NCBI GenBank assembly: GCA_031308135.1
Contig: JAHLJT010008756.1
Location: forward strand, 77,049,397 to 77,113,396
Source: Acheta domesticus
Lineage: Eukaryota > Arthropoda > Insecta > Orthoptera > Gryllidae
Direction: 5' to 3'
DNA length: 64,000 bases
Shown here: one piece after another, positions 1 through 64,000 of the stretch
How positions within the stretch are numbered: position 1 is the first letter of the stretch
Layout: each line of letters begins with the position of its first letter
Position numbers and translations under genes: made by a program
Notes under the pieces: model-generated
What the model was told of the DNA's origin: nothing
The model's input: the letters and a program-made list of their open reading frames with translations, nothing else
The model's database searches: none

Positions 1-780
1 TGTTCTATAGGTTGATTTTTTCAAAAATTACGAAAATATAATTTTTTTACATGTTTCTCACGTCGATAATATTTACATTATCGGCGATTTTTTCACATTA
101 CTATATTTACGAGTAAATGTGCTTTAAATAATGTCAAGTAAAGTTTCTCGAAAACACAACCGTTTTCTGTGAAATGTAGCTGAAAATTTCGCATTTTCAG
201 AAAAGCTTAAACGCCATTTTCTCATATATGTCAGCAATTTTTTCTTGAAACCTTTGTAACGGATAGTGCGAATTACATTCTTTAAAATAGGATAAAGTTT
301 ATTTTGAGTTTTTTTGTTTTTTCAAAAATTACATAATTGTAATTTTTTTGAAAGATCTCTCACATCTTTAATATGCACATTACCAGCAATTTGTAAACAT
401 TATTATATTTGTGAGAGTACGTGCTTCAAATAACTTCAAAGAAAGTATTTTGAAAACTCAAACATTTTCTGTGAAAATGAGCTTCAAATTTCGCACTTTT
501 AGTAGCGCTAAAACGCCATTTTCTCTCAAACGGCACATAATTTTTAAAAGAAAATTGCCATTTAGAACTAGGTTTTTGTGTTCTTTAATATTCTAAAATT
601 AATGTTTCCGTTCTACCAATAGGAAACCGAAAAATTAAGAAAATGACAAAAAAATGTACTTTTGGCGGTGATGGATGACAGCTGGATTGAAAGAATTTGT
701 GGCAATTCCGAATAGCTAGCGAAGACCCCAGGAAATAGAAAACTAATATGGGAAAGACTGACATTCCGTAGTATCACTAG
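1..780 (+). mobile_element. Helitron-like (Helentron/HINE-type) non-autonomous element, copy 1, 3' part
   Basis: The 5' part lies outside the window. The copy runs to a terminal CTAG at 777-780 followed by T. Near its end it shows the subterminal block ATGGGAAAG (758-766), a variant of the inverted repeat ATACGGGAAAGT seen in other copies. The body has no coding capacity: it consists of AT-rich lines (phrases like TTCAAAAATTAC and TTTCTCAAAA) that recur in every copy. The terminal hairpin is eroded here. The family assignment is an inference from comparing copies within this window. Confidence 0.7.
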
Positions 781-1963
781 TTTTTCTTAATTTAGCAACT
801 GGTTTTATCCACTTTTTCGTTATCACGGCCCGGCAATGAATTTTATTCCGCCGAAAATTGGCCATTTTTTCGCGCAGCATTACATAACTTTCCCCATACT
901 ACGTGTATCACTCCGTGGATACGTACGTATACGGGAAAGTAAAAAGTGGATAAATCCAGTTGCTAAATTAAGAAAAAAATCCCCTAACACGCGGTATAGC
1001 CAGAAACCGTGTTTTGTGGGTCCTTGATACCGAAAAACCAATTGAAGGAAAAACGTCCGTCCGTCCGTCCGTCAACACTGCTAGCGCCTAAACCATACGT
1101 ACGTTTTCTTCCAAAGTAGATATTCCCCGTTCGATCTGGTTCTAGTCAAAGCTTTGAGATTTTGAAAAAGATTCTAGAAAATTTGGGGGTACATTACATG
1201 AAGCTCCCCGGAGATTTTCAAAATTTTCTCAAAAACGGCTCCAAATGTTTTCTTAATATTTCTTGTAAGAACAGATTAAAGTACACTTATTACGGTGGCA
1301 TATGTCCGATTTTCACGGTTAACTGAATTTTCGAAAATTACAAAAGTTTAAATTTTATTCGGCATTTGCAGATAGAGATTTTTCCTTGAAATAAAATTTC
1401 TTCATAGAAAAGTTTTTCTTTAGGGTCATATACATTTTTTTTGAACATTTTAGTACTTTTCGCGCAATATTGCGTGTAATATGCGCAATTTTAAAAAATA
1501 CAAAAACAAGATTTTCTCAAAAAAGGCTCCATTTTTTTTCTTTAAATGTTTGGTACGGATAGTGCGAAATGTACCCTATGAAATGACACAAACTCCATAT
1601 TGCTCCATTCTTTTGTTTTTTTCAAAAATTGCAAAAACAATTTTTTCGACTTGTCTTTCACGTCGATAATATTTACATTAGTTGCGATTTGTTTACATTA
1701 TTATATTTACCAGTTGAAGTGCTTTAAATAATGTCAAGTAACGTTTCACGAAAACTCAACAGTTTTCTGTGGAAACCAGCTCAAATTACCGCATTTTCAG
1801 AAATGCTTAAACTCCATTTTCTCATAAATGGCTTCAAATTTTTTCTTCAAAGTTTTGAAACGGATAGTGCTAATTGCACACTTTAATATGACGTTAAGTT
1901 CATTTTGGTGCACTTTTTTTATTTTTTTTCAAAAATTACACAAATGTAATTTTTTGAAAGGTC
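781..1963 (+). mobile_element. Helitron-like element, copy 2, 5' portion with hairpin (continues at 7831)
   Basis: This copy starts immediately after copy 1. Its first 150 bases are an inverted 5' terminus ending GGGAAAGTA near 935, followed by the same region in forward orientation. As a result 785-824 and 941-980 can pair as the arms of a large hairpin. It then has (GTCC)n at about 1050-1072, the family's 'gctagcgcctaaacc' motif, and the usual AT-rich body. An I-like LINE interrupts it at 1976. The same sequence resumes after the LINE. Confidence 0.7.
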
Positions 1964-1975
1964 TCTCATATCTTT
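1964..1975. repeat. Target-site duplication of LINE A (left copy)
   Basis: TCTCATATCTTT is repeated exactly at 7831-7842 on the far side of the LINE. Other copies of the Helitron-like host element have a single matching site (for example the phrase around 357-372, with one change). That confirms a 12-bp duplication made when the LINE inserted. Confidence 0.85.
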
Positions 1976-2202
1976 TATTATTATTTTAATTTATTTCAGA
2001 TCGCTGTGAAACGTCTTGGTCATAAGCGATCACTACTTTACAGTTTTACATAATAAAATATTACAGTTTCATAAACAAACATTACAATGAGATATATAGC
2101 AAACATTATAAAACAGATATTTAGCAAACAATATAAAACTCTGATTTCATTCGATATTACGGACATGTAATATGTATGTTTTTTGTAGCAATAAAGGAAC
2201 TA

Positions 2203-4318
2203 TTAAATATATTTATCTAATTTTGTTTCACATAGGAATTTAATAACTTTTTTACACACTGGAGTGGAATTCAATAGAGAATGGATAACCGAATCAATTT
2301 TTAATTTTTTTCTGAGGTTAGTAGTAAAAGGACATTCCACTAATAAGTGGGATGTAGAAATAGTTTGACCACAATATGGACAGGGAACTGGATTCGTCTT
2401 TTGAAATAAATAACAGTGACTCAAATTGAAGTGACCAATTCGGAGCCTTGATAAAATGACTTGATGTTTTCTATTAAAGTTCAGAGGAAGAAGAGGAGGA
2501 TCTAGTACTGAATTTCTAACTTGACGTAATTTTGAATGTGTTGATTTCCATTTCAAATCCCATATTTTTAATGCTGACGATTGAAGAAGTTTTTTAAAGT
2601 CTTGAAGAGAACCAGAGATGGAGTTATTGGGTAAAGGAAGTTTAGAAGCATTCTTTGCTGAGGAGTCAGCATCTTCATTTCCCTTTATTCCTCGATGAGA
2701 AGGGATCCATGTAAGGGTGATGTTACAATGATTTTGGGCCAAGGATAGAAGACGTTCTTGAATTTCTTGAATGAAAGGACTTTTTTATAGTTTATTTTGA
2801 ATAGCGGATATGACTGATAGTGAATCTGTGAAAATAACCAAATCTGACGATGTTCTGTTTTGTAAAAAGAGATCTAAAGCTTTAATAATTGCCCAGGCTT
2901 CGCAGGAAAAAATAGAAAAGAAGTCTGGTAAACGAATAATATAATTAATTTGAGGGTGAAATGAAATTATAGAACCTCCAGCACCTTCTTGTTTTGAACC
3001 GTCTGTGAAAAAAATTTGGTTATTAATGAATTTGTCTTGAATTGAAGAAAAATACGAAAAAACAGCAGATGAGGGTAAATCTGAATGTGGAATATTTGTA
3101 AAATCTAGATTAATTGAAGGAGTGAACGAGGACCAAGGAGGAATGGGATTTAATCTTTTCTGATAAAGTAATGGAGGGTCAATAGAGAATTCAGAAATAT
3201 ATTTGGAAATTCTTATACAAAGTGATTTTGGAAGGGAAGGAAATTTATTGTAACCTTGCTGATTAAAGGGTTCAAAAATATATTTGTTGGTAGGATTAGA
3301 AGGAGAAATAAATGTTGAATATGAAAAGTTTAAACAATTTAATTTCCTCCTCAACTCTAGAGGAAGTAAACCAGCTTCAGCAAGAAGACTAGTAACTGGA
3401 CTGGATCTAAATGCTCCTAAACTTAGACGACATGCTGAATTAATGATTGGATCTAATTTTTGTAAAAGAGTAGGTTTTGCAGAACTATAAACTATTGAAC
3501 CATAATCAATTTTTGGTTGAAGAATTGATTTATAAATGTTTATTAAAATATATGTATCTGCTCCCCATTTTAATGATGATAATGTTTTTAATATATTTAG
3601 TCGAGCATAACAGTTAGCTTTCAAAGTATTAATATGATATTTCCATGAATGCTTTTCATCAAAATAAATTCCAAGAATTTTGCAGATATTGGTTCTCTTT
3701 AATTGCTGTTTATCAATCATTAAATGGACCGTTGATTGAAGAATTTTCTGATTTCTTGAAAAAATAATAAATTCGGATTTATTTTTTGAGATAATAAATC
3801 CTGAATCTTTTGCCAAATAGGTGAGTTGATTGAGAGCTCGTTGCATTAATTGAATTGTTAATTTTAAATTCTTACCGGTACAAAGAAGGGTAATATCGTC
3901 CGCAAATAAAAACGATTTAATTGGTGGTTTTATTACAGTCGACACTTCATTAATTGCTATTAAAAAAAGGATAACACTAATAAATAATATCCTTGAGGTA
4001 AACCATTTTCTAATCCCAATTTGGAAGAAGTACAATCATTACATCGTACTTGGATATATCTTTTAATTAAAAAGTTGTTTATAAAAGCTAGCATATTTCC
4101 AGTAATTTTCATTTTTTGTAAAATAATAAGGAGACGAGATTTTGATATCATTTCGTAGGCTTTTTCTATATCTAATGAAACCAATATCACATGATGATTT
4201 TGAGAAAAGGCATTACAAATTTCAGTGTCTATGTTCACCAGATGATCTTGAGTTGAACGAAAGGGACGAAAACCGCTTCGGAGTGGAGAGAGAAGGTTAT
4301 TTGTTTCTAAAAAATTTT
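2203..4318 (-). pseudogene. LINE A ORF2, C-terminal half: RT fingers/palm, RNase H, CCHC
   Basis: Read on the minus strand from 4318. An RT block with SGFRPFRSTQDH comes first, then SLDIEKAYEMI, NGLPQG and the catalytic FADD (near 3897). RNase H follows with FFTDGSK and FTDSLS, then WIPSHRGIKGNEDAD, and finally a CCHC knuckle (CPYCG, then H and C). Three kinds of damage are visible. A frameshift near 3990 separates NGLPQG from the rest of the palm. A TAA at 2785-2787 falls inside RNase H, with homology resuming at once on the far side. LINE B replaces the junction at 4318. An inactive relic of ORF2. Confidence 0.88.
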
Positions 4319-6373
4319 AGATACGATGTTTATTCCCGAAACTTCTCCCAACGAAATCCTCAGAATAGTCAGTAAACTAAAAAATAAATATTCACCTGGT
4401 TTAGATGAATTTCCGGATTGTGTATTAAAAACTTGTGCATCTGCCTTTATACATCCGTTAACTCACATTTTCAATGCTTCTTTATGTACAGGAATATTTC
4501 CAGATATTTTCAAAACAGCAAAAATTAAGCCACTTTTTAAAAAAGGGAACAAAAATGATATTCAAAATTACCGGCCAATTTCTCTTTTGTCAGTTTTCTC
4601 AAAAATATTAGAAAGGCTTTTCTACTTACGAATGGAAACATTTCTCAGGAAAAACAGCGCGTTTTCAGACTCACAACACGGTTTTAGAAAATCAAAATCT
4701 ACGGAAACAGCCATTTTTTCTTTTCTCAAAGATGTTTCTTCATCAATAGACCAAAATGAAGTACCCATTGGAATATTCTTAGATCTCTCGAAAGCTTTTG
4801 ACGTTATTGACCATAAGATCTTGCTCTCAAAATTACCTTCGTATGGAATTCGTGGTATTGCCCTAGATTGGATAACTTCTTACCTTAAACATCGGACTCA
4901 AAGAGTAGAAATACCATACTGGCAGGAAAGGACATTACATACTTATATTTCCAATTCTTTGCCAATTGTGCATGGGGTCCTGCAAGGTTTGATCTTAGGT
5001 CCTATTCTCTTTCTGTTATATGTAAACGATATGCCCTCGTCTATTAAAAATGGAAGAACGGTTCTGTTTGCTGATGACACGAATGTTCTTTGCAAAAAAG
5101 AAGCAGTAAATAGTACAATTTCAGAAGTTTCAAATTGGTTTAATAATAACAAATTAATTGTTAACGAAAGAAAAACTGTTTCAATGCATTTTTGCATCTC
5201 AAATCGGAAATCGCATGTTTCATTGAAAATGAACAATATGCAATTAGCTGATGTTGAGGCAACAAAATTTTTAGGTCTTTCAATTCAATCAAACCTCAAA
5301 TGGAATGTACATATAACAGAATTAAACACTAAATTAAGTTCACTATGCTATGCATTCAGAATTCTTTCAAATTCTGTCAGCCTTCATGCAGCTCGTTGCG
5401 TTTATTTTGCAAATGTGCATTCCCGCCTGAGATATGGCATAATATTCTGGGGAAGCTCATCCTGTAGTATTCAGACCTTCAGATGGCAAAAGAAAATTAT
5501 TCGAATAATGAAAAAATGCCTTCCAAGTGATTCCTGCAAGCCTCTTTTCACTGAGCTGGGAATCTTACCATTGCCTTGTCTATTTATTTACGAATCTGTA
5601 ATATTTGTCAAAAATGACCTACTTAACGGAGGGAACATATTTTCATGCAATATTGATATTTATAATTACAACACACGCCGTAGAAATCACGTGCATCAAG
5701 TGTCAGTATCAACAGCTCAGTACAAGAAATCAACATACAATACATGTACGTTACTTTACAACGCATTGCCAGATGACATAAAACAATTAAAGTCGGTATA
5801 CAAATTTAAGTTAAAAGTAAAATCTTTTCTGCTGCAAAACTGTTTCTATACAATTAGAGACTATACTGATCGTGAAAAAGAAAAATAATGTTTAATGTAA
5901 CAAAACAAAGATATATAATGAATTAGTTTATGTTTGCATTGTATACATTTAAAAAAATATTTAATACGCCTGTAACAAGTAATGTACTTCAGCTTCCGGG
6001 TCAATGAACCCCATCTCGATCAGGTTTTTGTCCAGTTTCCCTGATCCATTGAGCAAATGCTGAGATGGCCCCTTGTTTTGCTTCTGGACGTAAATGTAGC
6101 TTCACTGTGCGCACGTTTTGTTGAGCGCTCCTTTTGCTTGTAGTTCATTTACAGTTGAAATTGATTTTCTATAACTCTAGAACAAACATTTTTCAAATAT
6201 CTTTATTTTCTAAAATAATTATTTTCTAAATTCATTTTTTCGTTTTTTTATTATTATTATTTTTTTTATAAAATTCTGGTCCTCAAGAAAATGTGCGCAG
6301 ATAAATTTCTTTCCCCACACGTCATATACAGTTTTTACTGTTTTTTTGACAAATAAATAAAATAAATAAATAC
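4319..6373 (+). mobile_element. LINE B: 5'-truncated Jockey/CR1-like LINE nested inside LINE A
   Basis: Inserted in the opposite orientation into LINE A's RT: LINE A codons (…RLKWYL) end at 6374 and resume at 4318 (NFLETNN). The 3' end is a short AAATA-type tail (6352-6373), typical of CR1-like and RTE-like elements. The 3' UTR is about 460 bases. The endonuclease and ORF1 are absent. Its reading frame is unbroken over 1.56 kb, so it is younger than its host LINE. A target duplication is not clear by eye. Confidence 0.85.
4326..5888 (+). CDS. LINE B reverse transcriptase (partial ORF2, 520 aa open)
   Basis: An open frame covering the RT and C-terminal region of a non-LTR ORF2. Visible blocks include the pre-RT helix region (KNKYSPGLDEFPD), NYRPISLLS with KILERL, SQHGFRKSKSTETAI, FLDLSKAFDVIDH (first catalytic Asp), GVLQGLILGPILFLLYVND and LFADDTN (catalytic DD). 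The usual GVLQGS has Leu in place of Ser. Downstream KFLGLSIQSNLKW marks the thumb. The first ATG is internal to the original protein and follows the truncation point, so this is not a natural start. There is no endonuclease. It is probably not expressed as a functional element, though the frame is clean. Confidence 0.85.
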   Translation: MFIPETSPNEILRIVSKLKNKYSPGLDEFPDCVLKTCASAFIHPLTHIFNASLCTGIFPDIFKTAKIKPLFKKGNKNDIQNYRPISLLSVFSKILERLFYLRMETFLRKNSAFSDSQHGFRKSKSTETAIFSFLKDVSSSIDQNEVPIGIFLDLSKAFDVIDHKILLSKLPSYGIRGIALDWITSYLKHRTQRVEIPYWQERTLHTYISNSLPIVHGVLQGLILGPILFLLYVNDMPSSIKNGRTVLFADDTNVLCKKEAVNSTISEVSNWFNNNKLIVNERKTVSMHFCISNRKSHVSLKMNNMQLADVEATKFLGLSIQSNLKWNVHITELNTKLSSLCYAFRILSNSVSLHAARCVYFANVHSRLRYGIIFWGSSSCSIQTFRWQKKIIRIMKKCLPSDSCKPLFTELGILPLPCLFIYESVIFVKNDLLNGGNIFSCNIDIYNYNTRRRNHVHQVSVSTAQYKKSTYNTCTLLYNALPDDIKQLKSVYKFKLKVKSFLLQNCFYTIRDYTDREKEK

Positions 6374-7830
6374 CATTTAAGTCTGTTCCTAACTAATTTT
6401 TCCATTAATTTACACATAGTACACGTTAAAGAAATTGGTCTAAAATTTGAAGGATTCGTGTGATCTTTATGTTGTTTAGGAATAGGAATAACAATAGATT
6501 CAGTCCATTGATGAGGGAAATATTGAGATATCCAAATTGTATTGAAAATATGAAGTAAGTGTTGGATTCCAGTTTCAGGTAAATTTTTCAAAAAGGAATA
6601 CGGAATATCATCAGGACTAGGAGAAGAGTTGGTAATATTTTGTAAAACTGGAAGGAGTTCTTCTATAAGAAATGGTTTATTAAAATCGTCATCATTATTG
6701 AAAAATACTTAATGAATCTTGAATATCCGAAATATTTTGGTTAGAAAAAGGAAGAGAATTGGTGTCATAATTTTTGAAGCTAGAATTGTTAGCAAAAGTT
6801 CTAGCTAATAAATTACTAATATTTTGAGATCCATATTGTTTAATTCCTTGATCATCAGTTAAGAATGGTGGAAGAAGAGGAGATGTGTTACCAGTTAAAG
6901 ATTTAATTTTTTTCCATATAAGGGATATGGATGATTGTTTTCTGATGGATGAGGCGAAATCTTGGAATGACTTAATCATAGTAGATTTAAGAACCAATCT
7001 AGCTTTTGCTCTTGCCTTTTTATATTCAACTTTAAATTCTAGAGTTTGATGTTTTTTAAACTTCCTGAAAGCTTTTCTTTTATTTTTGATTGCTGAATTG
7101 CATTCCTTATTCCACCACGGAACTTGGTGTTTGCGGATGATTCCAGAACTTTTAGGGATTGAGGACTTTGCTGAGGATAATAATAAATTAATAAAATCTT
7201 GGACGATGTTATGAATATTATAAGAAGGAGATAATTCTGGGACAGGAAGATTAGGAATATTTTGTTTTAATTCTGGGGTGAATAAAGGCCAATTTGCTTG
7301 ATTTATTAGCCATTTAGGATGAATTCTTTTAACTTCTTTAAGTAAATTTGAAGTTAAATTGATAAAAATTGAGTAATGGTCACTGTCATATAAATTATCA
7401 CTAGAGTTCCATGAAATATTAAAAGCAATATTTTTTGAAACTAAACTAAGATCTATGGCACTTTCTAAACGATTATTTACATTGAAATGAGTGAATTTAC
7501 CAGTATTTAAAAGAATTAATTCTTTGTGATTTGTTCTTTGTGATCTATTTTATAAGAACCCCATAAGAAATTATGACTGTTAAAATCTCCAACCAATAAG
7601 AATGGTTTCGAGAGGTGATTGCAGATAATATTTAATTCTTCTATTTTAACTTCTTGGCTGTGGGGAAGATAAATATTACAAATGGTAATATTGCAGTTGA
7701 GTTTTACTTGAGCCACCGTAACTTCTAAAGGAGAGTTTATGGGAATCTGATGTAAGAATTTTTCTGATTTAATAAAAATTGCCACTCCTCCGCTTGCTAT
7801 AAGGGAGTTGTTTCTGTTAGTAAATGTTTT
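6374..7830 (-). pseudogene. LINE A ORF2, N-terminal half: AP-like endonuclease and start of RT
   Basis: Minus strand from 7830. SGGVAIFIK, CNIYLPHS and VGDFNSHN with LWGS are hallmarks of the AP-type endonuclease. A short tandem copy (TTCTTTGTGAT at about 7520-7545) breaks the frame just after LWGS. Homology then continues in another frame through a HYSIF-like segment, a WWN segment at about 7110 and the pre-RT linker. RT block 1 (SIVIPIPKQ, NFRPISLT, KLMEKLVRNRLKWYL) ends at the LINE B junction. The first endonuclease catalytic residues are missing because of 5' truncation. Confidence 0.82.
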
Positions 7831-8151
7831 TCTCATATCTTTAATATGCACATTACCAGCAATTTGTAAACACTATTGTATTTGTGAGTGAATGTGCTTT
7901 AAATTACTTCAAATGGAGTTTTCTGAAAACTAAAAAAATTCTGTGAAAATGAGCTTCAAATTTCGCATTTTTAGTAGCGTTTAAACGCCATTTTCTTAAA
8001 TATTCTAATATTAATATTTCCGTTCTACCATTAGGAAACCTAAAACTTAAGAAAATGTCGAAAAAATATAATTTGGGCGGCGATAGATGGCAGCCCAGAC
8101 CCAAGGAAAAAACTAATACGGGAAGTCTGTGTCGTTCTGCAACACCACTAG
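7831..8151 (+). mobile_element. Helitron-like element, copy 2, 3' portion
   Basis: Resumes with the duplicated TCTCATATCTTT and continues the body of the copy interrupted at 1976. Near the end are the subterminal block ATACGGGAAGTCT (8117-8129), then a hairpin with stem GTGT/ACAC and a 9-base loop (about 8130-8146). The terminal CTAG is at 8148-8151, followed by T. The stem differs from that of copy 9 (GTGC/GCAC) by paired changes. Confidence 0.78.
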
Positions 8152-9065
8152 TATTGCTTGCTTTAATCGCCAATAATACATTTTCCCACAAATTTTACAA
8201 GTATTGATAGCTTCTGAAAGATAAAACATATTCACAAATGTTTGAGTTTTGAACACCTTTTTGTGTTACTTAAGGTCGCATCAACTTCTACTTTATTAGC
8301 GACCACTATTGTATTTCAACGTTATGGTATCTATGAGGTTGAATCGATGTGATAAAGATAGGGGGGAAGGATGAACACATTAGCCCTAGGCGAGACTCAA
8401 ACCCACGACCCTTCGGTCCAAAATCGCTACGGCACTATTGTCTTAGGAATCCGGGCCAGCTTTGAACACTTTGTTATGCAGCTATTATGAAAACATGTCA
8501 AGAGCCGGTTTTTTTTTTATTTTTAGACATGCATTCTGCTCCTTTTTTCTAAAACTTGTACAAATATTTAAGTAATCTGACTAGACTTAATAGGTAGGCT
8601 TAATTTATACACAAGCGTATTTATTTTTAAGCTTCTTGTAAATGTGCAACTATTTTGAAATTATCATCAGTGTTAGAGTCAGCTTTATTCTCCGGTCACC
8701 TTTCTTCCCCACTAGCTGGCAACGGAATCTGGCAACACTAGACACAGCTGTTTTTTCAGCGTTGAAATTGAAATTTTTGCCGACACCGTAGGTCGAAGCC
8801 AAAAACTCAACTGAGACCCTAAAAAAAACACCCACTTGGCTCACAAAATATGAACATTTGTTCTACAACTGTATAAAAATTATAGTATAGAAACGCAAGG
8901 AAAAATTCGTAATTTTATATTGCAATAAGGTGTTTGATATCTCGGGGAATAGCAGTAGGTTATAGAGCAGACCTGCACAACGCCCGCTCCCGCGGGCATT
9001 CTGCACTTGCGAGCCGGTCGTGTGCCCGTCGCGGCGCCGAAAGTACAAGTAGTGGGGAGTAGAGC
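8152..9065. other. Unassigned AT-rich spacer with SINE-like remnant
   Basis: No convincing coding frame. Apart from the tRNA-like segment listed separately, there is a GC-rich patch at 8980-9055 directly outside the foldback element. I see nothing else identifiable. Confidence 0.5.
8330..8470 (-). mobile_element. tRNA-derived SINE remnant
   Basis: On the minus strand, GTGGGTTTGAGTCTC resembles a polymerase III B box (GGTTCGANTCC) with two changes. About 35 bases upstream, TAGCGATTTTGG is a weak A-box candidate. The segment lacks tRNA cloverleaf pairing, so a decayed SINE head is more likely than a tRNA gene. Confidence 0.4.
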
Positions 9066-10282
9066 TGCGTCAAGCTGGAACAGCCATGTCAGCTCACCGG
9101 AATGAAACATGTCTAATGACTTATTGCTAATTAATTGCCAATTAATTGCCACAATTTCGAATTAATTGCCACGAATCTTAAGGGCGAAAACGGGTGTGAG
9201 CAGGCTTGACGCGAACGCCAGCACACACATAAGTGAAATTCTGGTCGCAGGCCAGCGGAAACACTCAGATAATTTAATGCTAATTAATTGCCACAATTTC
9301 GAATTAATTGCCACGTATCTTCAGACCGAAAACGGGTGTGAGCTGGCTTGACGCGAATGTTTCAGTTTTTAACACTTCTTTCTCATAAGCAGCAAAGGCA
9401 ATTAATTTGTGTTTATTACAAAAAATTAGTATATAATGTGTATTAATTATGTTCTTGGCTTGGTTCGATTGTGCTCGTTGGTTCTGTCTACAAACATATT
9501 TAAATATCGTGCATGGTTGAATATTTTTTAGTTTTTAACCATTTTTTCTCATAAACGGCAACGGCAATTAATTCGTGTTTGTGGTAAACAATTAGTATAT
9601 AATTCGTATTAATTATGTTCTTGGTTTGGTTCGATTGTGCTCGTTGGTTCTGTCTACAAACATATTTGGATATCTGGCATAGTTGAATATGTTCCAGTTT
9701 TTAACAATTATTTTTCCATAAACGGCAATGGCAATTAATTCGTTAATTGTTTACCAGAAACACGAATTAACTGCCATTGCCGTTTATGGAAAAATAATTG
9801 TTAAAAACTGAAACACATTCAACCATGCAAGATATTCAAATACGTTTGAAGAGAGAACCAACGAGCACAATCGAACCAAACCGAGTACATAATTAATACA
9901 CATTAAATACTAACTTTTTATAATAAACACAAATTAATTGCCGTTGCTGTTTATGAGAAAAAAGTGTTAATACTGAAACATTCGCGTCAAGCCAGCTCGC
10001 ACCCGTTTTCGCCCTGAAGATACGTGGCAATTAATTCGAAATTGTGGCAATTAATTGGAAATTAATTAGCAATAAATTATCCGAGTGTTTCCGCGGGCAT
10101 ACGACCGGAATTTCACTTATTTGTGTTCTGGCGTTCGCATCAAGCCAGCTCACACCCGTTTTGCACTGAAGATACGTGGCAATTAATTCGAGTTTGTGGC
10201 AATTTATTGGCAATCAATTAGCAATAAATCATTAGACATGTTTCATTCCGGTGAGCTGACATGGCTGTTCCAGCTTGACGCA
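9066..10282. mobile_element. Foldback element with long, internally repeated inverted arms
   Basis: The left arm starts TGCGTCAAGCTGGAAC (9066) and the right arm ends with its reverse complement (10282). The arms meet near 9748 around AATTAATTCGTTAATTG. Each arm contains smaller repeats. Outer units carry AATTAATTGCCAC and AAAACGGGTGTGAGC, present twice per arm. Inner units of about 170-185 bases contain TTGGTTCGATTGTGCTCG, twice on the left (from about 9362 and 9533) and once on the right (to about 9970). There is no coding capacity. This is the architecture of Foldback/Galileo-type elements. No target duplication is obvious. Confidence 0.85.
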
Positions 10283-12740
10283 CCTGGAGAGAAGGAAGCT
10301 TTGCGGGAGAGGAGAAGTCTGACGTAGCACGACGCGGCGCGTAGACTGAATGCGTGGGCGTCTAATAATGATTCATGCTTCAAAATTAAATGCCCTTTTG
10401 TTTAAATGGATTATGTCTAGTATTTCAAGTTACCAGGGTCATAATTCACTGTTTACGTTCTGTGCACTACTGTATACCCGCCTTTGAGCATGTTATTTTC
10501 TTTAAAAAAATTAGAAAATGACATACAGTGGTGGATACATTGTGACTCTTAAGCAATATTTTAAAGCAATAGCTTTAAAATACATGCTTATATATAAGAA
10601 AAAAATATTATTTAATTCTAGCACAAAATTACAATTTAATAATTGATTGTTCACCAGGAATGTTATCATCTCCAAATCATGGAAAAATGAACAAAATCAT
10701 GAGAGCAATCTCTCACATCAAGATTGACATAAAATAGAATATGTGGCAATTCCAAGAAGGGTAATGTTTAATAGCACATTTGTGACCACTTTTCCCTATT
10801 ATGAAACTGAATAAAAGAGATCAACGAGCAAACTTTTGTGACGATATGTTACGGACAATCATAAGATAATCATGGGTATTGGTTAAATAGAATGCAAAGG
10901 GCTTTATATTTTTATACGATCTCTACTCTCTTGTCAGAAATTAGAACAGAAAATAATCATGTTTTTTTAAGAACAATATGTTTTTGGTTTGAGAGAACCG
11001 TCTTATTCAAATAAACATAGTTAATAAAAATAGTTTATAGCTGTCATCATCAAACAAAAACAATTCAGTATCAAAATTTTGTGTTTAGCACAACACTAAA
11101 TTTGTGATTACATCGTAGCAAAGCGAATGACATTGTAAGCCCTACAAGCAATTATAATACTTGGTGACTTATAATACATAATAATTCGTTGTAGTTTCAT
11201 ATTTCGCCCTGTCGTATACCGAGAACAAACATTTGCAATATAATACAAAAAACAATACTACTTAAACTGTATATGACCGTCATGTTCTTGCCGATTGCTC
11301 TTTAAATTCACGCGCTATCTTTCGAATTGCGCATTCTGATTGATGGTCCCCACTCCTAAATTGGGTCTCATCCTCACCCTTCATCGATTTTCTCATTTGC
11401 ACCCGAGTTGCCCGCACGCAGCTCCTGAGGTCAGTGAAAGTGCAAAATGCTGTGCAGGTCTGTTATAGAGGGTTACTGCAGTATCGGCAGCGTATAAACG
11501 ACTCTTGACAGTTCTGCCGTCACGTGCTGTGGTACGTCACGTGACCTGCTCTCAAGCAATCAGCTTGCGAGGATTTGTTTACTTAATTAGAGCCACTGTC
11601 AGTGTTACCCTTCTGACTCACACGCAGTCGCGGATGCGGAAAAGTTCGGTTTTCGAGCATATGAATACGATGTCAAGACGGGTGATCGGCTGATGGTCAG
11701 AGTTAATGTTTTGAGATTTCGTTTATCTATCTTGTGTAAGTTTATACAACTCGACCAAGCGGAGTATAGGACTGACGATGAGGGAGCACTGAGCTTTGTT
11801 TCTCTTCGGAGAGAAAGAGACAGAGCTATTGGTATACTCAGTATAACTGGAAACTGAAGCACTGATTTACACCAAGCTCCGAATAATTATACTCGGCCCT
11901 TTTGTAATGTCATCTTAAGTTCAATAAAATCCGTGACAGTTAATATAGAACCAAATACCGGCGCGCTCGAGAATTATATTAATCAATACTGATAACCATA
12001 TAAAGAACGGAAATACTTTGAGTCCCTAAAAGTAATCACATATTCCAGCCATGCGACAAAACAATTTCTACAACATGAGTACGTTACATTGTTCGATTTA
12101 ATGAAAAACATCCAGGAATGTTTTGTTTAACTTCCTGATTCCCTTAAAATACAATGTAATGGAGATGTGTTTCAAATCTTTAATTGGTGATCAAATTATC
12201 AAGTTCTTTCTGTGTGGTTTAAGTAATGTTTCTATGAAAAATTATTGAAAAAAACTAATTGGACTGATTAATTAACATTACGTAAAATGTTTTTGTAAAA
12301 ATGCTTCATTACTTTGGAACAGAGCATGAATGCACCAGACTACACCGCCCCGGCGCTAAAGCGCGACGCAACTGTTATGTCGCTGTTGTTAGTTCTCAGT
12401 TGCGCAGTTTCCTCTACAGTCCTACACTTCGCTTGGTCAGTTTATAGCAATGCCATCTAGAAACACAAGATGGCGTTGGTTATCGATTCATCATGGCCTT
12501 CGTGGTGCCATGTGTGTAGTAATGTTTGTCAACAGCGCAACGAACTGTCAGGGTCGCTTGCCGCAACTGTGAGGGAAACTTCGTTAAATTCCCAAGAATG
12601 AAGTACTTCTCTTCAAGGAAACAAGACAGTTGTCTAGGCAACCGTCCTTTTTAATGGGTATAAAAATATGGCCTATTTCACGTGCTGTAAACAATTCACA
12701 AAATCTACCTTTATTATAGAGATGTAGAATTAGTTATTTA
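10283..12740. other. Unassigned intergenic DNA
   Basis: About 2.4 kb without a supportable gene. Short open frames near 11505-11862 and the moderately GC-rich stretches at 11330-11540 and 12340-12560 show no recognisable domain, splice pattern or terminal repeat. Confidence 0.5.
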
Positions 12741-12989
12741 CAATGCTATTATTACTATTATTATTATTAACCTATACAATCCCATGTAGGGTTAAGGCCT
12801 CCTGATTTCTCATGCAAGATTTGTGCTGCCAGCTACTTGTGGCCTTGTACATCGCTAGTTCCCTGACTGGTAACACACTTGTCATTATGTTCAACTTCAT
12901 TAGTTAACTGACTTAGTTCGCTATTCTGACTACGCTTGTTATTGACAATTTTCATCTGTATAGCAACTTTAACTGATTGTACATTGATA

Positions 12990-13345
12990 CCTATAGTTAT
13001 GCGTTTTGTTTAATATTCATTCTGTTGTCCATCACGTCCATCACGGACTTCCACGTCGACCTATCTTGGGCCAGCCTCGTCCACTTCTTGCCGACTGCCT
13101 CCCTGAAGCTGTCCGACCATTGTTTATGTTGCCTTCGGGTGTCGCCAGCCAATCCTTGGTTCCCATATTGTTGTTGGTGATCATCTTTGGTCGTTGTGTC
13201 TTACAATATATTCGCCCCATCTTCATTTCAATTTTTCAGCTTCTTCTGATGCATCTTTTATTTTGGTTTTGCCCCTGATTTCTACGCATGTTATGTGCTC
13301 TTTGAGAGAGATATTGAGAATCTTTCTTTCTATCTTCCTTTGGCA
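12990..13345 (-). pseudogene. 3' end of a LINE ORF2 (C-terminal tail)
   Basis: On the minus strand, split over two or three frames, are KILNISLKEHITC, KTKIKDASEEAEKLK, then KWGEYIVRHNDQRW, WEPRIGW and finally WSDSFREAVGKKWTRLAQDR. This order is typical of the C-terminal tail of insect endonuclease-reverse transcriptases, where the motif W-x-DD-x(n)-W-x-x-x-AQDR is common. Frameshifts make it a remnant. A Helitron-like fragment abuts its upstream side at 13359. Confidence 0.65.
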
Positions 13346-13358
13346 CCTTGATAATTTT

Positions 13359-13660
13359 ACTTTCACGTATACTGTACGTACGTATAATATAGGAAAAGTT
13401 ATGTAATGCTGCGCGAAAAAACGGCGGATTTTCGCCAAAAAAACTCTTATTACGGGGCCCTGGTAACGAAAAAGTGGAAAAATCCAGTTGCTAAATTAAG
13501 AAAAAAATCTCCTAACATGTGATGCAGCCAGAATCCCTGTTTTGTGGGTCCTTGATACCGAAAAACCAATTGACAGCAAAACGTCTGTCTGTCCGTTCGT
13601 CCATCCGTCCGTCCGTCCGTCTGTCTGTTTGTGAACAACGCTAGCGACTATACCTTAGAA
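13359..13660 (+). mobile_element. Helitron-like element, copy 3, 5'-terminal fragment
   Basis: Starts ACTTTCACGTATACTG with a palindromic GTACGTACGTATAA core, then TTATGTAATGCTGCGCG, AAATCCAGTTGCTAAATTAA and the (GTCC/GTCT)n tract at 13585-13630. It ends abruptly near 13660, where the duplicated block begins. Confidence 0.75.
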
Positions 13661-13689
13661 AATGTCTGTCTAAACCAGTTTAGTAAAAC

Positions 13690-14791
13690 AAAAGGCGAAT
13701 ACCTCAAGCGCGCCTCGATACGTTCCACTATCGCGTTCAAAGCCACGGCGATAGGTGTGCGAGGAAATTGGACTCATTGCAGATAACTCGTCCAATGGCC
13801 GGCGTTGTTTGCGGCACCGGCTCGTTGTTTTCGCCGTCGCCGCGCAGACGGCGCGTGTCTGTCGTCACGCGGTAGCGACCCGACCCGCGCGCTTCCTCCG
13901 GCTGCGCGAGTGAGCACGCATGAGCGGAGAGTAGATTGACGCCCAACAGCTGACCGGCGGGGCCGCCTCCTCAGTCCTGCCGAAAACCTAGCTGCGCCGT
14001 GAGTATGCTCTTGCAGGTGGACCTTCCTTGCAGTGCTACCAACGTCGCCTCAATGTCATAATCTTGACAATCAAGTGGGATTCACTGTCATAATCTTGAC
14101 CAGCGTTTTCTTGATTTTCTTTCAATGTGACATGCCTCTCTTTACACAGATCGCGATTCCGAATCTTGAATGAAGGAAACTTATTCCTTTTTCATTTAGT
14201 GTTTGAGATATTGATTAATTTACTTCATGAATGTTCCCTTTCTATATCCAGGTTACTTTCATTGCGAAAATTTACCGGAATTTTTAATGCACTTAATGTT
14301 TGCATATTAAAGAAACTACAAATTTCACTAGACAAAATATGGCAATAATGTTGTCATGAGTTATTTGTTCTATTGTTAAAAATTGCACGAACTACAAAAG
14401 ACAATTTGAGAATAGTCAAAAGTGCACTAGTTATATTTTCCAGTTGTCATTTGCCTTTTATTACCGAATGAATTGCGTCTATTGCATTCCCTTCGTTGTA
14501 TGTTACAATTTCTGTAAAAAATAAAAATAATACTACATTTCTAAAAAATCTAGCGTTTCGTTTTCAATTTGGAACAATTTTTGGAATTCTGCTCTGATTT
14601 TATTTGTAGATGATTTTTGTTATCAAAAGTTAGCAAAGTACATGAAATATCCGGCAAATATGTATTAGAGAAGATCACGATAATGTTATTTTACATGGGT
14701 GTCATGAATTTTAATAGAAGAAATTCAGCATTTGATCGTCGTTTATATGTTTTTAATAAGTAACTGAATGTGAATTAATTTACGTTACTTC

Positions 14792-14828
<37 letters not shown>

Positions 14829-15031
14829 ATTGGCCTCCCGTTCTACTATATTCTTTCTCGGATTTTAAATACACACATACATTACAGATAAGGTAATGGG
14901 CCATGTTGTAGTACTACGTTTCTTCCCATCAATGCGTATGATCGATTTTAGCATTCATTTAAGGTATGTTAATCAGAGTAGGGGGAGGGAAATAGGAAGC
15001 GATTGGTCGTTAAGATTGGTGGTCCAATTTT
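13690..15031. repeat. Duplicated GC-rich block, copy 1
   Basis: Closely resembles 55895-57650. Shared landmarks are CAAGCGCGCCTC, the GC-rich core around CAGCTGACCGGCGGGGCC (13950), CCGTGAGTATGCT (a splice-donor-like GTGAGT) near 13998, and a (TTA)n microsatellite near 14795-14825. Homology picks up again at 15442-15540 after a Helitron-like fragment. No protein is recognised. The GC-rich core followed by a donor-like site looks like a promoter with a non-coding first exon, but a transposon of unknown class is equally possible. Confidence 0.75.
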
Positions 15032-15441
15032 ACTTTCCCGTATACTAACTATACGTACGTATAGTCTAGGGAAAGTTATGTAATGCTATGCGAAAAAACG
15101 ACGGGTTTTCGGCAGAAAAACTATTATTACAGGGCCCTGGTAACGAAAAAGTGTATAAATCCAATTGCTAAATTAAGAAAAAAATCTCCTAACACGTAAT
15201 GAAGCCAGAATCCCTGTTTTATGGGTCCTTGGTATCGAAAACCCAACTGAAAGCAAAACGTCTGTCCGTCCCTCCGTCCGTCTGTCTGTGTACAACGCTA
15301 GAGACTAAATCGTTCAGCCAATTTTCTCCAAAATTGATACTCCCCAATCGATCTGGCTGATCTCTTGGCCCTTTGAATTTCAAACCGATATTTTAATTTT
15401 GGGGGTACTTTACATGAAGCTCCCCGGACATTTTAAAATTT
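15032..15441 (+). mobile_element. Helitron-like element, copy 4, 5' fragment
   Basis: Begins ACTTTCCCGTATACTAAC, has the palindromic CTATACGTACGTATAG core, then GGGAAAGTTATGTAATGC, a (GTCC)n tract at about 15260-15290, and the motif CCCCAATCGATCTGG. It lies within the duplicated block; the second block copy at 57640-57755 has different sequence at this position. Confidence 0.78.
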
Positions 15442-15884
15442 TCGGATGAGCTGGATGCTTTCGGCATTTGATGAGATTTAAAGATCGTGGAGGATTTGAG
15501 AGTTTAATATGAACCATGGAGATTTGAGTGAAAATTTCACCCAATTTTAATTTTGTATTTAATATTTATTTTGTTTCTGGCAATATTAAGTCTGTATTTA
15601 TAATATAATAGTAAATATTCATATATAAATAGTAAATGAAATCAAAGTATAAAAATTATTTTTACAAAACTCACAAAAAATTTCAGTTTTACACATCACT
15701 GGACGATAAGTGAAATTTTTATCGAAATATTTTATCGAAGTGCACTCCACCTATCGCGCTAATGTCCTGGAAACAAGCTATCTCAGAATAACAGTTCTCC
15801 CCTAATGTGACCCAATTAGGTATCAATGACTTCGCGAATATGCATTCTCAATAAGTGTATAAAAGAACACTCTACGGTTAGCAG

Positions 15885-17170
15885 TCTAGCTCTTTTTCAC
15901 AGAAAATTTTTGAGTTTTCAAAAAACTTAATTTAAAGTCATTTAAAGCATATACATTCACAAATATAATAATGTTTACAAATTGCTGGTAATGTGCATTT
16001 GAGAAACCTTTCCAAAAAAATTACAATTGAGTAATTTTTGAAAAAACAAAAAAAATACCCCAAAATGAACTTTACGTCAATTTAAAAGAGTACAATTAGC
16101 ACTATCCGCTTGAAAAGTTTGAACAAAAAATTTGGAGCCATTTCTGAGAAAAAGGCGTTTGAGTGTTTCTGAAAATTGGGAATTTTGAGCTAGTTTTCAC
16201 AGAAAACGGTGGAGTTCTCCAGAAATTGTACTTGTACAATTGAAATTGTACATTATTTACATCACATGTACTCATTAATGTAATAATGTCAACAAATGGC
16301 CATTATTATAAATATAAACGACGTAAGGAGAAATCAAAAAAACACACTTTTGCAATTTTTGAAAAAAAAACATAGAGCAATGTGGCATTGATGTCATCTG
16401 ATAGAGTACATTTGTCACTTTCCCTACCAAAAAATTAAGGAAACAATTTGTAGTCAATTGTAAGAAAATCTTATTTGTGTAATTTTTTTTAATTGCACAT
16501 ATTGCGCGAAAACTGTTAAAAGTTTCAAAAACAAATGTAGGTAACCTTAAAGAAAGAACTCATTATGAAGAACAAATTTTATTTGAAGGAAAAATCTCTA
16601 TCTGAAAGTTTGTAGTTGGAGGAAAACGCCCAATAAAATTGAAACTTTTGTAATTTTCGAAAATTCAGAGTTATCAGTGTAGAAAACAAATCTATGCCAC
16701 CTTAATAACTGTATTTTACTCTATTCTTGCAAGAAATTTAAAGTAAAAAATTTGGAGCCATTTTTTTTTATTTTACAAAATCTCAAAAAGGGCTTCATGT
16801 AAAGTATCCTCAAATACTAAGATATCGGTTTCAAATTCAAGAGGCCTTGAGACGAGTAAAAACCATAGGGGAATATCAATTTTGAAGAAAATCGACCGAA
16901 CGGTTTAGGCGCTAGCGTTGACCACAGACAGACGGGCAGACGGACGGAATGCCGTCAATCGATTTTGAAGTATGAAGAAGCAACAAATCATGGATTTTGA
17001 CTACACCACGAGATGAAGGATTTTTTTGTCTAAATTTAGCAACAGGTTTTATCCACTTTTTTGTCACCAGACCCCTGCTATAAGAGATTTTCTGGCGAAA
17101 ATTCCCCGTTTTCCGCCGCAAGATTACATAACTTTCTCTTCTTATGAAGTATTCGTAAGGCGAGAAAGTA
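15885..17170 (-). mobile_element. Helitron-like element, copy 5, 3'-truncated
   Basis: Minus orientation. The 5' terminus is at the high end (GAGAAAGTAAAA, 17162-17173), with CGCCGCAAGATTACATAACTTT just inside. The (GACG)n form of the microsatellite is at about 16922-16947. The AT-rich body extends down to about 15885, where similarity stops before the CTAG end. No coding function. Confidence 0.72.
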
Positions 17171-17184
17171 AAAATTGGAACCCT

Positions 17185-17610
17185 TTTTGATAAACTTTTA
17201 AAATGTCCGGAGGACTTAATGTAAGATACCCCCAAAATTAAAATATCAGTTTGAAATTCAAGGGGCCACGAGATCAGCCAGATCGATCGGGGAGTATTAA
17301 TTTTGGAGAAAATCGGCTCAGTGATTTAGTCGTTAGGTTTATTCACAGACAGATGGACAGACGGACGGACGGAAAGACGTTTTGCTTTCAATTGAGTTTT
17401 CGGTACCAAGGACCCATAAACTGAAACAGAGATTCTGGATTCATTACGTGTTAGGAGATTTTTTTTTTCTTAATTTAGCAACTGGATTTATCTGCGTTTT
17501 TGTTACCAGGGCCGGGTAATAAGAGTTTTTCTTTCGAAAATCCGCCGTTTTTTCGCGCAGCATTACATAACTTTCCCTATACTAGACGTACGTATAGTAT
17601 ACGGGAAAGT
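17185..17610 (-). mobile_element. Helitron-like element, copy 6, 5' fragment
   Basis: The 5' terminus is at 17610 (ACGGGAAAGT). The fragment includes the (GACG)n tract at about 17350-17370 and the CCAGATCGATCGGGGAG motif. It is the inverted counterpart of copy 4: beyond its terminus, 17611-17700 is also the reverse complement of the host sequence flanking copy 4 (14955-15031). Confidence 0.75.
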
Positions 17611-17699
17611 AAAATTGAACCACCTATCTCAAGGATCAACTCCCATCCTATTTCCCTACCCCTATTCTGATTAACATATCTTAAGGCACACTAATATTG

Positions 17700-18733
17700 C
17701 TTTACTGACATACTAAACATCTACTTGATATTTCAATTTGGATTCTCCAACTGACTAAAATTGTGGGATAGTGGGAAACCAGAGGAAAATTCTAAACTGT
17801 TCCGTTGAATAACGATTCTGTAATTTTGTGTAAATTTAACTAAAAACTTTGGGGAACAAGCGTAATGCTGTAACGATAGCCAGGGGTATCAAATTAACAA
17901 ATTGTTTCCAGAAATAATTGCTACATGGTATTAATGAGACTACAACTAAGGAAATATGGTCGTTAGATCGACTTCGGTGAAGTACCCCAATAAATAGTGA
18001 ATGAAAGCAAAACCTCTGTTCTTCAACATGGTATAACAAAATGGCATTTACCGAACCAATTTTTTAATTAAATGAATTTAAATTAGTACCGGCTGTAATG
18101 GAAAAACTTTAGCAGACATAGGTATTTTAAGATATTTAAGAAGTTATACGGCGAAATACTTTTTTCTTTTATTTAATGAGTAAGATATTTCTAGGAATTA
18201 GATGGTGTTAAAATTATTAGAATTTAGTGTTTATTCTGTAAAACCAATTACTAATAGCAAGCGATGAAATACCAGGAGCTCCTTTTATTACTTTCATTTA
18301 AAGCCAAATCACGAAATTTGGTTAAGTTGAAAGTCCAACGTCTTTTCTAAACGTAAACCCTTTGTGTTATAAAAAACAAACACTTTTGCAATTTTATAAA
18401 TGTCAGAGGTTTTAATGAAAATCGGGTCCCTATCATTCTTACAAACACAGTTTCTTGTATTCTAGGAACAAAGAAATCAAGAAAATATTTCAGCAATTTT
18501 GTTGAAAAATTTTGAAAATGTCGTAAGAGCTTTATGTCAAGAATCCCGAAAAATTAAATTATATTAATCTCCAAAACGGCACTAGATCTTACTGCTGATT
18601 TAGTATCTAATTTTCAGCTCAAAAGCTTCTAATCTAACTAGAGTTACGAGTGAAACATCCATTCATTGATCCATCCATCTGTATACACAAATCGATTTTC
18701 GTGTAAAAAATTGCATTATCTCTTCTCCTCCAG
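17700..18733. other. Unassigned DNA with degenerate Helitron-like traces
   Basis: No gene visible. From about 18480 to 18700 weak traces of the Helitron-like body appear (TTTTGAAAATGTC, then CATCCATCTG in the microsatellite position), too eroded to set boundaries. Confidence 0.35.
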
Positions 18734-18973
18734 CTCCAATTGTTTTGGAACAGCACTGGTAGACCTTAATTCTGATAGGAGTATGATGTTACGGCTGAAA
18801 AGAAACTTAAACACTGATTTTACGACCGATACTCGAGACCATATTGTTGAAATGATTCCAATAATTGCTCTTCCTGTACTACAGTATAAAGAGGAAATGT
18901 ATAGTGAGATTACTATAAGAATGGGCTGCTTCGACAGCTACTGCTTGGTCACTGCTGGCGACATAATTGCAGG
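18734..18973 (+). other. Possible orphan exon
   Basis: A pyrimidine-rich acceptor (TCTCTTCTCCTCCAG) precedes an 80-codon open stretch, which ends at AGG followed by GTAAAT, a plausible donor. The translated stretch contains CFGTALVDLNSD, EMIPIIALPVLQYKEEM and RMGCFDSYCLVTAGDIIAG. I do not recognise it. It could be an exon of an unseen gene, a pseudogene piece, or chance. Confidence 0.25.
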
Positions 18974-19133
18974 GTAAATCCACGCACTTATTGTCAGAGC
19001 GTTCGTTTACAGTTCATTCATTTGTACATGGATTCATCGTCTCTTGGAATTGCCCTGCATGATGGTCATTTGTTTCCTAACCTGTGAAGGTGGCTCCTTC
19101 TTAAGAATAATTCCTCCATAAAAATGCCAGATC

Positions 19134-19352
19134 GCATCGTGACTCTTTCTCTTCTGCCCGCAGCTCCGCTCTACTTGCCGCCGGTCTGTTCCCGCAAGCG
19201 AACGGCTCCGGTGCAGCGGCGACAGCGGAGAGTGAAAGTGCGGCGGCGGCGGAGGCGGGCAGCGGGGCGGGCACGGCATGTGGGCGTGGGAGGCGAGCCG
19301 CCGGGCAGCCAGTGTGCTGCGCGCGCCTCGTCGCTCCAACTCGGAACAAGTC
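19134..19352. promoter_or_regulatory. CpG-rich patch, possible promoter or 5' exon region
   Basis: A very GC-rich island of about 200 bases with many CpGs in AT-rich surroundings, 1.3 kb upstream of the esterase start. The segment CTTCTGCCCGCAG near 19152-19164 looks like a splice acceptor. Arg-rich open frames here are a product of composition. It may be an upstream promoter or untranslated exon of the esterase; nothing in the sequence proves it. Confidence 0.3.
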
Positions 19353-19674
19353 AAGTTTTATTTTTCTCGTATTTAGGATCGGATAGAAGGAGGTATCAAA
19401 TCGAAAGACATTACAGCCAGGGTAGCTCTTTCTTCACGGTGGAAATTAAAATATATCTTATCAAAGTGTTGCCTATCGAAGAGGCCGTCGTCAGAGGTCT
19501 ACACGCCCTCAGTCTCTGTCCAGCGGATTTTATGGCTGGCTAACTGTCCCCGTTATTTACCTGTTATACAAAAATTAGAGTATTTGGGTCTCTACATATA
19601 ACCACAGAAACTTTAGAACCACAGGATAGATCGCTCTCAAATTTGGAACGAATACGTTAAGCAGCAAAGAATAA

Positions 19675-19985
19675 AAATAACAGAGTAGTTGCGATTCGAT
19701 TGATTAATTGAGTTGTGCTTCCGGGCCCGTCAACCGCTAAGGTAATTAGTCTCGTAAATGTAGTGCATATTTTGTATCTCGGGAGGTAGCGGTGACCTTC
19801 CCCCGTTGGATACCTTCCAGCAGCGGGTGCACGCGGGCGGAGCAAGCTCCAAGTTCGCGACTTGGGTGATAACATATTGCATGTAAATGTAACTCTGTGT
19901 AAGTAAGGGAGCAATGAAGAGGAGGGATAAATCGCGAGCGGACAGTGGCCTATTTGTCGTCAGAGTAGTCGGACGCTAGAATTCT
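19675..19985 (-). mobile_element. tRNA-derived SINE body, inverted copy
   Basis: The reverse complement matches the 3' two thirds of the SINE at 20007-20525, including CACCGCTACCTCCCGAGA, the GCGGTTGACGG region and the AATTAATCAATC end. It lacks the tRNA-like head and stands back-to-back with the plus-strand copy about 20 bases away. Confidence 0.7.
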
Positions 19986-20006
19986 CCTCCAGTCTCTCTC
20001 ACCGGT

Positions 20007-20525
20007 AGAGATGGCTCAGTGCATCAACATGATGTCACTGCAGACCCTCTGACCGGGAGGTCCTAGGTTCGAGTCCCGACGGCGGCACGATTTTCGACAC
20101 TAGCCTGTCAGCTAAGTCGAATTCAGTCGCTTCTAGCTGCCGGCTGCTCTGATCGGTAGTTTTCCGTGGTTTCTCCGATCAATACCAGGCGAATGCCGGA
20201 GTAGTACCATTACAAACGGGTCACGGACCGCGCGCGATCTTTCCTTCTTCCTTGTCCTATCCTCCCCTATTACACACACAGTTACACTAACATGCACTAC
20301 ACTACCACACATGCCGAGAGACCGGTCGGCAGCTTACAGCTTGTCCCGGCAGGGGGGTTCCCCCGCTGGTGGGAGATACCTGGTTGAGGGGAAACCATCG
20401 CCACCTCCCCATCAGGGAGATCATCGCCACCTCCCGAGAAAAACACGTACTACACTTACGGAACCAATGACCTAAGTAGTTGACACGCCCGGAAACACGA
20501 ATCGATCAATTAATCAATCCTCCAG
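20007..20525 (+). mobile_element. tRNA-derived SINE, full copy with pol III promoter
   Basis: The head at 20007-20092 has a clear A box (ATGGCTCAGTGCATC) and a perfect B box (GGTTCGAGTCC, 20063-20073). The body holds GCGCGCGATCTTTCC, CACCTCCCGAG and a tail ATCAATTAATCAATC. At about 520 bases it is a typical tRNA-headed SINE. It ends about 140 bases before the esterase start codon, so it may contribute promoter sequence. Confidence 0.82.
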
Positions 20526-20662
20526 TCTCGACCTATCTACCTGGCTATTGTCGAAAGTCTTGCCATTGCCTTGTGTGTACTGCGTCGGCCATTTGCAGCG
20601 GAGGCCGTCGGTTGTGGCAGGCGCGGCGCGGCGTGCACACGAGCCAGCAGCGCGGCCGGGCG

Positions 20663-20794
20663 ATGGAGCCCACGGTGCGGGTGCAGCAGGGCGTGCTGCG
20701 CGGCCGGCGCGCCACCGCCAAGTTCGGCGGCGCCTACTTCAGCTTCCAGGGCGTGCCCTACGCGCGCCCGCCGCTCGGCGACCTGCGCTTCGAG
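20663..20794 (+). CDS. Carboxylesterase exon 1 (aa 1-44)
   Basis: Starts [14 protein letters not shown] and ends GDLRFE with donor GAG/GTGCGT, phase 0. It carries the conserved [16 protein letters not shown] block. GC content is extreme (far above later exons) with many CpGs, consistent with a CpG-rich first exon. The frame stays open upstream to about 20480, but the upstream part lies partly in SINE sequence, so the ATG at 20663 is preferred. Confidence 0.92.
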
Positions 20795-23700
20795 GTGCGT
20801 CTCCCGTCTTCATGAAGGTCGTGTACTCATTTTGAAAATTTAGTGGTTTTTGTAAGGGTCCACAATAGGTCCAGGGCACGCAATATTTGCAATTTAAAAA
20901 AATAAAAAACAAGATTTTCTCAAAAACGGTTCGAAATTTTTTCTTTAAACTTTTGGTACAGATATTGATAAATCTCATAGGTGAGATCACATTAACGCCA
21001 TATTGCTCTATTCTTTTGTTCTTTCAAAAATTACAAAAATATAAATGCACCGTTGAGAAGAATATACGAAAATGCCAAAGCTAAGAGAGTGATAGAGACA
21101 GCGAATTCTGTCTTAAATGAGGTGGTACAGACTCCAGATAGATATCTAGATATTACTGAAATCAATCACATCTTATATGCAACTGGAAATCTGGTATCTC
21201 ACATAATTCTGGGGCCGGCCAAGAATACCGACGGCCGAAAACAAAATACATTAAACACTCCTGTGACCCCATCGACGAAGAGAATTATGAAACGGATAGC
21301 CGGCACTGGGCGTGAAATATCACCCTTAGTTGAGGCATCTTCTAAATCAACGCACACCACTAAAGTTCAACGAAAGATATTCAATGATGAAAAAAATACC
21401 AAATTGAAAATGACACCCAAGGCTAATGGTAGTTGAAAAGCTAAAAAAAAGAAATTCAAGCATGGGCTCAACGAATTAGACGTTACAAACGTAGAATAAA
21501 TTTCCATGTACAGAACCGGTTGCTTGAAACAGACGCGAAGAAATTGTATCGCAATCTGACTCAAAAACCGAATGACAATGTTCTCACTCCTTCAAAAGAT
21601 GACATCGAAGCATTTTGGGTAGGAATCTGGGAGGAGATAAGATCCTACAACAAAGACGCATCTTGTTTTCAATCTGAAGTTGATGCTGCCGATGAACTTG
21701 TGGAAACAGTGGAAGATGTTCACCAATTCTCGGAAGAGGACCTCTTCCAAGCAATTAAGGACATGGGAAACTGGAAATCCCCCGGGATTGATAAGTCCCA
21801 GATTTATTGGATTAAGTAATTAACAGCATTACATTCTCATCTCGCAAAGGCTGTAAATAAATTTTTTAAAAACCCAAACGAACTCCCGGAATGGCTCACA
21901 CGCGGCATCAGGTATTTGCTACCCAAAGCGGGAGACAGCTCTTTGGCGAAGAACTACAGGCGAATTACTTGTCTGCCAGTACTGTACAAAGTTATAACTG
22001 CAGCCGTAGCTAACAAAATGTACAGACATCTAGAGAAGAATCATCTGATGCCAGCTGAACAGAAAGGATATCGTAAAGTTTCTTATTACTGTAAGAAAAT
22101 GTTGTTACTGAGTAAAGTCATCCTGAATGATGTAAAGAAACGCAAACGTAATTTGAGCATGGCTTGGATTGACTACCAAAAAGGCCTTTGATAGTGGAGC
22201 ACACGATTGGCTTTTGAAGACCCTGGAGATCTATCGATTTTATCCTACACTTATTGAATTTTTCAAGGCTAGTATCAAGTCCTGGAGTATCAGGTTACTA
22301 ATACTGCGGAAAGGAAGCAGTAGAAACCAGAAGTATTCAGATCAAAAGGGGTATTTTCAAGGAGATTCACTATCCCCTCTGCTGTTTTGCATTAGTTCGA
22401 TCCCACGATTTAGACAGTTGTCGCATACTGACTTTGGTTACAAGCTCCATGGTGATGAAAGGCTAGTATCACTGTTTTACATTTGATCTTAAAGTGTTTA
22501 CTAAAAATTAAGCGGCTCTCTCCCAAATGCTGTCTGTCCTGAATGACTTTATCAGTGACATCTGCATGAAGTTTGGTCTTGACAAGTATGCAAAAATCAA
22601 TTTAAAAAGAGGGAAACTGACAACGTCAGGGAGCATTGAATTTGATATGCACACTGTGGTTCAAGATCTTGAGCCAGGTAAAACTTACAAATATCTGGGC
22701 ATTGAAGAATGTGAAACCATCTCGAACGACGCAATGAAAGAGAGAATTAGCAGGGAGTATTACAGAAGAGTGAGACTAGTTCTGCAGTCCGCTCTGAATT
22801 CCAGGAATAAAATATCAGCAATAGGTAGATTGGCGGTGCTTCTGGCCGAATATCGTTTCGGACCAGTGGACTGGACTGAGCAAGAAATTAGCATCATGGA
22901 TCTAAAAACCAGAAAACTGCTAACAATGCATCATGTTTCCCACCCTCGAGCTCATGTACATAGACTTTTTGTGTCACGTAAGGAAGGGGGAAGAGGCCTC
23001 AGACAAATTGAGGCCTCCTGGCACAACGCAATAATCGGGATGGGAAAGTATGTAGTCAGCCATCAAGATGACCCTCTAATGAGGAAGATCATGAAATCTG
23101 ACCGAAAAATGGGAAACAAGAGACATTGTTAGTGCAGCAAGTAGTATTGCAAAGAACACTATGCAAGACACGCAAAGTGAGAGACACACTGAACTTCTGA
23201 TGCTACTTAACATGAATTGTGAGAAACAAAAAATTATAAACAAGTCGTGGAGAGACAAACCACTCCACGGACAATATTGGAAATGAATGGACAAAGCACA
23301 GATCAATAAAGATCAATCATTTATGTGGCTTAAAAAGGGAAGAATGAAACCAGAATCGGAAGCACTTGTAATAGTTGCCCAAGATCAGTCCTTGAGAACA
23401 CATGATGATAAAGCGGTTCTCAAAATTTCCCAAGATGATAAATGCCGCATTTGCCAGGAATACGTAGAAACCATTGATCATATTGTCTCAGATTGCCCAA
23501 TCCTAGCAAAGACCAAATACATGATAAGACACGGCAGGATGTATAGCTACCTCCACTAGCAAATCTGTACCGTCCTCGAAGTTCCAAACACATCCCCCAA
23601 GTAGTACGCGGTGACGTCTGTTGGATTGTGAACGATGTTGTATGAACAACAAATTCAAACTGATCGCACGATAGCGGTAAGCAAACCGGATATAGTTAGT

Positions 23701-26700
23701 CGGGTTTTGGAGAAAAATCATGTTTACTTGTACTTGTTTACAGTACCTTGCGATCAAAACGTCGTTACCAAGAAGGCAGAGAAACGTCTTTAATACAAGA
23801 GCTTGGAAATCGAGATCAGCCGAATGTGGGGCGTAAAAGCACACGTTGTACCGATAGTTATCGGAGCTCTGGGATTTGTTCCGCAAAATTTGAGTAAGAA
23901 CTTGTCTAAACTCCCAGGTAATTCAAAAGACTAGGAAGTGCAAGAAATCGCTTTATTTGGAACAGCCCACATTTTGCGCAAAGTATTGCAGGGGCGCCGA
24001 ATGTCCCTAGATCTACTCCTTAGGTAGCTGGTTGCAACCTGGAGTAGATTTTATATTCAGCCGACACATAACATCTTTAGTCGTGATGTAGAGGAATAAT
24101 AACAACAAGAACAATAATAATAATAATATTAATAATAATGAGGATGATGTTTCAGGACATATCCTTCTGATCTCTCTCTGTGCCGGCTTTACTGAAATAG
24201 TAATAAATAAAAACCGGATTCCCGTGTTACTGCATGTTTTGTTTGCTAACATGAAATTGGATGAAACTTTGACAAAAATTTGAATCATGAAAGGGACGTT
24301 ATTTTAGTACTTGTTTTAATTTGCACGAAATTGCACGTTTGGATTGTTACTGCACGATATTGCACGTTTTAGCTAATGCCACCTGAAAATTGCACATTTT
24401 CTAATTTTACTGGACGAATTTGCAAAATTCATGGTTTTATTGCATAAAAAATAATTTTTACATTATCAACTAGTTTTAATTGATCTTTTGAAAGGTTCCT
24501 TTTGAGAAAATAAATTGTATAAGATAACCCAGCTGTGCATTCGGGTGGTCTGTAAAACCCGAGTGCCTTTTAGTATGTATCAATTCTTCATTTCGTGGCC
24601 CTATGAACTGAGAACCTTTCATGAAGCCCATTGTCCAATTAATATTTCTGAGTTATTGCAGCAGGGATAGGTCCGCGCCGCGGCCCTTGGTTCCGGCCGC
24701 TCAGCCTATGTCCGGGGTGTCTCTTCCCAATCGGATCGTATATCCGTTTTGTCAGCCTGCGCTGAACTTACCAAGACGAGACGGCATGCGCGAGTCACAT
24801 TTGACCTTGCGTCCGGGCTAGAGGCTTACGAGCTGCACCGCGTTTCAAATTCATGGAATTTCTTGGAACAGACGTTGCCCTGCAAGGTACAACAGAGAAT
24901 GAACGCAATTTTGATCTCTTTTCGCAGCGTACACACGTACGTCAGAATGAGACTCGGCACTCAGACTAGTATAAATGTAGAACGAAGTTGTTCCTGTCTG
25001 AAACATTAGTTCATTAAGATAAAATAATTTCTCAGAAAAGAATTTGGAAATATACATAATTGTAAATTATAATGAAAACTAGAGCATTTCTTCTGTAACT
25101 TAATTATTTTTTTTTATTTCTAACGGTCTATTTGTATTTTTCAATTTTTGTATTTACTTTTTTGGGTTTAATGCTAATTTAATTTTGAGTGCAAATAATA
25201 TTTAAAATGTCAAATATGGTTTGTTTTAAGAATATTTACAAACTTAATTATAAGAAACACTGAAATTATATTTCGTTCGCCTTAAATATCACATTCAAAG
25301 TATAAAAATAATTTGATAAGTGGATTATCTAGAGTTTTTAGTGTACATAACACCGTTTTGCAAAGTCTTAATCTTTTCATTGCAGGTTTTTTCACGTTTT
25401 GGTGTTTTACAGCATGTTTTAGAGACTTTCACTGCACGAAAATCCGGTCATTAGTAATAATTATTTTTTCGTCTAGGTTAATAAATGGATAAATCATTCG
25501 TAACTTCCCTCCATATCATCATCACACTCTTGTTTCTAGAGCATGCTCTACAGAATCGCAGAAATGACGTTTAGGTGTAGTTTCGTAGACGTGAAGTCCC
25601 ACCTCACACACCCTACCCGCCTCTCTCAGCCCGAAAAGATGTCCACCTGTGAGCTACGGATCAGCTTAGTATGTTCTCCTCCTCCTCCCCTGAAGTGCCA
25701 GTTATGACCCAATGTTGATTAACTGATTGATTAGTGTTTCGGAGCACGTCAACTGCTATGTTATTCATCCCGTAAGTGTAGTAAATTATTTTATCACGGG
25801 CGGTAGCCGTATTCTTCCCCGTCGGACGAGAAGAACCGTGTCGACTTAGACGGTTGCGGACAGTTAGTGCAAGTAAGTGTAAGTATGTATACGGGGCAAC
25901 GTTAAGTCAAGGAAGAGGAAGGAGAGATCGCGCGCGGTCTGTGGCTCGTTTGTTAGAGTACTGATCCGGCATATGCCTAGTGTTGATCTGAAAAACACGA
26001 ATCTTGCCGTCCAACAGGGAACACCACTACCTCTCGTGATAAAATCATGCACTGTACTAAGGTACTAATGACCATAGCAGTTGACCGACATGGAAACACG
26101 GAATAATAACTCAGTCCTTCAATCTACGTGGTGGGCAACTTAATTGCTCTCATGTTTCGCAGATTCACGTTTTCACGAAGAGATATTTCGTGTAGTGCTA
26201 AACGCCGGTGTACAATGAGTTGTCAATCACGAGTAAAAGTCACGTGAATCTTCGTTATATTTCTCTCAACTCTTTCATTGGTAAAAAAGATAACATTCGT
26301 TCCCCCTACAAGATCAACAACTTTCTAAAATGTTTCTGAAACTCTTCTACATATATACAGAGCTATCTACATATATCACATATATGACAGCTCTGAAACA
26401 AGATATGCATGCGTATGTGATACAATACCTATGAATATTCTCAGCAATCAGAGATTTGGGGAATATATCATTTTGCTAGTAATTAAGTATTTTAGATCCA
26501 GACACCTCTATTGCTGATTGAATAAACTGATTTATATTCCCAGCCCCCACAGTCTCCGGAACCATGGCAGGGAGTAAAATATGCTCTCCAAGAAGGCTCT
26601 GTTTGTCCCCATAGAGACTGGATTCAAGGACTCGGATTCCGAGGGGATGAAGACTGCCTGTTCCTTAATGTTTATACGTCACAAGTAAGTACCTATTAAT

Positions 26701-29700
26701 TTCTTCTTTCTCATAAATATCAACAATGCAATGAATTATTATTTTTCTCCATGTTAAGCATTCAAAATGTCTTCTAACTCTGTATAAATAAATTACCGAT
26801 AAGAAAACTAATAATTAGGCAATTATGAACTTTGAGTTCAAGTTGACATTTGGCCGTCTCCATCCGCATCAATTTAGGCCATAATATGCATTAGATAAGA
26901 GTTAAGCTTAATAATATACTTGCTTTATAATGGTGTTCTCATAAAATACTGGTAAGTTACCATACAAAAATGAAACAAAATTTAAACAAACCTTGTTTCC
27001 TTTGTAATAAAAATCATGTTTTGTATCATAGAACTCTTTTATGATGGTGAAAATACGTCTTGCCATTAATCACCAGTATTTTCATACTGAAATCATTGTT
27101 TTATTTGTGTGAAGTTGCCCACAAGAGAGGAGCCAACGAAGAAACCTGTGATGGTATGGATCCATGGCGGAGGATATTACATAGGCTCTGGAAATACTGA
27201 TATGTATGGTCCAGATTATCTTGTTGAAAATGGTGTTGTAGTTGTTACAATGAATTACCGGCTTGGAGCATTAGGTCAGTTATGGTTCTCTCTTCTTAAA
27301 TTAAGTTAACGCTCAGTAAAAATGTACATGAGGGGTTACCTTTGCTACCTAAGGTACGCTTAAGTCATCATTTGAAGCAGTGTAATATGATCATGATATA
27401 AATTCCAATTTAGAGAAGAAAAATCATTAATGATCTTTGAAACAATCAGGACTACTATTCAATTTATTAATGTTGGCGATCAAACATGCTTTGGTAGTGT
27501 CATTCACTTAGTAAACGTTATCTATACTTTAAAGAAAATCATACAATCATGTTTACTATTTATGTTAATTGTCAATAAATTCTGTTATTTTCGGTATCCT
27601 ATGTTTTAGGACAGTCAGTAGAAAGCAGTGAATGTACGTATGACATGTATGCAAACATAAAAGCAAGATAAGAGGAATTCATGAAAAGTTACACACAATT
27701 TGAGAGCACATAATTCAGCTTTCACATAAATTTCATTTTGCAAATACATCAATTTTTAACAAAGAGCCAAGAATACATGTCTGGTTAATTTCTGAAACCT
27801 TATTTATCAAAATTAATAAAACACTATATTTGAATAGAGGGTGTAATATTGTTACCATTTCATATGACCATATTTTGAATTTTAAAAAAATCATCATGTT
27901 TTAAAGAATGATTAAGATCCTTCCTATGTACCCAAACATGTGAACAATTAGTTCATGAAACTCGCAATATAAAACAAGTTATTTCTCTAATTAAAATTAC
28001 ATGAAATACAATTTACTGATTACTTCGTTGTATTAAATAATTCAACTAATTTTCTTAAAAAATAAGATACTGAAAACAATTGAACAATACAAAAGTGTTT
28101 GGACCCTTAATATCTTTTCTTTGTAGGCTTTCTGAGCTTGGAAGATGGGTCTTACCCTGGCAATATGGGTTTGAGAGATCAGGTAGCTGCCTTGTTATGG
28201 GTGAAAGCCAATATTGCTGAATTTGGTGGTGATCCCGATAACATCACATTGTTCGGAGAAAGTGCTGGAGCTTCATGTGTACAATTACACATGATGTCAC
28301 CAATGTCAAAAGGTAGTATGCTTTTCTTTTTAATGGCCACACTGATAGTAAAAATTGTGTTTGAATTAATTAAATGGTACCTATTTAAAGATTCACTTGA
28401 GGTGATGTATTTTTCCATTCCTCAATTTCAAGAGCAATGTTGACATCAGAAATTTTCTAATTACCATCTTACAATGAAATATAGTTTAAAATAATTATTT
28501 AAATTGGTTAAAACAATAAGTTGTGAAACTGTATACTACATTGTGTTTAATTACAATAAACCCTCGTTAGCACGAACTCGCTTAACACGAATTTCGCCGT
28601 AACACAAACACTGGTTCCCTGCAAGGGATTACAGTAATGTAAACATTCATAATAAATGGATAACATAAACTCCAAATATTTCGGTCCCGTGAAATTCGTG
28701 TTAATGAGGGTTTACTGTAGTTACAAATAATGTTTTGACTAGTGTAATTTGGATTCTTCATCAGAAAGTTGCGTCAATTGTGAAAGAGCAAAAGTCAGGG
28801 AATAGTAATAATGTTTAGATGAAATAGAGGATTCATTTAACATTTCACTTATATGGATAACTCAGTTTAAGTATGTGATATTGTGTCCTTGAGTTGGCTG
28901 CACTGACGCCACCACGACCGGCGTTTGCTAATTAATTGTTGTTTGGTTCAAAGACGCCGTGTCGCTACATCCATGTATATTGCATGTATTTGTTTCTAAG
29001 TGTAATAATTATTCATTTGAAGAATTATGTTTCCGCCTCAATATATCACAAATTTGCGACGAGAATAAAAGACGTTTGAAAGGTGCAAGTTCTTTTAAAG
29101 AAAAAACGTAAGTTAAATAAGTGGCGAAGAGCGATACGCGGGCAACATGGCGGTCCATGCAAGTGGCAATGAAAATACTGGCGCCAACGTGAACGTGTAA
29201 GGCAATATTGGTTCCATGGCAGAGTTTCGCGCAGGGGACGATTGGGAACTATACCTGGAGTGTCTCGAGCAATATTTCGAAGCGAAATGCGTAGCTGAAT
29301 TGCGAAAAGTTCCAGTCTTATTGACGCTTATTGGGTCAGAAACATATAAGATTCTCCGTGATTTTTGTGATCCGGTCCTTCCAAAAACGAAAACATTTGT
29401 CGAGTTTGGCGGAATTCTAAAAAAAAAGTTTTCACCAAGAGTTTCAGGGTTCAAGGAACGGATAGAGTTTAACGAGCAGAAACATATGCCGCAGGAGTCC
29501 ATCAGCCAATGGTACGCCAAAATCAAGAGCAAAGACATCAATTGCAAGTTCGGTAACCAGTTAAAAGACAAGCTGAAATATAAATTCGTCACAGGGATGC
29601 ACAAAGGTCCCATTTTGGATCGTGTAAGTGAAGAAGAGCACACTGTGACATTTGCGGTAATCTACGAATCGGCGCTAAAGAAGGAAACTTCATTATCGAC

Positions 29701-32700
29701 AGCATCAACCATCGCAGTCAACAGGATGGATACCAAGGCAACAGGAGGCGGGCAGCGACGACAAAACGAGAAGGAGAAGCAGCCTCAGTCGACCAATCAG
29801 AAGGAGCCAAGTGAGAGACAGGAGATTAAACTTTGGAAAACTTGTGGCAAGCCAAATCATAGTTTTGTGAAGTGTAAATATCGGGAGTATCGTTGCAAAA
29901 AATGTTATGTCATAGGTCATTTAGGGCGTGTATGTAAGAAAGTCGATAAAGAGAACGACACTCCCCGTGGTGCAAAAACTCATTTCACGCAAAATGAGTC
30001 GGCAGTTGATGTTAATGAAGAAAATTTCAAATATATTGATATGTTAAATGTAGAGGGCAATGTGTCACCAAAACCGATTTGATTAACGCCAACCTCCAAG
30101 GTGTTAATATTCAGATGGAAGATGATTCAGGAGCCGGAGTATCGGTAATTTCAAAAAAGCTGTTTCAAGACAAATTTAAAGATTGTAGTCTAGAACCGAC
30201 GTTAGTAAGATTTCGCATGTATAATGGCAACGTAATTGTACCGGTAGGTCAAATATTAGGCCCAATCGAGTACGAAAGTCAAAAGATCACCGCGAGGTTA
30301 GTCATTGAAAGAAACGGTAACCGACCATTATTCGGGCGCGATTTAATGAAAGCTTTTTCATTAAATATAGTCAAAGTGAATTCATTGAGCATGGGCATAA
30401 GTGTGTTGAAATCGTTATTATCTAGACATTCAGGTCTATTCAGAGAAGAATTAGGCCGCTCTAAGTATGAAAAAATAACCTTAAAAGTGCAGGAAAATGC
30501 TCAGCCGATTTTTGTTAAACCACGGCCAGTAGCTTTTGCGTTGAAAACGCAAGTCGAGCGCGAACTTGACAGACTCGAGAAAAATGGGGTTATAAAGTTG
30601 GTAACAAACAGCGATTGGGGAACTCCATTAGTTCCAGTCATTCGCCTGGATGGTACATTTCGGTTATGTGTAGATTATAAAACCACTGTCAATAAGTATC
30701 TTGAGAATGTCAATATCCTTTGCCCCGAATCGAGGATGTATTTGCAAGGAGGTGAATTCTTTACCAAGCTCGATCTTTCGCACACGTATAATCAGATAGA
30801 ACATACAGACGAAACTAAAAGACTTCTTGCATGGAGTACTCACAAAAGTATTTATGTGCCAAATAGACTTCCGTAGGTCACCAAGCCAGCCAGTGCTATT
30901 TTTCGAAGAACCATTGAGAAAGTTTTGCGAGGTATTAAGGGGACAAGAAATTTTGTAGACGACATTGTAGTAACGGGAGCAAATACAGCAGAGCATTTGT
31001 CCAATCTGAAGGAAGTCTTCGAACGTTTGGGAAAATCAGGTTTTAAGCCTCAATTTAACAAAATGTAATTTTTTTCAAAAAGAGATTCAATATCTAGGTC
31101 ATATTATTGACAAAGAGGGCCTGCATAAGGACCCCGAGAAAGTACGAGGCATCGTGGAAGCACCAGTTCCACAGAATGCCACGCAAGTCAAAGCCTTTGT
31201 AGTCATGGTAAATTATTAGAGGAAATTCGTGCCAAATTTAGCCAGCCTTATGGCACCTCTGTATAAAGTCTCTGGTTCAATAGGCGAATTTCACTGGAGT
31301 GGGGGAATGTAGTGAGGCCTTTGAGAGGTGAAACGGGTATTCACATCAGAGGCGACACTCGTACATACTGATCCCTCATTACAGCATGCACCTAGTCTGG
31401 GACTGGGGGCAGTGCTGTTCACGTTTTTCCAGACGGCACAACCAAACCTATCAGTTTCGCTTCGAAAAAGCTGACAAAACAGCAACAGAATTATTCGGTG
31501 ATTCAAAAAGAAGCTTTAGCTATTTATTGGGCAGTAGGTAAATTCTATCAATATTTGATGGGCAATGAGTTTATCTTAGCTACAGACCACAAACCACTTT
31601 TAGCCTTGTTTGGGGAAAGTAAAGGGATTCCGCAGATGGCAGCGGGCCGTCTACAGTGCTGGGCCTTATTTCTCAGTGGATTTAATTACAAAATCAAGTA
31701 TATTAAGGGCTCAGAAAATGGGGGCGCAGATGGTCTCTCGCGTTTACCGGTTGGATCTGAGGATAATTTAGAGCAGGGGGAAGAGGCGGATTATTTTCAT
31801 TTTTTTGAGCGAAGACAAGATCCCTCTGGATGCCGAACAGATAAAAGCTGCAACGTTGTACTGACAGGTTACTGAGTAAGGTATATTTATACGTCAAAGA
31901 AGGGTGGCCAAAGGAGGTGCCCGACGAGCTAAAAGCATCTGGGTCGCGATCAACTGAGATTAGTATCGAAAATGGCATTTTAATGTTAGGATATAGAGTT
32001 TTGATTCCAGAGAAATATCACAGACAGCTGTTAGATGAGTTACACAGAACTCATCAAGGGATGGTCAAGATGAAGACGCTAGCGCGGCAGTATTTCTGGT
32101 GGCCAAACCTTGATAAGGACATTGAGATTTTTGTCAAAAGTTGTGACATCTGTATGACCCATGCAAGCCAACCGCCCAAAGCAAGATTAATTAAGTTTAA
32201 TGAGGCCAAGCGAGTCTTTGAGAGAGTTCACATTGATTATGCTGGTACTATCGACGGAAAGTAATATTTAATTTTAGTATATTCATTCTCAAAATGACCA
32301 GAGGTATCGGAGGTGCCCAGAACCGATTCCAGTAGCACTATTGAAAAGTTAAGAGAATGGTTTGCGCGATTCGGTCTTCCAGATTTGTTGTTTTCAATGG
32401 CAGGCAATTTATATCGGAAGAATTCACATCGTTTTGTAAAACTAATGGGATCGAGTTCCGAACATCTCCACCTTATCATCCCGCCACCAATGGCGCAGCG
32501 GAAAACACTGTGAAATCGTTCAAAAGCGTATGAATGAAAGGTCTGTCAAAAAGCGAAACAACGGTACTAGTATACAAACACTTTTGAATCGGTTTCTATT
32601 CACATACCGTAACACAGTGCATTGTTACACAGCCCAAACACCAGATAATCTTATGCTAGGTAGGGATCCCAGGACAAGACTGGACTTTTGTGAAAACACG

Positions 32701-35700
32701 TTGCGAATGAAATACGCAATAAGCAAATAGAAATTTTCGTGGTAAGCGGGAAGCATCGTTCGACATAGATGAGACATGTTATGTACGCGATTACAGAAAT
32801 TTGAACAAACCTTGCTGAAAAAACCGCGAGTAGTTGAGAAGCTGGGAGATCGGTTGTATGTTTACAGTCCAATCAGCGAGAACTATTTGAAATGGGAGAG
32901 GCGTGTCAACCAGATGCTTAAGCTGGGGCGATTTTTCGAAGACGAGTAAGGTAGCCTTGGTTTTGGAGAACAAGTTCCAGACGAGGGCATTTTGGTAAAT
33001 GCACCTACATTTGTATTTCCACATGAAGCAGTGTCGGAATCAATGGCCGAAACGGAACCAGTTATCGCAAACACGCCGAACAAATATGACCACACAAACG
33101 GCGAAATTACTCCCAAGAAAATTGTAGAAGTGGAATCTGCGACATCAGCAACGAAGTCAACTAGTGGTGCTACAGAATGGCACAGACTTTCCCGTATTAG
33201 TTTTCTATTTTCTTGGGTCATCGCTAGCTATTCGGAATTGCCACATATTCTTTCTTACCAGCTACCATCTATCACCGCCAAAAGTACATTTTTTTGTCAT
33301 TTTCTTAATTTTTCGGTTTCCTATTGGTAGAAAGAAAATATTAATTTTAGAATATTAAGGAACACAAAAACCTAGCCGTAAACGGCAATTTTCTTTTAAA
33401 AATTATGTGCCGTTTAAGAAAAAATGGCGTTTTATCACTACTAAACATGGTAAATTTGAAGCTCATTTTCACAGAAAATGATTGAGTTTTCAAAATACTT
33501 TATTTGAAGTTATTTGAAGCACTTACACTCACAAATATAATAATGTTTATAAATTGCTCGTAATGTGCATATTAAACATGTGAGAGATTTTTCAAAAAAT
33601 TACAATTATGTAATTTTTTAAAAAAACAAAAAATAACTCAAAATAAACTTTACGCTATACTAAAGAGAGTAATTAGCACTATCCGTTACAAAAGTTTCAA
33701 GAAAAAATTTGCAGCCATATACGAGAAAATGACGTTTGAACATTTCTGAAAATGCCGAAATTTGAGCTACTTTTCACAGAAAACGGTAGTGTTTTCGAGA
33801 AACTTTACTTGACATTATTTAAAGCATATATACTCGTAAATATAATGTGAAAAAATTGCCGATAATGTAAATATTAACGACGTGAGAGACAAGTAAATAA
33901 ATGTACATTTTTGTAATTTTTGAAAAAACCAACCGATAGACCAAAATGGCTTTTATGTCATTGATAGAGTACATTTACCACTATCCATACCAAAAGTTTA
34001 CAGAAAAAATTTGGAGCCGTTTTTGAGAAAATCTTGTTTTTGTAATTTTTTAAAATTGCATATATTTCACGTAATATTGCACGAAAACTACCAAAATTTT
34101 GAAAAACATTTACATGACCTTTATTAAAGACCTCAATATGCAGAACAAATTTTATTTGAAGAAAAAATCTCTATCTACAATTTTGTAGTTGGAGAAAGAC
34201 GCCGAAAAAAATTCAAACTTTCACAATTTTCGAAAATTCAGAGCTGTACGTGAAAATCGGACCTATGCCATGTTAAAAAGTGTATTTTCCTCTATTTATA
34301 CAAGAAATTTAAAGAAAAAATTTGGAGCCGTTTTTGAGAAAATTTTGAAAATCCCCGGGGGGCTTCATATAAAGTAGTACCCCTAAATTTTGAAGAATCT
34401 TTTTCAAAATGTCAAGTTTCGACTAGAATGAGATCGATCGGGGAATATCTATTTTGGAAGAAATCGTACGTATGGTTGCGGCGCTAGCAGTGTTCACAGA
34501 CGGACAGACGGACGGACGGACGGACGGACGGACAGACGGACGTTTTCCTTTCAATTGGGTTTTCGGCATCAAGGACCTAGAGAACAGGGTTTCTGGCTAC
34601 ACCACGTCTTAGGGGATTTTTTTTCTTAATTTAGCAACTGGTTTTACCCACTTATTCGTTTTCACGGCCCGGCAATTAATTTTTTTCCGCCGAAAATTGA
34701 CCATTTTTTCGCGCAGCATTACATAACTTTCCCTATACTACATATATCACTCCGTGTATACGAACGTATACGGGAAAGTAAAAACTGTACTAGAATCCAT
34801 AGCAGCAAACCGTACCACAAGGCAGATGAAACCACCGGATGGTTTGACTATGTAACGCGGATTAGCTTGTTTTTAGATTTTTATTGTATTGTATTTGTAT
34901 CTTATGAGTAGGGCCCGGATAATTATGTACTAAAAATTGGGATAATATGTACATATATATGTATTATAATATACAGAAATATGTACTCAAAAGTATGAAA
35001 TATGTAACATTAAGTGTCTTTATATCAATTATTTTTTATTAAAATACCTTTATCTTAGAATATATTGTTCTGGGTACTTAATATAAAGACCAGAATTGAA
35101 CATTATAGTTCTCATAATCCTATTATTTACAACGATCTTCGTATCTATAAGAAACACATATCATCACCGATATTATTTCAGTTTTATACCTTCCCTTTGT
35201 GGCTCTAACACGCAACCAATCTTTATACATGAGGTCTCAAAAGAAAGAGAATTTCAAGGAGACGTGACGAATTGCATTTTGACTTTAAAAATATGAAGGA
35301 TTTGTTTAAAAACATATCGAAATATGAATGTCAAATACACTTTCTATTCTTCTCCGTGTTTTCTGGATCCAGTGTGACGGAATTGTCCCCTCACAGCACT
35401 GCACTAAATTGTTTCGAATCCTGGGTTTTTCTCCAGAACGAAAGACCTCTTTTTCTTCATTAGATCCCCCTATTGACCCTCTAATGATAAATGAACAGTT
35501 TTTAAAGAAGCGACTGCTGATTGGGTAATTTCAAAGCTACCAGAAAGTTCCAGGGAAGATGTTTACAAAGATGTTCCAGGGAATTGTAGTGCTTATTGAA
35601 AATGGGGGCAATATAGTTGTTCAGCTTTTGAGTATCAAACAATTGCTTCGATATGCCTATAGCTGCTGTAGCTTCAGAATCAAATTGATGTATAACTTGT

Positions 35701-38700
35701 ATTATAAAATCAAAATTTTGAGTATTGTAGCTCATAGCTACAATCCACGCGCCCCATCTCGTTAATCCTTTTTTGTATCGGAAATCAAAGCGTCAACTTT
35801 ATCAAACTGAGATCTAATCAGCCCTGCAAACACAACGCACGCACAAGATAGGTTAGAAATAGTAATTTTGCAACAATATCTGCAGGGCTTCTGCTACCTT
35901 GCACATGTACGGCGCTGCACTAGTACCGGAAGGAAGACATACGTTTAACTTCATTAAGCCACAAAAATACCGTTATATCGTTAAAAAGTTTTGTAATAGT
36001 TTGATGGTTGCATTTGGGTAACACTTCACAAGTTAACAAAATAAGACTTACACTTTTAAATGTTCATTAAACCTATCACAATCTTGCCAATATGATTTCC
36101 TTGCACATCAGTTCCATGGCGAGATTTTACTTCAAATTTTCGGTCGAAAGACAATTTACGAACAACGGTAGAGGGACATGTAAAAATCAGGGAAAGAAAA
36201 ATATCAACGGCCCTTCTTGAACTGGTGCGTGGGTTTCTGGTAAAGGGTATCAAGGTCAAAGGAGACCTCAAAAATATGCGAAGTGGGTACGTGATATCAC
36301 CTGCTAAAAATATCATTTTCACAAATCAAACTTCATTTCTGTTCTCCGCGATACTCGCGCTGAAAACTAACAGAACAGAAGCTATGGCTTGCATCGTCGC
36401 CTTCCCCTTTTACTTCCAATACCGTTGGCATTCATGGATACACTCATTTCAGCTCGTAATAATAGCTTCATTTTAGAGAGGAGGCTACAGAAAAAATCTT
36501 TGACATAGCTAAATTGTTTGTTTGGATGATTCCTTGTCAAAAACAGATAGGAAAAATAAATAATTAATTTTTTTTAAATGTAGGATAATGGAAAAATTCA
36601 GTAATATGTAAAAATATGTTCATTAGAGGAAAATATGTAAATATATGTAATTTCGGGCAAAATATGTAAATATATGTACTAAAAACTAAACGTTTTTGGC
36701 CACTAACCGATGTGAAACGTGAATATATCGTTGATTCGACATGCTAGAGTTACCTTAGGAAAATATGTAATTACATAATTATCCGGGCCCTACTTATGAG
36801 CTATTAGTGAAGTTTTATTTTTGTATCTTGTGAGGGAGAATTATGATATTGTGTCGTTGAGTGGGCTGTACTGACGCCTCCACGACCGACGTTTGCTAAT
36901 TAATTGTTCATGTTAAGATGCCGTGTCGCTACATCCATGTATCTTGCATGTATTTGTTCCTAAGTGTAATAAATATTCTTTTGAAGAATTGTTTGTTTCC
37001 GCCTCAATATATCACAAAGTAGTTGGCATCTATAGAAAGAAAAAAAATAATAAGAAAAGATGTCGTAAATATGAATGTACAAAATTTAATATTAACCAAC
37101 GTAATAGTATTCATACAAAAAAACTGTATTTTCCCACATTCTGTGTAATTTGGAGATATTTCATACCTAAGTATGTACTTTTGGTTCCTTGGCATCCTGG
37201 CATTTGTTCAAATGTGCTAATGTAAAACACATTTGTGGTACTGGTGTGATGTACAGTTGTTTTGTGTGTGGGTTTATTTTATTACAGTGAATAAAACAAC
37301 TAATTGTTTCAGGCTTATTTCACAAAGCTATTGCTCAAAGTGGCTCAGTTTTTAGTCCATGGGGAATGACATCTTCCTCTTTAAGAACGAGAGCATTTAA
37401 ACTTGGTGAGCTACTTGGCTGTAAGACTTCCAATGCAAGTGAGCTGGTTAATTTCTTGAAGAAAGTGGCACCTAAAGATTTAGTTGAATGTTCTGCAAAG
37501 ATACTCTCAAAAGAGGTAATCATTTCCCTTATCTCTTTTGCAAAATGAAGATCAAACTACAATATACAGTTATAAGGGAATCCCGGTTATAAGAAACAAA
37601 GGTCAGTTGTATATAAACAACGCTTATATTTCCTGCATTTAAGAGACCCAGTTATAAAGAGATTCCCGCCTATTGTGGACAAGATTTTATTCCCCACCAT
37701 GCGTTTCTTCTCGCTTGTAAGAGACAAGCGTTGGATTTTCTTCCAGGTGACTCGAAAATTTCATCATTCTGGTAAGAATTGGGGTCCTCGCTTAACCTTT
37801 AATAGGTACGGTGGGTGTCGGATCCGACCAAGCGATTATTTCTCCACTCTCCGCCCCTTGCAAAACTCCCCAGGGTGTCGGATGATCCGGGAACCCTATC
37901 AACCAGACCTCCGGAAAGCGTTGGCGCGGCCGCATCGGTACGGGTGAGTTGACCTTGACATCCTGCCCTCTTGTTTTCCCGCGAGGTGTCGCGTTGTGGG
38001 TTCGCATCCGACCCGACCGTACTATTAATGCAATGAATTTTTACCAAAAACGTTCTTCCTGTTCTCAATTATAGTTCAAAATGGCTACAAATAGACTACT
38101 TTCTAGTTCACAAGAAATTCTAGGGAGTTGCTACGTCAACTGTCGGTGTCAATGAATAGAGCGACTCAGACAATAAAGAAATTTTTTTAGAATCGGAGGG
38201 TGAAACTCTGCTGAACAGTGATACAGATGATGTCTTCGACTGTGAATTTTGTAGTGATAAGTATTTACGGCAAGTTTTTCTGCTAGTCTCCTGCATTTGT
38301 AAGCTTTTTAATTATTTTTTATGTAATCCAGTTCATACAATTTTTACTACTCTTATAAGTTTATGTCAAAAATTAATCATAAATGTTCACAGTACTCCGT
38401 GTAACTGACAATACTGCTGTTATTAAACAAATAAGAAATTATTACAATTAAGAATGTTATTGTGTACACATTTCCATACAAAAACTCATCAAAATGAGGT
38501 TGGGTCGGATCCGACCCGACCGTACCTTCCAATTCTTCCCAAACCACTACCGATTGAGGGTTAAAATAGATTGGAGCAGTGGTTCGCAACACCACTGCCA
38601 CCGGCGGGGGAGGGGGAGATGTGTGAAATTCTCGTGAAGAAAGCTCATTCAGTAAGCTTCGTGCTTTTTGGCAACAACGAAGTCGCTGCAGTACCTGTAG

Positions 38701-41700
38701 AGCAACTTTTCTAACCGTGCCTCTGGCAGGTATCAGCTTTTGACTGTTTTTCCAATTGGGAGCTTATATGTCGCTAAAGTGACGTCACTATGGTGACGTT
38801 CAAGCTCCCTATTGGATAAAACCGTCAACAGCTGATACCTGCCAGAGGCAGAATCGAATAAATCGTAGTATATTGCTATTAGTGTTTTGACCAGAGATTC
38901 CAGTTGTTACTTTCACGTATACCAGGGCCGCTCAAGCAGAGCAAATAGGCAGCGCGGAGCCGTGTTGTCAGCCGAGAGCGGGACACCGGAGTTCGAGCGT
39001 TGCGCGTCTTGCGATAACCACTGTCACAGTGTCCCGGTAACTCCAGTCGCGGAAACATGGAAGTCGACGCGAGCACTTCACAGACCAGAGCATCTACACC
39101 GATTTTCAGTGCAGTATGGGAATAAAATTATCTTTTCGCCGACTACGGCAGCTATGCCAAATGATTAGTTTACATAAGGGTTCAATCACGTGAAGAAGTT
39201 TAATTTGCAAAGACATTATACATTTAATCATGCTGATGAAAATGACAAGTATGCTGAAGAAGAACAAAAGGAAGTTTTCAGTGTTCTGAAAAACAATGCC
39301 TCACTAGAAGTAAGTTTTGGATGTATTTTGATGTTCTTATGTTGTTTTGACAGTAAAATAACACAATACAAAAGAGTTTAATTTTATTGCATATCGATAC
39401 TACAACGTGAGCGTTTAGGAAAAGAACTTCCCACAAAACCGTTTTCCAAAATTGCATCGTAATGCTTCTCGATTGTTAAGTACGTTTGGATCAACATACA
39501 ACTGTGAGCAATTTTTGCTGCTTTGAAAATTTGTACATCTCGAATGAGCAGTACAATTACAGATCACAATCTGAAATGCATGTTACGGCTCAATAGCACC
39601 ACGTCATTTCTTCCAAATATAGAAAGTATATTGCGAGAAAAAACACTTAAAAGGTGTAATAAGAGTATTTGATTTTGCAATCAACTTCATTTTTTAAATT
39701 TTAATTTCCTTTACTTTTAGTATTTTTATTGCTAGTTTATTTAATCACATTTTTTGTGCAACCTTTAAAATACTTTTCATATTCAGCAGCATAATAAACT
39801 GTGTAATGTCACCCCTATTACATTTCTTTAACTTATTGAGCACTTTTTTGCAATTAAACAATTGGCATTGCCGGCGCAATCTGCAAAAAGATACTTTTCT
39901 TTCCATGCTGCATTGCAAATTGTCGTTTTTTTATTTCCTAATGACACTAATATGTTTGTATCTAGAAACTGTTCCAATTAATGTTACAAATGTATCTTAC
40001 TGTTTTTTCTATCGTAATATCCTTTCCCAGAGCTGTGATATTTTTTCATTCCGCACAACGGAAAATACCCCGTAGAAATACGACGCGACCCACTGTGCCA
40101 CATGCCGCCAATCGATATTTGATGACGTCATTTGCTCTTTCTGCAGCGAAAGAGAAAAGAGCAACCGGAGACTCCTCCTCGGAGCAAATGGTTGAGCGGC
40201 GAAGACGAAGTAAGACGAAGTAATGTATTGCTGCAGAAAATCGACATAGAGGTTTCAACGGAAATGCTCGTTTTGGGGTCCACTGATATCGAAAAAGTTT
40301 TTTTTTTCTTTCTTTCAAAACGTCCGTCCGTCCATCCTTCCTTCCGTGAATAGCGCCAAAACTATTCCTACTATCTTTTCCAGAATGAATAATCCCTAAT
40401 AGACCGGGTTCTACTCGAAGCTCCGCGGTGTTGAATAACATTCTGAATTTTTGTGAGTACTTCTCATGGAGCCCCTGGGACATGTTCAAAATTTTCTCAA
40501 AAATGGCTCCAATTTTTTTCTTTAAATTTCTTGTAAGAATAAAGTGAAATTCACTAATAGAGGTGACATAGTTAAGATTTTCACTTTTAACCCTGAATTG
40601 TCGAAAATTGAAAAAAGTTTGCAGTTTTTCGGCATTTTTCCACAACACTACAAAATTGAAGACAGAAATTTTTCCTTCCAATAAAATTTTGGCTTCCTAA
40701 TTAGTTTTTTCATTAACGGCGTACACTTATAAAAAAGTTTTCGCGTAACACCGCGTGAAATATGAAACATTTACAAAAACAAGATTTTCTCAAAAAAGGC
40801 TCCAAATTTTGTCATTAAACTTTTGGTAGGAATAGTAATCAATGTACTCTATAACATGACACAAACATCATTTTGCTCTATTCTTTCGTTTTTTAATTAC
40901 ACAAACGTATTTTTTGTATCTCTCACGTCAATATTTACATCAGATGTGATTTTTTCACCTAATTCATTTATGACCACATGTAATTTAAATGATGTCAAAG
41001 TTCACTCAATAGATCTGGTTAAATGGGTTCTGGAATCAACTAATTTATGTTTTCTCAAGTTTAAAATAATGTACATAACATACTAGCCTATAAAAAATAT
41101 GGTAACATTTCATTAAACACGTCAAAAACCCATTTCCCACTTTTAAGTGTTGCCACTTACAAGAGACAAAATTCCATTTTCCCCGATGTCTCTTATAAAG
41201 AGGTTTTACTGTATTTAAAAAATCGCGTATCAATATCGTATTGCAGATTAAATTCGCTCTGATTTTTCACAATAACTTTTTCTTTTAGACATTCTGCATC
41301 AGAAATGGAATGAAAGGAAAAAGCTTCTTTAAATGTTTTAAAACATAAGCATTGATTTGATGATTTATTTGAGATTTTTATAAATACATTATAATTAGTA
41401 CTTCACATTTTTCAAAATATTAGTCACCCTAATTTAAATTCATTCTCTCTCTTCTCATTTTTAGTCATTTGTTTTTAATCAAACTACTGCGTAACGTATT
41501 TTCTGAGTAACTAGAATTCCAAAATATCACAGTGTAGTGGCAATTTATTAATTCAATTTGCATTGTTTTCTAGGAGAGACGACGAGGAGATGTGTTATCA
41601 TTCAATCCCATTCCTGAAAATGCATTACCTGAGAAACTACGATTTTTACCAGGAAATCCAGAGGAGTTGCTCCAAAACGCAAGATATCATGATGTCCCTT

Positions 41701-44564
41701 ATTTAGCTGGAGTCACATCACATGAAGGCATTCTAAAACTGTCTGGTAAGAATATGTCAGAGATGTTTTCTGAACTTATAGTGTAGAATTTAAAACATGG
41801 GCATGATTTTTTTCAGACTTAACAAAATCCTCTGTCTGACCTAAGTCAAAGCCCCGCTGTTCTCAAAAACATTCCTTAATTTTTGGTACTTTACATGAAC
41901 CCCATGGGATATTTTCAAAATCTTGTTGAAAATTGTTTCTTTAATTTTTTGTAAGAATTGAGTGAAATACACTTATAAATGTGGCATAGGTTGAATGTTT
42001 TACTGATAATTGAAAATTGTAAAATATTAACATTTTTCGGCATCTTCCTAAAGCTACAAAATTGAAAATTTTGATTTTTGATTTGATTTTTCTTTCAAGG
42101 ATTTTTTTTCTCCTTATTTAGTTCTTTCATTAAGGTCATGCACATATTTTTTGAAATTATATTAGTTTTCGCGCAATAACCATGCAATATGAGCAATATT
42201 AAAAAATATTAAACACGATATTCTGGAAAACTGCTCCAAATTTTTTTTTCAATTTTTGGTAGAGATAGTGCTAACTTCCATGACATGACATCAACGCCAT
42301 TTTCCTGTGTTTTTTTTCTTCAAAACTTACAAAAATATAATTTTTTCCATGTCTTTCACATCATAAATATTTACACTGGAGACGATTTGTTGATATTATT
42401 GCATTTATGAGAACATGTGCTTTAGATGATATCTTATTACGTTCCTCAAAAACTCAAAATTTTTATATGGAAATCAGTTCAAAACTCAGCAATTTCAGAA
42501 ATGTTTAAAGGCGATTTTATCTTCAACTTTTCATGTGGATAGTGCTAATGGCACTGCTTAAGATGACATAAAATTAATTTTGGTGTATTAAAAAATTTGG
42601 AGCCTCTTTTGAGAATATTTTGAAAATGTCCCAGGGGCTTCGTATAAAGTACCCCCAAATATTAAAGGAAGTTTTTCAAAATCGCATCGACTTGAGTCGA
42701 GTAAGATCGACCACGGAATATCCATTTTAGAAAAATCCTAACAATAGTTTAAGCACTAGTGCTGTTCACAGACGAACGGAACGACAGACGTTTTGCTGTC
42801 AATTGTTTTTTTCGGCATCAAGAACCCACAAAACAAGGCTTCTGGCAACAATATACGCAAGGATTTTTCTCCTAAATTTAGTAACTGGATTTATCCACAC
42901 TTTTATTAACAAGACCCAGCAACTGGAGTTTTCTGCCGAAAATCCGCCATTTTTTCGCGCAGCATTAAATAACTTTCTCTATTCTACGTATATTACTCCA
43001 TATATATGTACATATAAAAATGAAGAAAGTAAAAATGAAGATTAAGTTTATTGAAATTCTTCAGTCAACACAATGCATGCCACTTTGATGTTCCAATTGC
43101 TTAACTACTGAAATATTTGCCTCTTACAGAAATATTTTTATAATGATTATCATTTATTCTCAACTTTCCTTCTATTGCAAATAAATTTAAAGTTTGGTTT
43201 CACATTAAAATAATATATTATACTATTTTCATCAGTGATCATTTATCATTCATGTTCTAGCCATTCCTAATTAAGTTCCTATGAAAAGAAATTTTCACTT
43301 TAAAACAATGGTTTGTAAAGTTCAGACAGTTCCAACTATTATTGCATATTAGCTTTATATCCATTGTGCATTTTTAATTCTACTTCTATTTGAAAACCAC
43401 ATAAATTTGTTACAAGAGTATATTGAAACTAGATGCTTTATCTCTCTTTAATTTTTGGACTCAAAAAAATCTAATGTATTGGTTCCTTCATTGATTTTTA
43501 GAAACATTGCAATTGATTATTAGTAGTTATCCAATAATACTAATATTATTCATTTTTTTAGGAATCGTCAAGCAACCCCGACTGGTTGAAATTATTGCAA
43601 ATGACTTCGAACGTCTAGTTCCTAAAGACCTCTCTGAGCCTCCAGAAAAGTCACAAGTAATAGCAGAGCAAATCAAAGATTTCTACTTCGATGAGAAAAA
43701 TGTGTCTATGGAAACTCTTCAAGAACTCTCAGATGTTAGTTCATGAGCTCATTATTATATTGACCTTGTTTAGCATGAATTCATCATATTGAAAATCACA
43801 AATTTCCTTTGTGTTCTCTTGTCGATATTTTAATGTCTTCTTGATTATCTTGTGATGCTACGAAAGAGAACTTCAATTTATATAATTCCTTTATTTTGAA
43901 GGTGTACGCAGACAAGTATTTTGTTCGTGGAATTGATAAATTTATTAAACTATTAGCTGAGAAATCCACCAGCCCCCTCTATTATTACAAATTTTCATTT
44001 GATGGAGAGTTAGGAATCTTCAAGAAATTTATTAATGCTTCATTTATGAAAGGTAAAAGTAATATTAAAACATCACAAGGTATTGAAGTGTTACCTACCT
44101 GATATTATTCTATAAAACGTTTTTTGCATATTAGGAGCAAGTCATATGGATGACTTGGGTTACCTCTTCAGAGTCAGACAGTTGGATATTAATGTCAAAC
44201 CCGAATCACCAGAAAGAAATATCATTAAAAAAATGGTCAAAATGTGGACAAACTTTGCCAAAACCGGGTAAACTTAATTCTTTTATTTTTCTTGCACTTA
44301 ATTACTTCATGTTCAGAGTATGACTTGATTACTGACCAAAATGGATAAAATTTTCCTTTATCTTCCAGTAATCCTACATCTAAACTTGATGAAGATGTGA
44401 ATATACCATGGATCCCGTTTACTTCTGATAATCACGTGTATCTAAATATTGATAAAGAATTAAGAATGGAAAAGGATTTGTTCAAGGAAAGACTGAATTT
44501 TTGGGAAAATTTATACAAGTCATACCAAAATAAAAACGATGTTAATATCAAACAAAAAATGTAA
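20663..44564 (+). CDS. Carboxylesterase (insect alpha/beta-hydrolase), 10 exons, 548 aa
   Basis: Hydrolyses carboxylic esters; insect relatives act on xenobiotics, lipids or pheromones. The ten exons join at GT-AG sites in a continuous frame of 1647 bases. Landmarks: [11 protein letters not shown] in exon 1; EDCLFLNVY in exon 2 (Cys65 and Cys82 as the likely first disulphide); oxyanion HGGG 108-111; GESAG with Ser190; Glu325 in GVTSHEG; His443 in [12 protein letters not shown]. The triad is complete and the length is normal for the family. No signal peptide is seen, which suggests a cytosolic enzyme of the alpha-esterase kind, unless an upstream leader exon exists. The ATG sits in GGGCGATGG. 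Introns of 82 bases to 9 kb are filled with transposons, yet no exon is damaged. The substrate and the exact orthologue cannot be told from sequence. Confidence 0.95.
20882..21045 (+). mobile_element. Helitron-like element, copy 8, internal fragment
   Basis: Matches the middle of the family (ACAAGATTTTCTCAAAAACG, CTCTATTCTTTTGTTCTTTC). It stops where the R4-type retrotransposon starts. Confidence 0.6.
21046..24130 (+). mobile_element. R4/Dong-type non-LTR retrotransposon, degenerate (in esterase intron 1)
   Basis: A single decayed ORF read over several frames. The N-terminal part is at 21053-21435. Pre-RT follows at 21520-21819 ([11 protein letters not shown]). RT includes [32 protein letters not shown] with an AFDS continuation in the next frame, and [11 protein letters not shown]. 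Then comes the [14 protein letters not shown] region and YKYLGIEE. Near 23290-23540 are [12 protein letters not shown] and a [18 protein letters not shown] zinc motif, followed by an endonuclease-like region with IVIGALG and [12 protein letters not shown] to about 24040. This order and wording are typical of the R4 clade, which uses a restriction-like endonuclease. Stops and frame changes make it inactive. The 3' end abuts AAT repeats (24108-24137), a known target preference of Dong. Confidence 0.85.
24206..25451. mobile_element. Candidate hAT-like non-autonomous element
   Basis: Flanked by TAGTAATA at 24198-24205 and 25452-25459. Inside, both ends carry CCGGATT then CGTG and TGCA in inverted orientation (24214-24233 and 25430-25447), and the subterminal regions are rich in TGCACG repeats. 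An 8-bp duplication suits hAT, but the outermost few bases of the two ends do not align well and the flank is repetitive (TAA-rich). Confidence 0.45.
25709..26115. mobile_element. SINE fragments in inverted arrangement
   Basis: 25709-25955 is the reverse complement of the SINE body (GATTAACTGATTGATTAG at its end, GCGCGCGGTCTGTGG inside). 25985-26115 is a plus-strand 3' part (CACCACTACCTCTCG, GCAGTTGACCG, CATGGAAACACGG). Same family as 20007-20525; no tRNA-like head here. Confidence 0.6.
26544..26684 (+). CDS. Carboxylesterase exon 2 (aa 45-91)
   Basis: Acceptor TATATTCCCAG, donor CAA/GTAAGT, phase 0 at both ends. Encodes [18 protein letters not shown] and the conserved [12 protein letters not shown]. 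Cys65 and Cys82 correspond to the conserved N-terminal cysteine pair of the family. Confidence 0.95.
27115..27274 (+). CDS. Carboxylesterase exon 3 (aa 92-144 plus one base)
   Basis: Acceptor TTTGTGTGAAG, donor G/GTCAGT. Encodes [19 protein letters not shown] with the oxyanion-hole HGGG, then [14 protein letters not shown], the strand and turn typical of the esterase core. Confidence 0.95.
28127..28312 (+). CDS. Carboxylesterase exon 4 (aa 145-206): nucleophile elbow
   Basis: Acceptor TTCTTTGTAG, donor G/GTAGTA. Encodes [36 protein letters not shown] (catalytic Ser190) and HMMSPMSKG. The weak donor GTAGTA is the least typical of the gene. Confidence 0.95.
28554..28717. mobile_element. pogo/Tigger-like MITE in esterase intron 4
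   Basis: A 164-base element with termini CAATAAACCCTCGTTAGCAC and, inverted, CAGTAAACCCTCATTAACAC, each followed by GAA. It is flanked by TA on both sides, the target of Tc1/mariner/pogo elements. Non-coding. Confidence 0.72.
28874..29050 (+). repeat. Gypsy 5' LTR
   Basis: Starts TGTGATATTGTG and ends ATATATCACA, so the ends form an 8-base inverted repeat TGTGATAT/ATATCACA. It is followed by AATTTGCGACGAG, the usual place and style of a Gypsy primer-binding region. By eye there are about 20 differences from the 3' LTR. Confidence 0.9.
29216..30082 (+). CDS. Gypsy gag polyprotein (288 aa)
   Basis: Open frame from an ATG at 29216. The N-terminal half looks like a Gypsy capsid region (a segment with YLECLEQYF, then [12 protein letters not shown] and [15 protein letters not shown]). 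Near residues 228-240 is a CCHC zinc knuckle with spacing C-x2-C-x4-H-x4-C ([14 protein letters not shown]), preceded by an incomplete one ([11 protein letters not shown]). The pol frame follows in the -1 frame relative to gag, as expected when pol is reached by frameshifting. This is the one intact reading frame of the element. Confidence 0.85.
   Translation: MAEFRAGDDWELYLECLEQYFEAKCVAELRKVPVLLTLIGSETYKILRDFCDPVLPKTKTFVEFGGILKKKFSPRVSGFKERIEFNEQKHMPQESISQWYAKIKSKDINCKFGNQLKDKLKYKFVTGMHKGPILDRVSEEEHTVTFAVIYESALKKETSLSTASTIAVNRMDTKATGGGQRRQNEKEKQPQSTNQKEPSERQEIKLWKTCGKPNHSFVKCKYREYRCKKCYVIGHLGRVCKKVDKENDTPRGAKTHFTQNESAVDVNEENFKYIDMLNVEGNVSPKPI
30079..33160 (+). pseudogene. Gypsy pol: protease, RT, RNase H, integrase (broken)
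   Basis: Protease: [10 protein letters not shown] (DSGA active site). [22 protein letters not shown], then a stop at 30874-30876 before the catalytic FVDD (about 30955). RNase [17 protein letters not shown] and [16 protein letters not shown]. Integrase: HHCC zinc region ([27 protein letters not shown]), VHIDYAG as the first core Asp, then several frame changes. The C-terminal part has [12 protein letters not shown]. Multiple stops and frameshifts make it non-functional. The tail of pol appears to continue beyond the Helitron-like insertion, at about 34790-34855. Confidence 0.88.
33161..34779 (-). mobile_element. Helitron-like element, copy 9, full length (1.6 kb)
   Basis: The best complete copy, minus orientation. 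The 3' end is at 33161-33164 (CTAG on the minus strand, next base T). Inside it is a hairpin with stem GTGC/GCAC and a 9-base loop, then ATACGGGAAAGTCT (33183-33196). The 5' end is at 34772-34779 (ACTTTCCCGTATAC on the minus strand) with a palindromic core. The (GTCC)n microsatellite is at 34497-34545. It interrupts the Gypsy pol tail. No protein is encoded, so movement would need a helicase supplied elsewhere. Confidence 0.82.
34909..36792. mobile_element. hAT element, 1.9 kb, non-autonomous or decayed
   Basis: Perfect 8-bp target duplication CTTATGAG (34901-34908 and 36793-36800). Terminal inverted repeats are TAGGGCCCGGATAATTATGT on the left and its reverse complement on the right, with subterminal AATATGTA repeats at both ends. 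Short open frames inside (for example minus strand 35502-35735 and 36056-36322) show no transposase motif that I can recognise. It is inserted between Gypsy pol and the 3' LTR. Confidence 0.9.
36842..37016 (+). repeat. Gypsy 3' LTR
   Basis: Matches the 5' LTR over its whole length (CCGTGTCGCTACATCCATGT is identical in both) and ends ATATATCACA, followed by the duplication AAGTA. The first base pair of the inverted end has changed (TATGATAT). Confidence 0.9.
37313..37515 (+). CDS. Carboxylesterase exon 5 (aa 207-274)
   Basis: Acceptor ATTGTTTCAG, donor GAG/GTAATC. Encodes [18 protein letters not shown], a conserved segment after the nucleophile elbow, followed by a variable helical region. 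It lies about 300 bases downstream of the Gypsy 3' LTR. Confidence 0.95.
37803..38024. mobile_element. piggyBac-like MITE
   Basis: 222 bases flanked by TTAA on both sides (37799-37802 and 38025-38028). The ends are TAGGTACGGTGGGTGTCGGA and, inverted, TAGTACGGTCGGGTCGGATG. A third, similar terminus lies at 38497-38527 (palindromic GGGTCGGATCCGACCC). Between them, 38170-38280 encodes an acidic stretch ([17 protein letters not shown]) like the N-terminus of piggyBac transposases, so a larger related element may once have ended near 38528. Confidence 0.6.
38718..38850. repeat. 133-base near-perfect palindrome (foldback MITE)
   Basis: Arms TGCCTCTGGCAGGTATCAGC at the left and its reverse complement at the right, then further pairing inward (TTTTGAC…, CCAATTGGGAGC/GCTCCCTATTGG). 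The centre contains TGACGTCA (38780-38787), an exact CRE-type site, and a second TGACGTT. Non-coding. No target duplication is clear. Confidence 0.7.
39130..39312 (+). pseudogene. BED-zinc-finger hAT transposase fragment
   Basis: The stretch [20 protein letters not shown], followed by [20 protein letters not shown], resembles the zinc-finger linker found in ZBED/GTF2IRD2-type hAT transposases ('K-x-N-L-x-R-H-Y…H'). The upstream half of the finger is broken. No further transposase is seen nearby. Confidence 0.4.
39400..40210. other. Unassigned intronic DNA
   Basis: AT-rich and non-coding. I recognise no element up to the Helitron-like fragment at 40214. Confidence 0.4.
40214..41000 (+). mobile_element. 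Helitron-like element, copy 10
   Basis: Starts inside the family's 5' region (AATGTATTGCTGCAGAAAATC), with (GTCC)n at 40321-40335 and the usual AT-rich body. Truncated at both ends. It shares the subfamily phrase TTTCAACGGAAATGCTCGTT with copy 15. A long antisense open frame across it is an accident of the repeat. Confidence 0.65.
41574..41745 (+). CDS. Carboxylesterase exon 6 (aa 275-332): catalytic Glu
   Basis: Acceptor TTGTTTTCTAG, donor G/GTAAGA. Encodes [20 protein letters not shown] and [14 protein letters not shown] with catalytic Glu325. The opening ERRRGDVL is short compared with many relatives. Confidence 0.94.
41870..43032. mobile_element. Helitron-like element, copy 11: two converging fragments
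   Basis: 41870-42590 is plus-oriented body sequence. From about 42590 to 43032 the orientation flips to minus and ends in the 5' terminus (GAAGAAAGTAAAAATG, 43020-43035), with GACGGAACGACAGACG in the microsatellite position near 42775. An inverted composite of two copies in esterase intron 6. Confidence 0.65.
43562..43734 (+). CDS. Carboxylesterase exon 7 (aa 332-389)
   Basis: Acceptor CATTTTTTTAG, donor GAT/GTTAGT. Encodes a helical, variable segment ([20 protein letters not shown]) that matches the regular position between the acidic and histidine residues of the triad in this family. Confidence 0.92.
43902..44052 (+). CDS. Carboxylesterase exon 8 (aa 390-439)
   Basis: Acceptor TTTATTTTGAAG, donor G/GTAAAA. 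Encodes [20 protein letters not shown] and [14 protein letters not shown], the conserved 'YxYxFsyxG' strand of carboxylesterases. Confidence 0.94.
44135..44267 (+). CDS. Carboxylesterase exon 9 (aa 440-483): catalytic His
   Basis: Acceptor GCATATTAG, donor GG/GTAAAC. Encodes [14 protein letters not shown] with catalytic His443, then [12 protein letters not shown], a conserved C-terminal helix. Confidence 0.95.
44369..44564 (+). CDS. Carboxylesterase exon 10 (aa 484-548, stop)
   Basis: Acceptor ATCTTCCAG; ends at TAA 44562-44564. Encodes [30 protein letters not shown] and a C-terminal helix ending in a lysine-rich tail. A typical last exon of the family. Confidence 0.94.
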
Positions 44565-44690
44565 ACAAGTTAGAATATGTAATACACCTGTGATTATTTT
44601 TTTCAATTGTAAATAATAATAGAAGTTTTCCTAAAGTTATTTGTGTATATCGAAAGTTCAGCAGTATTAAGAGATTGTTCAATATACTGA

Positions 44691-44696
44691 ATTAAA
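44691..44696 (+). terminator. Possible polyadenylation signal of the esterase
   Basis: ATTAAA, the common variant of AATAAA, about 130 bases after the stop codon, followed by a T-rich stretch. No exact AATAAA lies closer. Weak evidence. Confidence 0.3.
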
Positions 44697-45059
44697 TTCT
44701 GTTCCACATTTAGTAATGTTTTGTTTCGTAATAATTCTGTACTCATGATGAAATGTTAACCTTCTGCCATTTACCATATTTCAGTTGACTACCTGTCAAC
44801 TGCAATATAGATATTAATGTTTTTGACAACTGCCTTTTTGCCACCATGCTAGATGGACTTAACAAAAGGACAAACGAGTAATAACTGCTATAACGAGGAA
44901 AAGAAAAAAATTGAAGGGAGACACACATTTTTAGTTTCTCCCATATTATATATAATAGATAGAAACTCATGTAATTATGAGTTCTTGATACTTAGAAAAT
45001 GCAATCAACTGTCCGTGAACAATGCTAATCGCAAGCAGGATTATCAACAATAGCCCGTG

Positions 45060-45600
45060 AATGATCTGGATGATGTCGCGCCTCGTTGAATTTCAATAAG
45101 ATATTTTAATTTTTGGAGATAATTTACAAGAAGCCTCAAATTTACAAGAAGCCTCAAAGACATTTTCAATTTTCAATACGATTAGTGCTAAAGGCTCAGA
45201 ATTACATTACATATATGCCTTTTTCATGTATTCTTTTGATTTTTCCAAAATTACACAAATGCATTTTTTAAAATATCTCTGACGTTATTAACATTTATGG
45301 ATATTTTATGGATTATTACATATAAGAGTACTGGTTCTTCAAAGGATTTCTGATAAATTTTCTTGAAAATTTTTATTTTTTCTTTGAAAATGAATTCAAA
45401 ATTCCACATTTTCAGAAACATCCAAATGATATTTTCTCAAGATCAGTTTCAAATTTTCCAAATAAAATTTACATTATCTCCATGTTTTAGTCTTCTAAAA
45501 TATTCTTAAAGTCATATTTCAATTCCACTATTAGGGGGCCGATAAACAGAAAATGTGAAAAAAATATATTTTAGGCACTGATAGGTAGCATTTTGGAAGA
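45060..45600 (+). mobile_element. Helitron-like element, copy 12, fragment
   Basis: Degenerate plus-oriented body (TCTGGATGATGTCGCGCC at the start; CCACTATTAGGGGGCCGA near 45530, matching the 'ctaccaataggaaaccga' region of other copies). Ends missing. Confidence 0.55.
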
Positions 45601-45629
45601 CAGAGGGGCAACAGCTAAAAGCGAGACAA

Positions 45630-46225
45630 CCCGGGAGAGGTGGCGCGGGGTCTTTCGTGACCCCACATATCTTTGTTTAGCTGCAGTTGCCTAATTTTCC
45701 GAGTCAGAACCTTTACATTTCACATACCTTTCAGTACATTCTTTACCTTTTGTCTGAATTTTTTTCAAAATTTTATATGTAATAATTTATCTATAAATAT
45801 TTGTGAAACCAATACAGACGCCTTAAATTTCGTACTTTTTCTACGTTGTATTGATTGGCTTTGAATCATTTTCAAGAAATTTTTTGTTCTTATGTGAGGC
45901 AATGTTAGTGAAACTTACTGAACGGTGGCAATGTTAATGAAACTTACTGAATTTTCTGATACCTTTGTCGTTGAAATATTCAGAAAAATGTAAATGAAGT
46001 CACTACATAAAATGAAAGATAACTGATAATTTTGCCCTTTTATTTGTTTCAATTCCTCATTTGCATGTTTGTTTATAATAGTGCATTATGTTTATACGAC
46101 CTTAAAAATGATTGATTATTATTAAAATAGCTAATTTCGCACTTATTTCTGTTTAAATATAATTTAATAAAGAAATGGTTTAAAGGGGTCAGAAATGACC
46201 CCGCGCCACCTCTAACGTAACTCTA
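45630..46225. mobile_element. MITE-like element with GAGGTGGCGCGGGGTC ends
   Basis: GAGAGGTGGCGCGGGGTC at 45636-45653 occurs inverted at 46199-46215, and a nested GACCCC/GGGGTC pair lies just inside each end. The left flank reads CCCGGGAG, the same eight bases that begin the piggyBac ends at 50195, so a piggyBac-type derivative is possible. TTAA flanks are not preserved and the interior is non-coding. Confidence 0.45.
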
Positions 46226-46229
46226 GCAA

Positions 46230-48405
46230 CCGCCACCAATCCAGAGATAATTAGAGATTAAAAACACTGTTCGGGCCCACAGCAAAGCAGATAAAATAAT
46301 TTTATTTCATATGCAGCAAGGCAGAATCGTTAATCCGCAACCGTCGCAGTGCCCGACCGTTGCTGCCGGTGGGAGCCCCTCAGACGCATCCGCCGGACGC
46401 CCGTCCACGGCTCTCTCCTACCTAAATTAAACACCCTTCTCCCTCAACGAAATAACCCGTCTAACCCAAAACACCCCAAACCTCTCCCAATCCCAGCACC
46501 TCTGGGGAGGCGGAGAGGTAACACCCGCATAAATAAAAAAAAAGACCCAGGACAGAAGAGCCAGGCTGTCCGCTGAGATTTATCTACTGCAGTCTCTCGG
46601 GCTGTGCGCCGGCGTTCGTGGAACCGCACGTGCGCGATAACGCCACTCTGCCATTCCGTTAGCCACCCGCAACGGATGAAGCCTCCAGATCTTTCTCTCG
46701 CCAAATTGAAATAGTAATTTCTGATTGCTAATCCCCTCTCCTATGCGCACTGCGGGCCTAACGCCGTTAGGACGCGAAATCAGTTTCTCGTTGAGCAACA
46801 TGCGGTAAGCACGAGTCTGTTCCGCGTCCAGTGGGCTCCGCGTGAAAATAACACACGTTAATTTTTAATTGTGCAACCTAGGGCTGTTTCCAGTTAGCAC
46901 GTGAAAAGTATTCATTCAATTGAGCGAAGTGGGATTGTTCCCAGTTTGCACGTTACAAGATATTTGCTCAATTGTGCAACGTAGTGTCGATGGCTGTTTG
47001 TACAGCAAAACATTCAATTGTACTATCTGTACCGTGTGAAATATCTGTATTAGACTGCTTGGACAAGGTGTTTTAGCAAGTAGTGCGCCCCACACGTTAT
47101 CTACTATGATCTGTAACTGTGTTCGTGTAACCAAGTACTCAATTCCTGCACCAATCATTCTCCTGGAGCTATTAAAGGGTTTCGGGACTACTGTGCTCCA
47201 CTGTTCACTCCATCAATACAGTCAACTAAAAATATCCTGAAATAAGTGCAGCATCCCAAACAAACACTGTCAGCCATTCTGTATCATCACTAGTTTCTAC
47301 TTGTCTTTTCTATGCATTAACTTGTCTAAGAAAAGTTAAAACCGATTCAAAGAAAAAAGCACAATAAATAATTATCCAGATACAATTTTTAATAACTTTT
47401 ATATCCTAGGTAATCAAAAAGAGATCAAGAAAATTGCACCAAAAGGGTAAATGATCACAAACAGATCTACGACAATGAAAATGAATTTATAATATTGTGT
47501 TGAATTCAAATAAATTTTGAGATGTTTTAAATTAGCCTACATCTAAGATATGAAGCAGTTCAGAGGCCCACTGGAGCTTTGAACGTACATGAATTAGAGT
47601 TCTGTGTATGGCGGGAGTGTTTTCACCTGTGGTTCTGTCGCAGTTGGCTTCTTATAGATAAATGTATTTTATCTAATACATCATCCCATTCAAAATCTTT
47701 TATTTCTCCTCCGTCACTCCTGTGGTACGAAACAGGAAACCACCAGTGGTCACCAACCTAGAAAAGGTAGTATTTGAAGGTGCTAGTCTCTTTTTCTGCC
47801 TGCATGCAGACCACCAATATTTAGACTAAAGAAAAATCATTATGATCATTATCAAAATCATCATTAATATTAATATTACAATAAATATATTCTCTTGGGC
47901 AGTGAGGTGCCCCAGAGCAGCCAGCGACTAATTTTCAGGCCAGCCTGCCGTGCTTCCACCATGGTCCGTCACGTGACGTGAAGCTATATCAAGCAGAATT
48001 TAGATGCAATACTCCCCTGAGAATTGCCTTCTGCTTTGCCTGAATTTGTTGGTTTTTATATCCAAGCCTTGTAGAAGTTGAAGCGAGTTCAGAAGAGATC
48101 AGACCATTTGCAAAGAAGACCTCAGGAAGTAGCCTACAAATTCTAGACTCCAACCTACACATGTCTCTCAACTCAATATCCAACTTATATTTTCGTTTCT
48201 CTTTTCGGTGAGTCGGGCGTGTTGTACTCTGTTGGCCGCATTCGAAATGCGAGTTCAAGAGATCTCAGGTAAATTGGGTGGTCCTGGTCAGGGTTTGGCG
48301 CTACTTCAAGGTTAATTACATCCGCGTGTTGATACAATCACACCGCCGAAAGGACGATGCTTGATGCGGAAAATAAAAGAGAATCATTCGACACGCATGC
48401 AATCA
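46230..48405. other. Unassigned intergenic DNA
   Basis: A GC-rich patch at 46320-46760, otherwise AT-rich. Short frames show no domain and no terminal repeats were found. I see no gene. Confidence 0.4.
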
Positions 48406-48409
48406 AACG

Positions 48410-48804
48410 AGGTGCTACCCAAAAGTTCCTGAAATTGGTATGACCCGCGCTTTCAGGGGGAACGAAAACCAAACGCCGCGTGGAGCAGCGTAATACATGT
48501 TTCCTTTGCATTATGCCTAGCTGCTTCGATCTAAGTGTAAGTATTTATTGGAGGGGACGTTTTCTATTGCTACATTTCCTTGGGTTTGCAATGACCGACC
48601 TGAAAGACTAGCGTAGCTGAACAAGTTCTGTTTTAAACTTATTAAAACAAAAATAAACAAAATGTTAGTGCAAGCATTTGGTAATGACGCTCTGGGTCAG
48701 CCAGACAAGTGACTGGTTTAAACATTTTTATAAAATGGCTTTTTAAAATTTATTTGATGTGATTGTATTTAGTGTTATATTTCGGGAACTTTCGGGTAGC
48801 ACCT
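48410..48804. mobile_element. MITE with 27-base terminal inverted repeats
   Basis: The left end AGGTGCTACCCAAAAGTTCC and the right end (inverted) AGGTGCTACCCGAAAGTTCC match for about 27 bases with two changes. 395 bases in total, non-coding. The style resembles Tc1/mariner ends, but TA flanks are not evident. Confidence 0.65.
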
Positions 48805-49376
48805 TGAACTCTTCGTAAGTCTAGATGTACACATCGGCTAATTATGACCGTCTCCCATCGTAATTTTAAAGTTCATTTTAATTGGCTTAAATAACTAAGT
48901 CAGCGCATGATCTGGCTGTAGCCTCCATCCCTCGGCAATTGCACGAGACGAGATGTTTGTCTCAGACACAGGGCCACGTCGATGGCGTGTTATAGGCAAC
49001 ATTTCGGTATGATTCTCCGTAGCAATTAATGAGTGATGGGATGCGAATTTCCCGTATGGGGATGACGTCTTCCTGTCCAGGACAGCCAGTAGGGGCCAGG
49101 CACGAAAAGAGAATCGGATGATGGCCAAGTGCGAAATTTTGTCTCGAATGCTAACGGCTTACATCTCGAGTGACTTCTATCTCTTCTCTCTTCACCATTT
49201 GAATATTTTTTCTTCTTCTCCTTATTTTTTTTTTGGGGGGGGTCTCCTCACAACATGTCTCCCCACTTCTATTTCGCGGCTCCCGACCGCAACGTGATAG
49301 CAATCCGTGTTCGCACTCGCTATTTTAACTTTGTTCGAGAACATTCTACGAAGCTCGTGGGATAATTTCTACCGCG

Positions 49377-49870
49377 GTGGAGAGAAAGTTGTGTTATGCT
49401 GGCAAAAATCGGCGACTTTTCGGCAGAAAAGCTCTTATTACATGGCCCTGTCCATGAGAAAGTGAATAAATCCATATGCTAAATTTAGAAAAAAAATCCT
49501 CTAACACGTGATGTAGCCAGAATCCATGTTTTGTGGGTCCTTGGTACCGAAAAATCGATTCACGGCAAAACGTCTGCCCGTCTGTCTGTGAACAACGCTA
49601 GCTGCTAAACCGCTCAACTGATTTTCTCCAAAATTGATATTCCCCGATCGATCTGGATGATGTCGCAACCCTTTGACCCTTTGAATTTGAAACCGATATC
49701 TGTTTTGGGGGTACTTTTAAATGAAGCCGCTGGGACACTTTCAAAAAAAATGGCTCCATCGTTTTGATTAAACTTTGTTATTTGATAGTGAGAAGGACGT
49801 TTAATAGAATGGCGTAGGTCTCATGTTGAAATGTTTAAATTCTATCACCAAAAATAAAACAAATCTACCC
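49377..49870 (+). mobile_element. Helitron-like element, copy 13, 5' fragment
   Basis: Degenerate 5' start (GAGAGAAAGTTGTGTTATGC), then AAATCCATATGCTAAATTTAG, CGTCTGCCCGTCTGTCTG and CCCCGATCGATCTGGATG. No 3' end. Confidence 0.68.
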
Positions 49871-50190
49871 CATTTTTATTTTGTATAAATTGCTTATTTC
49901 TGAGATTTTGTAACTGCATATTTTAATGTACGCGGCATATTTAAGAGCATATATTATAGATTTTTGTGTAGAAGTGGGTCGAAGTCGTGTATTTTTCGTG
50001 TATTTCTCTTTAAAATAAAAAGTGAATTGTCACAAAACGTGAAGTGAATTGGCACAAGTCATTGTCACAAAAAATGGACATTTAGCGTCCCATTTTCTGT
50101 CAAAAAATATCGGCCAGTAACTCAAAATAAGGGACTGTCCCGGCTAATTTGAGACGTCTGGTCACCTTTGCTTAAATACTCCATGATTGA

Positions 50191-50254
50191 TTAACCCGGG
50201 AGTGCTCGCAATAGGTTGACTCACGCCAGTGCTCGCAATGTATCTCACAGATAC
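50191..50254. repeat. piggyBac left end: TTAA, terminal and subterminal repeats
   Basis: TTAA target at 50191-50194, then CCCGGGAGTGCTCGCAAT (50195-50212), then a second GTGCTCGCAATGTATCT copy containing the small palindrome GTATCTCACAGATAC (50240-50254). Confidence 0.93.
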
Positions 50255-52592
50255 AGCGGAAACGTCTGTTGATTTCGAGTGATCTAAAGCTCTATTAACT
50301 AAAATATGTATTTTATTTAGTTTGTACATTCCCTCCAAAGCTATTTTTAATGAATCCTACACTTCTTACAACTTGTAAAAATAATTACGGTAGGAAAAGT
50401 GAAATTTGACGAAATACACTTCGAAATAATTAATCATATTAATGTATTTTAATAATATTAAATGCAATTATTACAAATGATTTTTGCATGTTCCAAACAA
50501 ACATAAATGTTACATTTTTGACAAAAATATTTAGATAATCTTTGTCTTTTTCCCTTTTTGCAAGGCTCACATTTTCTTCTTTTTCCTACAGACGTCTCCT
50601 GCACATCTGCTGTTTCTTTGGGAACAAATTGCGACAATCGGTCCTAGAGAGAACATATGATTGTATTTTCTAAATTGTCACTTGTTATAGACAAGGGAGA
50701 AAATAATATTGCCTACCTGAAGTGCTGTAGGAATGCCCCTTGACTTTTGAGCTCTCCTTTGTAGTTCTTCTTTGGTAAGGGACTGTACCAACTCTTTGAT
50801 GAAATTCCTTCTGTTCATAATTTTATTTTTATTACCCAAATATATAATGTGACCATTAATTGCTGAAATGTTAAGGATAGTGTAGAATATGACCATGGGC
50901 CATCTCCTAGTACATCTTGCAACACTGTAAGACGCAATCATTTCATCAAGAGTGTCAACTCCTCCTTTGTGCATGTTGTAATGAGTGATAATATCGGGTT
51001 TCATACTTTCTCCACTGCTCTCATCTATCCTGTCATCATAATGCATGCTTGATATCAAAATAACGCATTTGTTTTTTTTCGGAACATAGGACACTAAAGT
51101 TCCATCTTCATTGAACCCGAAAACTGAGCTACATACTTTGCGATTTTTCCCAGCAATAAAATGTGTTGGTAGTTCCTTCTTGTTTTTCTTCATGGTGCCA
51201 ACAAACGATAATTTCTTCTTCTTTAGTTCTTGGACAAGAGGCACACTTGAGAACCAGTTGTCAGCCATTATGTTCCTTCCAGTTCCATGAAGCGGCTCCG
51301 ATAATCTCATAACAACATCGAAAGGGGAATTACTCAAAGAAAACGGCCCGTCGGGCTGCTTCCCCACATAGACTTCTAGGTTGTGCAGGTAATGGATTCT
51401 TGAATCCACTGAAGCAAACATTTTTATGCCATAACGAGACGGCTTGGATGGAATGTATTGTCTAAAGCTGCACCTTCCACGGAAAGACGGCAACATTTCA
51501 TCAATTGTTACATTTTGTCCTACAGAGTAACATTCTTTACATCTTTTTATGAATGCATCAAATAACGTTCGTATAGCAGCTAATTTATCAATCTCTTTCC
51601 TTTGCATACGTGTGGCCTTATTATCGAATCTTATGTGCCTAAGAAGAAATTGAAAACGTTTTTTTGTCATTACTAATCTAAATAACTCGACACCCATTCC
51701 ATCAGTGGCCCATAAATCTTGAACATTTTGTTTGTTGCTTTTTAGAACCCCAGCCAGGTGAAGCAATCCAAAAAATGCTTTTATTTCTACAGCATCTGTG
51801 CTATTGGCATCTCTTTCCCTACCGTATGAATTTCTTACAGATTCAATAAATCTGTTGGTTTCCTGAACAACCATTTCTAACATTTCTTCAGTAAAAAAGC
51901 AATTCCAACATTCTAGTACTGATTTAGATTGTTTTGCTAATCCTCTAACTCCAGGTAAGTGCGTGACGATGTTGTGAGGCTTCTTTTTTGAAATTTTTGA
52001 TGGGGCATTCTTGAACCACTTCGTCATCATATCTTTGCCTAGGGAAACAAGCATACATTTCAAGCATTATTTATATAACGACTACCTCACGAGAAGAAAA
52101 AACTTACCCAAATAGAAACCTTCAAAAGAATGAAAATCGCTTTCGTCCGCAATACTTTGATCAGTCTCAGAATCACTTTGTCTTTGTTCCACGTAATCCT
52201 CACAATCAGTGTCAGAAGAATCACAATCCTCGTAATCACTATCATTGTTGCACAAAATTATATTCCTTATCATATCAACATCATCTGAATTATTCAAGTC
52301 AAATCTGTCTTTGCGCGAGGCCATGATTCGCACCGTATGCGTCGGGAGCTCAAAAAGCACTCACGCCAGTGCCCGCAATGTACCTGAGAGATATCGCGCA
52401 GCGCAGCGATCACGTTTCAACATCCTCACGGGAAGTGATTCATTGACAGGATGAAAATAGACTGCCAGGCGTTCTCAGAAAAGTACAGTGAAGGAATACA
52501 TGAAATATCAGACGACAAATGCAACGCAATAATTCAGGATCTGAATTTTACTGCGGCTTGTATCTCACAGATACATTGCGAGCACTCCCGGG
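50195..52592 (-). mobile_element. piggyBac element, apparently complete and autonomous (2.4 kb)
   Basis: Flanked by TTAA at 50191-50194 and 52593-52596. The ends are exact inverted repeats CCCGGGAGTGCTCGCAAT. Subterminal repeats of GTGCTCGCAATGTATCT type occur at 50230-50254, at 52361-52385 (a variant) and at the right end. It carries one gene on the minus strand, a three-exon transposase with all catalytic and zinc residues in place. TTAA target, ends and gene agree, so this is a typical piggyBac element with no visible damage. Confidence 0.95.
50458..52324 (-). CDS. piggyBac transposase, three exons, 574 aa, intact
   Basis: Cut-and-paste DDE transposase acting at TTAA. Exons on the minus strand are 52324-52108, 52038-50717 and 50643-50458. 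The introns (70 and 73 bases) have GTAAGT…CCCTAG and GTAGGC…CTCTAG borders. Joining them keeps one frame of 575 codons including the stop. It begins MASRKDRFDLNNSDD with an acidic N-terminus, as in the family. The catalytic aspartates are Asp252 (NVTIDEM), Asp332 (IMADNWF) and Asp434 (HKGGVDTLDEM); the spacings of 80 and 102 residues are close to those of the moth piggyBac enzyme (78 and 101). Exon 3 supplies the cysteine-rich zinc domain: Cys538, 541, 554, 557, 562, His565, Cys570, 573. Without intron 2 the protein would end early and lack this domain. Splicing is inferred, not shown. Confidence 0.93.
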
Positions 52593-52596
52593 TTAA
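52555..52596. repeat. piggyBac right end: terminal repeat and TTAA
   Basis: GTATCTCACAGATACATTGC leads into ATTGCGAGCACTCCCGGG, the exact inverse of the left end, then TTAA (52593-52596). Confidence 0.93.
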
Positions 52597-52599
52597 AAA

Positions 52600-54365
52600 G
52601 CCGTGTAAATCAAAGGTTGAAGAAGCGTTCTTGCAGTCGTAATATGTTATCACATATGTGGCTGATGTAGTAACAAAATTCTATTTTCTAAAGCTGAATA
52701 GGCTAAGTAATTACGTGAAGAACGTGATATTGTTCTTGGTAAAATATCAACGATATCAGCTGCAACGGTTGACCGAATTATCTTTTATCGAGGGGCATTA
52801 TGAAAGATAGTGTTAAGGAATGTTCCATTGAGTGGAAAGCAATACTTTCCACTGGTCTACAGGATGGGTTATCTGGGCAACCGATATCTTCATCCCACAA
52901 ATCTGCATTCAAAATATAGGTATATTTCATAATTCTTTACAAATCTTATTTGTTGTGCTAGATTTCGTTGAACCGAATTTTGGATTACAGAAACTAAGAA
53001 ACGGAGCTCATGGCGACAGCATCAAATACATTCCCGGTAGATGTGAAACGTATTGTTCCGGCTCTCTTTGGTTCGTCATCTAATGAAAACTTAAAAAGTG
53101 AAATTCATTTTCTTATATTTCTTTAATCTAATTCTTTTATATTTTTAAAATTTTGCTCAATAATCGAGCAGCTTTTGCTACTATAATCCACTGATTTGCA
53201 TTATCCTGCAACTCACGAACAGTTAATAATAAAAAAAACGAAGAAATTAGATACATTGTTGTGAAAGTATCGTTCCTCTTTAAAATTTCAGCCTGAATCC
53301 ACAGCGGTGACTTCCAATATTTCGCTTCCTGTGCAAAAGCTGTGTCATGCCAGCTATCACATTTCCTACCTTTCTGAGTAATTTCTTTCTCACACAATTC
53401 CATCATATGCAACAGAAACGTTTTATCTCGCAGTATCTTTTAGTCTGCATTACAAAGAATTTCCCATATTCACGTTATTACACGTGATAACGTACCAAGA
53501 TTTGTTTACAATCTGAAAAAGCTGTACATCTTCCACTTTGCACAGATTTCTGTTTGTGTTGTCAAGCACTTCCGAATGATAACAAACTTGCGAAGCAATC
53601 GTGTTAAGTTCGTGCTACCAATCAAATACGAACTAATGGTGCTCCAACAGCACATAGTTTCCCGTGTAATTGGAAACAGCAACGAAGTATTGAAATATTG
53701 CACTTTCTGAGCTCCTAAAATCTTATTATTAGAAGCTATTATTTGAAAACGTCCAACTCAACCAAGAAGCGAACAACTCACTGTTTCCATCGCAATGGTG
53801 TCAGAACTACGTGAATTCAACAACTGCATAAAAAATAATACAAAAGTTTTGTAAACTATTAAGAAAAGAAGCCTCTTACCCCGGACAATATAGAAATGCA
53901 ATGCATAGGGCCATGATTAGATAACAGCACTCTAAAACCGTGCAAAAATACTCTACTCACTACAAATGGTACATCAGTTGGTGCGAAAACTAAATTTTTT
54001 CATGCAAATATCAGCATAAATTTAACACTTATAACTCCTTTTCATGCAGCTACTTCAAGTCACAACAATGACATTTAATTCACAGAATTTAGCGACCGCG
54101 AAAGGGAATTTCATTGCTGCATTCCCTGCATTGATATTCTGTAGAGCTAGTCATTTTTATTTCTAATACTTGAAAATGCGTAATTTCTAAAAGATTAATG
54201 TGTAAATGTATGACAAAAGGTCGAATTTAAGACACGAACAAAAAAATATACAAAATTGCACATTCTAATTTATGACGCATGTAGCTGGTCAAAGCGCAGT
54301 AAATTTACAGCGAGCTATTATGTTTACCACGAAATTATACAAAAACTACTCGTATTTTCAAAAAA
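52600..54365. other. Unassigned intergenic DNA
   Basis: No coding frame with recognisable domains and no terminal repeats found. Short frames near 52832-53703 look random. Confidence 0.4.
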
Positions 54366-54369
54366 TTTA

Positions 54370-55232
54370 ACAAGACCTTATTTTAAGATCCGTTTTTGAT
54401 GAGCGTATTTCATTAAGAAAAACAATCGTATCTTCACAATTGTAGTCGTAGAAAGACGCCGAAAATGTTTTAAATTTTTTTAATTTCTGCAAAATCAGGC
54501 ATTACAACGAACATAAAACCTACACAATTCTCTCAAGCTTTCTTTATGCTATCTCAGGTCCCAATTTAATAAAAAAAATGTTGTGCGGTTTTTAAGAAGA
54601 AATGGTTTAAATAAAATAAAAAGTTGTGTTTGAGACAAAATTTCGAAAAAAAATACTTATGTTTTTGAAAACTTGAACATAACCTTATTTTAAGTCCTGT
54701 TTTTATAAACACGTTTTATTAAGAAAAAAATTCTTATCTTCATAATTGTAGTTGTCGCAAGATGAAAAAAAAATTGAATCTTTTTAATTTTTTTTCTTCG
54801 AAAAATCAGAGTTTTCAACTAACATGAGACCTTCACCATTTTCTTAAATGACCTTCAGACTATACAACAACATTTTGTCAAAATTGTTGGCACCATTTTT
54901 TTTGAAAATTTTTAAAATGGCTCCGGGGCTTCAGGTAAAGTACCCGCCAAAATTAAAATATTGCTTTCAAATTCAAAGGGCCGCGTGTTCAGTCAGATCG
55001 TTTGGGGAGTATCAATTTTGAAGAAAATCGGCTGAACGTTTTAGTTGCTAGCTTCGTTCACAAGCAGACAGACAGACGGATAGACAGACGTTTTTCTTTC
55101 AATTGGTTTTTCGGTATCAAGGGCGCACAAAACAGGGATTCTGGCTGCACCACGTGTTAGGAGATTTATTTTCTTAATTTACCAACTGGATTTATCCACT
55201 TTTTCGTTATCAGGGCCCTGTAATAAGATGTT
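54370..55232 (-). mobile_element. Helitron-like element, copy 14
   Basis: Minus orientation: degenerate body from 54370, then CAGACAGACAGACGGATAG in the microsatellite position (about 55063-55085), TCGGTATCAAGGG, and AACTGGATTTATCCAC. Its 5' terminus is cut off near 55232 by the foldback copy. Confidence 0.68.
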
Positions 55233-55244
55233 TTCTTATCTTCG

Positions 55245-55575
55245 GTTTTTCTATGTATCTTCGGGGCGAAAACGGGTGTGAGCTGGCGTGACGCAACGCC
55301 AGCACGCACATCAGTGAAATTCGGGTCGCAGCTCGACGGAAAACCTCAGATAATTTGTAGCTAATTATTTGCCACAATTTGGAATTAATTGTCACGTATC
55401 GTCGGGGCGAAAACGGGTGTGAACTGGCTTGACGCTGAGGGTTTCCGTCGAGGTGCGACCCGAATTTCTCTAAGTTGTGCTAAGTAAGTGCTAAGCAATT
55501 TATTAGCAAAAAATATTTTGACATGTTTCATTCCATTTTGCTGACATGATTGTTCCAGCTTGACGCTCCTCATTA
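55245..55575. mobile_element. Foldback element, second copy (short)
   Basis: Contains GGCGAAAACGGGTGTGAGC (55264) and GGCGAAAACGGGTGTGAAC (55406), TTGGAATTAATTGTCAC, and the outer end TTCCAGCTTGACGCTCC (55554-55570), all also present in 9066-10282. CGACGGAAAACCTC at 55333 and GAGGGTTTCCGTCG at 55438 are inverted to each other. It lacks the inner 185-base units. Confidence 0.75.
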
Positions 55576-55894
55576 TAGGAAGTTTTGTCGTTTTAATTTA
55601 CAATCTTATCTCAGAAAATATAATTTTATATTCCAACTACCATGAAAACATTAACAAATGACACATGATTGAATTCCTCTTTTTATGATATATCCATCGC
55701 CAGTGAAAAAATATACACATATTTTATATTACACATTAATATAAAATATATTTTATATTTTAGTAACTCGTTTTCGGGTTTTATTCAAAATTATTAAGAA
55801 AATGTCAATGAATAAACAGATTCCAGATCTCTGCATATTTTTCATAGTTATGCTATTTATTTAAATTTTATGACAAAATGAGTGCCTAACCCAG

Positions 55895-57384
55895 TACAGT
55901 AAAACAAAAGGTGAATACCACAAGCGCGCCTCAATACGTTCCACTCTCTCGCGTTCAAAGCCACGATGATAAGTTTGCGAGGAAATTGGACGGGGTATTG
56001 CAGATAATACGGTCAGCAATTAAATACGGGGATGATTCGAAGGGGCATCGAACGGTGTTGCAACTAATTTTGATACAAACGTTATAAGTGATCATTTTCT
56101 TTCGAAAATGTTCACAGAACTTGATCTAAAAGTTCATAATTTCAAAGTATGCAGTTAATACACGTGATAAAATACTATTTCTTAATGATTGAAAATCAAA
56201 TCCATGATGATAGTTTGTAGTGGTAAGGTCAGTGTGTGTATTCTCATTTGGATACAGTTCCGATGCTCAAACGCCATCTCACCCTGTGGCCGAATTTCGA
56301 AGTGCGCGCGCAAGCACGACATCGAGTAGTTCAGCAGCTCACCCAGAGAGTGCGCCCGCGTGCAATGGGCAAAGTAAAAACCTCATCGCCTATGCCGGCG
56401 ACCTTGCAGCATCATTCCGACAGGGTCGTTGTTTTCCCCGCCGCCCCGCAGACGGCGTGTGCCTATCGTCACGCGGCTGCGACTCGACCCGCGTGCCTCC
56501 TCCGCTGCGCGAGTGAGCACGGATGAGCGGAGAGTAGATTGCCGCCCAACAGCTGACCGGCGGGGCCGCCCCCTCAGTCCTGCCGAAAACCCAGCTGCGC
56601 CGTGAGTATGCTGTTGCAGGTGCATCTTCCTTGCAGTGCTACCAACGTCGCCTATGTGTTACTAAGTGGGACTCACTGTCATAATCATGACCAGTGTTTT
56701 CTTGATTGTCTTTCAATGTGACATGTACATGCCTCTCTTTACAAAGATCGCGATTGCGAATCTTGAATGTAGGAAACGCATTCCTTTTTAATTTAATGTT
56801 TGAGATATTCATTCATTTTGTTCATGAATGTTTATTTCCCTTTTTTATCCAGGTTACTTTTATTGTGAAAATTACCGGAATTTTTAATGCATTAAGGAAA
56901 CTACAAATTTCACTAGAAAAATATGGCAATAATGACGTCATGAGTTATATGTTCCATTGCAAAAAATTGCACGAACTACAAAAGACAATTTGAGAATAGT
57001 CAAAAGTGCACTAGTTATATATTCCTGTTGTCATTTGCAATTTACTACCGAATGAATTGCGTCTATGGCATTCACTTCGCTGAATGTTACTATGTCTGTA
57101 ATATATAAAAATATAAGTACATTTCTTAAAAATCTAGTTTTTCCTTTTCAATTTCGGAGAATTTTTGGAATTCTGCTCTGATTTTATTTGTAGATGATTT
57201 TTGTTATCAAAGGTTAGCAAAGTACATAATATATCTGGGCAAATATTTATTAGAAAAGTTCACGATAATGTAATTTTACATGGCTGTCATGAATTTTAAT
57301 AGAAGTAATTCAGCATTAGATCGTCGTTTAGACATCGTTTTTAATAAGCAATTGAATGTATATTTCGTTTACCTTTCTTCTCTG

Positions 57385-57436
<52 letters not shown>

Positions 57437-57850
57437 TATAATTAATGACTTCCCGTTCTGCTATAGTCTTTCTGGGATTTTAAATACACATACATTACAG
57501 ACAAGGTAATGGGCCATGTGGTAGTACTAAGTTACCTTGCCATCAATATCTATGATCGATTTTAGCATTCATTTAAGGTACATACCTAATCAGAGTAGGG
57601 GGTGGGAAATAGGAAGGGAGTTGGTCGTAGAGATTGGGGGTCCAATTTTTTTACGGTAAGCGAGGCCCTTCGGGAAACGAGATCGGATACCTAACGGGAG
57701 GAGTGCGTTCTGGCCTTGGTGAAAGGTAGTTGTGCAGGGACATAAAGGTAAAAGGGAGTAGAATTTTTCGGATGCGTTGGATGCTTTCAGCAACTGATGA
57801 GATTTGAAGATCCTGGTGGATTTGGGAGATTAATGGTTAGGTAATGTTAA
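55895..57850. repeat. Duplicated GC-rich block, copy 2
   Basis: Counterpart of 13690-15540 in the same orientation. It has an extra stretch of roughly 350 bases at about 56030-56400 that copy 1 lacks, then the same GC-rich core (CAGCTGACCGGCGGGGCC near 56552), CCGTGAGTATGCT, the AT-rich tail and (TTA)n at 57385-57430. At 57640-57755 it has its own sequence where copy 1 has a Helitron-like fragment. Confidence 0.75.
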
Positions 57851-58431
57851 GTTTTCCTGTCAAAAACTACCAATACAGGTCGGCCCTTTTGTGGGCCAAC
57901 GTGTTACCTCGTTTTTAAAAATCATTTATTCTCAATCCTTTGGCAATCCTGTACCTTAATTTCTTCGAAATCAGAATATTTCCATTTTTAATATCATCGC
58001 AATTGATAGATTTTGTTCTATTCATGGTAACCAAATAATACGGTTATGTAGGGAAAATGTTTTTGATTGTATCAGGGGTAAATCGAATGAAAAATAAAAT
58101 GAACTTTGTATATTCTCGTTTTACTGTCAATGTCAATAAGAATCTTTTACTTGCTGATTCAATTTGAGTAGCTTGTTCCTCAAAAATAGAAGCGACCTTA
58201 GAACCAGACATCTTATATAATCGTAAGATAAAATTCGTAAAGTTATGAGGCTATAAGACTGTAATTCATCTGTCACGAATTTCTCTTGTTATAATTTCAA
58301 TCTTCTCCCAGCGAAATTTACGAGAGATCTACTTCGTAGGTATTTTAATTAATCGACTATGTGTGAACACCTCTGCATAACTCCCGTGTCCTCTCAAGTG
58401 CAAACAAAGTGAGAAGTGTAAAAAACATTGC
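57850..58431. other. Unassigned DNA
   Basis: AT-rich; no gene or repeat recognised. Confidence 0.35.
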
Positions 58432-58529
58432 ATGAACATTTCGATTGATGTCCCGTACGACAGTCTAGCAGAGTCTCTGCCGGGAATTTCGTTACCACCC
58501 GAAAGTTTGTTGGAAATGCGTCAGCCGGC

Positions 58530-59063
58530 GTGTGTGGGTCTGCGCGGACCATGGCGAGGGCCTCCTATTTCGTTCAAGGTTCTTCCTACTTCACTCGCCA
58601 GCGTTGCACTTCCGCACGCCGGGTCCAGCCTAATGTTTGCCTGCTGCAGCGACCAGTCTACAAGGTTATCAGTAGACTCCGGAAAAATGTGGAGTACGAA
58701 ACGTCAAAAGAAGTACATAAACATGTTATGAAAACGATAAGAATATGTAACAAATATGTAAACTAGCAGTGGTACAATATCACAAACTTTCTCGCATTAC
58801 TTCTAAGTTTTTCGCTATTTTAGGGAAAGGTATTGTAGCTTGTGACAGTTTTTAACATATTTTTACAATTAGGAGAAGTTTTAAAGTTGTACGATTCACA
58901 ATCTATTGAAGCCAACAATTTAAGAAATGCACTACAACTTTTAAATTTGTCATATCTTATTTAAAATGGATGATATTCCTTTTTTTTCAGATCCGTGCAA
59001 GTATCCCAAGGAACAACAGCATGTTGTACCTTGGGACTGGCGAGAAAATGTAAAAAAATAATA
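58530..59063 (+). other. Possible coding remnant of unknown type
   Basis: An open stretch to 58766 includes RPVYKVISRLRKNVEYETSK. After a T-rich run ending TTTTTTCAG at 58990, a second short frame reads DPCKYPKEQQHVVPWDWREN and then stops. Two exons of an unknown gene or transposon are conceivable; neither piece is recognised. Confidence 0.2.
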
Positions 59064-59129
59064 TAAATTGAAGGAAAAACAAAGAAAAAGTTTCTTTATA
59101 TCTTTATTAATAACTAAATGTATTATTAA

Positions 59130-59645
59130 CTTTACTAGCAGAAAGAAGATATCTTTTTCCTTTTTCCACTTGCTTGCAGCAAAACATAATCCCCTTCTTT
59201 AATTGAAGTTTCTAATACACGATCCAACTGATTTTCTTTTTTTCTTTCTGTAAAATATCTTTTAGAAGGTTGTTTATAACAAAATCTTCATAGAATGACA
59301 GTAAGTTCATTTGTTCATCCTCAGAGCCAGAACTTTATTAAAATGTCCATTTTTCTTTGGAACATTATTCATTTTTCCCTTCTTAGCAAGAACCAATTGT
59401 CTCACTTTTTCTTCTTTTTTTCTCCTTTTTCCCCTTTTTTCCCCTTTTTTGGGGACGGGGCGGGCTTCTATCTTCTTTCGAGGCGTGACTATTAGAATTC
59501 TACTTCTACCTACCTGTCTTCCTCTTGTAAAGTTCTTTCGGGCAGAAGCTTTGGGATATGGCCGAATCATTTCAAATGTAATACGATAACCTGTTTGGTT
59601 ACAATCAAGAGACTGTAGATTTGCTTTCGAACATAAGGAAGCCAT
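59130..59645 (-). pseudogene. Tigger/jerky-like transposase C-terminal remnant
   Basis: On the minus strand, ITFEMIRPYPKASARKN followed by a basic linker and LIVTPRKKIE match the region after the DDE core in pogo/Tigger and jerky proteins ('IRPYPKA…RK…GR…T-x-I-L-T-x-TP'). Downstream in other frames are LDRVLETSIKEGDYVLLQ and GKRKKISSF. The DDE core is missing and the frame is broken near 59305. Confidence 0.5.
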
Positions 59646-59649
59646 GCTT

Positions 59650-60226
59650 TAACAGACGTTGTATGAATCTTCTGTACATTTTTTGATATTTCCTCATATT
59701 TGTCTTTGTCTGAAACTTTGTTTTGATATACTTTCACTAGACGTTTTGTTACATACGATATAGCCAGATATTCATCATTTTTATATCAGTTTTTATTAAA
59801 TCGTAATATACCTGTCTCAAGGAACCCATAAATCATTCTTCACTGCAGCTTCACTTACTCTCAACTTTCCTTGCAATATTTCGTTTAGAGCACGCTACAA
59901 CGCTCCTTCCAGGGTGTTTCCGAAACATGGTAGCTCAAACCTCGCGCCGTTCGGAACCTGCGATTGACAGTCCGCCGCCAATGCCATTCGTGACAGCCGG
60001 CGCACACTGGGGAAATGTGAGCGAGGAAAGGAGTGGGAGCTGCAGGGGAAAGAGGGAGAACAACGGAGGCTTATGAACGGTTGGAGCACTAGCGTACCAT
60101 GCGAATTTTACTGCGCACACGCACTAGCGATATCTGCGAATGCCTTGACATGTCTCGAAGATATAACACTCGGCTACCATAAGTTTTAAGAGAAGAGCAT
60201 GTGACGGTGAATGACGAAAGTGTGAG
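59650..60226. other. Unassigned DNA
   Basis: GC content rises at 59900-60060. No gene or element boundary recognised. Confidence 0.35.
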
Positions 60227-60234
60227 ATATCTCC

Positions 60235-61340
60235 AGTGGCGAAGCGTCAGGGTAGGCAGAGTAAGCTGAGCTATCCCTAAGAATCTTGAAGAAGGCGGGA
60301 AATATATCTTCACTAAAAAAAGAAAATTGTCAATTTATAATGTTATTTTAGCCAATTTATACCGTAAAGTATGCGCACCAAGTTCATTTTTCTGTTCTTA
60401 TGCGCATTCAATGCGAAGTGTCTTTGTCGCCGCCCGGTGCATCGGGCAGGCTGGGGAGTGAGGCTGAGGCCGTTCCGCTTACCACTGGAAGACAGTTTGT
60501 TGGCAAGGGACGGGGCGCGGGGAAGTGAGCGCGCATGCGCATTGAGAAGCTGGCCCGCTTATTCGGCCAGAAGGGTAGGCCGGCCTTACAACTGGCTAAG
60601 TAATTTAAACTCCTGCCGGCAGGCGCTCTCTTCACCACAAGCTTGCGTGGAACTTCCGGAAATGTCCACTAGAGGTCATTGAGCAACTTCAAATATCACT
60701 ACTAACAAAAGTAAATACATTTATTTATTCCAAATTTCAGTATTAGTATTCCTCTGTCGCCAATTCATTAAGTACACTATTGAGAATGTTAACTCTTTCT
60801 CCCACATCATTTAGCGTTGGTTTAACTTTTAATAAAACAAGATCATTTAAAAAAAGCGTTGATTTCAAGAATTTATGGGTTGGTATCGCGGCGTGTGAAT
60901 CCCCCAGTAGTATTGTATTCTGGAAAGATCAAACAGGATCTGATCAGTGTAATTTCATTTCGTAAGTTAACTGAATAGCGTATACGTGTGTAGGTTACAA
61001 GTGAAATGTCGTTGACCAGCAACTGCATATCGCTGTGTCTCTTTGACAATGAGCACTCTAAAACAATTAAAACTCATTAACGTAATTCTAAGTCAAATAA
61101 CACTCTTCAACTTGGCTACTATTTTAATAGAAAAGAAAATTTCGTGTACGTGTTCGCAAGATGATATGTTTAAAGAAAGCGTTGAATTTTTTCTGAAGAA
61201 AACCAGGTATTTAGAATTAATTTACAAAAACCTGTACAAACAAGGAGTATACATCTATTATAAATAAGCATAACCATTTACAATTTTTTTTCAATTCTGC
61301 AGTAGGCTTATTCTTGATCTGAGTATTCTTGCATGATTGA

Positions 61341-61421
<81 letters not shown>

Positions 61422-61546
61422 ATTTGTAGTCTTTTGATCTCTATCTTCTAAATATTCGATATTTCATAAATTAAGTAAAAATATGAGTTTTTACAATATG
61501 TTCGTGACTCAGCTTATCCAAAAATTAACCTCACGCTTCGCCACTG
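60235..61546. mobile_element. hAT element, 1.3 kb, non-autonomous
   Basis: Perfect 8-bp target duplication GATATCTC (60227-60234 and 61547-61554). The terminal inverted repeats CAGTGGCGAAGCGTCAGG and, inverted, CAGTGGCGAAGCGTGAGG differ by one base over 18, and CAGTGGCG is a typical hAT start. Inside are a GC-rich patch (60420-60650), short frames without transposase motifs (60780-60965, 61043-61267) and a long (AAT)n(TTA)n microsatellite. Probably mobilised by a transposase from elsewhere. Confidence 0.9.
61345..61420. repeat. (AAT)n then (TTA)n microsatellite
   Basis: About 12 AAT-type repeats switch to about 13 TTA-type repeats, forming a perfect hairpin-capable tract inside the hAT element. 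Confidence 0.95.
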
Positions 61547-61559
61547 GATATCTCTCCAC

Positions 61560-63400
61560 TTAAATGAGCTCTCATTCCTTCTTGGCAGTTCTTCGCTGGC
61601 GCGCGAAACGCGAACGCATTGCTGTGCAGTGTATTCATAAATATTGTGTTAATCGAATGTTATAAGCACATTTTCTTATGTTTTAAAGCGAGTTGGAATT
61701 ACAAATGCATTCCGAAGCATGTGAAAACCCAAATGTATTTTGTAAACGTATGTAGTACGTTACTTTTGAATGCGTTTTGAAAAACCGAAGTTAGTGTTCG
61801 TTTTTCTGTCAAGTGTTCGTAAAAATAATAAATAGCGTCGAAAACATTAAAATAACATCAACGAAAAAGTTACAGAAAAAATGATGAAAAGAAACAGAGT
61901 TTACTGAAGTGACACATGTGACGTGAAGTGACATATGTTGTGTTTCGTCGTCGTACAGTGGAGACGGCAATCTAGGTAGATTTTTTTAGTATTTGGTACA
62001 TAAACTTGTAATTTTAACACTAAATTTGTACAGCGAGCTTATGAAAAGTACGCCATAGCAAAAGTTTTAGTAAAAAAAATTTCAAATCAATGTGTAAAAT
62101 AGAAATCTTGACACACTTTGAAAAATCATTCTGGAACGTACCGAGTCATCATGCGGTAACCCGACCCAAGTCGTAAATATTTCGAAGGAGTCATTGCAGA
62201 GTGAAGTCGAAGTGGGTGTTGTAAAAAAAACTTCAATCAACCCTCACTGCTGATAAAAGAAACTGTTCAGCATGCTATGAAACTTTGTAAGGTTCGTTGT
62301 GTTTAATTGTCATTATTTATAATAATAAATATGTATGTATGGTCGTAATGTATGCCTTTTCGAATGTGCATGTGTGTGTGTGTATGAGAGAGAGAGAGAG
62401 AAAAGATAGAGGATGGGAGGAAGGGAAAGAGGAGAGAGGCGTTGCACACCGTAATAGCAAGACCACGAGCCGCCACCAGCCACCAAAATAATCCCTTCTT
62501 TCAGTTTAGCATCACTTCCGAAAATTTCGATTTCAAGTACAAGAACCCTTCAGAAAGTTTATCCATAGCTTTTATGAAATTTCTCACTCCTCCTAATTTA
62601 AAAAGCAATGGAGGTAAATATTTTTCAGGCTATTGTTCAGGACTAAATGGACATGTGACGTATTTTTATGGTCAGGAATACGAAAAATCATAAATAATAA
62701 TCACTTAGATGATCCTTCGGTTCTCTCCAAATCGTAGGAATTGCAAATGTCATATGCTGTGTACCATTCTTCTATCAAGACAACAGTCGTAACACACAAA
62801 ACATACATTTGGGGCCCAGGTATTTTTAAACTTAACAACTTAACAGACAAAGTAATGTTAATATTTTTTCGCAAGTGGCGTTAAATTTCGCCTCAGAGTC
62901 TTTCAAGTCAACTCACCACAAACACAACAGAAATTCTGTATAATTTACTTATGTTCTTGGCATGATGAAAATACAAAATATTAAAACACAACTTAAACAG
63001 TACACTCTAAACACAAAGGAAGGAAATACAAGTATATCACTAGTGATATTCGTGCTAACAAGCTCGTAGACACCTCATACATCACAATGCCAGATTACCT
63101 TATCTGACCATGTTAAAACATGAATATACCTGCACAGTACTGTCTGTTGATGTTTCAGCATGAAATTACATTTAATTTCCTTATATTCAGCTTGAATAAA
63201 ATCGCAAAATACGTATAAGGTAAAGGTTCCTATGGCAGGTCAAGGAGAATGTTAAAATCGGATTTTAAAAAGTAGCTGTCACAAAAAAAGTGTGCCTGAT
63301 GGACAAATTCTGAATAAATATTTGAATTCAGTACGAAAAACGCACTTGATTCACTAATAAGATTTCTTGTGAAGAAAACATTGTCGACCAGTGATATAGG
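61560..63400. other. Unassigned DNA
   Basis: No gene recognised. It contains a short (GA)n run at 62385-62401 and scattered short frames without domains. Confidence 0.4.
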
Positions 63401-63408
63401 CAATTTTT

Positions 63409-63879
63409 ACTTTCCCGTAAACATATATCCTGTATATAAGGAGTACATACGTAGTATAGGGAAAATTATGTAATGCTGCGGAAAATCGATTTCGAGATTT
63501 TAACGGAAATATACGTTTTGGAGTCACCTGATACCAAAAACGTATTGTTTTTCAAAACGTCCGACCGTCTGTCCGTGAACAGCACTAGCGCCTAAACCAT
63601 AAGTACAATTTCTTCCAAAATGAATAATCCCCTGTCGATCTGGTTCCGCTCGAGGCACAGCGATTTTGAAAAACTTTCTTCAAAATTTGGGGATACTTTA
63701 CATGAAGCCCCAGAGACATTTTCAAACGTTTCTCAAAAACATTTAGCTTTCGCCCGTAATATTCTACGATTTGTAATGAGTTTTACAAAAACTGATGACA
63801 GATGTGTTAATATGGACGTAAATATATGATGTAAACGTTAATAAGGGCGATAAAGTATGTGCTGTTTTAGCACCACTAG
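63409..63879 (+). mobile_element. Helitron-like element, copy 15, short form with both ends
   Basis: 5' end ACTTTCCCGTAAACAT (63409) with TTATGTAATGCTGCGG, microsatellite remnant (GTCCGACCGTCTGTCC, about 63560-63575) and CCCTGTCGATCTGGTTCC. 3' end CTAG at 63876-63879, followed by T. The 3' hairpin has stem GTGC/GCAC (63859-63873). The AT-rich body is mostly deleted, leaving 471 bases. Confidence 0.78.
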
Positions 63880-64000
63880 TTTTTAAGCAGTGTTCGTGTT
63901 ATTGAGAAAACCATTTTGTTCAGCAGAATTTTTGCTGCAGTAGACCTCTAGTTAATTATTCTTTGTTAACGATTAGCTGATAATTATTAAGGAATTGTAA

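Follow-up and report, generated by a model that had tools for sequence, protein, structure and literature searches.

Whether a mobile piggyBac element can carry introns in its transposase gene is the question raised by a locus of Acheta domesticus. The locus lies in a 64,000-nucleotide stretch of contig JAHLJT010008756.1 (hereafter the window), which contains a piggyBac element whose transposase frame falls into three pieces. This element is very probably an autonomous, recently active cut-and-paste piggyBac with a spliced transposase mRNA, belonging to a family that multiplied in a recent burst and carrying a probably older intron 1 and an apparently family-private intron 2.

The element occupies positions 50195-52592 of the window (2398 bp) and has TTAA copies on both sides, with the left target duplication at 50191..50194 and the right one at 52593..52596. 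Its termini are exact 18-bp inverted repeats (TIRs) of sequence CCCGGGAGTGCTCGCAAT, the 3′ (RE-type) repeat at 50195..50212 on the plus strand and the 5′ (LE-type) repeat at 52575..52592 on the minus strand. At up to 3 mismatches, the 18-mer matches the window three times, always inside the element, against 0.03 matches expected, so the TIR is no chance match; the third of these, with 3 mismatches, corresponds to the subterminal repeat of the element itself. A first-pass annotation of this DNA reported an intact gene together with a TTAA duplication and exact inverted ends of 18 bp; all are present in the window sequence.

The two ends share a subterminal plan. The 12-mer AGTGCTCGCAAT is found once in the 5′ end (bp 7-18) and twice in the 3′ end (bp 7-18 and, at 50228..50239 on the plus strand, bp 34-45). 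Each end also holds a 17-bp palindrome with 7-bp arms, located in the 5′ end at bp 18-34 (52559..52575, minus strand) and in the 3′ end at bp 45-61 (50239..50255, plus strand), and RE bp 34-61 match LE bp 7-34 at 25 of 28 positions. In T. ni piggyBac (IFP2), the LE palindrome at bp 17-33 is described as bound by a zinc-domain dimer, and RE bp 34-63 as almost identical to LE bp 7-35 (Chen et al., PMC7351741). The T. ni-type (IFP2-like) layout of an LE palindrome with an RE repeat of the LE segment is present here, and the two end plans agree to about one base, although the sequences differ. By analogy, both palindromes are putative zinc-domain dimer sites, the one in the 3′ end being spaced as described in PMC7351741.

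A degenerate third copy of the subterminal repeat (85%) lies at 52359..52398 on the plus strand, ~35 bp ahead of the ATG, and is a possible extra transposase site. Internal sites are described as restricting activity in piggyBat (PMC11707139), while a third site is described as raising the activity of engineered piggyBac (PMC7351741), so an effect of this copy could have either sign.

The transposase gene lies on the minus strand and encodes a 574-aa protein of the DDD type once two predicted introns of 69 and 73 nt are removed. Exon 1 (52108..52324, 217 nt) begins with the start ATG at 52324, which has A at -3 and G at +4, and encodes an acidic N-terminal region with Asp or Glu at 22 of 73 residues and seven [ST]xx[DE] motifs. 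It is followed by predicted intron 1 (52039..52107, 69 nt, phase 1, GTAAGT...CCCTAG), which is placed by homologue alignment. Exon 2 (50717..52038, 1322 nt) encodes the catalytic core with Asp252, Asp332, and Asp434, as identified by Pfam, structure match, and homologues. Predicted intron 2 (50644..50716, 73 nt, phase 0, GTAGGC...CTCTAG) is placed by homologues and family copies, and exon 3 (50458..50643, 186 nt including the stop) encodes a linker, a basic stretch, and the C-terminal zinc domain with eight Cys/His ligands at residues 538, 541, 554, 557, 562, 565, 570, and 573. An AATAAA at 50312..50317, 141 nt past the stop on the same strand, is the likely poly(A) signal. The catalytic triad and the separate zinc-domain exon are as first described, as is the 73-nt length of intron 2; intron 1 is 69 nt rather than the 70 originally given.

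The transposase matches Pfam DDE_Tnp_1_7 (E=9.2e-78), and among solved structures it comes closest to T. ni piggyBac 6x67 (E=1.7e-89; residues 80-573, reaching the C-terminal zinc domain). A profile of alignment A2 matches 5lme (E=8.9e-4), which is also the best Foldseek match of a weak exon 3 structure model (pLDDT 73) at E=1.5. The locus combines three features of the piggyBac superfamily: a TTAA duplication, a DDE_Tnp_1_7 core with its Asp triad, and a C-terminal cysteine-rich zinc domain. Members of the superfamily also excise seamlessly through hairpins and integrate at TTAA. Among the best 120 of 1256 homologues, Asp252, Asp332, Asp434, and a fourth residue, Asp437, are kept in 119, 117, 120, and 117 sequences, respectively, and each zinc ligand is kept in 116-119. 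A database protein, P0003 (Ephemera danica, 890 aa), seems by eye to combine two pieces of piggyBac transposase in a single frame, perhaps adjacent copies joined by annotation.

The same 120 homologues bear on the splice model. Junction 1 is flanked by residues on each side in 112/120 and junction 2 in 119/120; because 111/120 read through both splice points, the model appears well supported. The joined query reads FYLG-KDMMTKW and ALQ-DRLSQF, and relatives contain, for example, FYLGKDKITKW (P0028) and SLQDRLKRF (P0046). If the "introns" were instead unspliced, they would be small insertions that broke a continuous frame, in a family mobilised by another transposase. The host assembly (2.33 Gb) lends this some plausibility, as its 41 other piggyBac matches (47-52% identity) include 17 that, judged by length, have an uninterrupted frame of transposase size (571-606 aa). 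In addition, the 22-bp end made up of TTAA and the TIR has 700 matches genome-wide (≤1 mismatch; both controls 0) versus 61 for the 45-bp RE-type end (≤2 mismatches), suggesting mobilisation in many forms; most such ends are apparently those of other elements, probably non-autonomous ones. However, homology is regained at each site once the sequence between the GT-AG borders is removed, and related ORFs start at the intron 1 point with hydrophobic leaders, as expected of a translated pyrimidine tract. The uninterrupted exon 1-exon 2 and exon 2-exon 3 junctions each have 0 matches in the host assembly at ≤2 mismatches, so no intronless form of the family was found, and processed (intronless) copies were rejected on the same searches. 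Unspliced insertions are thus a very unlikely account of the two interruptions, and splicing remains the preferred one.

A DNA search of the host assembly for copies, in which 40 of 1200 candidates were scored with the window included, returned matches that are all 97-100% identical. TTAA is present on both sides of 34/40 scored matches, and both TIR 18-mers are exact in 27/40. One copy, L036, has CTAA instead of TTAA on both sides, a variant target site. After L046 (which has N) and L047 (truncated on the right side) were dropped, 38 copies were aligned. They differ from the majority sequence by a mean of 5.6 substitutions per copy (0.23%) and from one another by a mean of 0.47%, and 182 of the 214 substitutions are private. 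Among the flanks compared, more than 80 bp is shared by three pairs from different copies and by two pairs lying within a single copy, and no others are related at this cutoff. At a rate of ~3e-9 per site per generation, a divergence of 0.23% would correspond to under a million generations. The "recent arrival" of the first-pass annotation holds as recent activity and is better worded as a recent burst than as an arrival by horizontal transfer.

Coding changes among the 38 aligned copies comprise 24 synonymous, 96 nonsynonymous, and 10 nonsense substitutions, which are not distinguishable from neutral (p=0.099), and constraint was not detected. The copies form a star-like pattern, that of a young burst. 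A complete frame of 573-575 aa is kept in 13/38 copies. Frame damage, related to another refuting sign named in the first-pass annotation (stop codons in independent assemblies of this locus), does occur in other copies, 25/38 being broken as assembled. Coding indel events number 35 in 23 copies, and since 18/35 sit in homopolymers of at least 5, further open frames may be hidden by assembly error. Intron 1 keeps GT-AG in 37/38 copies. Loss of the exon 3 frame in other copies had been named as evidence against the three-exon gene; the borders of intron 2 are kept in 38/38, and the objection fails, although at ~0.2% divergence such retention is no proof of selection.

These copies also speak against the idea of a lone gene, dead or domesticated, that has simply retained its ends. 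Transposase-domain introns are otherwise reported for PGBD5 and the ciliate piggyMacs (PMC3902484), so an intron-bearing gene could suggest domestication. PGBD5 resembles the present gene in being of piggyBac type with introns in the transposase domain (PMC3902484), but it is a single-copy domesticated gene of 7 exons with long introns, and the available text of PMC11707139 describes it without a zinc domain. The family here is multi-copy, with at least 40 near-identical matches, of which 34/40 lie between TTAA, mostly at unrelated sites, and its copies show no detectable constraint. A dead or domesticated gene is accordingly an extremely improbable reading, and a mobile family is strongly preferred.

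Further repeats are found elsewhere in the window. Long reverse-transcriptase-type ORFs occupy 4311-5888 on the plus strand and, as judged by eye, 2203-4035 on the minus strand; the former has a 98% identical relative (P0125) over 80% of its length, with 111 member sequences, and LINEs may be young too. A Ty3/gypsy-like polyprotein at 29201-32264 on the plus strand, recognised by eye from a gag zinc knuckle, reverse transcriptase, RNase H, and integrase, is split over several frames. Inverted repeats at 9369-9970 comprise one pair with 209-nt arms (89%) around an 18-nt spacer and another with arms of 182 nt, and may form a strong hairpin or represent a foldback element.

The ages of the two introns appear to differ. 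Homologues were taken as the best 120 of 1256 and the best 120 of 1396, with exon 2 alone as query for one set, and 156 distinct proteins were aligned. The query groups as sister (0.934) to eight proteins, one of them a Periplaneta americana gene model, in a FastTree of 120 homologues rooted at the midpoint; in the tree with 156, it is sister (0.862) to ten, namely P0052 (the P. americana piggyBac-derived protein 4-like), P0060, P0063, P0065, P0071, P0078, P0103, P0111, P0245, and P0246, which are 51-55% identical to exon 2. In eight of the ten, the sequence is an ORF that opens just 4-19 residues ahead of the GKD motif, at the point of intron 1, and the acidic N-terminus is absent. The ninth, P0052, is a gene model with an N-terminus and is presumably spliced, and the tenth, P0246, starts farther downstream. 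Outside the sister clade, the same start occurs in 2/146 proteins (Fisher p=2.7e-10, a test picked after seeing the data), a count that leaves out P0032, P0108, P0252, and P0265, whose short N-termini begin downstream or misfit.

Pooled, the leaders of all ten proteins with this start (71 residues) contain 68% hydrophobic and 1% acidic residues, versus 39% and 22% in the last nine pre-motif residues of 141 others. These leaders are most simply read as genomic DNA left unspliced, with an intron 1 at the identical position (an inferred position common to 8/10 of the clade), which would make intron 1 older than the family of the window element. Intron 1 is probably common to the related clade, on the evidence of ORF starts in database proteins rather than of DNA. 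The two outside proteins with this start, P0257 and P0269, form a pair placed elsewhere in the tree with weak support, so intron 1 may be either older still or gained more than once.

Intron 2 has a narrower distribution. The sister clade shows no sign of it, and no homologue among the 156 aligned is broken off at this point, even with exon 2 alone as query; the zinc domain is missing in 14/156, whose tails depart at points other than intron 2. Of 68 candidate copies of the intron at first look, 40 were scored and 40/40 sit in family copies, 39 of them adjoining an RE-type end (the fortieth is L041). Spread of intron 2 through the genome as an "introner" was considered and rejected on this count. 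As far as seen, intron 2 appears private to this piggyBac family.

Older intron-bearing subfamilies of the host were also sought; two of the protein-level matches at 60-74%, L078 and L079, were rejected as such because they belong to the same family, with ~98% DNA identity and frameshifts. Other low-identity host pieces match at 75-81% and 61%. The 17 unbroken frames among the 41 other host matches suggest coexisting single-exon families, and some of the 41 have shorter stop-free frames (e.g., 441, 496, 498, and 510 aa) in which introns may still occur. A search of IMG/VR and GTDB contigs by TIR pattern and by transposase profile found no relatives.

Reading through intron 2 yields a product that ends before the zinc domain, as the first-pass annotation stated, adding that regulated splicing could switch between a full and a truncated transposase; the product has 525 aa. 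The model for such a switch is the Drosophila P element, in which tissue-regulated retention of the last intron truncates an intron-bearing transposase and the truncated protein acts as a repressor. The P element differs in having an unrelated transposase and established regulation of its splicing. Here, a core-only product of retained intron 2 would act as a poison by dimerising with the transposase, and a start in exon 2 would omit the acidic N-terminus. The exon borders do fall near module borders, between the acidic region with its seven CKII-type motifs, the core, and the zinc domain. For T. ni piggyBac, the final 94 residues are described as carrying a nuclear signal, of which 522-571 suffices for nuclear entry (PMC2532691), the zinc domain at 553-594 is required (PMC7351741), and removal or mutation of the N-terminal phosphorylation motifs stimulates transposition (PMC11707139). 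Intron 2 maps between the equivalents of residues 529 and 530 of T. ni piggyBac, as counted on the 6x67 alignment, so exon 3 holds most of the nuclear-entry region together with the zinc domain. The 525-aa product would therefore be expected to stay outside the nucleus without end binding, at most titrating the transposase.

Several observations weaken the case for a switch. An in-frame stop also arises in 80.5% of shuffled versions of intron 2, any retained 73-nt intron would truncate the protein, 73 not being a multiple of 3, the splice signals are ordinary by eye, and 0/156 homologues are seen broken off at intron 2. The core-only product would follow from any splicing failure and does not argue for regulation; the switch is unlikely. 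Much the same doubt applies to a broader scenario in which a mobile piggyBac gained introns near the borders of three modules (an inhibitory acidic N-terminus, the core, and the nuclear signal with the DNA-binding zinc domain), alternative splicing tunes its activity by producing transposase that is core-only or short at its N-terminus, and intron 2 is a recent gain. Both introns are most simply taken as constitutive, and retaining either would leave no full-length transposase.

The preferred reading of a spliced, autonomous element can be set out as a sequence of steps. The transposase would be translated from a spliced mRNA, and dimers of its zinc domain would bind the palindromes of both ends, as the anatomy of T. 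ni piggyBac suggests. The core dimer would then pair and cut the ends, with the transposase acting as a dimer or tetramer, and the element would integrate at TTAA, as in T. ni piggyBac. The family has multiplied recently, with at least 40 near-identical matches and 61 RE-type ends, and its copies have since changed without detectable constraint, 25/38 with frames broken as assembled. Intron 1, which separates the acidic N-terminus from the core, is probably the older one and shared more widely, whereas intron 2 splits off the linker, the presumed nuclear signal, and the zinc domain.

The T. ni piggyBac transposase is a single ORF. Its element (6x67/6x68) shares with the present one the TTAA target, DDD core, zinc domain, and asymmetric ends, and differs in TIR sequence; the window element has an 18-bp TIR and a two-intron transposase. 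Some Repbase entries may have introns. The piggyBat element of Myotis lucifugus (9c0f) belongs to the same superfamily and is described with palindromes bound by zinc-domain dimers and an internal extra site (PMC11707139), but it is more distant (E=3.4e-35 versus 1.7e-89) and has another end layout. Mobile piggyBac elements are described as normally without transposase introns in the available part of PMC3902484; the first-pass remark that piggyBac transposases are usually intronless agrees with this and with the 17 of 41 unbroken frames in the same genome. The accessible text of PMC10813416 describes 212 piggyBac types with single ORFs, predicted by GENSCAN, which can model introns. The available portions of PMC8504770, PMC5601938, PMC3315735, PMC10140906, and PMC8086355 contain nothing on such transposase introns, and no mobile piggyBac with them was found in the open-licence literature searched. 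What is new is that intron 1 appears common to a related clade and that intron 2 is seen only in the family of the window element.

Introns can evidently survive many rounds of cut-and-paste, because an amplified family has two of them, one probably shared with a wider clade, even though mobile piggyBac elements are described as intronless (PMC3902484). Mining by single open frames of at least 500 aa would miss or truncate such elements. The young family could serve to test whether splicing confines a transposon to particular tissues. Intron 2 is a candidate intron gain within a transposon, one that could be dated.
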